A stretch of DNA of 64,000 nucleotides from Evansella clarkii (GTDB lineage Bacteria > Bacillota > Bacilli > Bacillales > Salisediminibacteriaceae). A program made the translations under genes and the position numbers. Location of the stretch: contig NZ_KV917376.1 in NCBI RefSeq assembly GCF_002019695.1, positions 1,993,380 through 2,057,379 of the forward strand, given 5' to 3'. Below are positions 1 through 64,000 of the stretch, piece by piece; within the stretch, counting starts at the first letter, position 1; every line of letters starts with the position of its first letter. The notes beneath the pieces were generated by a model, which ran no database searches, was not told the origin of the DNA, and worked only from the letters and a program-made list of their open reading frames with translations.

Positions 1-62
1 GCAAAGCGCTGTATACCGGGAGAATTGACCTCGTGGCAGCCTTAAAGGAGGCAGGGGAATAA
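1..62 (+). CDS. hisA: 3' end of hisA (partial)
   Basis: The first 62 bases read in frame (codons from base 3) as the last 19 residues of a protein ending [18 protein letters not shown] and then TAA at 60-62. This matches the C-terminal helix of phosphoribosyl-formimino-AICAR-phosphate isomerase (HisA, a TIM barrel of histidine synthesis). The TAA overlaps the hisF ATG by one base, the usual hisA-hisF junction. The call rests on this short tail and on position; the rest of the gene lies outside the window. Confidence 0.8.
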
Positions 63-820
63 TGCTGACAAAACGAATTATTCCTTGTCTCGATGTGAAG
101 GAAGGCAGAGTGGTTAAAGGCGTTCAGTTTGTCGATTTGCGGGATGCCGGTGATCCGGTGGAGCTTGCCGCCTTTTATGATGAACAAGGGGCAGATGAAC
201 TCGTTTTTCTTGATATCTCTGCTTCTCATGAAGGAAGGGAAACGATGGTCGATGTGGTGGAAGAGGTGGCGGCTAAGCTCGCTATCCCCTTTACAGTCGG
301 CGGAGGGATTAATACTCTGGAAGACATGAAGCGGATTCTTCGGGCAGGAGCGGACAAAGTTTCCTTAAATACTGCTGCACTAAAAAGGCCGGACCTGATT
401 AGTGAGGGAGCTGATTTCTTTGGTTCCCAGTGTATCGTTGTGGCGATTGATGCAAAATGGGATGAAGTACTTGGTTCCTGGCGGGTATACACCCATGGAG
501 GACGAAAAGAAACAGAGTGGGACGCAGTTTCCTGGGCTAAAAAAGCAGTTGAACTCGGTGCAGGAGAGATTCTGCTGACTAGTATGGATCAGGACGGAGA
601 AAAAACCGGATTTAATATTTCCCTGACTAAAGCTGTCAGTCTCGCCGTATCTGTGCCCGTTATTGCCTCCGGAGGCGCCGGTGCTAAAGAGCATTTTTAC
701 GATGTGTTCGATGATGCAAAGGCAGATGCGGCTTTAGCAGCTTCTATTTTCCATTATAAAGAGACATCTGTCGCGGAAGTAAAAGCGTATTTAAAGGAAA
801 AGGGGCTGGAAATACGATGA
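62..820 (+). CDS. hisF: Imidazole glycerol phosphate synthase cyclase subunit HisF
   Basis: Together with HisH, HisF converts PRFAR and glutamine-derived ammonia to imidazole glycerol phosphate and AICAR, the branch step of histidine synthesis, in the cytosol. The 252-residue length is standard for this (beta/alpha)8 barrel. The two catalytic aspartates are in place: D11 in IPCLDV and D130 in VVAIDAKW. The phosphate-binding loops GGGIN and ASGGAG are also present. The ATG overlaps the hisA stop, and the TGA stop overlaps the hisIE start in an ATGA, so the genes are translationally coupled. Confidence 0.98.
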
Positions 821-1494
821 AGCTTAATATAAATGAACTGAAGTTTGACGAAAAAGGTCTCCTTCCTGCTATTGTTCAGGATTATCAGAGTAAAGAGGTT
901 CTTACTCTCGCTTATATGAACCAGGAGTCGCTGCGCAAAACCGTTGAGACCGGGGAAACTTGGTTTTACAGCCGTTCCAGGCAGGAGCTCTGGCATAAAG
1001 GTGCTACTTCGGGAAATACCCAGCAGGTAGTGGAACTGCGGGCAGATTGTGATCAGGACGCTCTTATCGTTCTTGTCATACCTTCAGGACCAGCATGCCA
1101 CGAAGGTACATACAGTTGTTTTAAAACAGTAACAGCTGATAGCCCGCCGGGAGATACGGAAAAAGCGAGCAGCAAGGATACTTCCTCCTTCCTGGAAGGT
1201 GAACGTTTCGCTATTTTGAATAAGCTGGAAAGCCTGATTGCTGAAAGGCAGGGAGAACTTCCTGAAGGTTCCTACACCACTTATTTGTTTGAAGAAGGCG
1301 TAGATAAAATTCTTAAGAAGGTTGGGGAAGAGGCTTCGGAAGTGATTATCGCGGCGAAAAACCGGGATAAGGAAGAGTTGACATGGGAAAGTGCCGATCT
1401 TCTTTTCCACTGGCTTGTACTGTTGCGCGAGCAGGGCCTTCCGTTAGATGAAGTTTTGAAACGTCTCGAAGATAGACATATAAAAGGTAATTAG
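817..1494 (+). CDS. hisI: Bifunctional phosphoribosyl-AMP cyclohydrolase / phosphoribosyl-ATP pyrophosphohydrolase
   Basis: This HisIE fusion carries out steps 2 and 3 of histidine synthesis. Residues 1 to about 110 are the HisI cyclohydrolase domain, with the zinc and metal ligand region around LRADCDQDA and the cysteine of GPACHEG. Residues from about 128 are the HisE helical pyrophosphohydrolase domain ([13 protein letters not shown]). The length of 225 is normal for Bacillus. It starts at an ATGA overlap with hisF and is the last gene of the operon, followed by a hairpin at 1528-1560. Confidence 0.97.
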
Positions 1495-1527
1495 AGACTG
1501 ATGCTGCAGGCTGTCCCAAGTTGATGA

Positions 1528-1562
1528 AAACCCGTACCTCTTCTTGGAAGGTGCGGGTTTCT
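1528..1562 (+). terminator. Hairpin at end of his operon
   Basis: AAACCCGTACCT at 1528-1539 pairs with AGGTGCGGGTTT at 1549-1560 across a short loop, 34 bases after the hisIE stop. The T run is short (TTT then CTCC), so this is a probable but not ideal intrinsic terminator. Confidence 0.7.
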
Positions 1563-1568
1563 CCAATT

Positions 1569-2240
1569 TCACAACAAGGAAGTGTGATATCGCATTAAGG
1601 AACTCGATTCGCAACAAGACGGCGTGATATCGCAACAAGCACCCTCTTTTTCGCAACAAGACGGTGCGATATCGCAATAAGGAACTCGATTCGCAACAAG
1701 ACGGAGTGATATCGCAACAAGCACCTTCCTTTTCGCAATAAGCCATGGTGATATTGCAACAAGAAATTCGATTCGCAACAAGGCGGTGTGATATCGCAAC
1801 AAGCACCCTCTTTTTCGCAATAAGCCATGGTGATATCGCAACAAGCAACTCGATTCGCAACAAGACGGTGCGATATCGCAATAAGGAACTCGATTCGCAA
1901 CAAGACGGCGTGCTATCGCAACAAGCACCCTCTTTTTCGCAACAAGACGGCGTGCTATCGCAACAAGCACCCTCTTTTTCGCAACAAGACGGCGTGCTAT
2001 CGCAACAAGCACCTCAATTCGCAACAAGACGGTGTGATATCGCAACAAGCACCTTCTTTTTCGCAACAAGCCATGGTGATATCGCAACAAGCACCTCAAT
2101 TCGCAACAAGGAGGTGTGATATCGCAACAAGCACCTTCTTTTTCGCAATAAGACGGTGCGATATCGCAATAAGGAACTCGATTCGCAACAAGACGGTGTG
2201 ATATCGCAACAAGCACCTTCTTTTTCGCAACAACCCCCTT
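1569..2240. repeat. 21-bp-period tandem array with TCGCAACAAG core
   Basis: About 33 copies of a ten-base core, TCGCAACAAG (variant TCGCAATAAG), are separated by 9 or mostly 11 bases. The steps are therefore 19-21 bp, most often 21. The spacers come from a few recurring types, such as ACGGTGTGATA, CACCCTCTTTT, GAACTCGAT and CCATGGTGATA, and alternate in a loose higher-order pattern. Because 21 is a multiple of three, long frames stay open on both strands, but these have no ribosome site and only repeat-derived composition. The array lies between the his operon and yvcD and is interpreted as non-coding. No flanking transposase was seen. Confidence 0.9.
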
Positions 2241-2402
2241 GATATCGTAAACAGGCTGATCTGTTTTAACAAAAAACCGTTTTTTCCCATTACTCAGAAC
2301 CATGGCGTTGTTTGTAGAAGTTTGACGTGTTATACTGCAGTTATTATAATAATGGTCTGTTTTGCACCGAAATTTGCGGAATAATATTACAGATCTTCCG
2401 AA

Positions 2403-2431
2403 TTGACACTTTTTGAGACTAAGTTTATGAA
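2403..2431 (+). promoter_or_regulatory. Putative sigma-A promoter upstream of the yvcD-like gene
   Basis: TTGACA at 2403-2408 and TATGAA at 2426-2431 are separated by 17 bases, about 140 bases before the yvcD-like start. The remainder of 2241-2571 shows no gene. Confidence 0.5.
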
Positions 2432-2571
2432 CACCAAAACCACCGAAGCAACAGAAATTGCACAAGAATAGGTCAATTGGATACTTGTCTTTTAGTAGAT
2501 AAATGTTTAAAGTTTTACTGTTGGATTTAGAAAGTTATGACCAGTAATTTAACGGACAGGAGGGCTGTCAG

Positions 2572-3657
2572 GTGCGGGAAATGAATCAGGAAAAGAAGAA
2601 AGGCCAGATAATACCTTTTATGCAGGACGGTGCGTATTTCTATAAGAAGGGCATCCAGGCATACCAGAACCGCCAGGTAGATCAGGCGGTACATTATATC
2701 CAAAGAGCTGTCCGGCTCGATCCGGAAGAGCCAGTTTTTTTATGCCAGCTTGCTATTGTCCTAGCTGAAAAAGGAGAGTTTGAGAAAGCTAACGACTGGC
2801 TGGAAAAAGTCATTAATGAAGTAGACGAAACGATGAGCGAATGTTACTTTTTTATGGCAAACAACCTGGCACACCTGGGGCACTTTGAATTAGCGAAGCT
2901 GCGTCTGAAAAAGTACCTGAAAATGGAACCTGACGGGGAATTTGCAGAAGATGCACAATCGCTGCTATATATGATTGAAGAAGAAGGCGGAGAGCTGGAA
3001 GATGAGCTGGACGAGCTTGACCCAGTTCCTACCCCCCTTGAAAAAATCGCAGATTACCTGAATAAAGGTAATTACGAGTGGGCAGAAAAAGAAGCGAGAG
3101 GCTATATTCTTGAACACTCTAAAGAATGGGATGTGTATGCTTATTTAGCAGAATCCCTTATGAATCAAGGGAAAACGGAAGAAGCAAGATCAATTCTTAA
3201 AGACCTGCTTATAAAAGAGGACCCAAATTTTCTTGCTCAGTGTCTTATGGCAGTGTTAATTAAGAAAAATGGCGAGCAGGAAAGCCAGATCTGGATTAAT
3301 AATTTAAAATATTTACGCCCGATGAAAGACTGGCACACGTATTATCTCGCTAAAACGATGTTTTTTGTAGGTGAATATGAGGTATCTTATAAGCTGTTCC
3401 AGCGGTTATACCGGGGAAGCGATTTCAGAAAGACGCCAGCTTTCTTCCATCAGCTCGGAATAGCTGCCTGGAAGAACGGGCACAAGGAAAAAGCCCAGAG
3501 GCACTTTGAAAAAGCCCGTGCTCTTGATTTTCATGACGACAGCATCGCAGCTGTATACCTCGATCTTTTATCATCCGCGGCGGAAAAAGGAACATATCCT
3601 GAAAATGAATGGTTCATCTATTCAGAACCGGAACGAATCCTTGAATCCATTGAATGA
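2572..3657 (+). CDS. yvcD: Tetratricopeptide-repeat protein (YvcD-like)
   Basis: This is a 361-residue soluble protein made largely of TPR-type helical pairs. Examples are residues 18-55 (AYFYKKGIQAYQNRQVDQAV and following), 55-120, and again towards the C terminus (FHQLGIAAWKNGHKEKAQRH). An acidic stretch at about 135-150 (EEEGGELEDELDELD) separates the two halves. No enzyme motif is visible, so a scaffold or partner-binding role is inferred. The GTG start at 2572 follows a good ribosome site (CAGGAGGG). Gene order his-this gene-trxB matches B. subtilis yvcD, which supports orthology; the molecular function of that family is not established. Confidence 0.8.
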   Translation: MREMNQEKKKGQIIPFMQDGAYFYKKGIQAYQNRQVDQAVHYIQRAVRLDPEEPVFLCQLAIVLAEKGEFEKANDWLEKVINEVDETMSECYFFMANNLAHLGHFELAKLRLKKYLKMEPDGEFAEDAQSLLYMIEEEGGELEDELDELDPVPTPLEKIADYLNKGNYEWAEKEARGYILEHSKEWDVYAYLAESLMNQGKTEEARSILKDLLIKEDPNFLAQCLMAVLIKKNGEQESQIWINNLKYLRPMKDWHTYYLAKTMFFVGEYEVSYKLFQRLYRGSDFRKTPAFFHQLGIAAWKNGHKEKAQRHFEKARALDFHDDSIAAVYLDLLSSAAEKGTYPENEWFIYSEPERILESIE

Positions 3658-3698
3658 TAAAGCTTTCGTGTGCAAATAATACAAAATAGATTACAGGA

Positions 3699-3744
3699 CA
3701 AATCCTGCTTGCATCGGCTGTAGTCGTGTGAGCAGGATTTTGGA
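3699..3744 (+). terminator. Weak hairpin after the yvcD-like gene
   Basis: AAATCCTGCT at 3700-3709 pairs with AGCAGGATTT at 3731-3740 with a 21-base loop. It is followed only by TTGG, so termination may be partial. Confidence 0.4.
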
Positions 3745-3912
3745 CTTATAAGAGGTTTTTTCATACGATATACATGTGGAGACGGGAAGCTTAATTTTCC
3801 TGAAATGTGGTACAGGAAAACTAAAGGAAATTCACAATAAAAGAGAAATGGCAGCGGGAAACCTACACACTTTGCCATACTCAGACAAATAATTAGTAAA
3901 ACAATTAGCTAA

Positions 3913-4884
<972 letters not shown>

Positions 4885-5150
4885 TCAGCCTGCTGCCAGA
4901 GAGTCCGTTAGCTTTCAATGGTATTTTTAACAGCGGGACGAAGCGGGATTTTTTCTACCCTGTCCGGCTGTTTCTATCCTTACAAATGCTCTCATCTACA
5001 CAGTTTCACATGAAGTTAAGGGTAAATGTGTGAGAAATCTGAAAAAACTGTGTAATAGGAGCGATGCAAAAGTTTTTGTATGAGGAAGTTAACGCATCGG
5101 AGCAACTGTTCTATATGATGGAGACTATCTGTGTTATTTAGAAGCAACTG

Positions 5151-5180
5151 GAAAAAGCCTTAAATGTTAAGGCTTTTTCG
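5151..5180 (+). terminator. Intrinsic terminator downstream of trxB
   Basis: GAAAAAGCCTTA at 5151-5162 pairs with TAAGGCTTTTTC ending at 5179. It has a short loop and a T-rich 3' arm. It lies 270 bases after the trxB stop; the 4885-5150 stretch in between shows no convincing gene. Confidence 0.7.
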
Positions 5181-5299
5181 ACTTTACACGAAACTATTTA
5201 CAAAAAGTAATGGTCACTTAACTCTTCTGTAACACAGATGAAATATAAAACAGTTAATATGAAGTTAGTAATTGACCCCCTTTTTTATATATTTTATTT

Positions 5300-5330
5300 G
5301 CACGGACATTCGTCCGTGCCTTTTTTTTTT
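5300..5330 (+). terminator. Strong intrinsic terminator in the trxB-nudix gap
   Basis: GCACGGAC at 5300-5307 pairs perfectly with GTCCGTGC at 5312-5319 across a four-base loop, followed by a run of ten T. It is separate from the terminator at 5151-5180, and no protein gene lies between the two. A short untranslated transcript ending here is possible. The rest of the gap to 5695 shows no gene that I can support. Confidence 0.75.
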
Positions 5331-5695
5331 ACTATAATACAAAATTTTAGCGAAGAAGAGGATTCCGTGTAGTGGATTTTTTCAGGGCCATAGTATAAGT
5401 GCAGCTACGCCTCTGACTTCCGCAGGACGTGGTGACTTCTACATTCTCACAGGGCGTGAGGAATTTTGCCGAAGATCACTATTATAAGGCTTGCCAGTCG
5501 GTGAGTTTTCTTTATGTATATCTGTCGGGGGGCAGGTTTATATAGTATAATAATAGTGCGATGGCCAGAGTGGCAGATATATAAATGTGCTATAAAAAAC
5601 TGGCTTTGCAATAGAATAAAATTAGCTGAAATATACAGAAACAAATCACTGGAAAGCATAGTAAAATATATTTGATAAATTCTGAGGTGAGCATT

Positions 5696-6187
5696 TTGCA
5701 GCGTGTGACAAACTGTATATTAAAAAGTGGAAATGATGTGTTAACATTACAAAAACCAAGCCGGGGCTGGTGGGTTGCGCCAGGAGGCAAGATGGAGCAG
5801 GGCGAGTCAGTACGTGATAGTGTTGTGAGGGAGTTCAGGGAAGAAACAGGACTCCAGCTTAAAGATCCATCTTTAAGGGGAGTTTTTACTATTCTTATTG
5901 AACAGGATCGCAGGATCATAAACGAATGGATGCTGTTCACCTTCTTTGCGGAAAGCTTTGCCGGCGAAATGTTAACGGAATCTCCTGAAGGGATCCTCGC
6001 CTGGAAAAAAACATCAGACATACAGGATCTGCCAATGGCTGAAGGAGATTATCAAATTTTTGAGCATGTTCTTAAACATGATAAAACTGTTTACGGGACG
6101 TTTAAATATACAGAGGACTTTAAACTGCTGTTTTACCGTATTGAAGCCGAAGGTGAGGCTGCTGAAGAATTTCATACAGGAAGCTAA
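5696..6187 (+). CDS. yvcI: Nudix hydrolase (YvcI-like)
   Basis: This 163-residue Nudix family hydrolase should cleave a nucleoside diphosphate linked to another moiety; the substrate cannot be read from the sequence. The Nudix box is clear, running from GKMEQGES to the core REFREETG. The TTG at 5696 is preferred because GAGGTG lies seven bases upstream and the protein then begins MQRVTNCIL, which fits relatives; an upstream in-frame TTG at 5672 lacks a ribosome site. It is the first gene of the conserved nudix-rapZ-yvcK-whiA-crh string. Confidence 0.85.
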   Translation: MQRVTNCILKSGNDVLTLQKPSRGWWVAPGGKMEQGESVRDSVVREFREETGLQLKDPSLRGVFTILIEQDRRIINEWMLFTFFAESFAGEMLTESPEGILAWKKTSDIQDLPMAEGDYQIFEHVLKHDKTVYGTFKYTEDFKLLFYRIEAEGEAAEEFHTGS

Positions 6188-6290
6188 ATGAAATGTGGAA
6201 ATTGCACCATCCTCCTGCTAAGAGGGAGGAACGTAATAAATATATTTTAACAGACGAACGAAAAAATAAAACGAGAAAGTGGGGATCCAA

Positions 6291-7190
6291 GTGAATAAAA
6301 ATATTACTGAAAATCAGGACCTTGAACTTGTGATCATCACAGGAATGTCGGGAGCAGGAAAAACAGTGGCAGTGCAGAGTTTCGAAGATATGGGCTATTT
6401 TTGTGTCGATAATCTCCCCCCTGCACTTATTCCTAAATTTATCGATCTTGTAGAAGGTTCCGGAGGGAAGATGCAGAAAGTAGCCCTCGTTATTGATTTA
6501 AGGGGGCGTGAATTTTTTGATCAGCTCTTCGAAGCAATCGACACTATCGGTATCGAGTCGAAGGTTACACCACAGATTTTATTTCTCGATGCGAATGATT
6601 CAGTACTTGTAAGACGTTATAAAGAGACAAGGCGCTCGCATCCCCTCGCTGCAGGAAAACCTCCACTCGAAGGAATCAAGGCTGAGCGGGAACTGCTGGA
6701 TGAGCTGAAGGGCCAGGCGCAGCTTATTGTAGATACAAGTGATTTAAAGCCAGTGAAACTAAGGGAGAAAATTATTGAAAGGTTTTCCACCTGTTCTGAC
6801 CGGACTTTCAGTGTGACTTTTCTTTCTTTTGGATATAAACACGGAATTCCGATAGATGCTGACCTTGTTTTTGATGTGAGGTTCCTTCCAAATCCTCACT
6901 ATGTAGACCACCTGAGGCCGAAGACGGGAATGGAATCAGAAGTTTCCGAATATGTTCTTAAGTGGTCGGAGACACAGCAATTCATTGAAAAACTTGATGA
7001 TTTGCTGAAATATATGCTGCCTAATTATAAACGTGAAGGTAAAAGGCAGCTTATCGTAGCAATTGGATGTACCGGAGGCAAACATCGTTCAGTAACACTC
7101 GCTGAATATTTCAAAGCAGCCCTGGCTAAAGAAGGGTACTATACAGTAGTGTCACACCGGGACGTGGAGAAAGGAAAGCTGGAAAGGTGA
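6291..7190 (+). CDS. rapZ: RNase adapter / nucleotide-binding protein RapZ (YvcJ)
   Basis: This is a P-loop protein of the RapZ/YvcJ family. The Walker A motif GMSGAGKT is at residues 18-25, and the C-terminal domain has the conserved GCTGGKHRS motif. In E. coli RapZ controls GlmZ RNA decay and glucosamine-6-phosphate synthase; B. subtilis YvcJ binds and hydrolyses nucleotides, and its target is less clear. The GTG at 6291 is favoured over GTG 6279 because GTGGGG then serves as the ribosome site; either way the length (299 or 303) is typical. It overlaps yvcK by four bases. Confidence 0.93.
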
Positions 7191-8131
7191 AAAAAGCTAA
7201 AATTGTTGTTTTAGGGGGAGGCACCGGACTGTCCGTTTTGCTCCGGGGGTTAAAAACCTTTCCGGTCGATATTACTGCTGTAGTAACGGTAGCGGATGAC
7301 GGGGGAAGCTCAGGAATATTGAGAAAAGAATTGAAAATACCACCGCCGGGAGATTTAAGAAATGTTCTCGTGGCCCTTTCAGAGGTGGAACCACTTGTGG
7401 AAGAGTTGTTTCAGCATCGGTTTAAGAATGGGAATGGCCTTTCGGGGCATTCCCTCGGTAATCTTCTTTTAGCTGGAATGACTTCAATTACCGGAGATTT
7501 TGCAAGGGGAGTTCAGGAACTTAGCCGGGTACTCAACGTGAAAGGAAAAGTGCTTCCCGCTGCAAATCAGGAAATCATCCTCCATGCTGAGATGGAGGAC
7601 GGAACATTGGTTGAAGGAGAGTCAAGTATCCCGAGAGCCGGGAAAAGAATAAAACGGGTATTCCTCGAGCCTGCTGTACCAGAGCCTCTTCAGGAAACGT
7701 TAACAGCACTCGAACAAGCAGATTTAATTGTACTTGGCCCCGGCAGCCTTTATACTAGTGTCATCCCAAATTTACTTGTACCGCAAATTTCAGAGGTAAT
7801 ACAAAGAAGTGAAGCGCGTAAAGTATATATATGCAATGTAATGACTCAGCCAGGCGAGACAACAGGATTTACTGCAGCAGACCATGCAATGGCGATTTAT
7901 GAGCACGCAGGGGACAGGATACTGAATTCGATTCTTGTTAACGTACAGCCGATACCTTTCTCTTATGCCCAGCGCTATGCCCAGCAAAATGCCTATGAGG
8001 TTGCAGTGGATGAAGACAGGCTGAGAAACATGGGTCTTAAAGTACTTGGGGAAGATCTTCTCTATTTTGATAATTATTTATTAAGGCATGATGGCCAGAA
8101 ACTTTCCCAAAGGCTTGTTTCTATGCTTTAA
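7187..8131 (+). CDS. yvcK: Gluconeogenesis factor YvcK/GlmR
   Basis: This is a CofD-related protein that binds UDP-sugars in Bacillus. It is needed for growth on gluconeogenic carbon and for normal cell-wall precursor supply. The N-terminal nucleotide-binding loop GGGTGLS starts at residue 10. Conserved [16 protein letters not shown] and LGPGSLYTS motifs follow. The 314-residue length is normal. Its GTG start overlaps the rapZ stop (GTGA), which implies coupled translation and fits a shared role in amino-sugar metabolism. Confidence 0.95.
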
Positions 8132-8237
8132 TATAATAATACAAGAGGCAGCGCTAATACACGGGGCGCTTGCCGCTGAAGCTGGATAGCTAAAACATCT
8201 GTCTGATGATTGATCAGAGGCTGGAGGTGAGAGGCAG

Positions 8238-9179
8238 ATGTCTTTTGCTTCTGTGACAAAAAAAGAACTGACTCAGCTTGAGGGAGAAGACTGCTGCACA
8301 AAAGCGGAGCTTGCAGCTCTTATCAGGATGAACGGGTCTGTTTCCATAAGAAATATGCAGATAGCTCTTGATATACAAACAGAAAACGCAGCTATCGCAA
8401 GACGTATTTATACACTTATAAAAAAGCTGTACAGTGTCCATGTAGAGCTGCTGGTCAGAAAGAAAATGCGTCTGAAAAAAAATAATGTTTATGTTGCCCG
8501 CATAACAAAAGAAGCACGTTCTATGCTGGAAGACCTGCGGATCGTGGACAGCAGTTTTTCGTTTACGAGGGAAATTTCTCCGGAGCTTGTAAAAAAAAGC
8601 TGCTGTAAACGGGCTTATCTGCGAGGGGCGTTTCTTGCGGGAGGTTCGGTAAACCATCCGGAAACTTCTTCCTATCATCTGGAGATTTTCTCTTTCTATG
8701 AGGAACATAATCGTTCATTATGTGATCTGATGAACTATTTCGGGCTAAATGCTAAGATGCTGGAGCGAAAAAAAGGTTTTATCCTGTATCTGAAAGAGGG
8801 AGAAAAGATCAGCGAGTTTTTGAATGTTATTGGTGCCCATCAGGCGCTGCTGAGGTTTGAAGATGTAAGAATTATGAAAGATATGAGGAATTCGGTCAAC
8901 CGTCTCGTTAATTGTGAAACAGCGAACTTAAATAAAACTGTGGGCGCGGCTATGCGCCAGGTGGAAAATATTAAGTATATTAAAGAGCAGGCAGGGCTCG
9001 AAGTACTTCCGGATAAACTCCGGGAAATTGCCGAACTGCGGGTTGAACATCAGGATGTTACGCTGAAAGAGCTTGGCGAAATGGTTCAGAGTGGGAAAGT
9101 AAGTAAGTCAGGGGTTAATCATCGTCTAAGGAAGATCGATGAATTCGCAAATAAACTTAGAGCAGGGGAAAAAATCTGA
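8238..9179 (+). CDS. whiA: DNA-binding protein WhiA
   Basis: WhiA is a conserved Gram-positive DNA-binding protein. It is linked to sporulation in Streptomyces and to chromosome segregation and division in Bacillus. Its N-terminal half is a degenerate LAGLIDADG-type fold ([15 protein letters not shown] around residue 128) without nuclease residues. The C-terminal part is a helix-turn-helix ([20 protein letters not shown]). The 313-residue length is standard. The ATG at 8238 follows GGAGGTGAG. About 100 bases separate it from yvcK. Confidence 0.96.
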
Positions 9180-9203
9180 TCCCCTGCCTTTCTGGAAAAG
9201 AAA

Positions 9204-9217
9204 TGAAAGCGTTTCTA
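9204..9217 (+). promoter_or_regulatory. Putative cre (CcpA) site upstream of crh
   Basis: TGAAAGCGTTTCTA fits the catabolite-responsive element consensus (TGWAANCGNTNWCA) with one mismatch. It lies 50 bases before the crh start. CcpA uses Crh-Ser46-P as a co-repressor, so this would be a feedback site. Confidence 0.5.
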
Positions 9218-9267
9218 CAGAAGTAAAATAAAAAAATAATATTATAAACGGGACAGGAGGAAAAGAG

Positions 9268-9525
9268 ATGATTGAAAAACAAGTGGTAGTAAAAAGAAAA
9301 ACAGGTTTACAGGCACGCCCGGCTGCATTATTTGTTCAGGAAGCCAACAAATTTAACTCAGAAATTTTCGTTGAAAAAGACGGAAAGAAAGTAAACGCAA
9401 AAAGCATTATGGGAATTATGAGCCTTGCAATTAATTCTAATAAAGAAATAACTGTTTCTGCTTCAGGAAATGATGAAGAGACAGCCATCGAAACACTTAC
9501 TGCTTTTATGGAAGCGGACGAATAA
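9268..9525 (+). CDS. crh: Catabolite repression HPr-like protein Crh
   Basis: Crh is an HPr paralogue that cannot transfer phosphate in the PTS but, when phosphorylated on Ser46, acts as a CcpA co-repressor. The sequence shows glutamine at position 15 (TGLQARPAA) where HPr has the active histidine. Ser46 is present in NAKSIMG. The 85-residue length and location after whiA match B. subtilis crh. It starts at an ATG after GGAGGAAAAG, and a cre-like site lies upstream. Confidence 0.96.
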   Translation: MIEKQVVVKRKTGLQARPAALFVQEANKFNSEIFVEKDGKKVNAKSIMGIMSLAINSNKEITVSASGNDEETAIETLTAFMEADE

Positions 9526-9581
9526 TATAAAGTCGCAGAATACTTTTCCTTCTGCCAAACCACATTTAGTTGGTTAACGAT

Positions 9582-9620
9582 AAAAAGCTCTATTGCACTT
9601 TGTGCAATAGAGCTTTTTGA
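9582..9620. terminator. Bidirectional terminator between crh and clpP
   Basis: AAAAAGCTCTATTGCAC at 9582-9598 pairs perfectly with GTGCAATAGAGCTTTTT at 9602-9618. The A/T-flanked 17-bp stem can serve the converging crh (plus) and clpP (minus) transcripts. Confidence 0.9.
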
Positions 9621-9660
9621 TGGTTGTTCAATGTACCAGAGTCTCGATACATAGAATCCC

Positions 9661-10260
9661 TTATTTCTTTTCCTGGTCAGGACGCTTTTCCATTACCTCG
9701 TCAATCAGGCCATATTTTTTCGCGTCGGCAGCAGTCATAAAGTTGTCGCGGTCAGTGTCCCGTTCGATAACTTCAATAGGCTGTCCAGTGCGTTCTGCAA
9801 GGATTTCATTCAGCTTCTGGCGCATCTGGATAATGCGGCGTGCATGAATTTCAATATCGGAAGCCTGGCCTTGTGTACCGCCTAAAGGCTGATGGATCAT
9901 TACTTCACTGTTAGGAAGGGCAAAACGTTTGCCTGGCTCCCCGGCAGAAAGAAGGAAAGCTCCCATAGATGCAGCCATACCAATGCAGATTGTCTGCACT
10001 TTTGGCTGAATGAACTGCATTGTATCATAGATTGCCATACCAGCGGTTATAGAGCCTCCAGGGCTGTTGATATACAGGGAAATGTCTTTTTCCGGATCAT
10101 CAGCAGCTAAAAACAGCAGCTGAGCAACGATGGAGTTAGCTACATTATCGTCGATTGCGCTGCCAAGCATAATAATACGGTCTTTCAGAAGACGGGAATA
10201 AATATCGTAAGCCCGCTCTCCTCGGTTTGTCTGTTCAATAACTGTAGGGACTAAGTTCAT
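9661..10260 (-). CDS. clpP: ATP-dependent Clp protease proteolytic subunit ClpP
   Basis: ClpP is the serine-protease chamber that works with ClpX, ClpC or ClpE ATPases in protein quality control and regulated degradation. The catalytic triad is visible: S98 in GMAASMG, H123 in MIHQPLGG and D172. The 199-residue length is standard, and a strong ribosome site (AAAGGAGGAG) precedes the ATG. A CtsR operator overlaps its promoter, so it should be induced by heat and protein damage. Confidence 0.98.
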
Positions 10261-10392
10261 TTCATAACTCCTCCTTTAATAACTATCTGAAAAATATGTG
10301 TATAAAGCTGCCTGCTCAGAGTATTCATAAAGTAGGGCCGGGTTAGTGCCGGCAGCGAATTAAGAACACTCTTTTTATGCTATTTCCACCTT

Positions 10393-10423
10393 ATCATAAC
10401 TCTAATGGTCAAGGAAGGTCAAA
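10393..10423 (-). promoter_or_regulatory. clpP promoter with CtsR operator
   Basis: On the plus strand GGTCAAG (10407-10413), spacer GAA, and GGTCAAA (10417-10423) form the heptad direct repeat bound by CtsR. On the minus strand TTGACC (10422-10417) and TATGAT (10398-10393) are a promoter with an 18-base spacer, so the operator covers the -35 region. Confidence 0.85.
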
Positions 10424-10594
10424 TTATTTGTCTGTAAAAGAAACTAATATTTTTCTCCAATTTTTGCACCACTTTCATCATAACCTAATTTCCAGGTTTT
10501 CAAACTACATCCTTATTCAGCCAAAACAAACAAGTAAGCAAGAGCATAACCTGGAGTATAAGAAGGAACACCAATTTTTTCATCTTAAATTTAA

Positions 10595-10608
10595 AGAAAG
10601 CGCTTACC
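10595..10608 (+). promoter_or_regulatory. cre-like site upstream of sigL
   Basis: AGAAAGCGCTTACC has the GAAAGCGCTTAC core of a CcpA site, with two edge mismatches. CcpA control of sigL is known in B. subtilis, which raises the plausibility. It lies upstream of the predicted sigL promoter. Confidence 0.45.
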
Positions 10609-10657
10609 TGATCTGTGTTAAAATAGTAGATACGAGAATCAGACTATCAGAAACCCC

Positions 10658-10697
10658 CCTGTTACAGCAGGAATGTAACAGGTAAACATGTTATAAT
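10658..10697 (+). promoter_or_regulatory. sigL -10 element with adjacent 9-bp inverted repeat
   Basis: CCTGTTACA at 10658-10666 and TGTAACAGG at 10674-10682 form a perfect inverted repeat with a 7-base spacer, ending nine bases before TATAAT (10692-10697). No good -35 hexamer is seen, as the repeat occupies that position. This resembles a binding site for a dimeric regulator. Confidence 0.5.
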
Positions 10698-10719
10698 ACG
10701 CATAAGGAGGCAGTACCTT

Positions 10720-12066
10720 ATGAATATGGATTTTGGTTTATACCAGCAACAGTCAATGAAACTGGTGATGACAAATGAGCTTCGCCAGGCGATTACAATA
10801 TTGCAATACTCCGCCCTTGATTTAAATAATTACCTGCATGAACAGCAGCTGGAGAATCCGCTGATTGAACTGAAAGATAACCATAAACATGAAGAAATAA
10901 CCCGAAATAAAGAAGAATCTGCTGCCCCCGTCTATGACTCCCGGGTGAGGCATGACCAGGATGATGAATATTCAGCGATAGACCACGTAAGCGACCAGGA
11001 AGAAGGACTGCAGGATTACCTGCTGAATCAAATCAGTTACCTGAAGCTGGACAGCCGGCTGAGACGTATCATCACCTATTTAGCACTAAGTGTTGACGAA
11101 AACGGATATTTAAAACATACTGCAGAAGAGCTCGCCGGGGAACTGGATGAACCAATTGAGCTTACAGAAGAAGCTGTTTCTGTTTTGCAGGGCTTTGAGC
11201 CTGCAGGTATCGGGGCTTTTTCCCTGAAGGAATGTCTGCTTATTCAGCTGAGACAATTGGAGACCAGGGACTTGCTCGCTGAAACTATCGTTGAAAAGCA
11301 CCTTGATACACTAGCAAAAAAGCAGTTCAAAAAAATTGCCAAGGAAGAAGAGGTGTCCGTCCAGGAGGTTCAGTATATTGCTGACTTTATCCAGACGCTC
11401 AATCCGAAACCGGGAGCCCATTTTTTCAACGAGCCTGCAAAATACGTTGTACCTGATGTAACGGTAAATAAAATAAACGGTGAATACATCGTTTATTTAA
11501 ATGATGACTATATGCCTGTAATGACTGTTAATAAACAGTATGAAGCGTTAATAAATAAAGAAGAAGCTGAAGTAAACGAATATTTGAAGAGGAAATACGA
11601 ACAGTTTCAATGGATTAAAAGAAGTATTGAACAGAGGCAGGAAACGCTTTTGAAAGTATCGGAAGCAATCGTAAGATACCAAAAGGCGTTTTTCGAGCAC
11701 GGCCCTTCCCACTTAAGGCCCCTTACTTTAAAAACCATTGCGGAAGAAGTAAATGTGCATGAAAGTACAGTGTCTCGTGCCACTACAAGAAAATACATTC
11801 AGACGCCAAAAGGATTGTTTGAGTTAAAATACTTTTTCACTTCTATGGTTGGGAAAGATACAGGTGAATCCAGTTCCTCGGAGCGGGTAAAAATTTATTT
11901 GAAAAGACTCGTAGATGAAGAGAATAAACAGAAGCCCCTTTCAGACCAAAAGCTGGCAAACCTGCTTAAAGAACAGCATGGAATCACTGTATCAAGAAGA
12001 ACAGTCGCAAAATACCGGGAAGAAATGCATATTCAGTCATCCTCCCAGCGGAAGAGATACACATAG
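10720..12066 (+). CDS. sigL: RNA polymerase sigma-54 factor (SigL/RpoN)
   Basis: Sigma-54 directs transcription from -24/-12 promoters and needs enhancer-binding ATPases. The protein has the glutamine-rich region I (residues 8-45, QQQSMKLVMTNELRQAITIL), an acidic linker, the core-binding domain, the HTH region (ESTVSRATTRKYIQTPKG), and the RpoN box SRRTVAKYRE near the C terminus. Length 448 is close to B. subtilis SigL (436). The ATG at 10720 follows AAGGAGG. The 3' neighbour is a glutaredoxin-like gene 18 bases downstream. Confidence 0.96.
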   Translation: MNMDFGLYQQQSMKLVMTNELRQAITILQYSALDLNNYLHEQQLENPLIELKDNHKHEEITRNKEESAAPVYDSRVRHDQDDEYSAIDHVSDQEEGLQDYLLNQISYLKLDSRLRRIITYLALSVDENGYLKHTAEELAGELDEPIELTEEAVSVLQGFEPAGIGAFSLKECLLIQLRQLETRDLLAETIVEKHLDTLAKKQFKKIAKEEEVSVQEVQYIADFIQTLNPKPGAHFFNEPAKYVVPDVTVNKINGEYIVYLNDDYMPVMTVNKQYEALINKEEAEVNEYLKRKYEQFQWIKRSIEQRQETLLKVSEAIVRYQKAFFEHGPSHLRPLTLKTIAEEVNVHESTVSRATTRKYIQTPKGLFELKYFFTSMVGKDTGESSSSERVKIYLKRLVDEENKQKPLSDQKLANLLKEQHGITVSRRTVAKYREEMHIQSSSQRKRYT

Positions 12067-12084
12067 TTGAAGGAGCAGTAACAG

Positions 12085-12327
12085 ATGAAATTATATTTTT
12101 ATACAAAAACTGGCTGTCCTTTATGCGATAAAGGGCTTGATGTAACAAAAGATCTTCAGAAAAAATATTCTTTTGAAATTATAGAGCGTGATATTTATTC
12201 AAATGAGGAGTGGCTGGAATTATATCAGATCCGGATTCCTGTAGTGGAGGACGAGAATGGTTACGTTCTTGAAGAAGGAATTATATCTTCTCCAGCACTT
12301 GAAAAGAAAATTAATGAACGAGTTTAG
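12085..12327 (+). CDS. Glutaredoxin-like protein (DUF836 type)
   Basis: This is an 80-residue thioredoxin-fold protein with the active-site CPLC at residues 11-14 (KTGCPLCDKG). The cis-proline region IRIPVV is typical of the short glutaredoxin-like family. It probably reduces or exchanges disulfides; its partner is unknown. It follows sigL by 18 bases with an AAGGAG site, so it is probably cotranscribed. A terminator-like region follows. Confidence 0.8.
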   Translation: MKLYFYTKTGCPLCDKGLDVTKDLQKKYSFEIIERDIYSNEEWLELYQIRIPVVEDENGYVLEEGIISSPALEKKINERV

Positions 12328-12337
12328 AGTTTTAATC

Positions 12338-12366
12338 TTGCTAACGAACCATTTCCTTGCTATGAT
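12338..12366 (+). promoter_or_regulatory. Putative promoter of the cggR-gapA operon
   Basis: TTGCTA at 12338-12343 and TATGAT at 12361-12366 have an exact 17-base spacer. The predicted start near 12373 lies about 60 bases before the CggR operator, the arrangement known for B. subtilis, where CggR blocks elongation downstream of the start. Confidence 0.55.
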
Positions 12367-12427
12367 TAGTTTGAAAGGGAACCCCCTTTCCAAATTAATG
12401 CATTAGCAGAAATGGTCTTTTTTTTCG
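12347..12427 (+). terminator. Branched terminator-like structure after the glutaredoxin-like gene
   Basis: AACCATTTCCTTGCTATG (about 12347-12364) can pair with CATTAGCAGAAATGGTC (about 12402-12418), enclosing a small GAAAGGG/CCCTTTC hairpin. A run of eight or more T follows. It would stop transcripts arriving from sigL. It partly overlaps the predicted cggR promoter, so transcripts starting there contain only the inner hairpin. Confidence 0.5.
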
Positions 12428-12433
12428 CACAGG

Positions 12434-12469
12434 TGGGACACGATATGTCTATGTGGGGCAAAAAACGTC
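12434..12469 (+). promoter_or_regulatory. CggR operator
   Basis: The pattern TGGGAC-N6-TGTC-N4-TGGGGC-N6-CGTC matches the B. subtilis CggR operator form CGGGAC-N6-TGTC repeated with a 4-base gap, with two or three changes. It lies 37 bases upstream of cggR. Binding should be relieved by fructose-1,6-bisphosphate, making the operon glycolysis-induced. Confidence 0.85.
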
Positions 12470-12505
12470 CCGGTTTTAACTCAGGAGAGAAAAGGAGCTT
12501 TACTT

Positions 12506-13531
12506 ATGCGACAGCTTATAGAACTGCAAAAAAAGTTAGTCCCTGATCTCATTGATGTATTGAGTATACGGTACCGTGTGCTCCGCTTTATCCGGGTCAT
12601 GGAGCCTGTGGGAAGAAGAACATTGGCCAGCAGTGTGGAAATGTCGGAAAGAACTCTGCGAAGTGAGGTAACTTTCCTGAAAGAACAAGGCCTCGTGGAT
12701 ATTAAATCCTCAGGTATGACTCTGACGGACGAAGGAAACGGGATTCTTCTCCAGCTTGAAGAAGTGATGAAAGAAGTTTTTGACATCCGTACGATGGAAC
12801 AGCAGCTGAAAGAGAAGCTGGGAATCAATGAAGTACATATATTGCCCGGCGACACTGATGAACATCCATGGGTGAAAAAGGAGATGGGCAGAACCGCTGT
12901 TTCGGTGATGAAAAAGAAATTGCTCAAAAACAGTAATATCATTGCTGTAACCGGGGGAACCTCTATAGCAGCAGTTGCTGAAATGATGGTCCCTGACGGT
13001 GTGACGAATGAGGCGCTGTTTCTCCCGGCAAGAGGCGGGCTTGGCGAACAAGTGGAAAACCAGGCTAATACAATTTGCGCCATGATGGCCAGAAAAGCAA
13101 TGGGCAATTACCGTCTGCTGCATGTGCCAGATGAACTGAGTAAAGAAACATATCAATCCCTGGTGGAAGAGCCGTCTGTAAAAGAAGTACTTGAACTAAT
13201 ACGATCCGCCACAATGGTAATACACGCTGTGGGAGAGGCGCAGACAATGGCTCAGCGAAGAAACTCTTCTCCTGAAGTTATGGAACGACTGAAAAAAGAA
13301 GCTGCTGTTGCAGAAGCCTTTGGTTATTATTTTAATCAATCAGGGGATATTATTCATAAAGTTTTAACCATAGGTCTGCAGCTGGAAGACCTGGAAAAGA
13401 TACCTCACGTTATTGCTGTCTCAGGCGGCAGCTCCAAGGCCGGAGCAATCCAGGCATACATGAAACACGGCCCGAGTCAGGTGCTTGTAACAGATGAAGG
13501 CGCCGCTTTACGTATTCTGGAAGAAAACTGA
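12506..13531 (+). CDS. cggR: Central glycolytic genes regulator CggR
   Basis: CggR is a SorC-family repressor of the gapA operon that senses fructose-1,6-bisphosphate. Residues 1 to about 90 form the winged-helix DNA-binding part (RRTLASSVEMSERTLRSEV). The C-terminal sugar-phosphate domain has TGGTSIAAVAEMM and the VSGGSSKAGAI region. The 341-residue length is as expected. It is the first gene of the operon with its operator just upstream, giving autoregulation. Confidence 0.96.
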   Translation: MRQLIELQKKLVPDLIDVLSIRYRVLRFIRVMEPVGRRTLASSVEMSERTLRSEVTFLKEQGLVDIKSSGMTLTDEGNGILLQLEEVMKEVFDIRTMEQQLKEKLGINEVHILPGDTDEHPWVKKEMGRTAVSVMKKKLLKNSNIIAVTGGTSIAAVAEMMVPDGVTNEALFLPARGGLGEQVENQANTICAMMARKAMGNYRLLHVPDELSKETYQSLVEEPSVKEVLELIRSATMVIHAVGEAQTMAQRRNSSPEVMERLKKEAAVAEAFGYYFNQSGDIIHKVLTIGLQLEDLEKIPHVIAVSGGSSKAGAIQAYMKHGPSQVLVTDEGAALRILEEN

Positions 13532-13729
13532 AACAATTCTGTCACTTATTCCCTGTTTACACAGAGGATTAACGGCCGGGAATTGAGTATTATTAAACGA
13601 GAGAAGCGAATGAAAATTTATTATTATTTGCTTAGTTTAAATTCGTTTAAAAAGGTTAAAGGTACAAAATGGATAGTTTACTAAAGGGCATTTCTCCCTT
13701 TGGAAATAGATTTTTTGTTTTTTAATTAA

Positions 13730-14752
<1,023 letters not shown>

Positions 14753-14813
14753 TAAATTTATGAGGGGACAGAGTCGATCCGGACGTTCCCTGAGTAATAC
14801 TTCTCAAAAAACA

Positions 14814-14853
14814 AAAGGAGGAGACAGTGCATCAGTGTCCTGTTCTCCTCTTT
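14814..14853 (+). terminator. Hairpin in the gapA-pgk gap
   Basis: The arm at 14814-14826 (AAAGGAGGAGACA) pairs imperfectly with TGTTCTCCTCTTT at 14841-14853. It may lower read-through to pgk or protect the 3' end of the gapA message. No clear promoter for pgk was found. Confidence 0.45.
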
Positions 14854-14974
14854 CATTTATCTGAGGACACTGGGATGTTAAGATGATTATGGCATGTATA
14901 AATGTTCCTTCTCTCTATACAAGCCTGATTGACAAATCCATAAGATGCAGTTACCAAAAGGAGGTTACCCTCGC

Positions 14975-16162
14975 ATGAACAAGAAATCAGTCCGTGATAT
15001 TGACGTGAAAGGCAAACGGGTATTTTGTCGTGTCGACTTTAATGTTCCTATGAAAGACGGTGAAGTCACAGACGATACGAGAATCCGTGCAGCACTTCCA
15101 ACTATTCAGTATCTTTCTGAAAACGGAGCGAAAGTGATTCTGGCAAGCCACCTGGGCAGGCCAAAAGGGGAAGTAGTTGAAGAACTTCGCCTTGATCCTG
15201 TAGCAAAAAGGCTCAGCGACCTGTTAAACAAAAATGTTTATAAATCTGACCAGGTCTATGGTGATGAACCTAAAAATGCTGCTGCAGACTTGAATGATGG
15301 TGAGATTCTTCTTATTGAGAATGTACGTTTTGAAGCAGGAGAAGAGAAAAATGATCCGGAACTGGCAAAACAGCTGGCAGAGATGGCAGACGTTTATGTA
15401 AACGATGCTTTCGGAGCCGCACACAGAGCACATGCTTCAACAGAAGGAATTGCACAGCATCTTCCGGCGGTAGCAGGCTTACTGATGGAAAAAGAGTTAG
15501 AGGTTCTCGGCAAAGCGTTATCTGACCCGGACCGTCCATTTACTGCAATTATCGGCGGTGCGAAAGTGAAAGATAAAATCGGAGTCATTGATAATCTTCT
15601 TGAAAAAGTTGATAATCTGATTATTGGCGGGGGACTCGCTTACACTTTCGTAAAAGCAAATGGACATGAGGTTGGAAAGTCTCTGCTGGAAGAAGACAAA
15701 ATTGATCTGGCGAGAGAATTCATGCAGAAGGCCGAGGAAAGAGGAGTTAAGTTTTATATGCCTCTTGATGTAACTGTGGCAGACGACTTCAGCGAAGATG
15801 CGAACACAAAAGTTGTTGATATTGAAAATATCCCTTCAGACTGGGAAGCGCTGGATATCGGACCAAAAACAATTGATACGTACCGCGAGGTTATCAGAAA
15901 TTCAAAACTGGTGATCTGGAACGGACCGATGGGTGTTTTTGAACTGAAACCATTCTCTGAGGGAACGGTATCTGTTGCCCAGGCCCTTGCTGATACAGAA
16001 AGTGCTTATACCGTAATCGGCGGAGGCGATTCTGCTGCAGCCGTTGAAAAATTCGGTTTTGCCGATGCAATGGATCATATTTCCACTGGCGGAGGTGCTT
16101 CCCTGGAATTTATGGAAGGGAAAGAACTCCCTGGGGTCGCTGCATTGAACGACAAGGAATAA
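14975..16162 (+). CDS. pgk: Phosphoglycerate kinase
   Basis: Pgk transfers phosphate from 1,3-bisphosphoglycerate to ADP. The N-terminal substrate motif RVDFNVP and RIRAALPT, the ASHLGRP loop, and the C-terminal nucleotide loop GGGDSAAA and [10 protein letters not shown] are present. The ATG at 14975 is chosen over 14945: it follows AAAAGGAGG and gives [15 protein letters not shown], the family N terminus, and 395 residues. It is the third gene of the glycolytic operon. Confidence 0.97.
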
Positions 16163-16202
16163 AAACATGGTTAAGATGGAAAAATAAAGCGTTAAAAAAT
16201 AA

Positions 16203-18525
<2,323 letters not shown>

Positions 18526-18549
18526 AACACAAGAATATTTTTTCAATAA

Positions 18550-19851
<1,302 letters not shown>

Positions 19852-19872
19852 TAAGTCTTATAACGAGAATTA

Positions 19873-19907
19873 CCCCGGGAACTTTTCTATTCCCGGGTTT
19901 TTTTTTG
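19873..19907 (+). terminator. Terminator of the glycolytic operon
   Basis: CCCGGGAA at 19874-19881 pairs with TTCCCGGG at 19890-19897, followed by nine or more T. This is a strong intrinsic terminator 22 bases after eno. Confidence 0.95.
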
Positions 19908-19929
19908 AGGAAGTTGGCTTAAGGAAACT

Positions 19930-19955
19930 GTCACTATGACAGCTGTCATAGTGAC
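19930..19955. repeat. Perfect 26-bp palindrome with a half copy at 20029-20043
   Basis: GTCACTATGACAG (19930-19942) is followed directly by its exact reverse complement (19943-19955). The half sequence AACTGTCACTATGAC recurs once at about 20029-20043. Both lie in the eno-secG gap (19908-20133), which shows no gene. It could be a regulator site or part of a dispersed intergenic repeat. Confidence 0.85.
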
Positions 19956-20133
19956 TCCGTTGGTATTTAGACTCCCGAAATACAAGGAATCCATATGTAC
20001 CAATACTTTCAGCAAAGTTGCCCTGACGCAACTGTCACTATGACGTAACAAGCCCGGATGTCCTATTGCGAAGCATTATAAATCATGTTATATTTTAAGA
20101 AGGTTTTTACCGTACGTATGGAGGTGTAAAATT

Positions 20134-20364
20134 TTGCTGACACTTTTTCAGGTTTTACTTGTGATCGTATCATTATTGCTAATTACTGTTGTAGTACTTC
20201 AATCTGGCAAAAGCGCAGGACTTTCAGGAGCTATTTCCGGAGGCGCCGAGCAAATTGTCGGGAAACAGAAAGCACGTGGACTGGAAGCGGTACTTAACAA
20301 AATCACAGTCGTTCTCGGTGTAATCTTTTTCTTACTGACAATGGCAGTAGCATTCTACATGTAA
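20134..20364 (+). CDS. secG: Protein-export membrane protein SecG
   Basis: SecG is the small accessory subunit of the SecYEG translocase. The 76-residue protein has two membrane segments (about residues 2-22 and 53-74) around the conserved QSGKSAGLSGAISGGAEQ loop. It starts at TTG 20134 after GGAGGTG. The position before an esterase and rnr is the conserved Bacillus order secG-yvaK-rnr-smpB-ssrA. Confidence 0.95.
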   Translation: MLTLFQVLLVIVSLLLITVVVLQSGKSAGLSGAISGGAEQIVGKQKARGLEAVLNKITVVLGVIFFLLTMAVAFYM

Positions 20365-20388
20365 TAGACTATACAAAACGAACAGATC

Positions 20389-20422
20389 AAAGCAGCAGGC
20401 GCATACGCCTGCTGCTTTTTTT
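20389..20422 (+). terminator. Terminator after secG
   Basis: AAAGCAGCAGGCG (20389-20401) pairs perfectly with CGCCTGCTGCTTT across a CATA loop, followed by further T. Confidence 0.9.
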
Positions 20423-20612
20423 AAGTTGATTAAAGGCAGTCGTACAAGGGAATAAAATAATACAGAAGAGGCCGGGAAATATATATACAAGTTAAACCTT
20501 GAGCAAGGAACGTGACATCCTGCAGTAATTTCCAATATGATGTAATACAGCGGAACCGGCCTTAACAGATAAAGAGGGAATAATCAGTGGATCAGGGACA
20601 TCGCGAGAGGAA

Positions 20613-21305
20613 GTGGAGAAGATGATAGGTTGTTTATGTCTTCATGGTTTTTCTGGAAACCCTAAAGAAATAGATGCAATTACCACATACCTGGAAAAGA
20701 AGAAATGGCTTGTTTATACACCGACACTTCCAGGGCATGGAGAAAACAATACATTGAAGGGTGTAACATATAAACATTGGATATATGCAGCCACAGTAGC
20801 TGTGGAAGAGCTGCTGAAGCGATGTGAAAAAGTGTACGTGATCGGTTTTTCAATGGGAGGTATGATAGCGAGTTATATAGCCTCCAGGCACCCTGTTGAA
20901 AAGCTTGTGCTGCTAAGTTCCTCCGCCTACTATCTTAACCCGAAGCAGATTCTGGAGGTGGTAAGCGGCTGGATAGTGGAAGGCCTGAGGGGAGAACTGG
21001 AGGATGACAAGCTGTACCAGTTTTATAAACAGAAAGTGTTAGAAACTCCCCTTGAAGCTACTAAACAGTTTACTAAAATGGTCAAAGAACTGAGGGGCCA
21101 TCTGAAAAACATAAAGGTTCCGACCTTGATAATCCAGGGGGAAAGTGATGGACTCGTACCTCCAAAAAGCGCTGAATATATATATGAACAAATTCAGTCG
21201 GAAGAAAAAGACCTTTATTTTTTTCCAAAAGCGAAGCATTACATCTGGTTTGGAGAAGAAAAGGAAGAGTTATTGCAAAAGATCGATGATTTTCTTTGTG
21301 GCTGA
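20613..21305 (+). CDS. Alpha/beta hydrolase, Est30-like carboxylesterase (first copy)
   Basis: This 230-residue serine hydrolase is of the small Bacillus carboxylesterase type. The oxyanion-side motif is LHGFSGNPKEI, the nucleophile elbow is GFSMGG, the acid is in GESDGLVPP, and the histidine is in KAKHYIWF. Its natural substrate is unknown; short-chain ester hydrolysis is the family activity. The start is either GTG 20613 (GAGAGG upstream) or ATG 20622. A second related esterase follows at once, so this looks like an old duplication or a paired insertion between secG and rnr. Confidence 0.85.
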   Translation: MEKMIGCLCLHGFSGNPKEIDAITTYLEKKKWLVYTPTLPGHGENNTLKGVTYKHWIYAATVAVEELLKRCEKVYVIGFSMGGMIASYIASRHPVEKLVLLSSSAYYLNPKQILEVVSGWIVEGLRGELEDDKLYQFYKQKVLETPLEATKQFTKMVKELRGHLKNIKVPTLIIQGESDGLVPPKSAEYIYEQIQSEEKDLYFFPKAKHYIWFGEEKEELLQKIDDFLCG

Positions 21306-21384
21306 ACCTGTTTTTCAGAAAGGCGACGGCCGGGGACTCACACATAAGTGACCACAGCAAATATATTTGAAGGAGAAGACAGTT

Positions 21385-22134
21385 ATGATTAAAGTATCAA
21401 GGCCAAAACCATTTACAAATGAAGCGGGGAAGAGGGCGGTATTATTGCTGCACGCATTTACGGGAAGCTCAGCTGATGTAAGAATGCTGGGGCGCTACCT
21501 CAATAAAAAAGGCTATACAACGCATGCTCCTCATTACAGGGGGCATGCAGTGCCACCGGAAAACCTCGCTGAATATACACCGGAAGACTGGTGGGAGGAT
21601 GTACTGGAAGGTTATAACCACCTGAAAGAACTTGGTTATGAAGAAATAGCGGTAGCCGGCCTTTCCCTCGGTGGTGTATTTTCCCTTAAGCTCGGGTACA
21701 CTTTACCTGTGAAGGGTATTATTCCTATGTGTGCACCTGTATATTCAAACAATGAAGAAAGACTTTACAGAGGAATGCTGGAATATGCCCGGGAATATAA
21801 GCGACTGGAGAAGAAGAGCCAGGAAGAAACAGAGGCGGAGATGAAGGAATTTGAAAAAATCCCCCGCCCTCTAATTAGGAAACTGCATGGTCTTATTGAT
21901 GATGTAAGAGAAAATATCGATATGATCTATAATCCTGTTTTTGTCGTCCAGGCCAGAAATGACGATATGATAGACACTGACAGTGCCGATGTTATCTACA
22001 ATGAAGTAGAGGCTGAATTTAAGGATATAAAGTGGTACGAAGAATCGGGCCATGTCATCACCCTGGACAAAGAACGGGACAAGCTTCATGAAGATATTGC
22101 CGCTTTTCTGGAAGAGCTTGACTGGAGCGAATGA
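21385..22134 (+). CDS. est: Alpha/beta hydrolase, Est30/YvaK-like carboxylesterase (second copy)
   Basis: This 249-residue carboxylesterase has [16 protein letters not shown], the nucleophile elbow AGLSLGG, the acid in [10 protein letters not shown], and the histidine in ESGHVITLD. The charged cap segment [20 protein letters not shown] (about 130-155) resembles Est30/YvaK, so this copy is the likelier orthologue of B. subtilis est. The ATG at 21385 with AAGGAG nine bases upstream is preferred to an in-frame TTG at 21367. It lies 45 bases before rnr. Confidence 0.88.
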
Positions 22135-22179
22135 TAACCGTTTTTTACACATTCCGGAATGAAAGGAGCGAGGCTAAAG

Positions 22180-24531
22180 ATGAGCGAAATGACAAAGGAA
22201 AGATTACTTACCTATATGAAAGAGGAAGCGGACAAGCCTCTTTCTGTTAAAGAACTTGAAGAAGCTATGGGGCTGGAGGATTCAAGCCAGTTCAAGGATT
22301 TCGTAAAACTACTTAACGAACTTGAAGATGAAGGGGAGCTAGTAAGAACACGCAGCAACAGATACGGTATTCCGGAAAAAATGCACCTTCGCAGAGGTGA
22401 GGTTATCAAGCATCCTAAAGGATTTGCTTTTGTCAGGGTAGGCCCTGACGAGGATGATATTTATATCTCCGGAGCGGATATGAATACGGCAATGAACAAA
22501 GATAAAGTGCTTGTACGCCTTAATCCTGAATCTTCCGGATCGCGCCCTGAAGGAACGATCATCCGGATTATTGAGCGTGGTGTCAAAACAACAGTCGGTA
22601 CTTATGCAGATGACAAGCACTATGGTTTTGTTATCTCTGACGATAAGCGGATTCCGAACGATATATTTATTCCAAAAGGTGAAGACGGCGGTGCCGTTGA
22701 TGGCCACAAGGTACTTGTTAAAATAACAAAATATCCGGAAGGACGTATGAGTGCTGAAGGGACAGTACTAGAAGTTCTCGGTCATAAAAACGATCCGGGA
22801 GTGGATATTTTATCGGTTATTCACAAGCACGGCCTTCCAGGAGAATTCCCGGAAGAGGTAATTGAACAGGCGAACCAGGTTCCGGACGAAATATCGCCGG
22901 AGGAGCTGGAAAACCGCCGGGATCTCCGTGATGAAACTATCGTTACTATTGACGGGGCAGACGCAAAAGACCTGGATGACGCCGTCCAGGTAAAGAAACT
23001 GGATAACGGTAACTATCTGTTAGGGGTCCATATCGCAGATGTTTCCTATTATGTAAAGGAAAGCTCGCCAATCGATGTGGAAGCACTGGACAGAGGAACA
23101 TCAGCATACCTCGTAGACCGGGTAATCCCGATGATTCCTCACCGTTTATCAAATGGCATTTGTTCACTGAATCCACAGGTAGACCGGCTTACATTATCCT
23201 GTGATATGGAAATAACACCGAACGGGGAAGTAGTTAACCATGATATATACCAGAGTGTGATCCGGACTAATGAACGGATGACATATACGGATGTAAGGAA
23301 AATCCTTCAAGAAGAAGACGAAGAAGTTACAAAGCGTTATGAGGATTTAGTTCCATTTTTTAAATTAATGGAAGAGCTTGCGGAAATCCTTCGGAGAAAA
23401 CGATTCGAACGGGGAGCAATCGACTTTGATTTTAAAGAAGCGAAAGTAATCGTGGACGAGGAAGGCACACCGACAGAGATTGCGATTCGCGACCGGTCTG
23501 TAGCTGAGCGTCTTATTGAAGAATTTATGCTTGCAGCTAATGAAACTGTAGCTGAACATTTCCACTGGATGAAAGTGCCGGCTATGTACCGGATCCACGA
23601 AGATCCAGATGAAGGAAAGCTGAACACTTTCCTGGAGTTTATCACAAACTTCGGCTATGTCGTAAAGGGTGCAGCGAATACGGTTCACCCAAGGGCTCTG
23701 CAGCAATTGCTGGAAGAAGTAAAAGGGGAGCCGGAAGAAGCAGTAATCAGTACGGTGATGCTCCGTTCTATGAAACAGGCGAAGTATGACCCGGAAAACA
23801 TCGGGCACTTTGGATTATCGGCTGATTTTTACACCCACTTCACGTCACCAATCCGTCGTTATCCGGACTTAATCGTTCACCGGCTGATCCGAACGTATTT
23901 AATTGAAGGGAAAGTCGATGAGAAGACGAAGGAAAAATGGAATGAACGCCTTGGCGATATTGCCCGTCACTCTTCTGAAATGGAGCGCCGAGCAGAGGAT
24001 GCCAGCCGTGAAACAGATGAACTGAAAAAGGTTCAGTTCATGGTAGATAAGGTCGGCGAAGAATACGAAGGCATCATTTCAGGTGTTACCAACTTCGGTT
24101 TGTTTGTGGAGCTTCCGAACACCATCGAAGGACTCGTCCATGTAAGCTATTTAACGGATGATTACTATCACTACGATGAGTCATCTTACGCGATGATCGG
24201 AGAGCGGACCGGGAATGTATTCCGTATTGGCGATGAAATCGAAGTCCGGGTCGTCAATGTTAACGTGGACGAACGGGCGATTGATTTTGAAGTAGTAGGG
24301 ATGAAGGCCCGCAAAGCGAAGCGCAAAGAAGCACCTCGTGTTATTGAAGGCGGAAAGCGCCCGGCCCGTAAAAAAGGAAAGGGTCAGGGTCTCACCTTAG
24401 GTGCAAACAAACCTGAAGGCGGTAAAAACGGCAGAGGAAATGGCGGTAATGGAAGTGAAGGCGGACGGAAGAAGAAATTTTACGATAATGCGCCAAAGAG
24501 TAAACGGAAAAAAGGCAGGAAGAAACGATAA
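22180..24531 (+). CDS. rnr: Ribonuclease R
   Basis: RNase R is a 3' to 5' exoribonuclease that degrades structured RNA and works with tmRNA/SmpB on non-stop messages. Domain order: N-terminal winged helix (about 1-65), two cold-shock domains, the RNB catalytic domain with [14 protein letters not shown], an S1 domain ([19 protein letters not shown] at about 625), and a Lys/Arg/Gly-rich tail that binds RNA. The ATG at 22180 is preferred to 22159 because AAAGGAG lies between them. The length is about 783. Confidence 0.96.
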
Positions 24532-24552
24532 TAATGTGTTAGTTGCTGAAGG

Positions 24553-24591
24553 AAACCAGGCTCCCATGTAAATGGGGGTCTGGTTTGTTTT
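24553..24591 (+). terminator. rnr terminator, used as intron target
   Basis: The arm at 24553-24566 (AAACCAGGCTCCCA) pairs with TGGGGGTCTGGTTT (24573-24586), then GTTTT. The group II intron begins immediately afterwards, as class C introns characteristically do. Confidence 0.88.
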
Positions 24592-26455
24592 GTGTGCCCG
24601 GCATGTGCATACGCTTTAGGGTTCAAGTCCCGAACAGTGAAGGTCGTTGTAACTGCTAGCTAAAGGCAAGGGTGTCCGGGGCGACTCGGAATCTGAAGGA
24701 AGCCGGAGGCAAATCTCCGACCCGAGGAACACGAATCTCATACAAGGCTGTCTGGTCTGGATGAGGCTGCAAAACAAGTCAAAGTCCTAACGACCGAAGG
24801 ATCCGGCAGTAAATGAGGCGGGTATATGGAGAGGAAGTTTATGCACTTACCCGGGGCGGGCTGACAGGAACGCCGTACAAATGCGGTAACTGATTCCAGG
24901 AGGAATCACTGAACTGTCAGAAGTCAGCCGAAGCCATAGTACCACAGCTTTCTAGATTTTGTGGGAAGGGCTGAATCATGAAAAGAGTGCTCATCCACCT
25001 GCGTACGTATCATTCGATGACACAGAATATACCAGCTTGCCTAGGAAGCAGAGGTGAATCCGTCCAGGGCTTAGGAAGCGTGGAGAATGATACCACACAA
25101 TGGAAAGGAAGAGCCACGTGGAGGTTAATGTGATGTTGGAAGAGATATTACACCGAGACAATTTGAATAAAGCATATCTCAAGGTAGTCCAAAATAAAGG
25201 GAGCCAGGGCGTTGACGGCATTACCACTGCGGAACTGAAATCCCAGATCTCCGAAGAATGGTCTGCCATCCGCCAGGGGCTCTTGTCGAGAACCTACCAA
25301 CCGTCACCGATCCGCCGAGTCGAAATCCCGAAACCGGACGGGGGTAAACGGAAGGTAGGGATCCCGACTGTCATGGACCGTCTGATCCAGCAATCCATTA
25401 ATCTCTACCTTCAACGAATCTATGATCCGACATTTTCTGAAAACAGTTACGGTTTCCGCCCGAAACGACGAGCCCATGATGCCGTGTTGAAAGCAAAACA
25501 GTATATCAATGAAGGGTACACATGGGTGGTCGATATTGATCTGGAGAAATTCTTCGACAAAGTGAACCACGACCGGTTGATGCGAACGTTAAGTTACCGT
25601 ATCAGCGACAGAAGGGTGTTGAGCATCATCCGGAAATACCTTCAGGCAGGAATCATGGAAAACGGATTAGTTAGGCAAAACGACATGGGGACTCCCCAAG
25701 GGAGTCCATTAAGCCCGCTTCTCTCAAATATTGTCCTGGATGAATTGGACAAAGAACTGGAGAAACGGAGTATTCGCTTTGTCCGCTATGCGGACGACTG
25801 CCAGATTTACACGGGGTCAAAGAAAGCCGCAGAGCGTATCCGAAAGAACATGATCACCTTCATTGAAGATAAACTGAAGCTAAAGGTAAATCGGGAAAAG
25901 AGCGCGGTAGACCGTCCGTGGAAACGAAAGTTCCTGGGTTTCAGTTTCACAGCTTCTTCTAAAGGAAAAGCGAAAATAAGAATACACAGGGAATCAATCC
26001 AACGGGCAAAAGGTCGAATCCGTGAGATTACTTCCCGAAAGAAAAGTATTCCTATGGAATACAGAATTGGCAAGCTGAACCGGTTTATCGTCGGCTGGAG
26101 AAATTATTTCCGACTGGCGGAAACACCCTCGGTATTAAAGGAATTAATGAAGTGGATAAGAAGAAGACTTCGAATGGTACGATGGAAAGAATGGAAGAAA
26201 CCGAAAACAAAAGTCAGAAACCTAATCGCCTTGGGAGTATCGAAGCAGAAGGCTTATGAATGGGGAAACACAAGAAAAGGCTACTGGCGAGTCGCCTGTA
26301 GCCCAATTCTCCACCATACGCTTAATGACGCCTATTGGCGCAGGATGGGTTTGAAGTCGTTGATATAACGTTTGATTTTCATGAAACCGCCGTATACGGA
26401 TCCGTACGTACGGTGGTGTGAGAGGTCGGGGGTTAGTCACCCCCTCCTACTCGAT
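24592..26455 (+). mobile_element. Group IIC intron with maturase
   Basis: The 5' end GTGTGCCCGGC fits bacterial group II introns. About 540 bases of structured, non-coding ribozyme (24592-25132) precede the maturase ORF. Domain V is seen at about 26383-26418 (ACCGCCGTATACGG with GTACGTACGGTGGT), and a domain VI hairpin with a bulged A at 26449 follows. The AT at 26454-26455 fits the AY 3' end. Insertion directly after the rnr terminator hairpin, plus an ORF with no endonuclease domain, indicates class C. The 3' boundary is uncertain by a few bases. Confidence 0.9.
25133..26368 (+). CDS. ltrA: Group II intron reverse transcriptase/maturase
   Basis: This 411-residue intron-encoded protein mediates splicing and retrotransposition of the intron that contains it. 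Reverse transcriptase motifs occur in order: NKGSQGVDGIT, the SYGFRPKRRAHDAV region, DIDLEKFFDKVNHD, GTPQGSPLSPLLSNI, and the catalytic RYADD. An X/maturase domain follows (RFIVGWRNYFRLAETPS). There is no HNH endonuclease domain, as in class C. ATG 25133 follows GGAGG by eight bases and gives the family N terminus MLEEILHRDN. The frame is intact, so the element may be active. Confidence 0.95.
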   Translation: MLEEILHRDNLNKAYLKVVQNKGSQGVDGITTAELKSQISEEWSAIRQGLLSRTYQPSPIRRVEIPKPDGGKRKVGIPTVMDRLIQQSINLYLQRIYDPTFSENSYGFRPKRRAHDAVLKAKQYINEGYTWVVDIDLEKFFDKVNHDRLMRTLSYRISDRRVLSIIRKYLQAGIMENGLVRQNDMGTPQGSPLSPLLSNIVLDELDKELEKRSIRFVRYADDCQIYTGSKKAAERIRKNMITFIEDKLKLKVNREKSAVDRPWKRKFLGFSFTASSKGKAKIRIHRESIQRAKGRIREITSRKKSIPMEYRIGKLNRFIVGWRNYFRLAETPSVLKELMKWIRRRLRMVRWKEWKKPKTKVRNLIALGVSKQKAYEWGNTRKGYWRVACSPILHHTLNDAYWRRMGLKSLI

Positions 26456-26499
26456 TGGCATCTAAGTATTGCAATAAGACGTTTAAACTATTTGAAGAG

Positions 26500-27350
26500 A
26501 CAGCAAGAGCGTCTTGCATCCCATGAGCAAGAGGAAAGGGTGACCTCAAGTAGTGCAAGAACGTCTTGCATCCCATGAGCGAGTGGAAAGGGTGACCTCA
26601 AGTAGTGCAAGAAAGTCTTGCATCCCATGAGCGAGAGGGAAGGGTGACCTCAAGTAGTGCAAGAACGTCTTGCATCCCATGAGCGGGAGGAAAGGGTGAC
26701 CTCAAGTAGTGCAAGAGCGTCTTGCATCCCATGAGTGAGAGAAGGGATGACCTCAAGTAGTGCAAGAGCGTCTTGCATCCCATGAGCGGGAGGAAAGGGT
26801 TACCTCAAGTAGTGCAAGAGCGTCTTGCATCCCATGAGCGAGGGGAGAGCGTGAACTCAAGTAGTGCAAGAACGTCTTGCATCCCATGAGCGAGGGGAGA
26901 GCGTGAACTCAAGTAGTGCAAGAACGTCTTGCATCCCATGAGCAAGAGGGAAGGGTGACCTCAAGTAGTGCAAGAACGTCTTGCATCCCATGAGCGAGGG
27001 GAGAGCGTGAACTCAAGTAGTGCAAGAACGTCTTGCATCCCATGAGCAAGAGGGAAGGGTGACCTCAAGTAGTGCAAGAACGTCTTGCATCCCATGAGCG
27101 AGGGGAGAGCGTGAACTCAAGTAGTGCAAGAGCGTCTTGCATCCCATGAGCAAGGGGAGAGCGTGAACTCAAGTAGTGCAAGAGCGTCTTGCATCCCATG
27201 AACAAGAGGAAAGGGTTCACTCAAGTAGTGCAAGAACGTCTTGCATCCCATGAGCGAGGGGAAAGCGTGAACTCAAGTAGTGCAAGAACGTCTTGCGTGC
27301 CCTGAGGGGAGGAAAGCATGCGCTCAAGTAGTGCAAGAGTATCTTGTTTC
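26500..27350. repeat. 52-bp tandem array with TGCAAGAnCGTCTTGCA palindromes
   Basis: About 16 units of exactly 52 bp run from about 26500 to 27310, with a decayed final unit to about 27350. Each contains TGCAAGA-ACG or GCG-TCTTGCA, a 7-bp inverted repeat, then TCCCATGAGC, a purine-rich variable stretch (GAGAGGAAAGGGTGACC or GAGGGGAGAGCGTGAAC) and TCAAGTAG. Two unit subtypes alternate. There are no unique spacers, so this is not CRISPR, and no credible ORF covers it. It fills the space between the group II intron and the Cys-rich gene. Confidence 0.92.
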
Positions 27351-27421
27351 ATTCTGAAAGAATGTTTCCCATTCACTTTTCTGTGGTATTAATTCGTTGT
27401 AGAACGCAGGAGGTGTAAACA

Positions 27422-27754
27422 ATGAATCATATGACAGGAACATTGGAAGAAGTTTATGAAGCTATCGAAGACTGCCTGAGGGCATGCAACCAGTGCTATG
27501 ATGCATGCCTGGAAGAGGAGGACATTTCTCATCTGAGAGACTGCATCAGAACGGACAGAGAATGTGCGAACATTTGTGAGCTTGCTTTAGAAGCGATAGC
27601 TTCAAACAGCCCCCTTATGAAGGAAGTAATATCACTTTGTGCAAAAAGCTGCAGATTATGCCAGGAGGAATGTGAGAAGCATGACCACCAGCATTGCCAG
27701 ATGTGTGCCCAGGCTTGTATGGAATGCGCAGAGTTTTGTGAAGCTTATGTATGA
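27422..27754 (+). CDS. Four-helix-bundle copper-storage type protein (Csp3/YhjQ-like)
   Basis: This 110-residue, strongly Cys-rich protein has 16 cysteines, many as CxxxC or CxxC pairs facing one another along four predicted helices (DCLRACNQCYDAC, CAKSCRLCQEEC, CQMCAQACMECAEFC). It also has a His-rich turn (HDHQH). This is the DUF326/Csp family, whose members load many Cu(I) ions on cysteines inside the bundle. There is no signal peptide, so a cytosolic copper store or buffer is inferred. AGGAGG precedes the ATG. Confidence 0.85.
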   Translation: MNHMTGTLEEVYEAIEDCLRACNQCYDACLEEEDISHLRDCIRTDRECANICELALEAIASNSPLMKEVISLCAKSCRLCQEECEKHDHQHCQMCAQACMECAEFCEAYV

Positions 27755-27770
27755 TTGTACTGATTGACGG

Positions 27771-27890
27771 TGTGTATTTGCTGTGGCGTGAAAATAAGTC
27801 GTTTTGGCGTGATAATCACTTGGCTTCGCTTGATAATTACCTATTTTCGCGCGATAACTATTCATTTAAGCGTGATAAATGCGCAGCATT
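27771..27890. repeat. Short 21-bp-period array with GCGTGATAA core
   Basis: Five degenerate units of about 21 bp share a GCGTGATAA core: TGGCGTGAAAATAAG, TGGCGTGATAATCAC, TCGCTTGATAATTAC, TCGCGCGATAACTAT and AAGCGTGATAAATGC. They lie between the Cys-rich gene and smpB. The period equals that of the array at 1569-2240, with a different core. Confidence 0.75.
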
Positions 27891-28002
27891 ATAAAATACA
27901 CTACTTCTTTTTTTAAAATACTGCCATCTGCCCGTTAAATTGAAGCTGCGGCCAGTTTTTGGTATGATATAGGGACGAGTGAGAGGAAAGGATGCAGGGG
28001 AT

Positions 28003-28470
28003 ATGGCTACAGAAGGAAAACTCATTGCCCAGAATAAAAAAGCGCGGCATGACTACCACATTGAAGAAACGTATGAAGCAGGTATGGTTTTAACTGGAAC
28101 GGAAATTAAATCCCTTCGTAACGGCCGGGGAAATCTTAAAGATTCCTTCGCCCGGGTAAGTAATGGGGAAGTATGGCTTCACAATATGCATATCAGCCCT
28201 TATGAGCAGGGGAACCGGTACAACCATGAGCCTGAAAGGGCGAGAAAACTGCTGCTCCATAAAAAGCAGATTAACCAGCTTATTGGTGCTACAAGGGAAA
28301 AAGGATATACTCTCGTGCCGTTAAAAATTTATATCAAGAACGGGTTTGCAAAAGCATTGATCGGCCTTGGAAAAGGTAAGAAGAAATACGACAAGCGTGA
28401 AGATCTGAAAAAGAAGGATGCAAAAAGGGAAATCCAGCGCGCCTTTAAAGATCAGCAGCTTGGCAGATAG
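28003..28470 (+). CDS. smpB: tmRNA-binding protein SmpB
   Basis: SmpB binds tmRNA and brings it to stalled ribosomes for trans-translation. The 155-residue protein has the beta-barrel motifs [39 protein letters not shown] and YEQGN, plus the basic C-terminal tail ([20 protein letters not shown]). ATG 28003 fits the family N terminus better than GTG 27979. It lies directly upstream of ssrA, as is usual. Confidence 0.96.
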
Positions 28471-28545
28471 TTTTAAAAATTGTATCTCCGGGAATAGTGA
28501 ATATCACCACATTCACAGGAATGCAAACAAACGTTTCTATAGGAC

Positions 28546-28573
28546 TTGAAATTTTCCGCGGATATGCTATAAT
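28546..28573 (+). promoter_or_regulatory. ssrA promoter
   Basis: TTGAAA at 28546-28551 and TATAAT at 28568-28573 have a 16-base spacer. The predicted start near 28580 leaves a leader of about 97 bases that processing would remove before the mature tmRNA 5' end at 28677. Confidence 0.65.
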
Positions 28574-28676
28574 AAGAATTGTCGTTAGGAAACATCAATT
28601 AAATAAATCATTGTGATTTAACATGATCTATCCGTAACGCTTCATAAGGTGATCGTTCATTCGATGCCGTTTATAT

Positions 28677-29335
28677 GGGGACGTTCTGGATTCGACAGGG
28701 GTAGGTCGTGCTTGAGTTGCGGGCCGAGCTGGGTGTCCTCGTATAAAACGCCCATCGCCTATAGTTGGCAAAGAACAAAACGACTTCGCTTTAGCAGCGT
28801 AAGCTTGCTAGCGGTTCCTCCCTTCATCGCCCATGTGAAGGATCAGGGACTCACTTATAGTGGGATACGCCTTGCGTCCACCGCCTGAGGACAAGAGGAA
28901 GAGATTAATCAGGATAGCCTCACGGAAGCCTGTCAGCTGGCTGAAGTGGCGGCGAAATGCTAATAAACTGACTACGCTCGTAGACGCTTAAGTTGCGTTA
29001 TCTCTGGACGTGGGTTCGATTAGTAAATAGTCGCCTTGTGTGGTGACACACAAGTGAAAATCTGGCTTAATCGGAGAAACCTAACCTGCTTAACAAAAAG
29101 CAGTATGGCAACCCCGAGCGGTATGGGGAGCAATCCACCAGCCGTGTATCGACTTATAGGCTGCCCATAGGGTAGTACTAGGATATGAAACGCTGTCAGG
29201 ACTAAACAATGTCCGGCAAAAAATATGTTTCATATAATACGCCAGGGGACTTGAACAGCGTTATTCTGCTCAAGTTCAAGATATAGTCAGTGCCATGTCG
29301 AAAGCATGGAAGTGCACGTCCCACCGTCTCCACCA
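28677..29335 (+). ncRNA. ssrA: tmRNA (ssrA), interrupted by a group I intron
   Basis: tmRNA rescues stalled ribosomes and tags the nascent protein. The 5' end GGGGACG (28677) pairs with CGTCTCC before the 3' CCA-type end ACCA at 29335. The tag frame begins after GTT at 28767: GGC AAA GAA CAA AAC GAC TTC GCT TTA GCA GCG TAA, giving (A)GKEQNDFALAA. The D-loop analogue and pseudoknot regions are present. The T arm GGACGTGGGTTCGAT is broken after base 29020 and resumes at 29319 with TCCCACCGTCTCC. Joining the two restores a perfect T stem-loop. Confidence 0.97.
29021..29318 (+). mobile_element. Group I intron in the tmRNA T loop
   Basis: This 298-base insertion has group I hallmarks. The exon ends in U (29020) and the intron in G (29318). 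P1 forms between exon CGAU (29017-29020) and intron GUCG (29030-29033), with a U-G wobble at the splice site. P2 is CTTGTGT/ACACAAG. The P7 strands GGACTAAACA (about 29203) and AAGATATAGTC (about 29278-29288) match the conserved core. A P9-like hairpin CCATG-TCGAAAG-CATGG precedes the end. No ORF lies inside, so the intron is probably self-splicing. Confidence 0.92.
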
Positions 29336-29357
29336 TACATATCTATGGTGGTTTTTT
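29330..29357 (+). terminator. ssrA terminator
   Basis: CCACCATA (29330-29337) pairs with TATGGTGG (29344-29351), followed by six T. The hairpin includes the last bases of the tmRNA. A second small hairpin (TCTGCCT-GAG-AGGCAG, 29378-29393, then T-rich) lies downstream. Confidence 0.88.
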
Positions 29358-29452
29358 ATTTTTTCTTTACTTATTAGTCTGCCTGAGAGGCAGGCTTCTT
29401 TTTCTTTAGGGCAGACTAGAAGTAGGTAATTATCGCTGAGTACATTCTTCTG

Positions 29453-29860
29453 TTACAAAAAGAATTCCTTTTCAAAGTCGAGTTTAAGCTGAAGAGTTTG
29501 TTTATTGTATTTACCGTTTCGAATAGTAACTTTATTATATGTTTGCAGGATTAAAGTTGCCCGTCTGTATTTGTCTTTTACACGAAGATAGGGAAGAACC
29601 TCTTTCAGGACTGTAAAAACCTCATCTTTCTTTTTAATCGTTAAAGTATATGAATTTTTATGCTTTCCAGGATTATAGTTTCGTTTGTTGTTAATAACTC
29701 CGCCAGCAAAAGATTTTATATAAATAAGTAAATCTTTATCAGTGGAAGCTACTGAAATAAAAGGTCTTCTATTCTCTGAACCATGCTGTCTGGTTAATGT
29801 GATTGACCCCTCTCCATCAATTATTCCAGCCAGATAAGCGGCTTCTGTATCTCTCAACAT
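29453..29860 (-). CDS. Single-motif LAGLIDADG homing endonuclease
   Basis: This 135-residue protein has one LAGLIDADG-type motif (AAYLAGIIDGEGSI, residues 7-20) with the metal-binding acidic residues, then a basic beta-rich fold. Single-motif proteins usually act as homodimers on near-palindromic DNA. The gene lies 118 bases beyond the tmRNA 3' end on the opposite strand, outside the group I intron. AGGAGG precedes the start. It may mobilise the neighbouring intron or simply itself; the target is unknown. The frame is complete. Confidence 0.88.
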   Translation of the reverse strand: MLRDTEAAYLAGIIDGEGSITLTRQHGSENRRPFISVASTDKDLLIYIKSFAGGVINNKRNYNPGKHKNSYTLTIKKKDEVFTVLKEVLPYLRVKDKYRRATLILQTYNKVTIRNGKYNKQTLQLKLDFEKEFFL

Positions 29861-30098
29861 TTCCCCTCCTAGACTGAGTATTATTAGCTTTATTATAATA
29901 TCGAAAGTATCTTTTAGTGTATTGATACGCTCTTCCGATTCTAACTAGATTTCTTATCTTCACACTAACTCCACATTTACCCCTTAAACTCTATAATGGT
30001 ACAAAAAATCCTGTTTTTCTCCGAAAAAAGTATTAGAAGAACGGACAGGAGAATACCAGGAATATTCTACCACTATTACAGGAGGGGCAGCCGAATAA

Positions 30099-31220
30099 AT
30101 GAAGAAAATAATGCATTTAATGCTAATTACCGCTATTGCTTTTTTTACAGCAAGCCATTTTTCAGTACATGCACACCAGGCATCTTCCCCGCAGCTTACC
30201 AGCGAAGCGGCAATTTTAATTGATGGGAAGTCAGGACAGGTTCTATACGAAAAAAACGCGCAACAGAAAATGTATCCGGCGAGTATAACCAAAATTGTCA
30301 CTGCTATTATCGCAATTGAGCAAGGGAACTTGCTGGAAACTGTAACTGTTAGTGAAAACGCCACAACAACTGACGGGACAAGGGTTTATTTAGTTGAAGA
30401 CGAAGTAGTATACCTGGAGCGTCTCGTGCAGGGGTTGATGATTAATTCAGGAAATGATGCCGGGACAGCGATTGCGGAACATATTGCTGGCAGTGAAGAG
30501 GAATTTGCTGCAAAAATGAATCAGTTTGTAAGGGAAGAGATAGGCGCAGAGAACTCTAATTTTACAAACCCTCACGGTCTGTATCATGCAGATCATTATA
30601 CAACAGCCTATGATATGGCGATAATTGCGAAGTATGCGATGCAAAATGAAACGTTCAAAGAGATTGCCGGAACAAAAGAGATGGAGTGGAATGGAGAAGG
30701 CTGGGAAACTACGATTTATAATCACCATCGATTGTTATGGGATTATGAAGGTACCACCGGAGTTAAAAATGGATTCGTATCCCAGGCAGGCTTTACACTG
30801 GTTACCTCAGCGGAAAAGGAAGGTACCGAGTTAATCGCTGTAACTTTAAAGGCTCCAACGGCGGAAATTTCTTATGATGATACAGGAAAGCTGCTTGATT
30901 ATGGGTTTGCCAATTATTATACGGGAGAAATTGGGGAAGACAAAGTATTCGAAAGTACTGATGGCCAAGAGTATCAGCTTGGTGCAAATGCTTACGTCAC
31001 ACTCGCAGCCGATACTACTATGGAAAAAGAAGTAGACGAGGACTTTCTTGTGGTGCGGGGAGACGACGGCTCCGTGCTGCTGGAAAAAGAATTAATTCCA
31101 CTTGAGGATCCGTCTGAGATTGAAGAGGAAAATAATGAATTGAATAAAAAAGAAGATGCAGAGGTGGAAGTCCAGCAAACGAACTGGCTCCAGAGATTGC
31201 TGAGCTTATTTAATTTTTAA
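30099..31220 (+). CDS. D-alanyl-D-alanine carboxypeptidase (DacF/PBP5-like)
   Basis: This secreted penicillin-binding peptidase S11 trims the terminal D-Ala from peptidoglycan stem peptides. A signal peptide covers residues 1 to about 26 (MKKIMHLMLITAIAFF, with AHA cleavage). Active-site motifs are SITK (S62, K65), SGN (117-119) and KNG (at about 227 in TTGVKNGF), the last replacing KTG. A short amphipathic C-terminal end (NWLQRLLSLFNF) fits membrane attachment. CAGGAGGGG precedes the ATG. The exact paralogue (dacA, dacB or dacF type) is not decided. Confidence 0.9.
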   Translation: MKKIMHLMLITAIAFFTASHFSVHAHQASSPQLTSEAAILIDGKSGQVLYEKNAQQKMYPASITKIVTAIIAIEQGNLLETVTVSENATTTDGTRVYLVEDEVVYLERLVQGLMINSGNDAGTAIAEHIAGSEEEFAAKMNQFVREEIGAENSNFTNPHGLYHADHYTTAYDMAIIAKYAMQNETFKEIAGTKEMEWNGEGWETTIYNHHRLLWDYEGTTGVKNGFVSQAGFTLVTSAEKEGTELIAVTLKAPTAEISYDDTGKLLDYGFANYYTGEIGEDKVFESTDGQEYQLGANAYVTLAADTTMEKEVDEDFLVVRGDDGSVLLEKELIPLEDPSEIEEENNELNKKEDAEVEVQQTNWLQRLLSLFNF

Positions 31221-31261
31221 TCATGAAATTTTCCAGTCTCAGGCTGCCCTGAAAGTCATTG

Positions 31262-31294
31262 AAAAAACACTTAGAAATTCTAAGTGTTTTTTCT
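31262..31294 (+). terminator. Terminator after the carboxypeptidase gene
   Basis: AAAAAACACTTAGA pairs with TCTAAGTGTTTTTT (31262-31290) in a near-perfect stem with a four-base loop and T-rich tail. Confidence 0.92.
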
Positions 31295-31364
31295 GCTTTT
31301 TGCTCAACTTCAGCTTTCACGTTATGCTATAGAAAGATATTACTTTCATTGGAGTGTGAAGGAA

Positions 31365-32579
31365 TTGGAAACGAAGAAACTTTACTATGATAATCAATAT
31401 ACTCGTTCTTTTTCATCAAAGGTCTTGAAACAAGATGAGGATGAGAACGGGCGTCCTTACATAGTGCTTGAAGAAACGGCCTTTTATCCCACAGGAGGAG
31501 GACAGCCTCATGATACAGGGACACTGAATGGAGTCAATGTTCAGGACGTAGAAGAGGTGGACGGAGAAATCCGCCATTATACAGTGACGGCGGTTGAATT
31601 AATAAATAATGAATGTATTGGAGAAATCGACTGGGAGCGCCGGTTCGACCATATGCAGCAGCACATAGGCCAGCATATTTTGTCCGCGGCATTTGAAGAG
31701 GCCTTTAGTTATAAAACGGTCAGTTTTCATTTAGGCAAGGAGGTTTGCACTATTGACCTGGAGACTGTTCAATTAGCAGAGGAAGAGGCGGTGGAGGCTG
31801 AGAAGCTCGCGAACAAAATCATTCTGGAGGACCGTCCTGTAAAGACTAAATGGATCACAGAAGAAGAACTGCCAGACTATCGTCTCAGGAAGGATGTTGC
31901 CGTCCCGGGAGATATTCGCCTTGTGATAATACCGGACTTTGATTATAACGGATGCGGTGGTACTCATCCTGATTCGACAGGGCAGGCGAATGCTCTTAAA
32001 ATCCTCCACTGGGAAAAAGAGAAGAAGAAAATTCGTGTCTCCTTTGTCTGCGGGCAAAGAGTGCTGGATCAGTTACACGAAAAACATAAGGCTGTTCAAG
32101 GATTAACAGACATACTGAACTCCCCTCAGGAAGAGTTGGAGTCAGCGGCTAAAAAACTTTTGCAGCAAAATAAAGACTATGAAAAAACAATTGCTGAGGT
32201 GAAAAAACAGCTCGTGGAATTTGAAGCAGTTGACTTAGTAAAGAATGCGAGAAACTTTAAGAGCCTAAGATTAATCCAGGCTGTATTCCAGGAACGGCTG
32301 ATTACAGATTTACAGCAGCTGGCTAAACTTGCTGCCGCCGAAGGAAATGATATTGTTGTTATCCTGGTCAATGAAACTGGCGGCAAACTGCAAGTTGTCT
32401 GTGCCGGAAGCGACAATGCGGGAATAAATATGAATCACCTAATAAAGGAAGTATTACCGCTTATTAATGGCAGAGGCGGCGGAAAGGGCTCCTTTGCTCA
32501 GGGGGGAGGAGAAAAAACGATGCCGGCAGAGCAATTAATGGAAGAGCTTGTTAAGTCAGCGGAAGCTCTTCACAGCTGA
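31365..32579 (+). CDS. Alanyl-tRNA editing protein (AlaX-type, with DHHA1)
   Basis: This free-standing relative of the alanyl-tRNA synthetase editing domain should hydrolyse mischarged Ser- or Gly-tRNA(Ala). The zinc-binding HMQQHIGQHILSAAF motif and the CGGTH motif (NGCGGTHPDSTGQ) are present. A DHHA1-type C terminus (GRGGGKGSFAQGG) follows a coiled-coil (about 250-310). The start is uncertain: TTG 31365 has GGAG ten bases upstream and gives METKKLYYDNQYT, the family N terminus; GTG 31356 is the alternative. About 404 residues. Confidence 0.88.
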   Translation: METKKLYYDNQYTRSFSSKVLKQDEDENGRPYIVLEETAFYPTGGGQPHDTGTLNGVNVQDVEEVDGEIRHYTVTAVELINNECIGEIDWERRFDHMQQHIGQHILSAAFEEAFSYKTVSFHLGKEVCTIDLETVQLAEEEAVEAEKLANKIILEDRPVKTKWITEEELPDYRLRKDVAVPGDIRLVIIPDFDYNGCGGTHPDSTGQANALKILHWEKEKKKIRVSFVCGQRVLDQLHEKHKAVQGLTDILNSPQEELESAAKKLLQQNKDYEKTIAEVKKQLVEFEAVDLVKNARNFKSLRLIQAVFQERLITDLQQLAKLAAAEGNDIVVILVNETGGKLQVVCAGSDNAGINMNHLIKEVLPLINGRGGGKGSFAQGGGEKTMPAEQLMEELVKSAEALHS

Positions 32580-32713
32580 AGGAGAATGGGACACTTTCAT
32601 GGAATATTTCCTGAAGGTGTTTTAACTTAAAAAATTCTTTAAAACTAATATTGGCGATATATACCAGCCTTACACACTTTCACAAATAAAACAACCAGGT
32701 CAGGACGGAGTAA

Positions 32714-32742
32714 TTGACCTGTGCTAGGGCATTTGTTATGCT
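32714..32742 (+). promoter_or_regulatory. Promoter of the antiterminator gene
   Basis: TTGACC at 32714-32719 and TATGCT at 32737-32742 have a 17-base spacer, 50 bases before the antiterminator start. Confidence 0.5.
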
Positions 32743-32792
32743 GAAGCCCTTTCGTGGTAATATTAATTGTATTACGTTGATGGAGGACCGTT

Positions 32793-33617
32793 ATGCGTAT
32801 ATTCAGGATTTTGAACAATAATGCGGTTGTCGTCGTAGACGGCCCGGAGGAAAAAATAGTTATGGGGAATGGTATTGCTTTTCAAAAAAGAAAGAATGAT
32901 ATCATTCCTAAAAATAAAATAGAAAAAATCTTTGTCCTGCATGGCAATTCATCAGAAAAGTTTCAGCAGCTGCTTGCAACTCTGCCCGAAAAGCATATTG
33001 AAATAGCAGAAAAGATTATAAGTTTTGCCGAGGGGCATCTGCAAGTTCCCTTAAATGACCATATTCATATCGCGCTCACAGACCACCTTTCTTTTGCCCT
33101 TGAAAGGCTGGGGCAAGGGATTCCTATAAAAAATAAACTGACACATGAAATTAAATTTCTTTATAAAAAAGAGTATGAAGTTGGTATCTGGGCGAAAGAA
33201 GAAATAAAAAAAGAGCTCGGAGTAGAAATTCCTGATGATGAAGCTGCTCACATCGCTCTCCATATTCATACCGCAAAAATTGATGCGCCGGCTATGGCTG
33301 AGACGATGAAAAGGGCAACGATTTTGCATGATTTCGTCAGGCTTATCGAGGAAGAGCTCAGCATAACAATCGATGAGGAAAGCATTAACTACCAGCGGCT
33401 GGTCACCCATTTACGATTTGCGCTCAATCGGATAGAAGAAGGAAGCGACTTTGAACCGATAGATGAAGATATGCTGTTACTCATCCAGACAAAATACGAC
33501 AGAGCATACAGCTGCGCAAAAAAATCAGCAGATTTATTGAAGGAGGAATATGGAATCGACTTTCCTGATTCTGAGAAAGCGTACATTGCTCTTCATTTGC
33601 AGCGGCTGATCAGTTAG
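32793..33617 (+). CDS. sacT: Transcription antiterminator, BglG/SacT family
   Basis: This 274-residue RNA-binding antiterminator is controlled by PTS phosphorylation. Residues 1-55 are the CAT RNA-binding domain (MRIFRILNNNAVVV, GNGIAFQKRKND). PRD1 (about 65-170) and PRD2 (about 175-274) carry the regulatory histidines in ALTDHLSFAL, AAHIALHIH and VTHLRFALNRI. A RAT site over a terminator lies 90 bases downstream, before the sucrose PTS gene, so it very likely opens that operon when sucrose is present. SacT and SacY types cannot be told apart here. Confidence 0.92.
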   Translation: MRIFRILNNNAVVVVDGPEEKIVMGNGIAFQKRKNDIIPKNKIEKIFVLHGNSSEKFQQLLATLPEKHIEIAEKIISFAEGHLQVPLNDHIHIALTDHLSFALERLGQGIPIKNKLTHEIKFLYKKEYEVGIWAKEEIKKELGVEIPDDEAAHIALHIHTAKIDAPAMAETMKRATILHDFVRLIEEELSITIDEESINYQRLVTHLRFALNRIEEGSDFEPIDEDMLLLIQTKYDRAYSCAKKSADLLKEEYGIDFPDSEKAYIALHLQRLIS

Positions 33618-33651
33618 TAAATCTCACCAGGATAAAATTTGTATATACCTG

Positions 33652-33680
33652 TTGACGACAACGCTTTCATAATGTAAACT
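33652..33680 (+). promoter_or_regulatory. Promoter of the sucrose operon with overlapping cre-like site
   Basis: TTGACG (33652-33657) and TAAACT (33675-33680) are 17 bases apart. CGACAACGCTTTCA (33656-33669) resembles a CcpA cre site with two mismatches inside the spacer, so glucose repression is plausible. Confidence 0.6.
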
Positions 33681-33705
33681 AAGGACAGTAAAAATTAATA
33701 GTGCG

Positions 33706-33812
33706 GGATTGTTACTGGTATAGCAGGCAAGACCTAAAATGTGTAAGGAGACATAGGCAGATCTCTATTTTGACCTACCTATGTGTACTTTATATATTTT
33801 AGGTCTTTTTTG
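33706..33812 (+). promoter_or_regulatory. RAT antiterminator overlapping a terminator
   Basis: The RNA at 33706-33738 (GGATTGTTACTGG, then AGCAGGCAAGACCTAAA) matches the ribonucleic antiterminator of sacB/sacPA/licT targets. Its 3' half (AAGACCTAAAAT, 33729-33740) also pairs with ATTTTAGGTCTT (33796-33807), forming a T-tailed terminator. Antiterminator bound to the RAT blocks that hairpin. The 5' portion of the long frame starting at 33781 lies in this leader and is not coding. Confidence 0.92.
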
Positions 33813-33864
33813 TTTTCTCCAGGGCAGTTCCCTTGAAAAATTCAACACAGGAGGAAACAAAACA

Positions 33865-35238
33865 ATGAATCATAAAGATGTTGCTGAACAGCTTGTACCT
33901 CTTTTAGGAGGAGAAGATAATATTCTCAGCGGTGCTCACTGCGCTACACGTCTTCGCCTTGTTATCGAAGATGAAGGCAAAGTGGACAAAGCCGCTATTG
34001 AAGAACTGGACGGAGTGAAGGGAGCCTTTTCCAGCTCAGGCCAGTTTCAGGTCATTTTCGGAACAGGAACAGTAAATAAAGTATTTACTCACTTTGCCCC
34101 TCTGGCTGGAATTAGCGAAGGAGATAAAGAAGCATCCGATGCTCATAAAGAAGCAGCGAATAAAAAAATGAATCCGTTTGCCCGATTTGCAAGAACACTT
34201 TCAAATATTTTTGTGCCAATAATTCCGGCGATTGTAGCTTCAGGTATGCTTATGGGGCTCCTTGGCCTGATGAATACTTACAACTGGGTGGATCCTGAAA
34301 GCGCCCTCTTTGTAATGCTGGATATGTTTTCATCGGCTGCATTTATTATTCTGCCAATATTAATCGGTTACAGTGCTGCGAAAGAATTTGGCGGAAATCC
34401 GTTTTTAGGAGCAGTTGTCGGGGGAATTATGGTTCATCCGGCTCTCCTGAATCCTTGGGGGCTTTCTGATGCACAGCCTGAGACGCTTGACTTTTTCGGA
34501 TTTGGTGTTGAAATGCTTGGATACCAGGGTACTGTGATTCCTGTATTACTGACTGTATACTTTATGTCTAAAATCGAAAAAGCATTGCGCAAGGTAATAC
34601 CAAATATAGTAGATCTGCTTCTGACTCCATTCTTAACTGTTGTTTTAACTGGTTTCTTTGCACTGTTAGTTATCGGGCCTCTTGGCAGGGCGCTTGGTAA
34701 CGGTATTACGGGAGCGCTTGGATTCCTCTATGATACGGCAGGACCGATTGCGGGTCTGATCTTTGGAGGATTGTACTCAACAATTGTTCTGACTGGTGTG
34801 CATCACAGCTTCCATGCAATCGAAGCGGAAATCCTTGCTCAGATCGGCGGAAACTATCTGCTCCCTATCTGGGCAATGGCGAACGTAGCGCAAGGTGGAG
34901 CTACATTAGCTGTTTTCACCAGAACAAAAAATAAGAAAACAAAAGAAGTTGCAATGCCAGCTGCTGTTTCTGCTTTCCTTGGTGTAACAGAGCCTGCAAT
35001 TTTCGGGGTTAACCTGAAACATCGCCGTCCGTTCATCGGCGCTGCTATCGGTGGTGCTCTCGGCGGGGCATATGTGGTCTTTACTCAGGTAATGGCTAAT
35101 GGTATAGGACTGACTGGTGTACCAATGTTTGCAATTGCACAGGATCCGTTAAATTACGGTATTGGATTCCTGATCGCTGTTGCAGGTGCTTTCGGGGCGA
35201 CTCTCTTATTAGGCTGGAAGGATGAGCCTAATAAATAA
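33865..35238 (+). CDS. scrA: PTS sucrose-specific EIIBC component
   Basis: This membrane permease imports and phosphorylates sucrose to sucrose-6-phosphate. The EIIB domain covers residues 1 to about 80, with the phospho-cysteine C26 (GAHCATRLR). The EIIC domain with about ten membrane spans follows, including GVTEPAIFGVNLK and HHSFHAIE. No EIIA domain is fused, so it must borrow one, as B. subtilis SacP does. ATG 33865 follows CAGGAGG; earlier in-frame sequence is leader. It is followed by fructokinase and hydrolase genes. Confidence 0.94.
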   Translation: MNHKDVAEQLVPLLGGEDNILSGAHCATRLRLVIEDEGKVDKAAIEELDGVKGAFSSSGQFQVIFGTGTVNKVFTHFAPLAGISEGDKEASDAHKEAANKKMNPFARFARTLSNIFVPIIPAIVASGMLMGLLGLMNTYNWVDPESALFVMLDMFSSAAFIILPILIGYSAAKEFGGNPFLGAVVGGIMVHPALLNPWGLSDAQPETLDFFGFGVEMLGYQGTVIPVLLTVYFMSKIEKALRKVIPNIVDLLLTPFLTVVLTGFFALLVIGPLGRALGNGITGALGFLYDTAGPIAGLIFGGLYSTIVLTGVHHSFHAIEAEILAQIGGNYLLPIWAMANVAQGGATLAVFTRTKNKKTKEVAMPAAVSAFLGVTEPAIFGVNLKHRRPFIGAAIGGALGGAYVVFTQVMANGIGLTGVPMFAIAQDPLNYGIGFLIAVAGAFGATLLLGWKDEPNK

Positions 35239-35358
35239 CTGAATTTTAACATGCAAATCCTCTGTCAGTGTGAAACTTCTGCTGGCAGGGATTTGTTTTT
35301 TGTATTTTCACCCTCATAGGTGATAATGATAGAAAACCTTATTTAGGAGGAATTTGTT

Positions 35359-36321
35359 TTGAAAAAAGGGATCATCTCTTTAGGAGAAGCACTAATAGAT
35401 TTCATTCCCCTTGACCAGGAAAATAATAATTACCAGAAGAGCCCGGGGGGAGCACCTGCTAATGTGGCAGTCGGCATTGCAAGGTTAGGGGCAAAGTCAG
35501 CTTTTATCGGAAAAGTGGGTAACGATGTTTTAGGGAAGTTTCTTAAGGAAACCCTTGCAAAATACAAGGTGAACACGGACCATATGTTTTTAACAGATGA
35601 TGTACGGACCGGTGTTGTATTTGTAACTAATACAGCTGATGGTGAACGAAGCTTCGATTTTTATATCAATCCCAGTGCGGACCGTTTCCTTCATGCTGAT
35701 GAGATTTCTGAGTCGGTTTTTAATGATAACAAGATCCTTCATTTTGGTTCCATTTCAATGATCAGCAGCCCCGCGAAAGAAGCTACCCAGCATGCAGTAC
35801 AGCTGGCTAAGCAAAAAGGGATGCTCGTATCCTATGATCCAAATCTTCGGTTAGGACTCTGGGAATCAGAAAATGAAGCCCGTGAGACGATTGTTTCTAT
35901 GCTGGACAAAACAGATTTCCTGAAAATATCAGAAGAAGAACTGGAATTTATCACTGGTGAACACTCTATTGAAAAAGGAGCAGACAAGCTAAAGGAATAT
36001 AACATACCTTTAATTGTTGTGACTTTGGGAGCGGAAGGAAGTTATGTTTTTACAGCGGAAGGTAAAGCACATGTGGACGCAATGGCTGTAAAAGCTGTTG
36101 ATACAACGGGAGCAGGCGATGCCTTTGTTTCCGGGATGCTTTATTCATTAAATGAATTTGAAGGAAGCATTCAATCGCTGACTATAGAAAACGCGGCAGA
36201 AATGGCTGAATTCGCTTCCGTCTCCGGAGCTCTTGCCGCGTCCACAAAGGGAGCTATGACAGCACTTCCCGGCCTTGAAGAAGTGAACGAACATCTCGAA
36301 AAGAAAGGGCGGCAGCAATAA
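35359..36321 (+). CDS. scrK: Fructokinase (PfkB family)
   Basis: This ribokinase-fold sugar kinase phosphorylates the fructose released from sucrose-6-phosphate. Motifs: the N-terminal GGAPANVAVGIARLG substrate region and the C-terminal catalytic DTTGAGDAFVSGM. The 320-residue length is typical. TTG 35359 follows AGGAGG. A gap of about 120 bases separates it from scrA, and the stop overlaps the scrB ATG by one base, so the two are coupled. Confidence 0.92.
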   Translation: MKKGIISLGEALIDFIPLDQENNNYQKSPGGAPANVAVGIARLGAKSAFIGKVGNDVLGKFLKETLAKYKVNTDHMFLTDDVRTGVVFVTNTADGERSFDFYINPSADRFLHADEISESVFNDNKILHFGSISMISSPAKEATQHAVQLAKQKGMLVSYDPNLRLGLWESENEARETIVSMLDKTDFLKISEEELEFITGEHSIEKGADKLKEYNIPLIVVTLGAEGSYVFTAEGKAHVDAMAVKAVDTTGAGDAFVSGMLYSLNEFEGSIQSLTIENAAEMAEFASVSGALAASTKGAMTALPGLEEVNEHLEKKGRQQ

Positions 36322-37775
36322 TGAATCGTGATGAACAATTAAGACGGGAAGCTGTAGAAACAGTTAACAAAAATAAACAGATAGCGGAGCAGGATCCGTA
36401 CCGGCTTCATTACCATATTATGCCCCCTGCTGGATTGCTCAACGATCCGAATGGGTTTATCCAGTTTGGAGGGAAGTACCATCTTTATTATCAGTGGATG
36501 CCCTTTAAAACAGATCATGGCGCTAAGTTCTGGGGCCATTATTCTTCCAGCGATCTTGTGAACTGGAAACATGAGGAGATTGCCTTAGCCCCTTCGGAAT
36601 GGTTTGAAAAGAATGGCTGCTATTCCGGAAGTGCAATAGAACGTGATGGGAAACTTTATGTTTTTTACACAGGAAATGTAAAGGATGAAGATGGGAACAG
36701 AGAAACATACCAATGCCTGGCAGTATCAGAGGACGGACTGCACTTTGATAAAAAAGGACCAGTTCTTGAACTGCCAAAAGGATACACAGCCCATTTCAGG
36801 GACCCTAAAGTCTGGAAGCAGGACGGAAAGTATTTTATGGTGGTAGGTGCTCAGACTGCTGATCTGAAAGGCGCTGCTGCTTTATTCAGTTCGGAAAACC
36901 TGACAGACTGGGAACATAAAGGAATTATTGCGGGTGGAGGCACAGGAAAACTTAAGAATTTCGGTTATATGTTCGAATGTCCCGATTTGTTCCGTCTTTC
37001 TGATAAAGATATTCTGATCTTTTCCCCGCAAGGCCTTGAAACAGAGGGGATGAAGTACCAAAATGTTTATCAGGCCGGATATGTAACTGGAGAATTCAAC
37101 CCTGAGACGGGGGAATATACCCATGGGGAATTTGATGAGCTTGACCGGGGATTTGATTTTTATGCGCCTCAGACAACAGAGGATATTACAGGAAGAAGGC
37201 TCTTGTTTGCCTGGATGAGCGTCCCCGACCAAAACGAGCAGGACCACCCTACTACAGATTATAAGTGGCTTCATAATATGACTCTCCCAAGAGAGCTGAC
37301 ATTGAATAACGGCAAAGTTTATCAGCAGCCGGTCCGGGAGCTGGAAGCATTAAGGGAAGGGGAGGCAGTGGAGTATACGGCTGAACTTAACAACGAAACT
37401 GTTGCCTTTAATGGCGTACTCGGGAAGGCAGTTGAATTACTGATCGAGGATATAGAGGTATCAGAAGGGTGGTTTGAAATCTCGATAAGGGGAAATGCCC
37501 GCCTCGTGTATTCTGCCAACGAAAAAATTCTTACTCTGGAGCGAAAGAGTTATACGAATGGAATTGTTGAGAAAAGACAATGCAAGCTTGCATTACTTAG
37601 CTCATTACGACTGTTTTTGGATACCTCATCTGCAGAAGTTTTCGTGAATGAAGGGGAAGAAACTTTTACAGCCCGTTTTTATCCTGATCCTGAAAACAAG
37701 GAGATGTCGTTCGGTGCTTCCCAAAAGACGAATTTCAAAATAAAAAAGTGGAATTTACAGAAAAAATTTATTTGA
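36321..37775 (+). CDS. scrB: Sucrose-6-phosphate hydrolase (GH32)
   Basis: This intracellular invertase-type hydrolase splits sucrose-6-phosphate to glucose-6-phosphate and fructose. The GH32 nucleophile motif is LLNDPNGFIQF, the RDP motif is in HFRDPKVW, and the acid/base EC motif is FECPDLF, followed by the C-terminal beta-sandwich. Length 484, no signal peptide. It completes the sucrose set of antiterminator, PTS, kinase and hydrolase. Confidence 0.96.
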   Translation: MNRDEQLRREAVETVNKNKQIAEQDPYRLHYHIMPPAGLLNDPNGFIQFGGKYHLYYQWMPFKTDHGAKFWGHYSSSDLVNWKHEEIALAPSEWFEKNGCYSGSAIERDGKLYVFYTGNVKDEDGNRETYQCLAVSEDGLHFDKKGPVLELPKGYTAHFRDPKVWKQDGKYFMVVGAQTADLKGAAALFSSENLTDWEHKGIIAGGGTGKLKNFGYMFECPDLFRLSDKDILIFSPQGLETEGMKYQNVYQAGYVTGEFNPETGEYTHGEFDELDRGFDFYAPQTTEDITGRRLLFAWMSVPDQNEQDHPTTDYKWLHNMTLPRELTLNNGKVYQQPVRELEALREGEAVEYTAELNNETVAFNGVLGKAVELLIEDIEVSEGWFEISIRGNARLVYSANEKILTLERKSYTNGIVEKRQCKLALLSSLRLFLDTSSAEVFVNEGEETFTARFYPDPENKEMSFGASQKTNFKIKKWNLQKKFI

Positions 37776-37799
37776 AAAAATGGTAAATTAGCAGCATAG

Positions 37800-37841
37800 C
37801 GAAGAAAGCGCTTTTCAGAATAGGAAAGTGCTTTTTCTGGC
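37800..37841 (+). terminator. Terminator of the sucrose operon
   Basis: GAAAGCGCTTTT pairs, with a G-U, to AAAGTGCTTTTTC across about nine bases (37805-37840). The 5' arm also resembles a cre site, but the hairpin is the simpler reading. The gap to 38119 otherwise holds only AT-rich sequence with possible promoter elements (TTGACT near 37981) and a TGTAAC motif near 37930. Confidence 0.7.
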
Positions 37842-38119
37842 GGTATAAGTGCATTTTTAACCTGATTAGCTAAAAAATACCAAGTTTCGACGGAGGTATT
37901 TAGTAAAAATTCTGTCGTTTTGAAATGAAACTGTAACATTTCTATAATATTTTTGTCATTTACCACTGATATACTACTAATTGACTATGTAAGTAGTCAG
38001 TATATATACATATAATATTAGTTTACTAATTTACCATACTGCTGCATTACTAAAACAGATATACATACATAATACATATTTTTTGCAGTACAGACGGTTT
38101 ATGGAAAGTGGGGAAGAAA

Positions 38120-39595
38120 GTGCTTAAAAAGAAACTATTAGCGTCAGGTTTAGTACTGCTGTTAGGAACGGGAACTTTATTCTCAGCTTCCTCTGTTTTT
38201 GCTGAATCCGTAGAAGACTTAGAGAACAGACAAAACGAGATACAGGAAGAGCGGACGGAAATACAGTCTGATTTATCAGAAGCTGAAGAAGAACTGGCTG
38301 AAGTATTAAACGAGATGGAAGATCTGAATGAACAGATCAAACGAGTGGAAGAAGCAATCGCCGATAACCAGGAGTTAATTGCAGAAACAAAAGAGGAAAT
38401 TGATGCTGCAGAAGAAGAGGTAGCAGAGCTTGAAGAGAATATTGAAGAACTTGTTGAAGAAATTGAAGCGAGAAATGAGCTTCTTAAAGAAAGAGCTTCA
38501 GCGTACCAGAAAAACGGGACAAGCATCGACTATCTGGAAGTAATTCTCGGATCACAGGATTTTGGCGATTTTCTTGAGAGGGTAATGTCTCTCTCCCAAA
38601 TTGCTAAAGCAGATGCAGATTTCCTTGAAAGACACCATGAACTAAAAACAGAGCTTGCTGAAAAACAGGAGTCTGTGGAAGGTAAACTGGCTGAACTGCA
38701 GGAAATGATGACGGAGCTAAAAGGAATGGAGCATCACCTCCTTGACCAGAAAAACCAGAACGATGAATTAATCAAAGAACTTGAGAAGAAAGAAAGACAG
38801 ACAGAACAACTAATGCAGCAGCTGATTGACAGGGACGGCGAACTTGCCGGACTTGAAGCTGATATTAGAGAAGAAATTGAGCAGGAAAGAGAACGAATCA
38901 GACAGGAAAGAGAACTTGAGAGACAAAGAGAACTTGAAAGAGAGCGTGAAGAAGAAGAACAGCGTCAGGCTGAAGAAGCGGCAGCAGCAGAAGCTGCTCA
39001 GGCGGCGGCCAGCTCTAATTCCAATTCTGGCAATGACTCATCATCAAGCTCTTCAAGTCAATCCCAGAGTTCTTCCGAATCCAGCAACAGCTCAAATAGT
39101 TCGTCGAATTCAAATTCCGGTACAAGCTCGGAGTCTGCCACTACTAAGACATCGTCCAGCAGCACTTCTTCAGGAAGCTCCTCGAGCTCAAGTGGAAGTG
39201 GCAGCGACAAAATTAATACTGTAATAAACGCGGGTAACCGTTATATTGGCAACTCTGTTTATGTATTTGGTGGCGGCCGTACAGATTACGATGTAAGAAA
39301 TGGAAGATTTGACTGTTCAGGTTTTACACGCTGGGCTTTCTCTCAGGCAGGAATCAGTCTTGGAGCGAGCACAGACCAGCAAAAGAACCAGGGGCGCAGG
39401 GTCTCATTCAGTGAAGCTAAACCAGGCGATCTTGTATTCTTTAATACTTATAAAACAGACGGTCATGTAGGCATATATCTTGGCGGAAACAAATTTATCG
39501 GATCACAGAGCTCTACGGGAGTAGCTGTGGCTGATATGTCCAGCGGTTACTGGGCGGAAACATTCAATGGCCGGGTAATGCGAATAATTGAATAG
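38120..39595 (+). CDS. Secreted NlpC/P60 D,L-endopeptidase with coiled coil (CwlO-like)
   Basis: This 491-residue cell-wall hydrolase should cut gamma-D-Glu-meso-DAP bonds. A signal peptide (cleavage after SSVFA, about residue 27) is followed by a long, highly charged coiled coil (about 30-290). Next come a Ser/Asn/Gly-rich linker (about 295-370) and an NlpC/P60 domain with the catalytic cysteine in RFDCSGFTRWAF and the histidine in DGHVGIYLGG. CwlO of B. subtilis has this layout and is activated through FtsEX. GTG 38120 after GGGGAAGAAA is preferred to GTG 38108. Confidence 0.92.
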   Translation: MLKKKLLASGLVLLLGTGTLFSASSVFAESVEDLENRQNEIQEERTEIQSDLSEAEEELAEVLNEMEDLNEQIKRVEEAIADNQELIAETKEEIDAAEEEVAELEENIEELVEEIEARNELLKERASAYQKNGTSIDYLEVILGSQDFGDFLERVMSLSQIAKADADFLERHHELKTELAEKQESVEGKLAELQEMMTELKGMEHHLLDQKNQNDELIKELEKKERQTEQLMQQLIDRDGELAGLEADIREEIEQERERIRQERELERQRELEREREEEEQRQAEEAAAAEAAQAAASSNSNSGNDSSSSSSSQSQSSSESSNSSNSSSNSNSGTSSESATTKTSSSSTSSGSSSSSSGSGSDKINTVINAGNRYIGNSVYVFGGGRTDYDVRNGRFDCSGFTRWAFSQAGISLGASTDQQKNQGRRVSFSEAKPGDLVFFNTYKTDGHVGIYLGGNKFIGSQSSTGVAVADMSSGYWAETFNGRVMRIIE

Positions 39596-39599
39596 CATT

Positions 39600-39634
39600 G
39601 AAAATCCTCTGCAATCCAGCAGAGGATTTTTTGT
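39600..39634 (+). terminator. Terminator after the CwlO-like gene
   Basis: AAAATCCTCTGC (39601-39612) pairs with GCAGAGGATTTT (39619-39630), then TT. Confidence 0.9.
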
Positions 39635-39649
39635 GCTTAAATAAATTCT

Positions 39650-39739
39650 TCACTTTATTTTGTTGATCATTGTTTTCTTAGCTCTTGAAATTGATGAAGT
39701 TAAAAGGACACTGAATAATACAGCTAATGTTTTCCCCAT
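39650..39739 (-). CDS. Possible 29-residue hydrophobic peptide
   Basis: A short minus-strand frame starts at 39739 after an AAGGCGGAG site. It encodes 29 residues: a hydrophobic N-terminal half (MGKTLAVLFSVLLTSS) and a basic tail (RAKKTMINKIK). The composition is that of a small membrane peptide. No homologue is recalled. It is offered only because it has a ribosome site and lies in a 480-base gap with no other gene. Confidence 0.3.
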   Translation of the reverse strand: MGKTLAVLFSVLLTSSISRAKKTMINKIK

Positions 39740-40003
39740 ACTGAGCTCCGCCTTTCGATACTTTTGCTTATGGAAAATAAGTTTCCTTAAGTAAACTTAT
39801 TTGTTGTATTATATACAATAAAATTACTTTTGTACCAATATTCAATTCTTCTCTATAAAACAATCTTTTGTTACAGAAAAATACAGGGTACAGTATGTGC
39901 TTGTTCAGGAAATGTGCTGATTTGTTGATGGTTGTATATACGTTCGACACCACAAAATACGAGAGATTATAAAATGCTTTTTGCTTTTTGTTAAATAAAA
40001 ATA

Positions 40004-40055
40004 TTGCATTTATTTTTGAATTAAACTACAATACAAATCGTAATAGTTACGATTT
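40004..40055 (+). promoter_or_regulatory. Promoter with Zur box
   Basis: TTGCAT (40004-40009) and TACAAT (40027-40032) have a 17-base spacer. Directly downstream, 40035-40055 is a perfect palindrome, AAATCGTAA-TAG-TTACGATTT, equal to the Bacillus Zur operator. Zinc-bound Zur should repress the oxidoreductase-GTPase operon. Confidence 0.93.
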
Positions 40056-40076
40056 AAGTAGCAAGGGGGAATTAAT

Positions 40077-41243
40077 TTGTTCGACTGGGTAATTATTGGG
40101 GGCGGGATACATGGCTGTACAGTAGCAAATTTTCTACTGAAGAACGGTAAAACAACGAGAGAGAAGCTGTTAATTATTGACCCGCATCCGGAACCAATGT
40201 ACGAATGGAGGAGAAACACAGAGAAAATAGGTATGGAGTTTCTACGTTCTCCTTCAGTCCACCACATTGATGTGGATCCTATGAGTCTCCATAACTACTC
40301 ATCACAATTAAAAGAGGAGAGAGGTTTTTACGGGCAGTATGACAGGCCCTCTCTGGATTTGTTTAACGAACACTGCAGCAAGGTTATTGAAAGTCAGGAA
40401 ATTTTAGAGTCTTGGCATACCGGTACAGTGGGGCAGGTAACGAAACTTGAAAATATATGGCTTATTCAAACAGAAGCAGGCAGGGAGATTTTATCCAGAA
40501 ATATAGTTATTGCTGTGAGCATTAACAGGCAGCTTTCGATTCCAGACTGGGCGGAACAATTTTATAGGGAAAAGAAAAATATGTACCATGTGTTTGAAGA
40601 AAGACTGGGAAAACTGGAGGATATTAAATTGCCTGCAGTGGTAATAGGCGGAGGAATAACCGCAGCTCACTCAGCTATTAAGCTTGCCGGACTGTTTCCC
40701 GGAGAGGTTACTTTGGTTAAAAGACATCCGTTCAGAGTGCACTCTTTTGATAGTGACCCTGGCTGGCTTGGGCCAAAGAAATTATCCTGTTATTCAAAGA
40801 TTGAGGATTACGATAAGCGCCGTGCATTAATTCAGAATGCCAGAAATAAAGGATCTATTCCGCGAGAGCTCTTCTGTAACATCAAACGGCTGACAAAAAA
40901 CAATAAACTGGCTGTAAGAGACGGGGAGGCAGTGCTTGCAGAAGAGAAAGCAGATAAAATAGTGCTCCATTTTAAAACCGGAGATGCGATAAAAGCAGGT
41001 ACAGTTATACTTGCTACTGGATTTAATCCTTCTCTCCCGGACAGAGGGTGGCTGCGTCAACTAATAAATGAGCAGCAGTTAAAATGCGCGAATTGTGGAT
41101 ATCCAATCGTAAAAAAGTCATTGGAATGGTGTGATCATTTATATGTGTCCGGTCCGCTGGCAGAACTGGAGATTGGGCCTGTGTCGAGAAATATAGCCGG
41201 TGCAAGAAAAGCTGCAGAAAGGATTGCAGCCAGTATAATCTAA
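40077..41243 (+). CDS. FAD/NAD(P)-binding oxidoreductase, Zur-regulated
   Basis: This 388-residue flavoprotein-like enzyme has an N-terminal Rossmann motif (IIGGGIHGC, residues 6-14), a second dinucleotide motif (VVIGGGITAAHSA, about 187-199), and a C-terminal ATGFNPS segment. A CANCG element near residue 340 could bind metal. The substrate is unknown. It starts at TTG 40077 after AAGGGGG. It lies under a Zur box and 24 bases before a COG0523 GTPase, so a role in zinc-limited growth is inferred. Confidence 0.8.
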   Translation: MFDWVIIGGGIHGCTVANFLLKNGKTTREKLLIIDPHPEPMYEWRRNTEKIGMEFLRSPSVHHIDVDPMSLHNYSSQLKEERGFYGQYDRPSLDLFNEHCSKVIESQEILESWHTGTVGQVTKLENIWLIQTEAGREILSRNIVIAVSINRQLSIPDWAEQFYREKKNMYHVFEERLGKLEDIKLPAVVIGGGITAAHSAIKLAGLFPGEVTLVKRHPFRVHSFDSDPGWLGPKKLSCYSKIEDYDKRRALIQNARNKGSIPRELFCNIKRLTKNNKLAVRDGEAVLAEEKADKIVLHFKTGDAIKAGTVILATGFNPSLPDRGWLRQLINEQQLKCANCGYPIVKKSLEWCDHLYVSGPLAELEIGPVSRNIAGARKAAERIAASII

Positions 41244-41266
41244 AAGAAATTTAAGGAGTTTTTAAT

Positions 41267-42451
41267 ATGGAAAACAGAGTGCCAGTAACAGTATTAAGCG
41301 GCTATTTAGGATCTGGTAAAACAACATTGCTTAACCATATACTCGCTAATAAAGAGAACAGGAAAGTTGCGGTAATTGTAAATGACATGAGTGAAATAAA
41401 TATAGATGCCTCAATGATAAAACAAGGTGGTTTTACCCGGACAGATGAAAAGCTGGTTGAACTGCAAAACGGATGTATCTGCTGTACCCTAAGAGAAGAC
41501 TTGATTCAGGAAGTGGAAAGGCTCGTACATTCTGGAAATATTGATTATATTGTCATTGAATCTACTGGGATTTCAGAACCTGTGCCTGTAGCCCAGTCAT
41601 TTACATATATCGATGAAGAGCTTGGAATTAATCTTCCTGAATTGTGCCGTCTAGACACAATGGTAACAGTCGTGGATGCTAACCGATTCTGGGAGGATTA
41701 TGCCTCCGGCGAATCACTGCTGGATCGTAAAGAGGCGAATGACGAAACTGATCAAAGAGAAGTTGTAGACCTGCTTATTGACCAGATTGAATTCGCAAAT
41801 GTTCTTATTCTGAACAAGACAGATTTAGTCGGGGCAGATGATGTGAAGGAGCTTAAAGCAGTACTGAGAAAATTTAATGCAGAGGCCTTAATCCTGGAAA
41901 GCAGCTTTTCTGAAATACCACTTGAAAAAATTATGGACACAAACCTGTTAGATTTTGAGAAATCGAGCCAGTCAGCTGGCTGGATTAAGGAATTAAATGA
42001 AGAACATATACCTGAAACAGATGAATACGGAATCAGTTCGTTTGTGTACAGAAGAAAGAGACCGTTTCACCCGGAAAGGTGGATGCAATGGCTGGAAGAC
42101 TGGCCCCGTGATGTTGTAAGAGCAAAAGGTTTTTTCTGGCTTGCCAGCCGGAATGACATGGCGGGCCTTCTTTCCCAGGCAGGATCTTCATTAACAATCC
42201 AGGCAGCTGGCGAGTGGGTTGCAGCGTATCCTGAAGAGGAAAGGGAACAGACATTAAGAGCAGAGCCGGAGCTCCTGGAAAAATGGGATCCAGTGTATGG
42301 TGACCGGACAACAGAGCTTGTAATGATCGGAATAGATATGAACGAGAAGGAAGTAGAAGCATCGCTTGATAAATGCCTTTTAACAGATGAAGAAATGGCT
42401 GAAAACTGGTCTGGTTTAAAAGATCCTCTGCCTGCTTTTACACATAGCTGA
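41267..42451 (+). CDS. COG0523 metallochaperone GTPase (YciC/ZagA-like)
   Basis: This 394-residue G3E-family GTPase has Walker A GYLGSGKT (residues 12-19), the metal-binding CICC at 70-73, and an ESTGISEP switch. The NKTD guanine motif (LNKTDLVG) and a C-terminal CobW domain follow. Zur-regulated members deliver zinc to key enzymes during zinc starvation (B. subtilis ZagA/YciC). It is the second gene of the Zur-boxed operon, followed by a strong terminator. Confidence 0.92.
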
Positions 42452-42456
42452 AAAGA

Positions 42457-42496
42457 AAAGAACTCCTGAGGTGTCCTCCACCCTCAGGAGTTCTTT
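42457..42496. terminator. Convergent terminator
   Basis: AAAGAACTCCTGAGG (42457-42471) pairs perfectly with CCTCAGGAGTTCTTT (42482-42496). It can serve both the GTPase gene and the converging His-rich gene. Confidence 0.9.
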
Positions 42497-42501
42497 ATTA
42501 A

Positions 42502-42843
42502 TTACTGCACTTTAACAATTTCCACCGGACCGTGGTCATCACAATGATCACCATGGGGATGATGCAGCCGGCCGTTTACCAGATAGTCGTAATGGTCGCC
42601 GTGTGGAACAAGTTCATGACCACAGTCTTCCTCATGATTACATCCGCAAGCTACAGGCTGGCATTCATCAGGATTTTCCCCGTTTACGGGAAGCGCGCAT
42701 TCTTTCCATTCACCATTACTTTCATGATGAAGGTGGCCATCGTGAACATAATCAATGTGGTCGTCATGCCTGATTTTCGTGTGTCCGCATGCAATACTGT
42801 GCTGATGCTCGTGCTCTTCATGTGTGTGTCCTTTACTGCCCAT
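42502..42843 (-). CDS. His-rich metal-binding protein with two internal repeats
   Basis: This 113-residue soluble protein is rich in His, Asp and Cys. It contains two copies of one unit: CGHTKIRHDDHIDYVHDGHLHH, described here by its key residues C-G-H, H-D-D-H, Y and GHLHH (about residues 19-40), and the related CGHELVPHGDHYDY with GRLHH (about 73-95). A CGCNHEEDC segment lies between them. The pattern implies zinc or related metal binding. No enzyme motif is seen. It converges on the COG0523 GTPase, so it may be a zinc store or donor. Confidence 0.75.
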   Translation of the reverse strand: MGSKGHTHEEHEHQHSIACGHTKIRHDDHIDYVHDGHLHHESNGEWKECALPVNGENPDECQPVACGCNHEEDCGHELVPHGDHYDYLVNGRLHHPHGDHCDDHGPVEIVKVQ

Positions 42844-43017
42844 ATTAAATCCCTCCCAGAGGTACTTTAGTTTATTATTCCTTTTTCATTAAGAGTTAAA
42901 CCAGCTTGGGGCATTTACTACATTGTGCAGTTGACTGAATAATCAAATATAATATATGTTATAAAAAACGGAAGGACCAATAATAAGGGGTCAATGAATG
43001 ACGAAGGGAGGAATACG

Positions 43018-43431
43018 GTGCGAACAAAAAAACTTACGGTTGGATCGCTAAAGGATAGAAAACCTGAAAAAAATATGACAGGCGCTTCTAACGACACAGT
43101 AGCTGCCGTTAAGCAGCAGGAAAATTATTCTGCGAAAAGCATCAAGGGAATAGTTAAAACAGAGCCGAAAACAATAACTTTTACCCAAAACAATAAGGTA
43201 TATACAATTTCGGCTTCCGAAGCTAATCATACTCTTCTGGATGCTGCTTTAAAGCTTAATAAACCAGTCAATTTTAAATGCAGAGCAGGGACGTGCGGAA
43301 AATGCGCGGTGAAGATAATTAAAGGAGAACATTGCCTGGCAGGTAAGACAGACCAGGAAAAAGAAACACTAAAGAAGAAAAAGATCCCTGGCTTCCGGCT
43401 GGCATGCCAGTCTGTAGTAGAATGCAACTAA
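43018..43431 (+). CDS. [2Fe-2S] ferredoxin with N-terminal encapsulin-targeting peptide
   Basis: This 137-residue protein has a C-terminal plant-type ferredoxin domain: C88, C93, C96 (CRAGTCGKC) and C130. An N-terminal extension of about 45 residues begins MRTKKLTVGSLKDRK. KLTVGSLK is the same motif that ends the IMEF cargo protein (RLTVGSLKNI), so the ferredoxin should be packaged in the encapsulin shell. In known IMEF systems such a ferredoxin is thought to help mobilise stored iron. GTG 43018 with GGGAGGA is preferred; ATG 42994 with AAGGGG would add eight residues. Confidence 0.9.
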   Translation: MRTKKLTVGSLKDRKPEKNMTGASNDTVAAVKQQENYSAKSIKGIVKTEPKTITFTQNNKVYTISASEANHTLLDAALKLNKPVNFKCRAGTCGKCAVKIIKGEHCLAGKTDQEKETLKKKKIPGFRLACQSVVECN

Positions 43432-43490
43432 CTTATTTATAATTAATATAAACCGATTGTGACAAACGTTTGAATTTACAGAAAACAGTA

Positions 43491-43554
43491 TTGACGAACC
43501 TTTCTGCATACTTTATGATGAGAATGGATATCAATGATAATGAAAATTATTCTC
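43491..43554 (+). promoter_or_regulatory. Promoter with Fur box
   Basis: TTGACG (43491-43496) and TATGAT (43514-43519) have a 17-base spacer. GATAATGAAAATTATTCTC (43536-43554) matches 16 of 19 positions of the Fur consensus and covers the likely transcription start. The downstream gene should be iron-repressed. Confidence 0.85.
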
Positions 43555-43573
43555 ATTGTATGGAGGGGTGTAA

Positions 43574-44050
43574 ATGAGTTATTTTATCAACGGCTACAAA
43601 GATTTTTATACTGTAATTGAAAACGAGAGAAAAATCGGTGGAGTTATAGAGGCTGAAGAAGTACAGCTTAAAAACGGTGAGATTTATAAAAACCCTGTTT
43701 TTACAAATATTGATTACTCAGGCGGAATTTTTTATACTGCCGCTATTGTCGCCAATGATGGCTCACATATTATCGTCCATGTGAATGACATAAGCATGAT
43801 TAAATCACCAGCACACAAAAAAATTAAAGATATGAAAAACCACTACTTTAAAGAAATAAAAATAAAAGAAAAAATGCGTTACTTAAAATGCCTTGCAAAA
43901 GGAGACCAAGGAGCTTTCACGAAACCTTTTGTAGAAGAAGCGAAACTTATTATTGAAGACATCGGCAGCGATGTGCTGATTAACGAAAAACAGGAATTAA
44001 GCTATGAGTTTATGACGATGTTCAATAATGAAGTGGTGAAAATAGCTTAA
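43574..44050 (+). CDS. Unrecognised Fur-boxed protein inside the encapsulin locus
   Basis: This 158-residue soluble protein belongs to no family I recognise. It seems to have an N-terminal beta-rich part (about 1-75, with the VIVANDGSHIIVHVND-like strands) and a Lys-rich helical C-terminal part (HKKIKDMKNHYFKEIKIKEKM). There are no signal peptide, membrane span, Cys cluster or cargo tag. GGAGGGGTG precedes the ATG. It has its own promoter and Fur box, lies between the ferredoxin and the shell gene, and shares a terminator with the shell gene. A role in iron handling with the nanocompartment is inferred from place and control only. Confidence 0.8.
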   Translation: MSYFINGYKDFYTVIENERKIGGVIEAEEVQLKNGEIYKNPVFTNIDYSGGIFYTAAIVANDGSHIIVHVNDISMIKSPAHKKIKDMKNHYFKEIKIKEKMRYLKCLAKGDQGAFTKPFVEEAKLIIEDIGSDVLINEKQELSYEFMTMFNNEVVKIA

Positions 44051-44056
44051 AACAAA

Positions 44057-44084
44057 ATCCCCTTTTGAATTTTCAAAAGGGGAT
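44057..44084. terminator. Convergent terminator
   Basis: ATCCCCTTTTGAA (44057-44069) pairs with TCAAAAGGGGAT (44073-44084). T-rich sequence on either side lets it stop both the plus-strand Fur-boxed gene and the minus-strand encapsulin message. Confidence 0.9.
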
Positions 44085-44098
44085 AAGTTTTGGCCCGA

Positions 44099-44950
44099 TT
44101 AATTATGTTCAGGGTTCTCTAAAGTACAAATCGCACTTGGGCGTTTAACCCTTGGGACGATACATTCGTAAATCCTGAATAAATGATTCATATTTTCAAC
44201 GTCCATATAAGCGGAGTCCATGTCTTCAGCGATGACCAGGTCTAGGTTATGGCGGCCTGTAGCTATCAGTAACCCTGAGTTTTCTTTCAGGACTGGAGAC
44301 TGGAACACCCCATCGGTAACTAATTCCCGGACATGCTCGATTTCCAGTACGTTCGTCCCTTCATGAACACGGTGAAGAAGAGCGTAGAGGTCTGGTGAAA
44401 GCACTAAAGCGTAAGGCCCGTTATGTCCCATCTGCAAAAGCTTGTTGCGGGCATCCACAATGTCTTTAAAAGCGTTGCCGGATTTAAGCCAATCAGACCT
44501 TACGTGAGTTAAATGGCCTTTAACATTAGACAGCCCTGGAATATTAAATTCCTCCGAGCCGTTAAAAATCAGGTCATCTTCCAGCAGGGAGCACTGAGTA
44601 ACTGCATTTGCTGCCTGGGAGAAATCAATTGGTATATCCAGTGTTCTTGCCTGTTCAATATCACGCCAGAAAAGCTGGAAGTCTTTATAAAGCAGGGGAA
44701 TTGTCAAATGAACTCTTTTAGTGGAGTCTGAGGTGTCCAGTTCTTCCCCATGAAGGCTGAGGCTTCCCTGTTCGGATTCTTCGTATATATCATTTATTAC
44801 TGATTGCACGCCTTGTCCAAGAGGACCGTATATATCAATAAACCGGCGCCCAATCAGATTGCGTCGGGCATTTTCAACTACTGTCTCATCAAGCATCTGC
44901 CATTCTTTGTTTGTAAGTGGGGAATCGTGGAATTTTTGAACTTTGTCCAT
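44099..44950 (-). CDS. Encapsulin shell protein (family 1, HK97 fold)
   Basis: This 283-residue protein self-assembles into an icosahedral protein compartment. It matches the family 1 encapsulin pattern: the N-terminal helix (PLTNKEWQMLDETVVENARRNL) that binds cargo peptides, GRRFIDIYGPLGQGVQ, the E-loop region around GEELDTSDSTKRVHLTIPLL, FRDIEQAR (here WRDIEQARTLDIPIDFS), and the C-terminal A domain ending CTLENPEHN. It lies 11 bases after the IMEF cargo gene, with AGGAGGT before the ATG. In the IMEF relatives the shell is large (T=4). Confidence 0.95.
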   Translation of the reverse strand: MDKVQKFHDSPLTNKEWQMLDETVVENARRNLIGRRFIDIYGPLGQGVQSVINDIYEESEQGSLSLHGEELDTSDSTKRVHLTIPLLYKDFQLFWRDIEQARTLDIPIDFSQAANAVTQCSLLEDDLIFNGSEEFNIPGLSNVKGHLTHVRSDWLKSGNAFKDIVDARNKLLQMGHNGPYALVLSPDLYALLHRVHEGTNVLEIEHVRELVTDGVFQSPVLKENSGLLIATGRHNLDLVIAEDMDSAYMDVENMNHLFRIYECIVPRVKRPSAICTLENPEHN

Positions 44951-44961
44951 TATATTACCTC

Positions 44962-45579
44962 CTAAATATTTTTCAGGCTTCCGACTGTGAGTCTCTTTGC
45001 AGGTTTACTGCTGCTGGAAACAGCAGCTTCCTTTTGGTGTTTTTCTGGATGAGCTCCGGAAGCTGAAGAAGTATATTTTTCAATTTTCAGATGTTCAGCA
45101 ACATCTTCTTTTTCATCTGTAGGTACAGAGCCGGCGGCAGCAGCAGCTCCATCAAATTCTTCGTTTAAAGTATTTAAGATAGGTTTTATCGACTGGTAAT
45201 CGTCAGCGGTAATGTTCCTCATGCGGGTGAGGTTTTCCGCGTGTTCAGTTTCTTTAAAAGAAAATAATGCTAAATCCAGATGCTCCAGGAAGTTATGCAG
45301 CCCGAATTTTTCAAGACTTATATCCTGAAGTAAGCGGACAAATTCCAGGTTATCGGCGGATCTTGCCCCGTCATTATCAATATAGAAATCGAGCTTTGGA
45401 ATTAAAGCATTCAGACGGTCGAGCCGCTGTTCTTCTTCTTCGTAAATATGATGGTAATAAAGCCGTTCATGGTCGTCTTTTGCATTTTCGATCCTGGGGG
45501 TGAGGATTGCCATAAAATCATTTATCGCTTCCCTTGTTCTGATAAACATATCTTTTAAATCAGAAAAGTGTGCAGCCAC
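44962..45579 (-). CDS. Iron-mineralising encapsulin cargo protein (IMEF)
   Basis: This 205-residue cargo has a helical N-terminal domain (about 1-145) rich in Glu and His (ERLYYHHIYEEEEQR, HAENLTRMRN) that could form a ferritin-like diiron ferroxidase. A flexible Ala/Ser/Lys-rich linker (about 145-193) follows, then the C-terminal targeting peptide RLTVGSLKNI. Family knowledge: IMEF proteins oxidise ferrous iron inside a Firmicute encapsulin to store it. It starts at GTG 45579 after AAAGGAAGTGAT and is the first gene of the cargo-shell operon. Confidence 0.93.
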   Translation of the reverse strand: MAAHFSDLKDMFIRTREAINDFMAILTPRIENAKDDHERLYYHHIYEEEEQRLDRLNALIPKLDFYIDNDGARSADNLEFVRLLQDISLEKFGLHNFLEHLDLALFSFKETEHAENLTRMRNITADDYQSIKPILNTLNEEFDGAAAAAGSVPTDEKEDVAEHLKIEKYTSSASGAHPEKHQKEAAVSSSSKPAKRLTVGSLKNI

Positions 45580-45746
45580 TGAATCACTTCCTTTACTGGA
45601 TTATTTAGTATTTTTTTATAGTTTAACGTACCTTAAGAAAAATTAAAAATGATATGGCAATATTCCGAAAAACTTAAAGATATCAAAAAGTCGTTCAATA
45701 TTTGTTCACAATAATAGTTTTATAATAAATATGTTTAGAAATCTCA

Positions 45747-45809
45747 TTGACAATGATTCTCAATCAATTTATACTAGGTATTGTTGATGAGGTTGATAAT
45801 CATTATCAA
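45747..45809 (+). promoter_or_regulatory. Promoter with two Fur boxes
   Basis: TTGACA (45747-45752) and TATACT (45770-45775) have a 17-base spacer. The spacer itself (GACAATGATTCTCAATCAA) is a weak Fur-like box. TTGATAAT-C-ATTATCAA (45793-45809) is a perfect 17-base Fur palindrome just after the start. The region 45580-45746 is shared with the divergent IMEF-encapsulin operon. Confidence 0.9.
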
Positions 45810-45860
45810 TTAAACCCCATCTACATAATACAAATGAACTTAACAGGGGGACGACATAAG

Positions 45861-47018
45861 ATGAAGAAGGCAATAAAATCTTTATTATTTGGATCACTTA
45901 CTTTAGCAGTTATAACAGCAGCAGGATGCGGTACTGATGACGGAAATGGCAACAACGATAATGCAGCTGGCGGTAATGACTCGCAGAACGAAAATGCAGG
46001 CAATAACGAGAATGAAGAGAACACAGAAAATGAAGCCGCAGTGGAATTAGACGGCCAACTTGTAGTATACTCATCACGTAATGAAAACTTTGTCGATCCT
46101 TTGCTTCAGAAATTTGAAGAGGAAACTGGGATAGAAGTAATGGCGCTCCATGGGGCAGACCCACTCCAGCTTGAAGAAGAAGCAGGAAACGTACAGGCGG
46201 ATATCTTTATTTCCAACGACCTGGGAGCATTAGGATATTTGGATAACCAAGGCTTGTTAGCTGGATCTGAACCGGAAGGAATCGAGACAATTCCTGCAGA
46301 ATTTCGCGCTGATGACAACGCTTACTTCGCAATCTCAGCAAGATCTCGTGGCTTTATCTACAATAAAGACTTAATTTCTGAAGATGAAATGCCTACAAGC
46401 ATAGAAGACTTATTTGATGAAAAGTGGGCAGATGTTGAAAATGGTTATGCGATTACCCGTGGAGGAAATGGCGGTATGCTTGGAAACGTTTCTGCACTCC
46501 GTTATGAGTGGGGGGACGACAAGACAGCTGAGTGGGTTGCTTCCATTAGAGAAAACTCAGCTGGTATATATGAAGGACATGGAGATATCCGCAGAGCAGT
46601 AGGTGCTGGCGAGCATTCATTCGGACTTGTAAATAACTATTACTACCATCAGCAGTTACTTGAGCCAACTGACAACAATGTGGGCTTTATCTACCTGGAT
46701 CAAGGGGAAGACGAAATGGGAGTAATCGCTAATGCTGCAGGTGTAGGACTTGTTGAAGGAGCTCCAAATGAAGAAAATGCACACGCGTTTCTTGAGTGGG
46801 TACTCAAGCCTGAAAACCAGGTGGCATTCGTTGGAGAATCACTTGAGCTTCTTATCAACTCTGAATATGGGGCAGAATATCCTGAAGAAGTTGAGCCGCA
46901 TGTAGTTGAATTTGATGAGCTTAAAGTACAGGACATGCCTTTAAAAGAGCTTGGAAACTACTTTGAGGGAACGAAAGAATTAATCGAAGCATCTGGTTTA
47001 GACCTTGATTTAAAATAA
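45861..47018 (+). CDS. Iron(III) ABC transporter substrate-binding lipoprotein
   Basis: This 385-residue lipoprotein has a signal peptide with a lipobox (VITAAGC, cysteine at about 21). A low-complexity Asn/Glu/Asp linker follows, then a FutA/FbpA-type ferric-binding domain (LVVYSSRNENFVDPLL, tyrosine-rich NNYYYHQQLL). It should capture ferric iron outside the membrane. ATG 45861 follows CAGGGGG; the open frame upstream lies in the Fur-controlled leader. The permease gene follows 31 bases downstream. Confidence 0.92.
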   Translation: MKKAIKSLLFGSLTLAVITAAGCGTDDGNGNNDNAAGGNDSQNENAGNNENEENTENEAAVELDGQLVVYSSRNENFVDPLLQKFEEETGIEVMALHGADPLQLEEEAGNVQADIFISNDLGALGYLDNQGLLAGSEPEGIETIPAEFRADDNAYFAISARSRGFIYNKDLISEDEMPTSIEDLFDEKWADVENGYAITRGGNGGMLGNVSALRYEWGDDKTAEWVASIRENSAGIYEGHGDIRRAVGAGEHSFGLVNNYYYHQQLLEPTDNNVGFIYLDQGEDEMGVIANAAGVGLVEGAPNEENAHAFLEWVLKPENQVAFVGESLELLINSEYGAEYPEEVEPHVVEFDELKVQDMPLKELGNYFEGTKELIEASGLDLDLK

Positions 47019-47049
47019 ATAAAAAAGCAGTTCACCGGGAGAGGGCATA

Positions 47050-48741
47050 ATGGACAGTCGGAACAAGAGGGATACGGAATCTTCACAACAGAATAATAAC
47101 AACAATGCCGAGGTTGGGGAAAAAACTTCCCCAGCCATTCTCCATTTTTTCAGAAGCAGCTGGTTCAAAATCTGGAACGGCAACCCGCCTGGGCCGATAT
47201 TATTGTTATTTGGGCTAGTGGTCGCACTAATAATGTCTGTGCCGATTATATACGTTATCTGGCGCTCTGTTTTTGCCGGAGCTGACAGATGGATGCGTCT
47301 GCTGGATGAAAGAATTCCTCAGTTATTATGGAATACCTTTTCCCTTACATTTGCAGTAACCGTATGTGCGGTGATTCTTGGTGTATCCCTTGCATGGATT
47401 GTGGTCCGTACGAATATTCCAGGAAGAAGATGGTGGCAGTGGCTGTTAGCACTCCCGTTGGTTATTCCGCCGTATGTCGGAGCTGTGACATATATTATTG
47501 TATTCGGACCAAGCGGCTGGGCAAGGGATATTTGGCGGGATACAGCCTGGCTGGCAAACATTGGGGATTACCCATTGAATATATATTCTTTTTGGGGCGT
47601 CTTCTTTGTTTTAACAATGTTTACATACCCGTATGTTTTTCTGATAGCAAGTGCCTCACTCCGAAAAATGAACAGAAATTATGAGGAAGTGGCCCGTTCT
47701 CAGGGGCTTACAGTTTCACAGGTATTCTGGAAGGTAAATCTTCCATTTCTCCGGCCTGCTATTGGTGCGGGGGCCATTCTTGTTTCTCTCTATGTATTAT
47801 CCGATTTTGGAGCTATCGCAATGCTCCGGTATGTGACATTTACGGCGGCGATTTATTTTCAGCGTGCTGGCTTTGATACGGCTGCAGCCTCTGTCTTAAG
47901 CTTAGTGCTAATTTTACTTACGATTATCATTCTATGGATTGAGGCAAGAACCAGAAAGAAAAGCAAATATTATCAGACAGCAAATACATTCAGGCAGCCT
48001 GATATACTTCCTTTGGGGAAATGGAGGGTTTTAACTGTAATATATGTCAGCCTGGTATTTTTCCTGTCGGTTATTCTTCCTATAAGCGTCCTCATTTACT
48101 GGTCTTATATAGGGATAGGCATGGGAGCAATTGATGAACGTTTCTTCGGCTTTGCATGGAACAGTCTGCAGGTCTCAGGTTTTGCCGCAATTTTATGTAT
48201 GCTTCTGGCACTGCCGATTATCTACCTGAAATCCAGATATCCTTCGGTGGTTTCAACTCTTATTGACCGCCTGAGTTATGCTGGATATGCGCTGCCAGGT
48301 GTTATCGTTGCACTTGGGATGGTATTTATTTTTAATAATCATATCCCTGTACTCTATAATACTTTCTATATGGTAGCTCTTGCGTTTGTTGTTCGGTTTC
48401 TTCCTCAGGCGATGCAGGCTGGTGAAGCTTCCTTAAGCCTTGTTTCCCCAAGGATTGACGAAGCGGCGAGGAGCCTTGGCTATCCGCCCTGGAAAGTGAT
48501 GCTGAAGGTAATCCTGCCTAGTATTCTTCCAGGTGTGCTTGCCGGTGGAGCGCTTGTGTTTGTGAGCTCTATAAAAGAACTTCCGGCAACGCTTATGCTC
48601 CGGCCTCCAGGCTTTGATACGCTTGCTGTCAGGGTATACTTTGAAGCTTCAGAGGCTCTTTATCACCTTGCGGCTCCGTCTGCTTTACTGATCATTCTCG
48701 TCTCTTGTATACCTTTACGTTATTTGCTTAAAAAATATTAA
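47050..48741 (+). CDS. Iron ABC transporter permease (fused double permease, FbpB-like)
   Basis: This 563-residue inner-membrane protein holds two homologous permease halves of about six spans each. Both contain the EAA loop: EEVARSQGLTVSQVFWKVNLP (about 215) and DEAARSLGYPPWKVMLKVILP (about 475), named by their EEVARSQG and DEAARSLG cores. This is the ferric-iron type. No ATPase gene follows in this strand, so the ATP-binding subunit must be encoded elsewhere. Confidence 0.93.
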   Translation: MDSRNKRDTESSQQNNNNNAEVGEKTSPAILHFFRSSWFKIWNGNPPGPILLLFGLVVALIMSVPIIYVIWRSVFAGADRWMRLLDERIPQLLWNTFSLTFAVTVCAVILGVSLAWIVVRTNIPGRRWWQWLLALPLVIPPYVGAVTYIIVFGPSGWARDIWRDTAWLANIGDYPLNIYSFWGVFFVLTMFTYPYVFLIASASLRKMNRNYEEVARSQGLTVSQVFWKVNLPFLRPAIGAGAILVSLYVLSDFGAIAMLRYVTFTAAIYFQRAGFDTAAASVLSLVLILLTIIILWIEARTRKKSKYYQTANTFRQPDILPLGKWRVLTVIYVSLVFFLSVILPISVLIYWSYIGIGMGAIDERFFGFAWNSLQVSGFAAILCMLLALPIIYLKSRYPSVVSTLIDRLSYAGYALPGVIVALGMVFIFNNHIPVLYNTFYMVALAFVVRFLPQAMQAGEASLSLVSPRIDEAARSLGYPPWKVMLKVILPSILPGVLAGGALVFVSSIKELPATLMLRPPGFDTLAVRVYFEASEALYHLAAPSALLIILVSCIPLRYLLKKY

Positions 48742-48860
48742 AGAAAATTCGCCGATTGGCGATGAGAGGGGCGTAGTTGTACGTAGACTTTAGCCTTTAA
48801 ATTTTCACTACGTTGTAATCAACTTCACAGCAAAAATTTTATACTTAAAGTGTAAATAAA

Positions 48861-48902
48861 AAAGGAGGGTGCGAAAGACTAGCTTTTGCACCCTCCTTTA
48901 TT
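48861..48902. terminator. Convergent terminator after the permease
   Basis: AAAGGAGGGTGC (48861-48872) pairs with GCACCCTCCTTT (48887-48898), with A/T-rich flanks on both sides. Confidence 0.88.
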
Positions 48903-48917
48903 TTGAACTAAATTTAC

Positions 48918-49883
48918 TTATCTGTTAAAGCTGGGATACACATATGGTGTATCTGGCTCTTCCACTTCGGTTATATAGCTGTCCTCAATAACTGGGAGCG
49001 TATAGTCTCCATATTCCCCTTTTCTGATAGTACCATTCACGTATACCCATGTATCTTCCTCAAACTGATTAGCTTCTTCAGATTCCACAAGAGTGCCGTA
49101 TACACCAGCATCGGCAGTACAGCATGTCATAGAGAAGCGGGCGGCAACGAGTTGATGATCTTCAAAGTCAGGTTCCCTGAAAACAAAGCCAATCATTTCT
49201 ATTTCTTTGCCAACAAAACGGTCAAGATAAAGGTCGAGTACTGTCATCACATCGAGATAATTATCTTCCGTAACTAAAATAACCTCACTTTGTTCCAGTT
49301 CATCGGCAAACTCTTTGTAAAATTCATCAAACCAGTCTTCCCCGTAAAAATCTTCTACCTGGTAATGCTCCTGAGCATCTACAGCTGCGGATGCCTGGAC
49401 TTCCAGATTATTAATATATCCTTCAGGATCTTCTAGAAAAGCTTCCGCTCTTGAAGTGGCCCCTGAATTTTCATCGGGGGAAACCTGATTAATAGTCAGG
49501 TCAGAACCGTAATTTATGCCCCTGTTTGCAGCTACCGAACTATTAAGCATCTGGTCAGGGATAATAAAGCCAAATAAAACAGGAAGAATAAAAATACTGT
49601 ATACCAATCCCTTCAACCAGAAAGGGCCTTTTATTTCGTGGTCATGATCGCAATGACCACTGCACACATGCTCTTCAGTGCTTTCTTTTTTCGTACTGCG
49701 AAAAACCTGCATAATGCCTAAAATAAAGAAAGTAGTCATTGCAAAATAGATAAACGGCATCATCTTCGGAGCGATATAATACACAATGTTTCCGGATAAT
49801 ATGAGGCTTAGCATCAGAAGAGCAAAGCCAAGGAGTATAATTCCTTTAAGAAAAGCATGGAATGCGTGATCGTAATGTTTCAT
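48918..49883 (-). CDS. YcgQ-like membrane protein (DUF1980/TIGR03943)
   Basis: This 321-residue protein has about four N-terminal membrane spans (about 12-60 and 85-110) joined by a His/Cys-rich loop (HVCSGHCDHDHE). An extracytoplasmic C-terminal domain contains the conserved MTCCTADA motif (about residue 250) and a DTWVYVNGTI strand region. The family is always paired with a UPF0718 permease, as here 23 bases downstream of that gene. The function is not established; metal transport or delivery is inferred from His/Cys motifs and context. Confidence 0.85.
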   Translation of the reverse strand: MKHYDHAFHAFLKGIILLGFALLMLSLILSGNIVYYIAPKMMPFIYFAMTTFFILGIMQVFRSTKKESTEEHVCSGHCDHDHEIKGPFWLKGLVYSIFILPVLFGFIIPDQMLNSSVAANRGINYGSDLTINQVSPDENSGATSRAEAFLEDPEGYINNLEVQASAAVDAQEHYQVEDFYGEDWFDEFYKEFADELEQSEVILVTEDNYLDVMTVLDLYLDRFVGKEIEMIGFVFREPDFEDHQLVAARFSMTCCTADAGVYGTLVESEEANQFEEDTWVYVNGTIRKGEYGDYTLPVIEDSYITEVEEPDTPYVYPSFNR

Positions 49884-49906
49884 AATCTATATTTTCCCCC
49901 TTACTA

Positions 49907-50956
49907 CTATAAAATTACGCCAAATAACAGCATTACTGCTGTAAAGACTATGAGAGTCACTGTAATCATGAATGTAATAACAAACCTGGCTTTAAAGAAA
50001 GCAAACAGCATGAATGTGTTTTTCAGGTCAAGCATCGGGCCGTATACAAGAAAAGCCGTAAGGGACATATCTGTAAACTGGTTTCCGAACGAAGATGCCA
50101 CAAAGGCGTCTGCTTCTGAACAAAGAGATAATAAGTAAGCAAAAGCCATCATTACTATCGTCGAGGAATACATATTTGTACCGACGGCTTCCAGCACAGA
50201 CCTGTCGAGAAACGTCTGAAATAAGGCAGCGACAAAAGCACCAAGAATTAAATATTTCCCCATCATAAAAAATTCATCTACCGCATGGTAAAAAGTATTT
50301 CTTACCTGCCCGAAAAAGCCAGTTTTTTCTGGAGGTTGATGATGGTGGCTGTGGCTGGCCGCTGGAGCAGTTACATCGTTTCTCAGCTGGTTCGGTCTAT
50401 TTTTGAAGATGGTATAAAGAATAAAACCTATTAGTATGGAGAGAACAAACGCAAGTCCCATTCTTGAATACAAAATTATATTTGTGGGCTGGCCGCTGAA
50501 AGCAAAGTAGGTCGATGCAGCCACTACTGGATTTAAAATTGGCGCTCCTACCATAAAGACAACGCCTACATGAAGCGGCATCCCCTTTTTTATGAGCCGT
50601 CGTACAACAGGGACAATCGCGCATTCGCAAAGGGGGAGAATCGCACCCAGCATCGCAGCGGGAAACAAGGCAGCTATAGCATTCTTAGGCAGAAACCGCT
50701 GAATAGTATCTTCAGAGACGTAAATTTGAATCAGTGAAGATATAAACACTCCAAGCAGTATAAAAGGAATTGCCTCAATAACTATACTAAGAAAGATCGT
50801 ATTAACATTTATGATGGAGTCCGGGAGATTATTCAGGCGTTCACTATCGTTTAGGCGGTCGTTCATCATAAAGAGAAGCAGGAAAACGAGGAGAAGGCCG
50901 ATACCCAGTATATCTTTTCCGAATGATCTCCAAGCGGAAGATTTCATATTTTGCAT
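49907..50956 (-). CDS. YcgR-like permease (UPF0718)
   Basis: This 349-residue integral membrane protein has about eight spans. It carries repeated glycine/proline signatures typical of the UPF0718 permeases (AAMLGAILPLCECAIVPVVRRL and YLLSLCSEADAFVASSF, noted by their cysteines in PLCEC and LCSEAD), and a cytoplasmic His-rich loop (SHSHHHQPPE). ATG 50956 follows AGGAGAT; upstream frame to 51052 is unlikely. It is first in the operon with the YcgQ-like gene. Relatives include arsenical permeases, but the substrate here is unknown. Confidence 0.85.
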   Translation of the reverse strand: MQNMKSSAWRSFGKDILGIGLLLVFLLLFMMNDRLNDSERLNNLPDSIINVNTIFLSIVIEAIPFILLGVFISSLIQIYVSEDTIQRFLPKNAIAALFPAAMLGAILPLCECAIVPVVRRLIKKGMPLHVGVVFMVGAPILNPVVAASTYFAFSGQPTNIILYSRMGLAFVLSILIGFILYTIFKNRPNQLRNDVTAPAASHSHHHQPPEKTGFFGQVRNTFYHAVDEFFMMGKYLILGAFVAALFQTFLDRSVLEAVGTNMYSSTIVMMAFAYLLSLCSEADAFVASSFGNQFTDMSLTAFLVYGPMLDLKNTFMLFAFFKARFVITFMITVTLIVFTAVMLLFGVIL

Positions 50957-51191
50957 AATTTTATCTCCTGAATTCTGATAGCAGAATTTTTTCTTTAATT
51001 TTATTTGCTGGTCAAATTCTATCAAATAAAGCAGGACTGGTAAATCACTCATAGCCTTTTGTTACAAGAATGAAATGATCATGCCTTTGTGCTTTTCAAA
51101 ACAGGCTGATTAAAGGCAGATAAAAGCCTCTCCTTAAACACTTTATTACCGAGAGAAAATGTCGACACTTTATAAAAAATTTTGAAAACAC

Positions 51192-51221
51192 TTTACAAGA
51201 CAATTCCTGGGGTTATATAAT
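51192..51221 (+). promoter_or_regulatory. Putative promoter of the metal-binding lipoprotein gene
   Basis: TTTACA (51192-51197) and TATAAT (51216-51221) have an 18-base spacer. The -10 sits in GGGGTTATATAATCCC, a small inverted repeat. The 150-base leader to 51368 shows no other element. Confidence 0.45.
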
Positions 51222-51368
51222 CCCATTAGAACATAAAAAGTTTCCCTAACGCAACATTTATTTATCCAGGAAAATAATTGTCTTGGAGTTAAATGTTTGT
51301 CTTTGAGGAACTTTTTGTGGCTGCTTGCATATAAATTTTATGTAAATAAAGAACAAGGAGGATGACAA

Positions 51369-52289
51369 TTGAAGAAATTTATACAGGGGATGCTGGTCAC
51401 AGGTTCGCTATTATTGTTTGCAGGTTGCGGAACAGAGAATACAAATGATGGATCTGATGCCAGCACAGAAGAAAATGAAGAACTAATGATAACTACAAGT
51501 TTTTCCGTACTCGGTGATATTATTGGAGAGATCACGGGTGACAGGGCGTCAGTGGAATACATTGTCCCAATTGGAGAAGAACCACATGAGTATGAGCCTG
51601 TACCAAGTAACTTTGCGCGGGTAAGTGATTCAGATGTCTTCTATACTAATGGCTTAGGCCTTGAGGAATGGCTGGAAAAGATTGTTGCGAATGCTTCTGA
51701 TACTCCTATTGTAGACTTAAGTGCGGGAGTGGAGGAAATTCCTCTTGAAGGAGAAGATGCACCAGACCCCCATGCATGGCTGAGTCCAAAAAATATCAAT
51801 ATATATGTAAATAATTTATTAGAGGACCTAATTGAACGGGATCCGGAAGGTGAAGAAGAATACCGTGAGAATGCGGAAGCTTATCTGAATGAAATTGAGG
51901 AGCTTGATGAATGGATTGTGGAGCAGGTTGTTGAAATCCCGGAAGAACACAGAAAGATAATTGTTAGCGAGAATGCTTTTAAGTACTTCGGAAAAGATTA
52001 TGGCTTTGAAACGGAAGGTGTCTGGGAAATAAATTCTCATGAGGAAGGGACTCCGCAGCAGATTAACCGGATTATTGATATTGTGAGTGAAAGCGGACTA
52101 CCGGCTGTTTTTGTGGAAACGACAGTAGATAAGCGTTATATGGAAACAGTAGCTGACAACTCAGGAGTACCAATTGCAGGAGAAGTATATACTGATGCAG
52201 TTGGAGAAGAGGGGTCAGGGGCGGAAACTTATATTGATATGATACGCCATAATGTAGAAGTATTTGTTGATGGGTTAACTTCTGATTAA
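51369..52289 (+). CDS. Metal (Mn/Zn) ABC transporter substrate-binding lipoprotein
   Basis: This 306-residue cluster A-I binding protein has a lipobox (LLFAGC, cysteine at about 20). The metal ligands are those of the PsaA/MntA/ZnuA fold: histidine in EEPHEYEP, histidine in DPHAWLSP, glutamate/histidine in INSHEEGTP, and a final aspartate in YTDAVG. There is no His-rich loop, which favours manganese or general Zn/Mn over ZnuA. TTG start after AAGGAGG. No permease or ATPase gene adjoins it, so it is an orphan component. Confidence 0.85.
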   Translation: MKKFIQGMLVTGSLLLFAGCGTENTNDGSDASTEENEELMITTSFSVLGDIIGEITGDRASVEYIVPIGEEPHEYEPVPSNFARVSDSDVFYTNGLGLEEWLEKIVANASDTPIVDLSAGVEEIPLEGEDAPDPHAWLSPKNINIYVNNLLEDLIERDPEGEEEYRENAEAYLNEIEELDEWIVEQVVEIPEEHRKIIVSENAFKYFGKDYGFETEGVWEINSHEEGTPQQINRIIDIVSESGLPAVFVETTVDKRYMETVADNSGVPIAGEVYTDAVGEEGSGAETYIDMIRHNVEVFVDGLTSD

Positions 52290-52351
52290 AAATTATTAAA
52301 AAAGCATTGACTTATACTTTCTTAATGTACTATCCTTAACTTTGTCAAATA

Positions 52352-52525
52352 AATAATCCTCGTTAGGTGAGGCTCCTGTGACGGAGATACGCTGCTGCCC
52401 AAAAACGTCCAAAGACGCCAATGGGTCAACAGGAACCATCGACATAAGGTGGTTTTTAACGCAGCTGGATTTTATCCTATGCCGCACAGTGCTAAAGCTC
52501 TACGAATGGAGGAAACTAAGAAAGT
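52352..52525 (+). promoter_or_regulatory. M-box (ykoK leader) magnesium riboswitch
   Basis: The leader carries the M-box signature almost intact: CGTTAGGTGAGGCTCCTGT, GGAGATACGCTGCTGCCC, AAAGACGCCAATGGGTCAAC, CATCGACATAAGGTG, and GTGCTAAAGCTCTACGA. Magnesium binding should fold it so that the terminator at 52570-52608 forms and mgtE is switched off. It lies 240 bases before mgtE. A possible promoter is TTGACT near 52309. Confidence 0.95.
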
Positions 52526-52569
52526 AGTGTATCTATTGGATGCATTGCCTTTCTTCAGGACGGTTTATT

Positions 52570-52610
52570 AAGCCACCTTCATTTGTTGAGGGTGGCTTTT
52601 ATATTTTTGA
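52570..52610 (+). terminator. Riboswitch-controlled terminator
   Basis: AAGCCACCTTC pairs with GAGGGTGGCTTTT, followed by TATATTTTT. It is the expression platform of the M-box. Confidence 0.85.
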
Positions 52611-52699
52611 GGAAAGATGGAGGTGATGGGGAATGGGCGGCTGTTCCGATCCCAGTTCGAGGTGTATAACCTTTAAGTTTCAGAAAAATACTAAACAGC

Positions 52700-52754
52700 A
52701 TAAGGAGCCTGTTCCACATCACTTAAGAATGTGTTGATGGAACAGCCTCCTTAG
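52700..52754 (+). promoter_or_regulatory. Second leader hairpin next to the mgtE ribosome site
   Basis: AAGGAGCCTGTTCCA with CATCAC (about 52700-52720) pairs with GTGTTGATGGAACAG and CCTCCTT (about 52731-52752). The 3' arm ends in CCTCCTTA, directly followed by the ribosome site GAGGAGG. CCTCC could instead pair with GGAGG, so this may modulate translation or termination. Confidence 0.6.
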
Positions 52755-52767
52755 AGGAGGAATCAAC

Positions 52768-54132
52768 ATGGTGAGATTAAATAAACACAATCGTGCACAA
52801 TATGAAAACCATATTATTGAAGTATTAAAGCAGGGGGACAAAGATGCATTCCGTGAATCATTTTTAGAACTCCACCCTACTGATCAGGCGGATATCTTCG
52901 TTAAGCTTGAAGGTAATATGAGAAAAAGGGTTTATGAATATGTTACTCCGGAAGAATTTGCGGAGGTCTTTCAGGGGCTTGAAGTAGAAGAACAGAAGCA
53001 GACTGTACAGGAAGCGGATAAGAAATATCTTTATGAAGTTTTTAACAATATGTATGCTGATGATGTAGCTGATTTCCTTGGGGAAGTTCAGGAAAACAAA
53101 GCGCTTGAAATCCTTACTTCCATGGATCAGGAAGAAGCCGATGATGTAAAAGAGCTTCTTTCCTATGAAGATGAAACTGCCGGTGCCATAATGACAAAGG
53201 AGTTCATCAGTATTGCTTCAATGGATCGCGCCAGTGATGTCATCCAGCGCCTTCGCCAGGAAGGGCCGGATGCAGAGACAGTTTATTATCTGTACGTGGC
53301 AGATGAACGAAACAAACTCGTGGGAGTTGTTTCCCTGAGAGATCTGATTGTAGCAGATCCTGGTGAAATAGTTGAAAATATTATGAGTACCAGAGTGGTA
53401 TCTGTAACGGCAAACACGGATCAGGAAGAAGTAGCAAAGCTGATCAGAAAGTATGATTTTCTGGCAGCGCCAGTAGTAACAAATGATGGTGTACTTGTGG
53501 GTATCGTAACAGTCGACGATGTGATGGATGTTCTTGAAGATGAAGCTACAGAGGATATTGGGGAAATTACAGCAGCAAAAGGTGCTACTGACGTAAACAT
53601 TAGTTCATTTACAGCGGCAAAAAGACGTTCTCCGTGGATTATCCTCCTTATGTTTTTCGGAATGATCACAGCAGGCGTTATAGGACAGTTTGAAGAAACA
53701 TTAGAAAGTATTGTTTTACTGGCAGCATTTATTCCGTTAATTATGGATTCAGCGGGTAACACCGGTACACAGTCACTTGCTGTTATGGTACGTTCTCTTG
53801 CTACTGGATCCTTTGAGAAGAAAGGTCTTGCTCACACAATAAAAAGAGAATTCGGTACTGGCCTCATGCTTGGGCTTATCTGTGCTGCCGTTCTTATGGT
53901 TATTGTACCAATTATATATCCAGGCCAGATAATGCTTGGTTTTATTGTAGCTGTTTCTATATTCTTAACTTTAAGTATAGCAACAATTATTGGAGCCGTT
54001 GTCCCTGTTGCAATTAATAAACTTAAGCTTGACCCGGCGATTGCTTCCGGCCCTTTTATTACTACTGTCAATGATATACTCGGATTACTGATTTATTTCT
54101 CGATTGCAACTGCTTTGCTGCAATATTTATAA
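52768..54132 (+). CDS. mgtE: Magnesium transporter MgtE
   Basis: This 454-residue Mg2+ channel has an N-terminal superhelical domain (about 1-130), two CBS domains (about 135-255) that sense cytosolic magnesium, and a five-span membrane domain (about 285-454). The last contains the pore motif PLIMDSAGNTGTQSLAV and the conserved GPFITTVNDILGL. The length and domain order are complete. Control by the upstream M-box is clear. Confidence 0.97.
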   Translation: MVRLNKHNRAQYENHIIEVLKQGDKDAFRESFLELHPTDQADIFVKLEGNMRKRVYEYVTPEEFAEVFQGLEVEEQKQTVQEADKKYLYEVFNNMYADDVADFLGEVQENKALEILTSMDQEEADDVKELLSYEDETAGAIMTKEFISIASMDRASDVIQRLRQEGPDAETVYYLYVADERNKLVGVVSLRDLIVADPGEIVENIMSTRVVSVTANTDQEEVAKLIRKYDFLAAPVVTNDGVLVGIVTVDDVMDVLEDEATEDIGEITAAKGATDVNISSFTAAKRRSPWIILLMFFGMITAGVIGQFEETLESIVLLAAFIPLIMDSAGNTGTQSLAVMVRSLATGSFEKKGLAHTIKREFGTGLMLGLICAAVLMVIVPIIYPGQIMLGFIVAVSIFLTLSIATIIGAVVPVAINKLKLDPAIASGPFITTVNDILGLLIYFSIATALLQYL

Positions 54133-54147
54133 AATATATGATCATAT

Positions 54148-54186
54148 AATGAGCTGCCTGAAAACCGCGGGCAGTTCATTTTTTAT
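54148..54186 (+). terminator. Terminator after mgtE
   Basis: GAGCTGCCTG (54151-54160) pairs with CGGGCAGTTC (54168-54177), followed by ATTTTTTAT. Confidence 0.85.
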
Positions 54187-54195
54187 CCCGATGTA

Positions 54196-54330
54196 ACCGT
54201 CCGTAAAACTCCCGCCTAAAAACATGAGTGGAAGCGAAGATGTTCAGGCGGGAGATAACGGACGCTAACATCCCGATTGGTTCAACTAACAATCAGTGGG
54301 GGATGAGTAAACCCCCCCACTGATTGAAGG
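54196..54330. repeat. Two strong hairpins in the mgtE-znuA gap
   Basis: Outer arms CGTCCGT and ACGGACG (about 54196-54263) enclose CTCCCGCCT/AGGCGGGAG. Directly after, CAATCAGTGGGGG (about 54289) pairs with CCCCCCACTGATTG (to 54328). They look like a palindromic intergenic unit rather than a simple terminator. No gene lies here. Confidence 0.65.
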
Positions 54331-54358
54331 TTCACTTTATGAGAGATAATAAATTTAT

Positions 54359-54405
54359 AAATCGTAGTAATTACGGTTTACAAATCGGAACCGTTACGAT
54401 ATAAT
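54359..54405 (+). promoter_or_regulatory. znuA promoter with tandem Zur boxes
   Basis: Two Zur-type palindromes follow each other: AAATCGTAG-TAA-TTACGGTTT (54359-54379, near perfect) and AAATCGGAA-CCG-TTACGATAT (54382-54402). TTTACA (54377-54382) and TATAAT (54400-54405), 17 bases apart, overlap the second, so zinc-loaded Zur would shut the promoter. Confidence 0.92.
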
Positions 54406-54445
54406 CATTTTTGTCTAATAGAGTTATGTAGGAGAGGAGTTAACT

Positions 54446-55693
54446 ATGAAGAAATTATCTGTTTTATTTTCATTAATTTTTGCAGCTATTTTAATACTGG
54501 CAGCTTGCGGCGCAAACGAACCTGAAGAAGATGAGGTAAATAACAGCAATGTTAACGAGGAAAATAATAATGAAAACAATAACCAGGACGGAGACGTAAA
54601 TATTGATGAAACCATTAAGGTTTATACTACTCTTTATCCTTTAGAAGATTTCGCAAACCGTATTGGCGGCGAGTATGTGGAAGTAACTAATATTATACCG
54701 GCAGGTGCAGACGCACATTCCTTTGAGCCAACTGCCAATCAGATGATTGAAATTGCAGAAGGGGACTTGTTTATTTATAACGGAGCTGGGTTCGAGGCTT
54801 TTGCTGAACGAATCGAAGAAACCATTGCTTCTCATGACGTCAACATTTTAACTGCAGCTGAAGGAATAGACTTAATTGATTATCATCATGACCATGATCA
54901 CGGCCACGATCACGATCACAACCATGATCACAATGACGACCACAACCATGCTCACAATGACGACCATAATCATGATCACAATGACGACCATAATCATGAT
55001 CACAATGACGACCATAATCATGATCACAATGACGATAATAACCATAACCACAATGATGAAGATAATAACCATAATCATGGCCATAATAACAATGACGATC
55101 ACACTAACAACGATCACAACCATAATCATGAAGATGATGAAAATAATCACGGCCATGACCACGCACACGGAGATGAGGATCCACACATCTGGCTTGATCC
55201 CCTGAGAGCGATAGAAATGGCTGAAAACATCAAGGATGCACTAGTGGAATTAAATCCGGCTGCTGAAGAAACTTTTACGGAGAACTTTGAATCACTCAGA
55301 AGTGAGTTGGAAGAGCTGGACCAGGAATTTATCGAGATGTCAGAGGAAGTGTCAAATAATACAATTGTTGTTTCACATGCAGGCTATGGCTACTGGGAAG
55401 AAAGATACGGTATTCATCAAATCGGAATTGCAGGCATCTCCCCGACAAATGAACCTTCCATTCAGCAAATGCAGGATGTTATCGGGCTTATGGAAGAAAA
55501 TGATATTAACCATGTAATGTTTGAACAGAATATTCCACAGAATATTGCGCAGACAGTACAAAGTGAGACAGGATCTGAGTCTCTCTGGCTTCATAATCTC
55601 GAAACATTAACCGAGGAAGAAATTGAAGCGGGAGAAGATTACTTCTCACATATGCGCAGTAACATCGAAACATTAAGAACCGCCCTTCAGTAA
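54446..55693 (+). CDS. znuA: Zinc ABC transporter substrate-binding lipoprotein ZnuA, with long His-rich loop
   Basis: This 415-residue high-affinity zinc-binding lipoprotein has a lipobox (LILAACG). The cluster A-I fold is present, with zinc ligands in ADAHSFEP, EDPHIWLDP and VSHAGYGYW. The usual charged loop is expanded to about 95 residues (about 145-242) of almost pure His, Asp and Asn (units like HNDDHNHD), encoded by 24-bp DNA repeats. It lies under tandem Zur boxes. No permease or ATPase gene follows; these must be elsewhere. GGAGAGGAG precedes the ATG. Confidence 0.94.
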   Translation: MKKLSVLFSLIFAAILILAACGANEPEEDEVNNSNVNEENNNENNNQDGDVNIDETIKVYTTLYPLEDFANRIGGEYVEVTNIIPAGADAHSFEPTANQMIEIAEGDLFIYNGAGFEAFAERIEETIASHDVNILTAAEGIDLIDYHHDHDHGHDHDHNHDHNDDHNHAHNDDHNHDHNDDHNHDHNDDHNHDHNDDNNHNHNDEDNNHNHGHNNNDDHTNNDHNHNHEDDENNHGHDHAHGDEDPHIWLDPLRAIEMAENIKDALVELNPAAEETFTENFESLRSELEELDQEFIEMSEEVSNNTIVVSHAGYGYWEERYGIHQIGIAGISPTNEPSIQQMQDVIGLMEENDINHVMFEQNIPQNIAQTVQSETGSESLWLHNLETLTEEEIEAGEDYFSHMRSNIETLRTALQ

Positions 55694-55706
55694 TTCAAGG
55701 ATCAAA

Positions 55707-55742
55707 AAAAGCACTTCAGAATATCTCTGAAGTGCTTTTCCT
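55707..55742 (+). terminator. Terminator after znuA
   Basis: AAAAGCACTTCAGA (55707-55720) pairs with TCTGAAGTGCTTTT (55726-55739). Confidence 0.9.
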
Positions 55743-55804
55743 TTAAATGGGCTATGAATAAAGCTGGGATTATTCAATTTTTATATTTATTGTTTAGGTT
55801 ACGA

Positions 55805-56716
55805 TTAAGTTAGTGTCCCTTTTTTTCCAAGAGGCACTGTTGTATTTCTTACGGCGATATATTCAGGTCTCGGACTTGCGCCGGAGAACGGTTCTGCAAG
55901 TTTGTTTTCAACACTGTTATAAACCATGAACAGGTTGTTTCTGGGATATGGTGTTATGTTGCTTGTGGAAGCATGCATTGTGTTACATTCAAATAATGTA
56001 ATTGTACCTGCTTTTCCAGTTGCAACATCCAGGCCGCCGCCATTTTCCACCAGCCATTTCAGACTGTCGTTATCCGGCACACCAAATTTTTGAGTCTTTA
56101 AGGACTCTTTATAATGGTTTTCCGGCGTTTCACCTACACAGCTAACGTAGTAGTTTTGCGAACCGGGAACAAGCATAAGCGGTCCGTTAAATGTATAGTT
56201 GTCGGAAAGGGCGATTGACATGCTAAGTGCTCTCATTCTGGGCATGCCATCTTCTACATGCCATGTTTCAAAGTCAGAGTGCCAGTTAAATTCTTTCCCT
56301 GCAAATCCAGGCTTATAATTAATTCTGGACTGATGGATATAAACGTCGCTGCCCAGCAGGTGATTAACTATGTCCAGAAGTCGCTGGTCCTGCGCGATTT
56401 CCTTAAAGTAATTGTCGTCCTGGTCCACCGCGAATATGGATCGAATTTCATCATGATCAGGTTCGCGTATAATCTTATCTGATGAAACATCGCGGTTAGA
56501 GTCCTTCAGTTCGAAAATTGCTTTTTGCATATCAGCAACTTCATTATCAGAAAATATGTTTTCAAGTTGCAAATAACCATTTTTTTCATAAAAATTCAAT
56601 TGATTTTTCGATAACGGAGATTCATGATCTTTAGAGCGGTCAGTATGGATGACTGGGTCTTTTCTTTCTGTAATTTTCGGTTTGCTTTCAACTCGTGAAG
56701 GATAGAGGTCTTCCAT
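55805..56716 (-). CDS. ectD: Ectoine hydroxylase
   Basis: This Fe(II)/2-oxoglutarate dioxygenase converts ectoine to 5-hydroxyectoine, a compatible solute for salt and heat stress. The EctD signature [11 protein letters not shown] holds the iron ligands H146 and D148, and the third ligand H248 lies in TMHAS. The 303-residue length matches. The ectABC genes are not adjacent. TAGGAGTG precedes the ATG. No terminator is evident beyond the stop within the znuA-ectD gap apart from the shared hairpin at 55707. Confidence 0.94.
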
Positions 56717-57081
56717 TCTTCAACACTCCTAACACTAAGATTTGTAAAAATCCTGATGTAAGTCATGATAGCGTTTCAAAAATCCAGCTTTATCATTAGC
56801 CCAATAAAACAGATTACTTGGTTAGTAATCTGCTTCATACTCTCACATCCCCATTAAAATTACTTAATAAACATAATTGGCCCAAAAAACAAAAAATTTC
56901 GGGTGTCCGTTATTAAAATAAATCTTCCGGGGAAAGCCGCTTTTAAGGTTAAATTATCTCTCACGTCCTTATATACCAGAGAGTGGCTTAGTTTGCAAAT
57001 GTTGACACTCAAAAAGTGACCAGGAACATTCATATTTTTCAGGGATATGATCATCCTATGCTTGAACGGGAGGCGAAAAAA

Positions 57082-57321
57082 ATGACACAAAATAAAAAAG
57101 TCTCAAATCAGGATGCTGAGAAGGTTGCCGAAAAAACGTACCAGACAGAATATTATAATAGCAATGATGTAACTGAAAAAGGACTTGCTTTAACACATGA
57201 ACAGGTGTCAGATGATTACACAGAGGGCACAATCGACGGAAAAATTGATGAGACAGATGAGAACGGCTTTTTAAAAGAAAGCAATGGACTGGAAAGGGAT
57301 AAAGGGCGGTTTAATAAATAA
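57082..57321 (+). CDS. Small YozQ-like protein (DUF4025)
   Basis: This 79-residue hydrophilic acidic protein contains KTYQTEYYNSND, EKGLALTHEQVSDDYTEG and a C-terminal GRFNK. The pattern resembles the small B. subtilis YozQ family, whose function is unknown. ATG 57082 with GGGAGG upstream is preferred to the longer frame at 57016. It lies 21 bases before a spore protein gene, so a sporulation-related role is inferred. The 56717-57081 gap has only a small hairpin (CAGATTACT/AGTAATCTG, 56810-56832). Confidence 0.7.
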   Translation: MTQNKKVSNQDAEKVAEKTYQTEYYNSNDVTEKGLALTHEQVSDDYTEGTIDGKIDETDENGFLKESNGLERDKGRFNK

Positions 57322-57342
57322 CACACGAAACGAGGAAAAGAA

Positions 57343-57597
57343 ATGGCCCGCAGAAATAAAATTTTAGTACCTGAAGCGAGAGAAGGGCTGGATCGGCTCA
57401 AAGCGAAGGTTACTAATGCTGAGACCCCAGAAGCAGCTAAATTTGAAGCAGCCAGAGAGCATGGTATCCCGCTGAATAATGGCTACAATGGTCAGATCCA
57501 GGCGAAAGATGCAGGTAAAATTGGCGGGAGTATTGGCGGCAGCATGGTGAGAGAAATGGTAAAAATGGCTCAAAGAGAGCTTAATAAAAAACCATAA
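57343..57597 (+). CDS. Small acid-soluble spore protein, alpha/beta type
   Basis: This 84-residue DNA-binding spore protein has the alpha/beta SASP pattern: EAREGLDRLKAKV, then the germination-protease region KFEAAREHGIPLN, NGYNG, and the C-terminal GGSIGGSMVREMVKMAQREL. Such proteins coat spore DNA and are degraded at germination. The start lies 21 bases after the YozQ-like gene. A sporulation sigma-factor promoter was not located. Which ssp paralogue this is cannot be told. Confidence 0.88.
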   Translation: MARRNKILVPEAREGLDRLKAKVTNAETPEAAKFEAAREHGIPLNNGYNGQIQAKDAGKIGGSIGGSMVREMVKMAQRELNKKP

Positions 57598-57601
57598 ACA
57601 A

Positions 57602-57653
57602 CGAGGCTGTCCCAAAAGGTCGCTAAATTGCGACCTTTAAAGGACAGCCTCTT
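57602..57653 (+). terminator. Terminator after the spore protein gene
   Basis: GAGGCTGTCC (57603) pairs with GGACAGCCTC (to 57652), enclosing AAAGGTCGC/GCGACCTTT. A T-rich tail follows. GAGGCTGTCC-type hairpins recur in this genome region. Confidence 0.88.
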
Positions 57654-57706
57654 TCTTACCTTTAGTCAACGCATTTTTGTTAATTTCTTTTACATTTCAT
57701 TTTTGA

Positions 57707-57740
57707 GTGTAGGAGGAAGGGGGACCCCTTCCTCCTACAC
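57707..57740. repeat. 16-bp perfect inverted repeat beside the IS110 gene
   Basis: GTGTAGGAGGAAGGGG (57707-57722) and its exact complement (57725-57740) are separated by two bases. It lies 80 bases past the IS110 transposase stop. It may be a terminator on the minus strand or a structural end of the insertion. Confidence 0.7.
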
Positions 57741-57820
57741 CCAAGTTTTTGTATCACAAAAAGACCTTACGCTTTCCTGTTTTTCGAAAGGTCAATGTGC
57801 TATAGTTGAATCAAACTTCG

Positions 57821-59068
57821 TTACGATCTTTGAGCTGGGAGTGCGGACTCATAATCGTACAATATGCCGTGTGTGATAAGTTGAAACGTCACTTTCAGGA
57901 ACTTATTCATACACGCCACAACAGCGACCTTATGAGGCTTACTCTGAGGTTGCTTTTTTAATGTGTAAGAATAGTCTACGAAGTGATTAGGTTTTCCTTT
58001 TGCCATAAGCATTGAACAAATCATAAAAAATAAAAGTTTCCACAGCTTCTTATTACCTCTTTTATTTATTCGATCACGATATTGCATATTACCGGATTGA
58101 TAGCGCATGATATCAATGCCCGCGTAAGCGTTTAACTGTTTGGCGTTTTTAAAACGGCGGATATCCCCTAGTTCGCCAATCAGTCGACACGCTGTTGAAT
58201 CTCCGATTCCTGGAAATGAACGCAAGACCTTATATTCTTTTCTCCCTTCTGAGATAGTTACCATTTGTTTGACGAGCTGAACCTTTTTCTCCATCAAATC
58301 CGCAATACGTCGAGCATAATCCCTTGCTTGATCACAACGAATGTCCGACGGATCAATAGCTGGATACGAATTTTCGGCAGCTTTCAATAATACAATGGCT
58401 TTCTCCTCTGCGCGTTTTAAAGATAAATTCTTTCGGGTGTTCTCTTTCAAACGGTTTTTAATAATCGTTTTTGAAAGTGCCCGTAATTGTGCCGAATGGG
58501 GATAGAGCTGTACGAGATTTAAAAATAACGCGGAACTTGGTGTAATGAGCTGTTCCAATTCCGGAAATGATAGATGTAAAATCGCATGCATTCTACTGCG
58601 TAAGAGGATCATCTCTTCATCAATTTCATCATAGTAACGTGTCATCGCCCGCATTTGTTCAAAGTAGTCATCTTGTTGGTATGTCGCTTCGCGAGCCATA
58701 CTAAAGTGTGTTTTCGCAAGCTCGAGGACATCGCTAATATCAGTTTTATGACGACGCATCTTAGCCATTTGTAAATTCGCTTCCAATGGATTCATACGGC
58801 AGTATGTATGGCCTTTAGTCGCCAGGAACTTTTCCAGTGGTTTTGAGTAAATACCTGTTGCTTCAAACACAATTTCGGGGGCTTGTTTATCCAAAACCGT
58901 CATTTCTTCAATTCTGTGATGAAGCCGTTCAAAATCAATCCGAGTATGAGTTAATTCCCCTTCCAATTCACATTGTTTATACCGGTCATAAATAGCAAAA
59001 GTCCTTTTTCCTTTACTGACATCAAGTGCGATGACATGCTTCACACGAACCTTCTCCTTTTTAGCCAA
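57821..59068 (-). CDS. IS110 family transposase
   Basis: This 415-residue DEDD-type recombinase has an N-terminal RuvC-like domain (HVIALDVSKGKRTFAIYD, VFEATGIYSKPLEKFL, then HKTDISDVLELA) and a C-terminal Tnp2-type domain with the serine region (LRSFPGIGDSTACRLIGELGD and NAYAGID). The frame is complete. IS110 elements lack long terminal inverted repeats and use a non-coding end that yields a bridge RNA. The outer limits are not defined here. The neighbouring IS1182 gene starts beyond 59240. Confidence 0.93.
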   Translation of the reverse strand: MAKKEKVRVKHVIALDVSKGKRTFAIYDRYKQCELEGELTHTRIDFERLHHRIEEMTVLDKQAPEIVFEATGIYSKPLEKFLATKGHTYCRMNPLEANLQMAKMRRHKTDISDVLELAKTHFSMAREATYQQDDYFEQMRAMTRYYDEIDEEMILLRSRMHAILHLSFPELEQLITPSSALFLNLVQLYPHSAQLRALSKTIIKNRLKENTRKNLSLKRAEEKAIVLLKAAENSYPAIDPSDIRCDQARDYARRIADLMEKKVQLVKQMVTISEGRKEYKVLRSFPGIGDSTACRLIGELGDIRRFKNAKQLNAYAGIDIMRYQSGNMQYRDRINKRGNKKLWKLLFFMICSMLMAKGKPNHFVDYSYTLKKQPQSKPHKVAVVACMNKFLKVTFQLITHGILYDYESALPAQRS

Positions 59069-59242
59069 TCATAGAAGTCTTCACAGCGCCTTATTGATTC
59101 CATTTTCTTATACACGATCTCTTGGACCCAACATACTAAACTGATTCAAACAAGGGTGTGAAGTTGGCCGGTTTTTTGATACGGACTCTTATCTTGGTCC
59201 CAGAGGCTGTTCGGCCTTTCTTCACTTCTACTATAAAAAAAT

Positions 59243-60998
59243 AGTAGCACAGACCATGGCCTTGGTCTGTGCTACTAATGTTAGAATGTTTTTTGTAAAG
59301 CTGTTTTTGGTTGATTTTCGAAAGTCGAAGGCCTCTTATCCTGCCTTCGGCTCTCTTTTTGTTTCTTTTTGGCCCTTGAACTTTAGATGTGTTTCCCATT
59401 TTAGAAAGTTATGGGCAATACAAAGAAGACCCCATTCCAGCGTCGTTTTGGAAAGGCCTCTCAGATAGAACCGATTAAAGCCCCGGTTATATTTAATTTG
59501 GCCAAAAACCGGCTCTACGTCACACTTCCTTCGCCGGTAAAGCTGACTGCCAGTTTCTGTCTGAAGTCGTTCCCGAACCTGCCTTCGCTGTTCCTGATTC
59601 TTCATGGACACACTAATCGTTTTCGTATCTTCTCCTTTAGCGCATACTGCCTGGAAAGGACAGCCGTGGCAATCCACGCACCGGTAAACACGTTTGATCG
59701 TCGTATAACCGTTTTCTGTTTTTCGATTCGAATTATACTGAAACGTAAGACGCTTATTATTAGCGCAAATCCACTCGTCTTCCTCTTCATCATATTGGAG
59801 GTTCTCCACCCGACCGATCTGATCTTTAAACTTTTTGGTCTGTTCCTTATCCAGTGTACTGTATTTCACATAGGCTTCTATCTTCTTCTCTTCACAAAAG
59901 GAGTAGTTTTCCTCACTTCCATAGCCTGAATCGGCGATCAGGTTGTTGGGAAGTCGGCGACCGTATTTTTCCAGTAACTCGAAGTGTGGTTTCAGGCAGC
60001 CTGGATCTCCGGCTCGCTGATGAAGGCTAAATCCGGTGATAAACTGGTTTTCTGTCCCTGTCTGTACATTGTAGCCTGGCTTAAGCTGCCCGTTACGCAT
60101 GTGGTCATCCTTCATTCTCATGAAGCTCGCATCAGTGTCGGTTTTAGAGTAACTGTTTCGGCCGTTCAAAATCTCTTTTTGCGTCTCATATCTTTCTTTT
60201 CGTGGAAGGAGATCCTTTTCAAGAAGGCGCTTCGCCTTTTTAACCTCACGGTTTTTTGGTTCCTCAGCCAGTTTCTCTTCTAGTTCATTAATAGACTGTT
60301 TGATGTCCTCTGAAGTGATTGGGTCAGCCTCTAGTTTCTCTTGTGCGTCCAACTCTCCTGCGTGATCCTCGTCTTGCCGGGTCACCTTCTCTATATCCTG
60401 CATAATCTTATGGTACTTTTCGTTGAGCTGGCTGTCGTAGCGCTCGGTGGCTTTTCGCCAGACGAACGTATACTTATTGGCGTTAGCTTCAACCTTGGTG
60501 CCATCAAGGAAGTAGTCTTCTAACTTTACGAGACCATGATTCCGAAGGAGATCAACGATAGAAAAGAAAATCTCATAGATAATTTCTTTCATTTTCTCGG
60601 AGCGAAAACGGTTAATTGTGCGGAAGTCCGGTTGTTGGTGGCGAGCCAGCCACATAAAATAAATATTTTCCTTAAGCTGTTTTGCGATTTGTCTGGAGGA
60701 GTAGATTTTCTGTGTATAGGCATAGAGGATAATTTTTAACATCATTTTCGGATGATAAGGAGGACGTCCGCCCCCGTCATAACACCGATAGAGAATATTC
60801 TCATCGAGTTCTTCCACGGCTCGATTGACAATGCGACAAACGTGATGGGTTGGGATTTCTACTTCAAGATCCATTGGTAAATACAGCTGATCCATGTTAT
60901 AATCTTGGAAAGAAATATGATCATGTTTCATAAAGAAATCGCCTCCTGGTATGGTTTTGGTGTGGTGCTTTAATTATACCAAATGGGGCGATTTCTTT
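59243..60998 (-). mobile_element. IS1182-type insertion sequence (approximate bounds)
   Basis: It contains the complete IS1182 transposase. On the 3' side AGTAGCACAGACCA and its complement (59243-59276), followed on the minus strand by a T run, form the element's terminator. On the 5' side a 12-bp inverted repeat, AAAGAAATCGCC (60932-60943) and its complement (60987-60998), flanks the transposase promoter. Matching terminal repeats and a target duplication were not found, so the limits are approximate. Confidence 0.6.
59336..60931 (-). CDS. IS1182 family transposase
   Basis: This 531-residue DDE transposase has the N-terminal DUF772-type region (GGGRPPYHPKMMLKIILYAY, SSRQIAKQL, FRTINRFR), the catalytic aspartates in LEDYFLDGTKVEAN and NLIADSGYGSEENY, and a Cys-rich zinc segment (CVDCHGCPFQAVC). 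The C-terminal catalytic glutamate is near RRKCDVEPVFGQIKYN. The frame is intact, so the element may be functional. Confidence 0.95.
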   Translation of the reverse strand: MKHDHISFQDYNMDQLYLPMDLEVEIPTHHVCRIVNRAVEELDENILYRCYDGGGRPPYHPKMMLKIILYAYTQKIYSSRQIAKQLKENIYFMWLARHQQPDFRTINRFRSEKMKEIIYEIFFSIVDLLRNHGLVKLEDYFLDGTKVEANANKYTFVWRKATERYDSQLNEKYHKIMQDIEKVTRQDEDHAGELDAQEKLEADPITSEDIKQSINELEEKLAEEPKNREVKKAKRLLEKDLLPRKERYETQKEILNGRNSYSKTDTDASFMRMKDDHMRNGQLKPGYNVQTGTENQFITGFSLHQRAGDPGCLKPHFELLEKYGRRLPNNLIADSGYGSEENYSFCEEKKIEAYVKYSTLDKEQTKKFKDQIGRVENLQYDEEEDEWICANNKRLTFQYNSNRKTENGYTTIKRVYRCVDCHGCPFQAVCAKGEDTKTISVSMKNQEQRRQVRERLQTETGSQLYRRRKCDVEPVFGQIKYNRGFNRFYLRGLSKTTLEWGLLCIAHNFLKWETHLKFKGQKETKREPKAG

Positions 60999-61017
60999 AT
61001 TTTTCAATTTTATTAAA

Positions 61018-61150
61018 ATAGCTCGAAAGAGCGGCAGGCGGCGACTCCCGCGGGAAAAGCAACGGCTGAAGACCCCGCAGGGCGTTTTTCCCGAGGAGGA
61101 TGAAGCGTTGCCCGGGGAACACGTCCGCCGAGAGCGATTCGAGCGAACTT
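61018..61150. repeat. Dispersed GC-rich intergenic repeat
   Basis: A GC-rich block (GGCGGCGACTCCCGCGGG, CTGAAGACCCCGCAGGGCG, GTCCGCCGAGAGCG) differs sharply from its AT-rich surroundings. It resembles a short repeat I know to be common between genes in Bacillaceae. CCCGCGGG and CCCCGCAGGG elements give internal pairing. It adjoins the IS1182 5' end. Confidence 0.65.
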
Positions 61151-61183
61151 ATTATTTTTACTTTAATTAATTTGTTATAAAGA

Positions 61184-61228
61184 GAGAGGGTGTCACCAAA
61201 AGCTAGTTGCTTTTGGGACACCCTCGTG
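61184..61228. terminator. Terminator of the GvpU-like gene
   Basis: GAGGGTGTC-CCAAAAGC pairs with GCTTTTGG-GACACCCTC (about 61185-61226). It is placed just past the stop of the minus-strand GvpU-like gene. Confidence 0.85.
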
Positions 61229-61237
61229 TTTAATACT

Positions 61238-61630
61238 TTAATTTTTCTGTTTAATCCTGCCGAGGAAAAAGCCATTTACATCATCAATTTTTCCCCGCCA
61301 GAGAAAGTGATTCTCAGATGGAGTAGGTTGAGTATCACCAACATAAACTTGGGCGTTTTTTAAGTGGATAAACTCTACATTGTTATTGTCAGACTTCTTT
61401 GCGTCTTCACTTGCCTTTAATAGTTCATCCTTGATTTTTTCGGCAGTTTCACTGCTGTCATCCTTAAAGTTTTCACTGAGCCGCTGGAAATATTCCTGTT
61501 CTCCAACAATTTTTCCGGTTACTAAGGAACCGTGGACGTTCAGGGTTATATCTATCGAATAACCATAGTCCTGAGCTGCATAAACAAAAACCTCAAGCAT
61601 AGAATCTTTTGTACCGTTTTTTGAGGGCAT
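61238..61630 (-). CDS. GvpU-like gas-vesicle accessory protein
   Basis: This 130-residue protein resembles GvpU of Bacillus megaterium: SMLEVFVYAAQDYGYSIDITLNVHG, GKIVGEQEYFQRLSENF, and a C-terminal LKNAQVYVGDTQPTPSENHFLWRGKIDDVNGFFLGRI region (key LWRGK and FFLG). Its biochemical role is unknown. No gas-vesicle shell gene (gvpA/B) is in the window. It lies 26 bases after the YtxH-like gene, as GvpU follows GvpT in known clusters. The assignment rests on recalled similarity. Confidence 0.7.
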   Translation of the reverse strand: MPSKNGTKDSMLEVFVYAAQDYGYSIDITLNVHGSLVTGKIVGEQEYFQRLSENFKDDSSETAEKIKDELLKASEDAKKSDNNNVEFIHLKNAQVYVGDTQPTPSENHFLWRGKIDDVNGFFLGRIKQKN

Positions 61631-61656
61631 CTAAAACTCTCCTTCTGGATGAGTGA

Positions 61657-62754
61657 TTATTTATCGTCGGACTCTTCATTCTCCATTGTTAAAATTGTGC
61701 TGCCGCCATCGTTTTTGTTCTCGTCTTTTTCCTCGGAGTCCTCGCTTCCGGAGTCATCTTTACTCTGTTTTTTGCTGTTTTTCTTATTCTTGGATTCTTT
61801 GTCATTGTCTTTCTTCTTTTGCTGTTTCTTGTTATCAGAGTCTTTTTTATTCTTGCTGGAAGATTTTTCTTCCTTTTTGTCATTATCTGATTCACTGTTG
61901 TTCTTGCCTGATGACTTATCTTCCGTATTATTTTCATTTTTGCCTTGCTCTTTGTCTTCGTCATCACCGGACTTATCTTCCTCGGTCTTATCCTTTTCTG
62001 CGGACTCGCCTTTGTTATTCTTATCATCTTCTTCGGACTTTTCTTCGTCGTCCTTATCTTCGTCCTCGGACTTTTCTTCGTTATCCTTATCGTCTTTGCC
62101 GGAAAATTCCTGCTCCTCTGATTTTTCTCCTGAGTCGTTTTCTTCCTGTTTGTTTTCTTCGTTATTTGGATTTGTCTCGCTGTCATCCTGTTGCTTACCT
62201 TTGTTCGTTTCATCAGTTGAGTTATCATTGTTTTCTTCTTCGTCTGAAGAATCTTTGTCTGATTTTTTCAGCTTGCCGGCAAGCTCTTTTGATTTCTCTG
62301 ATGTATTTGATTTAATCTCGTCGAACTTGCTTGTAGTAGCAGTTTTCAGCTCATCAAACTTAGTGGATGTGCTGGACTTTATGTCGTCAAACTTAGTAGA
62401 CGTTGTAGATTTTATGTCGTCAAATTTTGTTTTCGTTGTTTCTCCAAGCTGTTTACTTTTTTCCATTACCTGATTTTTACCTTTTTCATAGCCGGATTTA
62501 GTCTGGGTGGAAATGTCAGACCTTAGTTCTTTTCCTGCTTTCGGTGCGAAGAGTAACCCTGCTGCAGCACCAGCGGCTGCGCCTAAAATAGCACTGGTAA
62601 CAACTTTCCCTGCAGCGCCGTTTCCTTTACTGTTTTTTGCTTTTTCATTTTTGTTTTGATTTTGCTTATTGTCCTGGTTTTCGTTCTTGTTCTGATTCTC
62701 TCCCTTGTTTTGGCTGTCTCCGCTGTTTTTTTGTTCTTCGTTTTTGTTAGTCAT
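61657..62754 (-). CDS. YtxH-domain protein with acidic low-complexity tail (GvpT-like)
   Basis: This is a 365-residue protein. Residues 1-40 are Asn/Gln/Lys-rich. Residues about 45-75 form a YtxH-type membrane or surface helix (AILGAAAGAAAGLLFAPKAGKELR). Next comes a repeated 11-residue amphipathic segment (STSTKFDDIKS, about 98-145). The last 200 residues are almost wholly Lys, Asp, Glu, Ser and Asn. GGAGG ten bases before ATG 62754 sets the start. Pairing with the GvpU-like gene suggests GvpT, though many YtxH proteins are general stress proteins. Confidence 0.75.
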   Translation of the reverse strand: MTNKNEEQKNSGDSQNKGENQNKNENQDNKQNQNKNEKAKNSKGNGAAGKVVTSAILGAAAGAAAGLLFAPKAGKELRSDISTQTKSGYEKGKNQVMEKSKQLGETTKTKFDDIKSTTSTKFDDIKSSTSTKFDELKTATTSKFDEIKSNTSEKSKELAGKLKKSDKDSSDEEENNDNSTDETNKGKQQDDSETNPNNEENKQEENDSGEKSEEQEFSGKDDKDNEEKSEDEDKDDEEKSEEDDKNNKGESAEKDKTEEDKSGDDEDKEQGKNENNTEDKSSGKNNSESDNDKKEEKSSSKNKKDSDNKKQQKKKDNDKESKNKKNSKKQSKDDSGSEDSEEKDENKNDGGSTILTMENEESDDK

Positions 62755-63079
62755 ACTTACCAACCTCCGTTAAAATTTTTCCTTAGTAAGTTCCTGTGTT
62801 TAAGGACTATCAACCAATACCCGTCATTGGTCAACAGACAAACATGAAAACAATGGAAGAATAGAGAGCCGAAAAGAAGAGATCGGAAAGTAGTGTTAAA
62901 GTCCTGGTTGAAAAGGTGTGAAAAAAGAACACTCTCGATTGATTGAGAGCATTCCTTTCATTAAATTATTTGTTTTTTCAGAAGGGCATGGTGTATCCAG
63001 TCAGAATGCTGCTATCATCTTTTTCGGACGAATTCTTCGTTACGTATAACGAACTGCAATAAATAAGAATACTCATCAG

Positions 63080-63535
63080 TTAAAACCACTCTTTATAAAG
63101 GTAAAAAGCGGCTGCGGCAAGAATAAGTAACTCAGAAAATTTTCCGGTCCGGTAAATCGGGATTGTCGTTCTTTTATTAGTCAGCGGGGCAAACAAAGGA
63201 ACCCCTGCTTTTGAGAATAAATCTCCTGCCACATGAAAGAGATAACCTAAAAATAACCCTGTAGTAAATCCATGCTGCAAAGTAAAGGCCATAAGTCCAG
63301 CAGCAATACAGGCAATGGCAGAGTGGGTTATTCCCCTGTGCCCAAAAAGAAGGTTCACCGGACGGGAAAAAAAGGGAATTCGTTTTCCTATGTAAGAACG
63401 GCTTTCGTCAATATCCGGCAATACAGATCCAATTAATACACCGCTTACTAACGGTACGGAAATATGTAAATTAAGATAGGGGGCTAAAGCTGTAACTCCG
63501 GCAAGTGAAGTAATAATATGTGTGTAATAGCGCAT
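63080..63535 (-). CDS. Membrane-bound metal-dependent hydrolase (YdjM/DUF457 type)
   Basis: This 151-residue integral membrane protein has about four spans and conserved His/Asp metal motifs: HIITSLAGV (residue 5), GSVLPDIDESRS, GHRGITHSAIA and LFHVAGDLFSKAGV. These fit the YdjM/LexA-regulated family. Substrate unknown. The start at 63535 follows AAAGAGG; the frame beginning at 63562 is less likely. The 62755-63079 gap contains only a weak hairpin (CTCTCGATTGATTGAGAG near 62934). Confidence 0.88.
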   Translation of the reverse strand: MRYYTHIITSLAGVTALAPYLNLHISVPLVSGVLIGSVLPDIDESRSYIGKRIPFFSRPVNLLFGHRGITHSAIACIAAGLMAFTLQHGFTTGLFLGYLFHVAGDLFSKAGVPLFAPLTNKRTTIPIYRTGKFSELLILAAAAFYLYKEWF

Positions 63536-63669
63536 GTTGTTTCCTCTTTCCTTGATTTTCAAAAAAATGGTCTCGTAAAAGTATAAACGTTTTTTTGTAA
63601 TCAGGCATCACTCGGTTTTATAATAAAGGTATATTTACAACGACAATTTTTATAAATGGGAGGGATACT

Positions 63670-64000
63670 ATGACAGCAACAGAGGAGTTCACCTATTCGG
63701 CTAATGACGGAACGAATTTATATGTCAATAAATGGACAGTGGAATCGGCTGAAAGGCCAAGGGCAGTAATTCAAATCGCCCACGGGATGGCAGAGCATAT
63801 CAAAAGGTATGATATTTTCGCCAGGTTTCTGGTCCGGCACGGTTTCTCCGTCTATGGAAACGATCACAGGGGCCATGGGAGACTTGCTGAAAGAAACGGT
63901 ACTTACGGCTACTTTTCTGATGAGAATGGCTTTGACAAGGTAGTGGACGATATGCTTTTGCTGACAGACAAAATTCAGTCAGAAAATCCAAATACTCCTG
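63670..64000 (+). CDS. Alpha/beta hydrolase, lysophospholipase/monoglyceride lipase type (partial)
   Basis: The frame opens at ATG 63670 after GGGAGGG and runs off the window at residue 110. The N terminus FTYSANDGTNLYVNKW, the oxyanion-hole motif QIAHGMAEHIKRYD, and YGNDHRGHGRL match the PldB/monoacylglycerol lipase family. The nucleophile elbow GHSMG would follow beyond the window, so activity cannot be judged. The minus-strand frame over the same bases is a shadow. Confidence 0.9.
   Translation, partial: MTATEEFTYSANDGTNLYVNKWTVESAERPRAVIQIAHGMAEHIKRYDIFARFLVRHGFSVYGNDHRGHGRLAERNGTYGYFSDENGFDKVVDDMLLLTDKIQSENPNTP

Follow-up and report, generated by a model that had tools for sequence, protein, structure and literature searches.

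A candidate fourth component, orf158, at an IMEF encapsulin iron-storage locus of Evansella clarkii

Storage genes and tagged ferredoxin

The window, the whole 64,000-nucleotide (64 kb) stretch of Evansella clarkii DNA analyzed here, carries genes for an encapsulin shell, a ferroxidase cargo and a tagged ferredoxin, together with an unnamed reading frame, orf158. The features of the locus are the following.

43018..43431, + strand: [2Fe-2S] ferredoxin of the Fer2 type with an N-terminal targeting peptide (PF00111)
43033..43053, + strand: LTVGSLK, the ferredoxin targeting peptide, second exact tag-pattern site in the genome
43491..43519, + strand: promoter-like TTGACG-17-TATGAT before orf158 (10 of 12; a consensus match only)
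43541..43555, + strand: Fur-box-like site TGAAAATTATTCTCA (12 of 14), 18 nt before the orf158 ATG
43574..44050, + strand: orf158, unnamed 158-aa protein, putative dedicated IMEF partner (from co-occurrence), modelled by AF2
44057..44084, no strand assigned: 12-pair hairpin between the convergent 3' ends of orf158 and the shell gene, listed as terminator-like on the - strand
44099..44950, - strand: family 1 encapsulin shell protein (NF041155, PDB 6nj8)
44962..45579, - strand, GTG start: IMEF cargo, a ferritin-like ferroxidase (TIGR04536, PF24309, PDB 6n63)
44971..44991, - strand: LTVGSLK, the cargo targeting peptide at the C-terminus, an exact tag-pattern site

The cargo gene comes first and the shell gene follows 11 nt on, both on the - strand, forming a putative operon. 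The original prediction had placed an IMEF-type shell, cargo and ferredoxin here, and the three ORFs are intact. Profile and PDB-sequence searches lead from shell and cargo to the IMEF pair of Quasibacillus thermotolerans. The cargo scored 252.9 bits against the NCBIfam model of the IMEF ferritin-like cargo (TIGR04536; cut-off 100, profile positions 3-194 of 194) and 197.5 bits against Pfam PF24309 IMEF_Flp (cut-off 27), and its top solved structure by sequence was 6n63 (E 2.2e-41). The shell scored 296.9 bits against NF041155, family 1 encapsulin (cut-off 100), and 6nj8, the T=4 Q. thermotolerans shell, was the first of 37 PDB sequences (E 1.2e-121). The profile searches also looked for the opposite outcome, a shell falling with phage capsids and a cargo in an unrelated family, which did not occur; the best Pfam phage capsid match of the shell, 0.0072, lay under the cut-off, against 1.2e-73 for encapsulin. 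The encapsulin shell family matched a single place in the whole genome, and Rfam gave no match at gathering scores over window positions 40000-50000.

Across the genome (5.48 Mb), a degenerate DNA pattern for the targeting tag matched without mismatch at exactly two sites, one in the tail of the cargo and one in the head of the ferredoxin; its reversed form had no match. The window's proteins were also sought in the best 80 of 88 named IMEF loci, among which some genomes contribute more than one locus (L044 and L046; L070 and L073; L120 and L122). In this survey the C-terminal tag was present on 79 of 80 related cargos and the N-terminal tag on all 71 related ferredoxins.

The ferredoxin gene lies on the + strand about 0.7 kb past the shell stop codon. 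The genes sit together, as had been proposed, but the ferredoxin is outside the cargo-shell operon because it is on the opposite strand. GTG at 43018 is a reasonable start: a ribosome-binding site precedes it (by eye), and the tag runs from residue 6, near the start as in most related ferredoxins. The protein matches PF00111 Fer2 at 9.4e-14. IMEF ferredoxins have been described as Bfd homologues. Fer2 was matched by 47 of 47 IMEF ferredoxins scanned and a Bfd-type family was listed for none, in a set (46 of the 71 plus the window's) picked by likeness to the window's protein, so that other types elsewhere would be missed. Judged by these matches, the label "Bfd homologue" may be misleading. 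The ferredoxins of loci L043-L122 are basic, with a median pI of 9.5 (n=71), and shell (5.1) and cargo (5.3) are acidic; the basic charge could aid attraction onto the negatively charged shell.

The original prediction also held that such compartments are used instead of ferritin, and the ferritin-family complement fits. PF00210 matched four places in the genome. NCBIfam described two as Dps-like, under curated cut-offs, and one as like manganese catalase; the fourth, a weak match (L006), received no family placement. None of the four matched the ferritin or bacterioferritin models of NCBIfam at E 0.01. Tagged ferredoxins are common in IMEF systems and absence of ferritin is usual, neither being universal.

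The available text on the Q. thermotolerans system describes the same shell, cargo, C-terminal tag and N-tagged ferredoxin (PMC6668986; 6nj8, 6n63), and there too Dps-like proteins are present and no ferritin is recognized (PMC6668986). The same source counts 71 IMEF operons in Firmicutes, of which 70% include a ferredoxin, mostly with Dps but no ferritin in the genome (PMC6668986), and two further papers report ferredoxins that bear TVGSL-type motifs at the N-terminus and are co-purified with the shell (PMC8346489, PMC11202242). The known IMEF system is a T=4, 42 nm iron-mineralizing shell, which the window locus would by homology encode. The IMEF pair with its tagged ferredoxin was therefore correctly recognized, but it is already published and ordinary. 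The description of the locus as complete was right for the three named genes, all intact, and missed a fourth, at 43574-44050 on the + strand between ferredoxin and shell. An IMEF encapsulin iron-storage system with four parts, not three, is the best explanation of the locus.

orf158 and its occurrence with IMEF loci

The AF2 model of orf158 (mean pLDDT 87.8) predicts a small barrel and two helices, with the first helix and the barrel in an arrangement suggestive of Sm-like proteins and the C-terminal half helical. The predicted likeness to Hfq and other Sm-like proteins covers this helix-and-barrel arrangement; unlike Hfq, orf158 has an additional C-terminal helical half, a neutral pI and no sequence-profile relation (hhalign probability 0.2 against 22 Hfq sequences), and homology to Hfq by profile was rejected. 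Pfam, NCBIfam and PADLOC offered no family for the window's protein, with just weak matches under cut-offs. Across a set of 65 members (64 of 78 locus proteins plus the window's), Pfam and NCBIfam gave scattered matches, each in one or two members. No cysteine is conserved at 80% or above; one histidine is near-invariant, and the remaining conserved residues are mostly G, N, R, K, E, D and L. The sequence indicates no biochemical role.

Several other assignments were tried and rejected. A canonical tagged cargo does not fit, since a tag-like motif occurs in 0 of 78 orf158 proteins. PDB profile matches to designed repeat proteins (best 1e-07) span some 27-34 residues within the helical half; none of the stretches passes by itself, and the matches were put down to composition. 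Nor was there any sign of a plasmid- or phage-borne gene in plasmids, viral contigs, PADLOC or PHROGs: plasmids gave no match, viral contigs no confirmed match to the one peptide pattern used, and PHROGs only scattered weak matches to the 65 members (best 0.00044; eight families, each in at most 2 of 65). Of the 78 orf158 proteins, 76 end in alanine, which comes after a tail whose length varies; among 626 control ORFs the share is 6.2%.

Within the survey of the best 80 of 88 loci, the shell was found in 79, orf158 in 78 and the ferredoxin in 71. One of the two loci without orf158, L118, has a broken cargo and no shell was found there; L072 is the sole locus of the 80 with shell and cargo and without orf158 in the DNA examined. 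Seven of the nine loci without a detected ferredoxin keep orf158, which is therefore independent of a linked ferredoxin. When the ORFs of the 80 loci (ATG start, minimum 80 aa) were clustered and the window was not used as a query, four families recurred: shell 79, cargo 77, orf158 76 and ferredoxin 57, the next family reaching 21.

The association extends to genomes sampled more broadly. In the genus, orf158 occurs in 3 of 9 genomes, and the identical three carry the IMEF cargo. Among 397 genomes of the order, 35 have the cargo (31 above the model cut-off) and 34 have orf158, every one of them cargo-positive; none of the 362 genomes without the cargo has orf158. The 35th cargo-positive genome, G399, has a cargo match of just 62 residues and no shell match. 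Counted by genus, 23 of 135 genera are positive for cargo and 23 of 135 for orf158. The Fisher value for co-occurrence is 1.9e-48, although relatives are not independent and the order and class samples partly overlap.

Twelve genomes of the order have an encapsulin-profile match and no IMEF cargo, and orf158 is present in none of them. Eleven of these matches, at 34-72 bits, are weak and may stem from encapsulins of other kinds or from phage-like capsids. Only in G184 (L152) is the match strong: this shell shares 51% identity with that of the window and adjoins a gene for a multicopper oxidase (by eye), and its surroundings hold no IMEF cargo, ferredoxin or orf158.

In the class, 46 of 368 genomes carry the cargo (43 above the cut-off), and orf158 is present in all 46 and in one more, G419. 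There the shell adjoins orf158, and a diverged tagged cargo was recognized by a home-made profile (E 0.00037) and its tail, LSVGSL. G419 belongs with two similar cases, G470 and G546: their loci (L197, L198 and L199, in that order) have IMEF-type shells and strongly diverged or short cargos, tagged in L197 and L198, and in all three orf158 is divergent from the cargo. In L199 orf158 lies in an open frame of 305 codons that overlaps the frame of the cargo.

Across loci orf158 is convergent, divergent, in tandem or kilobases away, and in G529 cargo and orf158 are on different contigs. Strict convergence, seen in 78 of 78 survey loci, was rejected as a functional feature, being broken in G419, G470, G546, G555 and G525. 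Pairwise distances over 70 loci correlate closely between orf158 and shell (r 0.959), orf158 and cargo (0.971) and shell and cargo (0.958), and less for the ferredoxin (0.72-0.78); shared species history explains part of these values.

The locus of Bacillus thermotolerans SGZ-8 (L088), which we take to be the same species as Quasibacillus thermotolerans, since renamed, also has orf158, with the ferredoxin directly after the shell gene and not, as in the window, on the opposite strand. No mention of orf158 was found in literature searches or in the available text of PMC6668986, PMC8346489, PMC11202242 and PMC7762939, and the words "hypothetical" and "uncharacterized" are absent from the main text of PMC6668986. 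orf158 appears to be an undescribed fourth part of a known storage system, although it may have been noticed earlier.

Fur-box-like sites upstream of orf158

Sites were scored as matches out of 14 to the Fur-box consensus TGATAATNATTATCA within 150 nt upstream of each gene. A site with at least 12 matches precedes orf158 in 72 of 78 loci (0.7% in shuffles) and one with at least 11 in 77 of 78 (6% in shuffles), the shuffles keeping dinucleotides just approximately. After thinning to below 80% ungapped identity, 39 of 44 orf158 genes retain a site of at least 12. The same threshold was reached before the cargo gene in 3 of 80 loci and before 14 of 511 control starts, taken from other long ORFs of the same loci. 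A motif-free word count found TGATAATG before orf158 in 18 of 44 loci, against at most 6 in shuffles; before the cargo gene no word was clearly over the shuffles save those resembling ribosome-binding sites.

For the ferredoxin, a site of at least 12 was found in 21 of 71 loci, all with the ferredoxin gene divergent from orf158, an arrangement present in 25 loci; there a single site may serve both genes. The genome searches supplied a set of 41 loci, some of which may share species with the 80-locus survey; there orf158 has a site of at least 12 in 34 and of at least 11 in 39 (L205, at a contig end, was left out), and L197 and L200 have none of at least 11. G555 and G525 have orf158 and the cargo gene in tandem, with a terminator-like T-run hairpin between them (by eye) and a 13/14 site before orf158. 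Separate control seems to be kept in these two genomes because the hairpin parts orf158 from the cargo gene. PerR and Zur sites resemble Fur sites, so Fur is not proven as the regulator.

The window holds three sites with at most two mismatches, against 0.50 expected: one before orf158 and two before a neighboring transporter gene, one of which is perfect (14/14). The two precede putative iron-type ABC transporter genes beside the cargo gene (45748-48741), comprising:

45858-47018: transporter binding protein (Pfam)
47050-48741: transporter permease (by eye)

Proposed role of orf158

Taken together, co-occurrence and upstream sites make it very probable that orf158 is a component dedicated to IMEF and induced by iron starvation. 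Its work is expected in low iron, because the storage operon mostly lacks the site and orf158 has it. In iron plenty, by homology, the cargo-shell operon would produce a large shell with ferroxidase cargo that oxidizes and stores iron. In shortage, Fur would leave the conserved site before orf158 and the protein would be made; as it has no targeting peptide, it probably acts from the cytosol, presumably on the shell or the tagged ferredoxin. It might then turn the compartment from storing to releasing iron, perhaps by docking the reducing system or letting it in. The comparison with the release system of bacterioferritin-associated ferredoxin (Bfd), in that a [2Fe-2S] protein is proposed to reduce and free stored iron, is of the works-like kind only; no member of the 65-protein orf158 set matches a Bfd-type family, and the IMEF ferredoxins scanned are Fer2.

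That orf158 helps switch the IMEF store to iron release in shortage has, in our estimate, somewhat less than an even chance of being right. The more specific version, a Fur-controlled starvation switch that opens the compartment or couples it to reduction so that iron can be withdrawn, we advance tentatively. Any physical tie to shell or ferredoxin is putative, and the mechanism is deduced from gene content and sites. Release is favored over a brake on storage because in roughly one third of loci (25) the ferredoxin, the proposed reductant, has its upstream region in common with orf158; the retention of orf158 in seven of nine loci without a detected ferredoxin speaks against it. If true, the starvation-switch reading would fill a gap, namely how encapsulin iron becomes available again. 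As a gene that nearly always accompanies the IMEF cargo in two genome samples and has a low-iron site, orf158 is a testable candidate for control of release or filling. It would be a component absent from the published reconstitution, which, in the text available, consists of cargo and shell alone (PMC6668986).

The Sm-like arrangement of the predicted fold raises a different possibility, that orf158 is a low-iron brake that keeps the cargo-shell mRNA from being translated, or the shell from being loaded or assembled, and so spares scarce iron. We regard this as the main rival, though less probable than release. Against it, the charge of orf158 is neutral, and the cargo-shell operon has no conserved leader.

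Less probable still, orf158 may serve the structure or assembly of the shell, as a chaperone, pore plug or surface decoration for instance, with the Fur site reflecting general co-regulation with iron uptake. The distances of orf158 do track those of shell and cargo, species history giving part of this, and orf158 remains with the shell even beside a strongly diverged cargo. However, regulation opposite to that of the storage part would be unexpected for a structural subunit, and the accessible account of expression in E. coli has cargo and shell alone assembling and mineralizing (PMC6668986). Because those shells form without further parts, orf158 is dispensable for assembly and filling.

That orf158 is a passenger merely traveling with the locus is very improbable: it adjoins in most loci and shared descent alone yields some correlation, but the flanks otherwise share little and orf158 is kept through all the arrangements above, the separate contig of G529 included.

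Beyond the ferredoxin, the window encodes a 113-aa protein (42502-42843, - strand) with a very high content of His, Asp and Cys; its two halves resemble each other by eye, and Pfam and NCBIfam gave it no family. From its composition it looks like a metal-binding protein. Its gene adjoins that of a ZigA-like zinc GTPase (41267-42451), and the close relative G005 has the protein with 100% identity.
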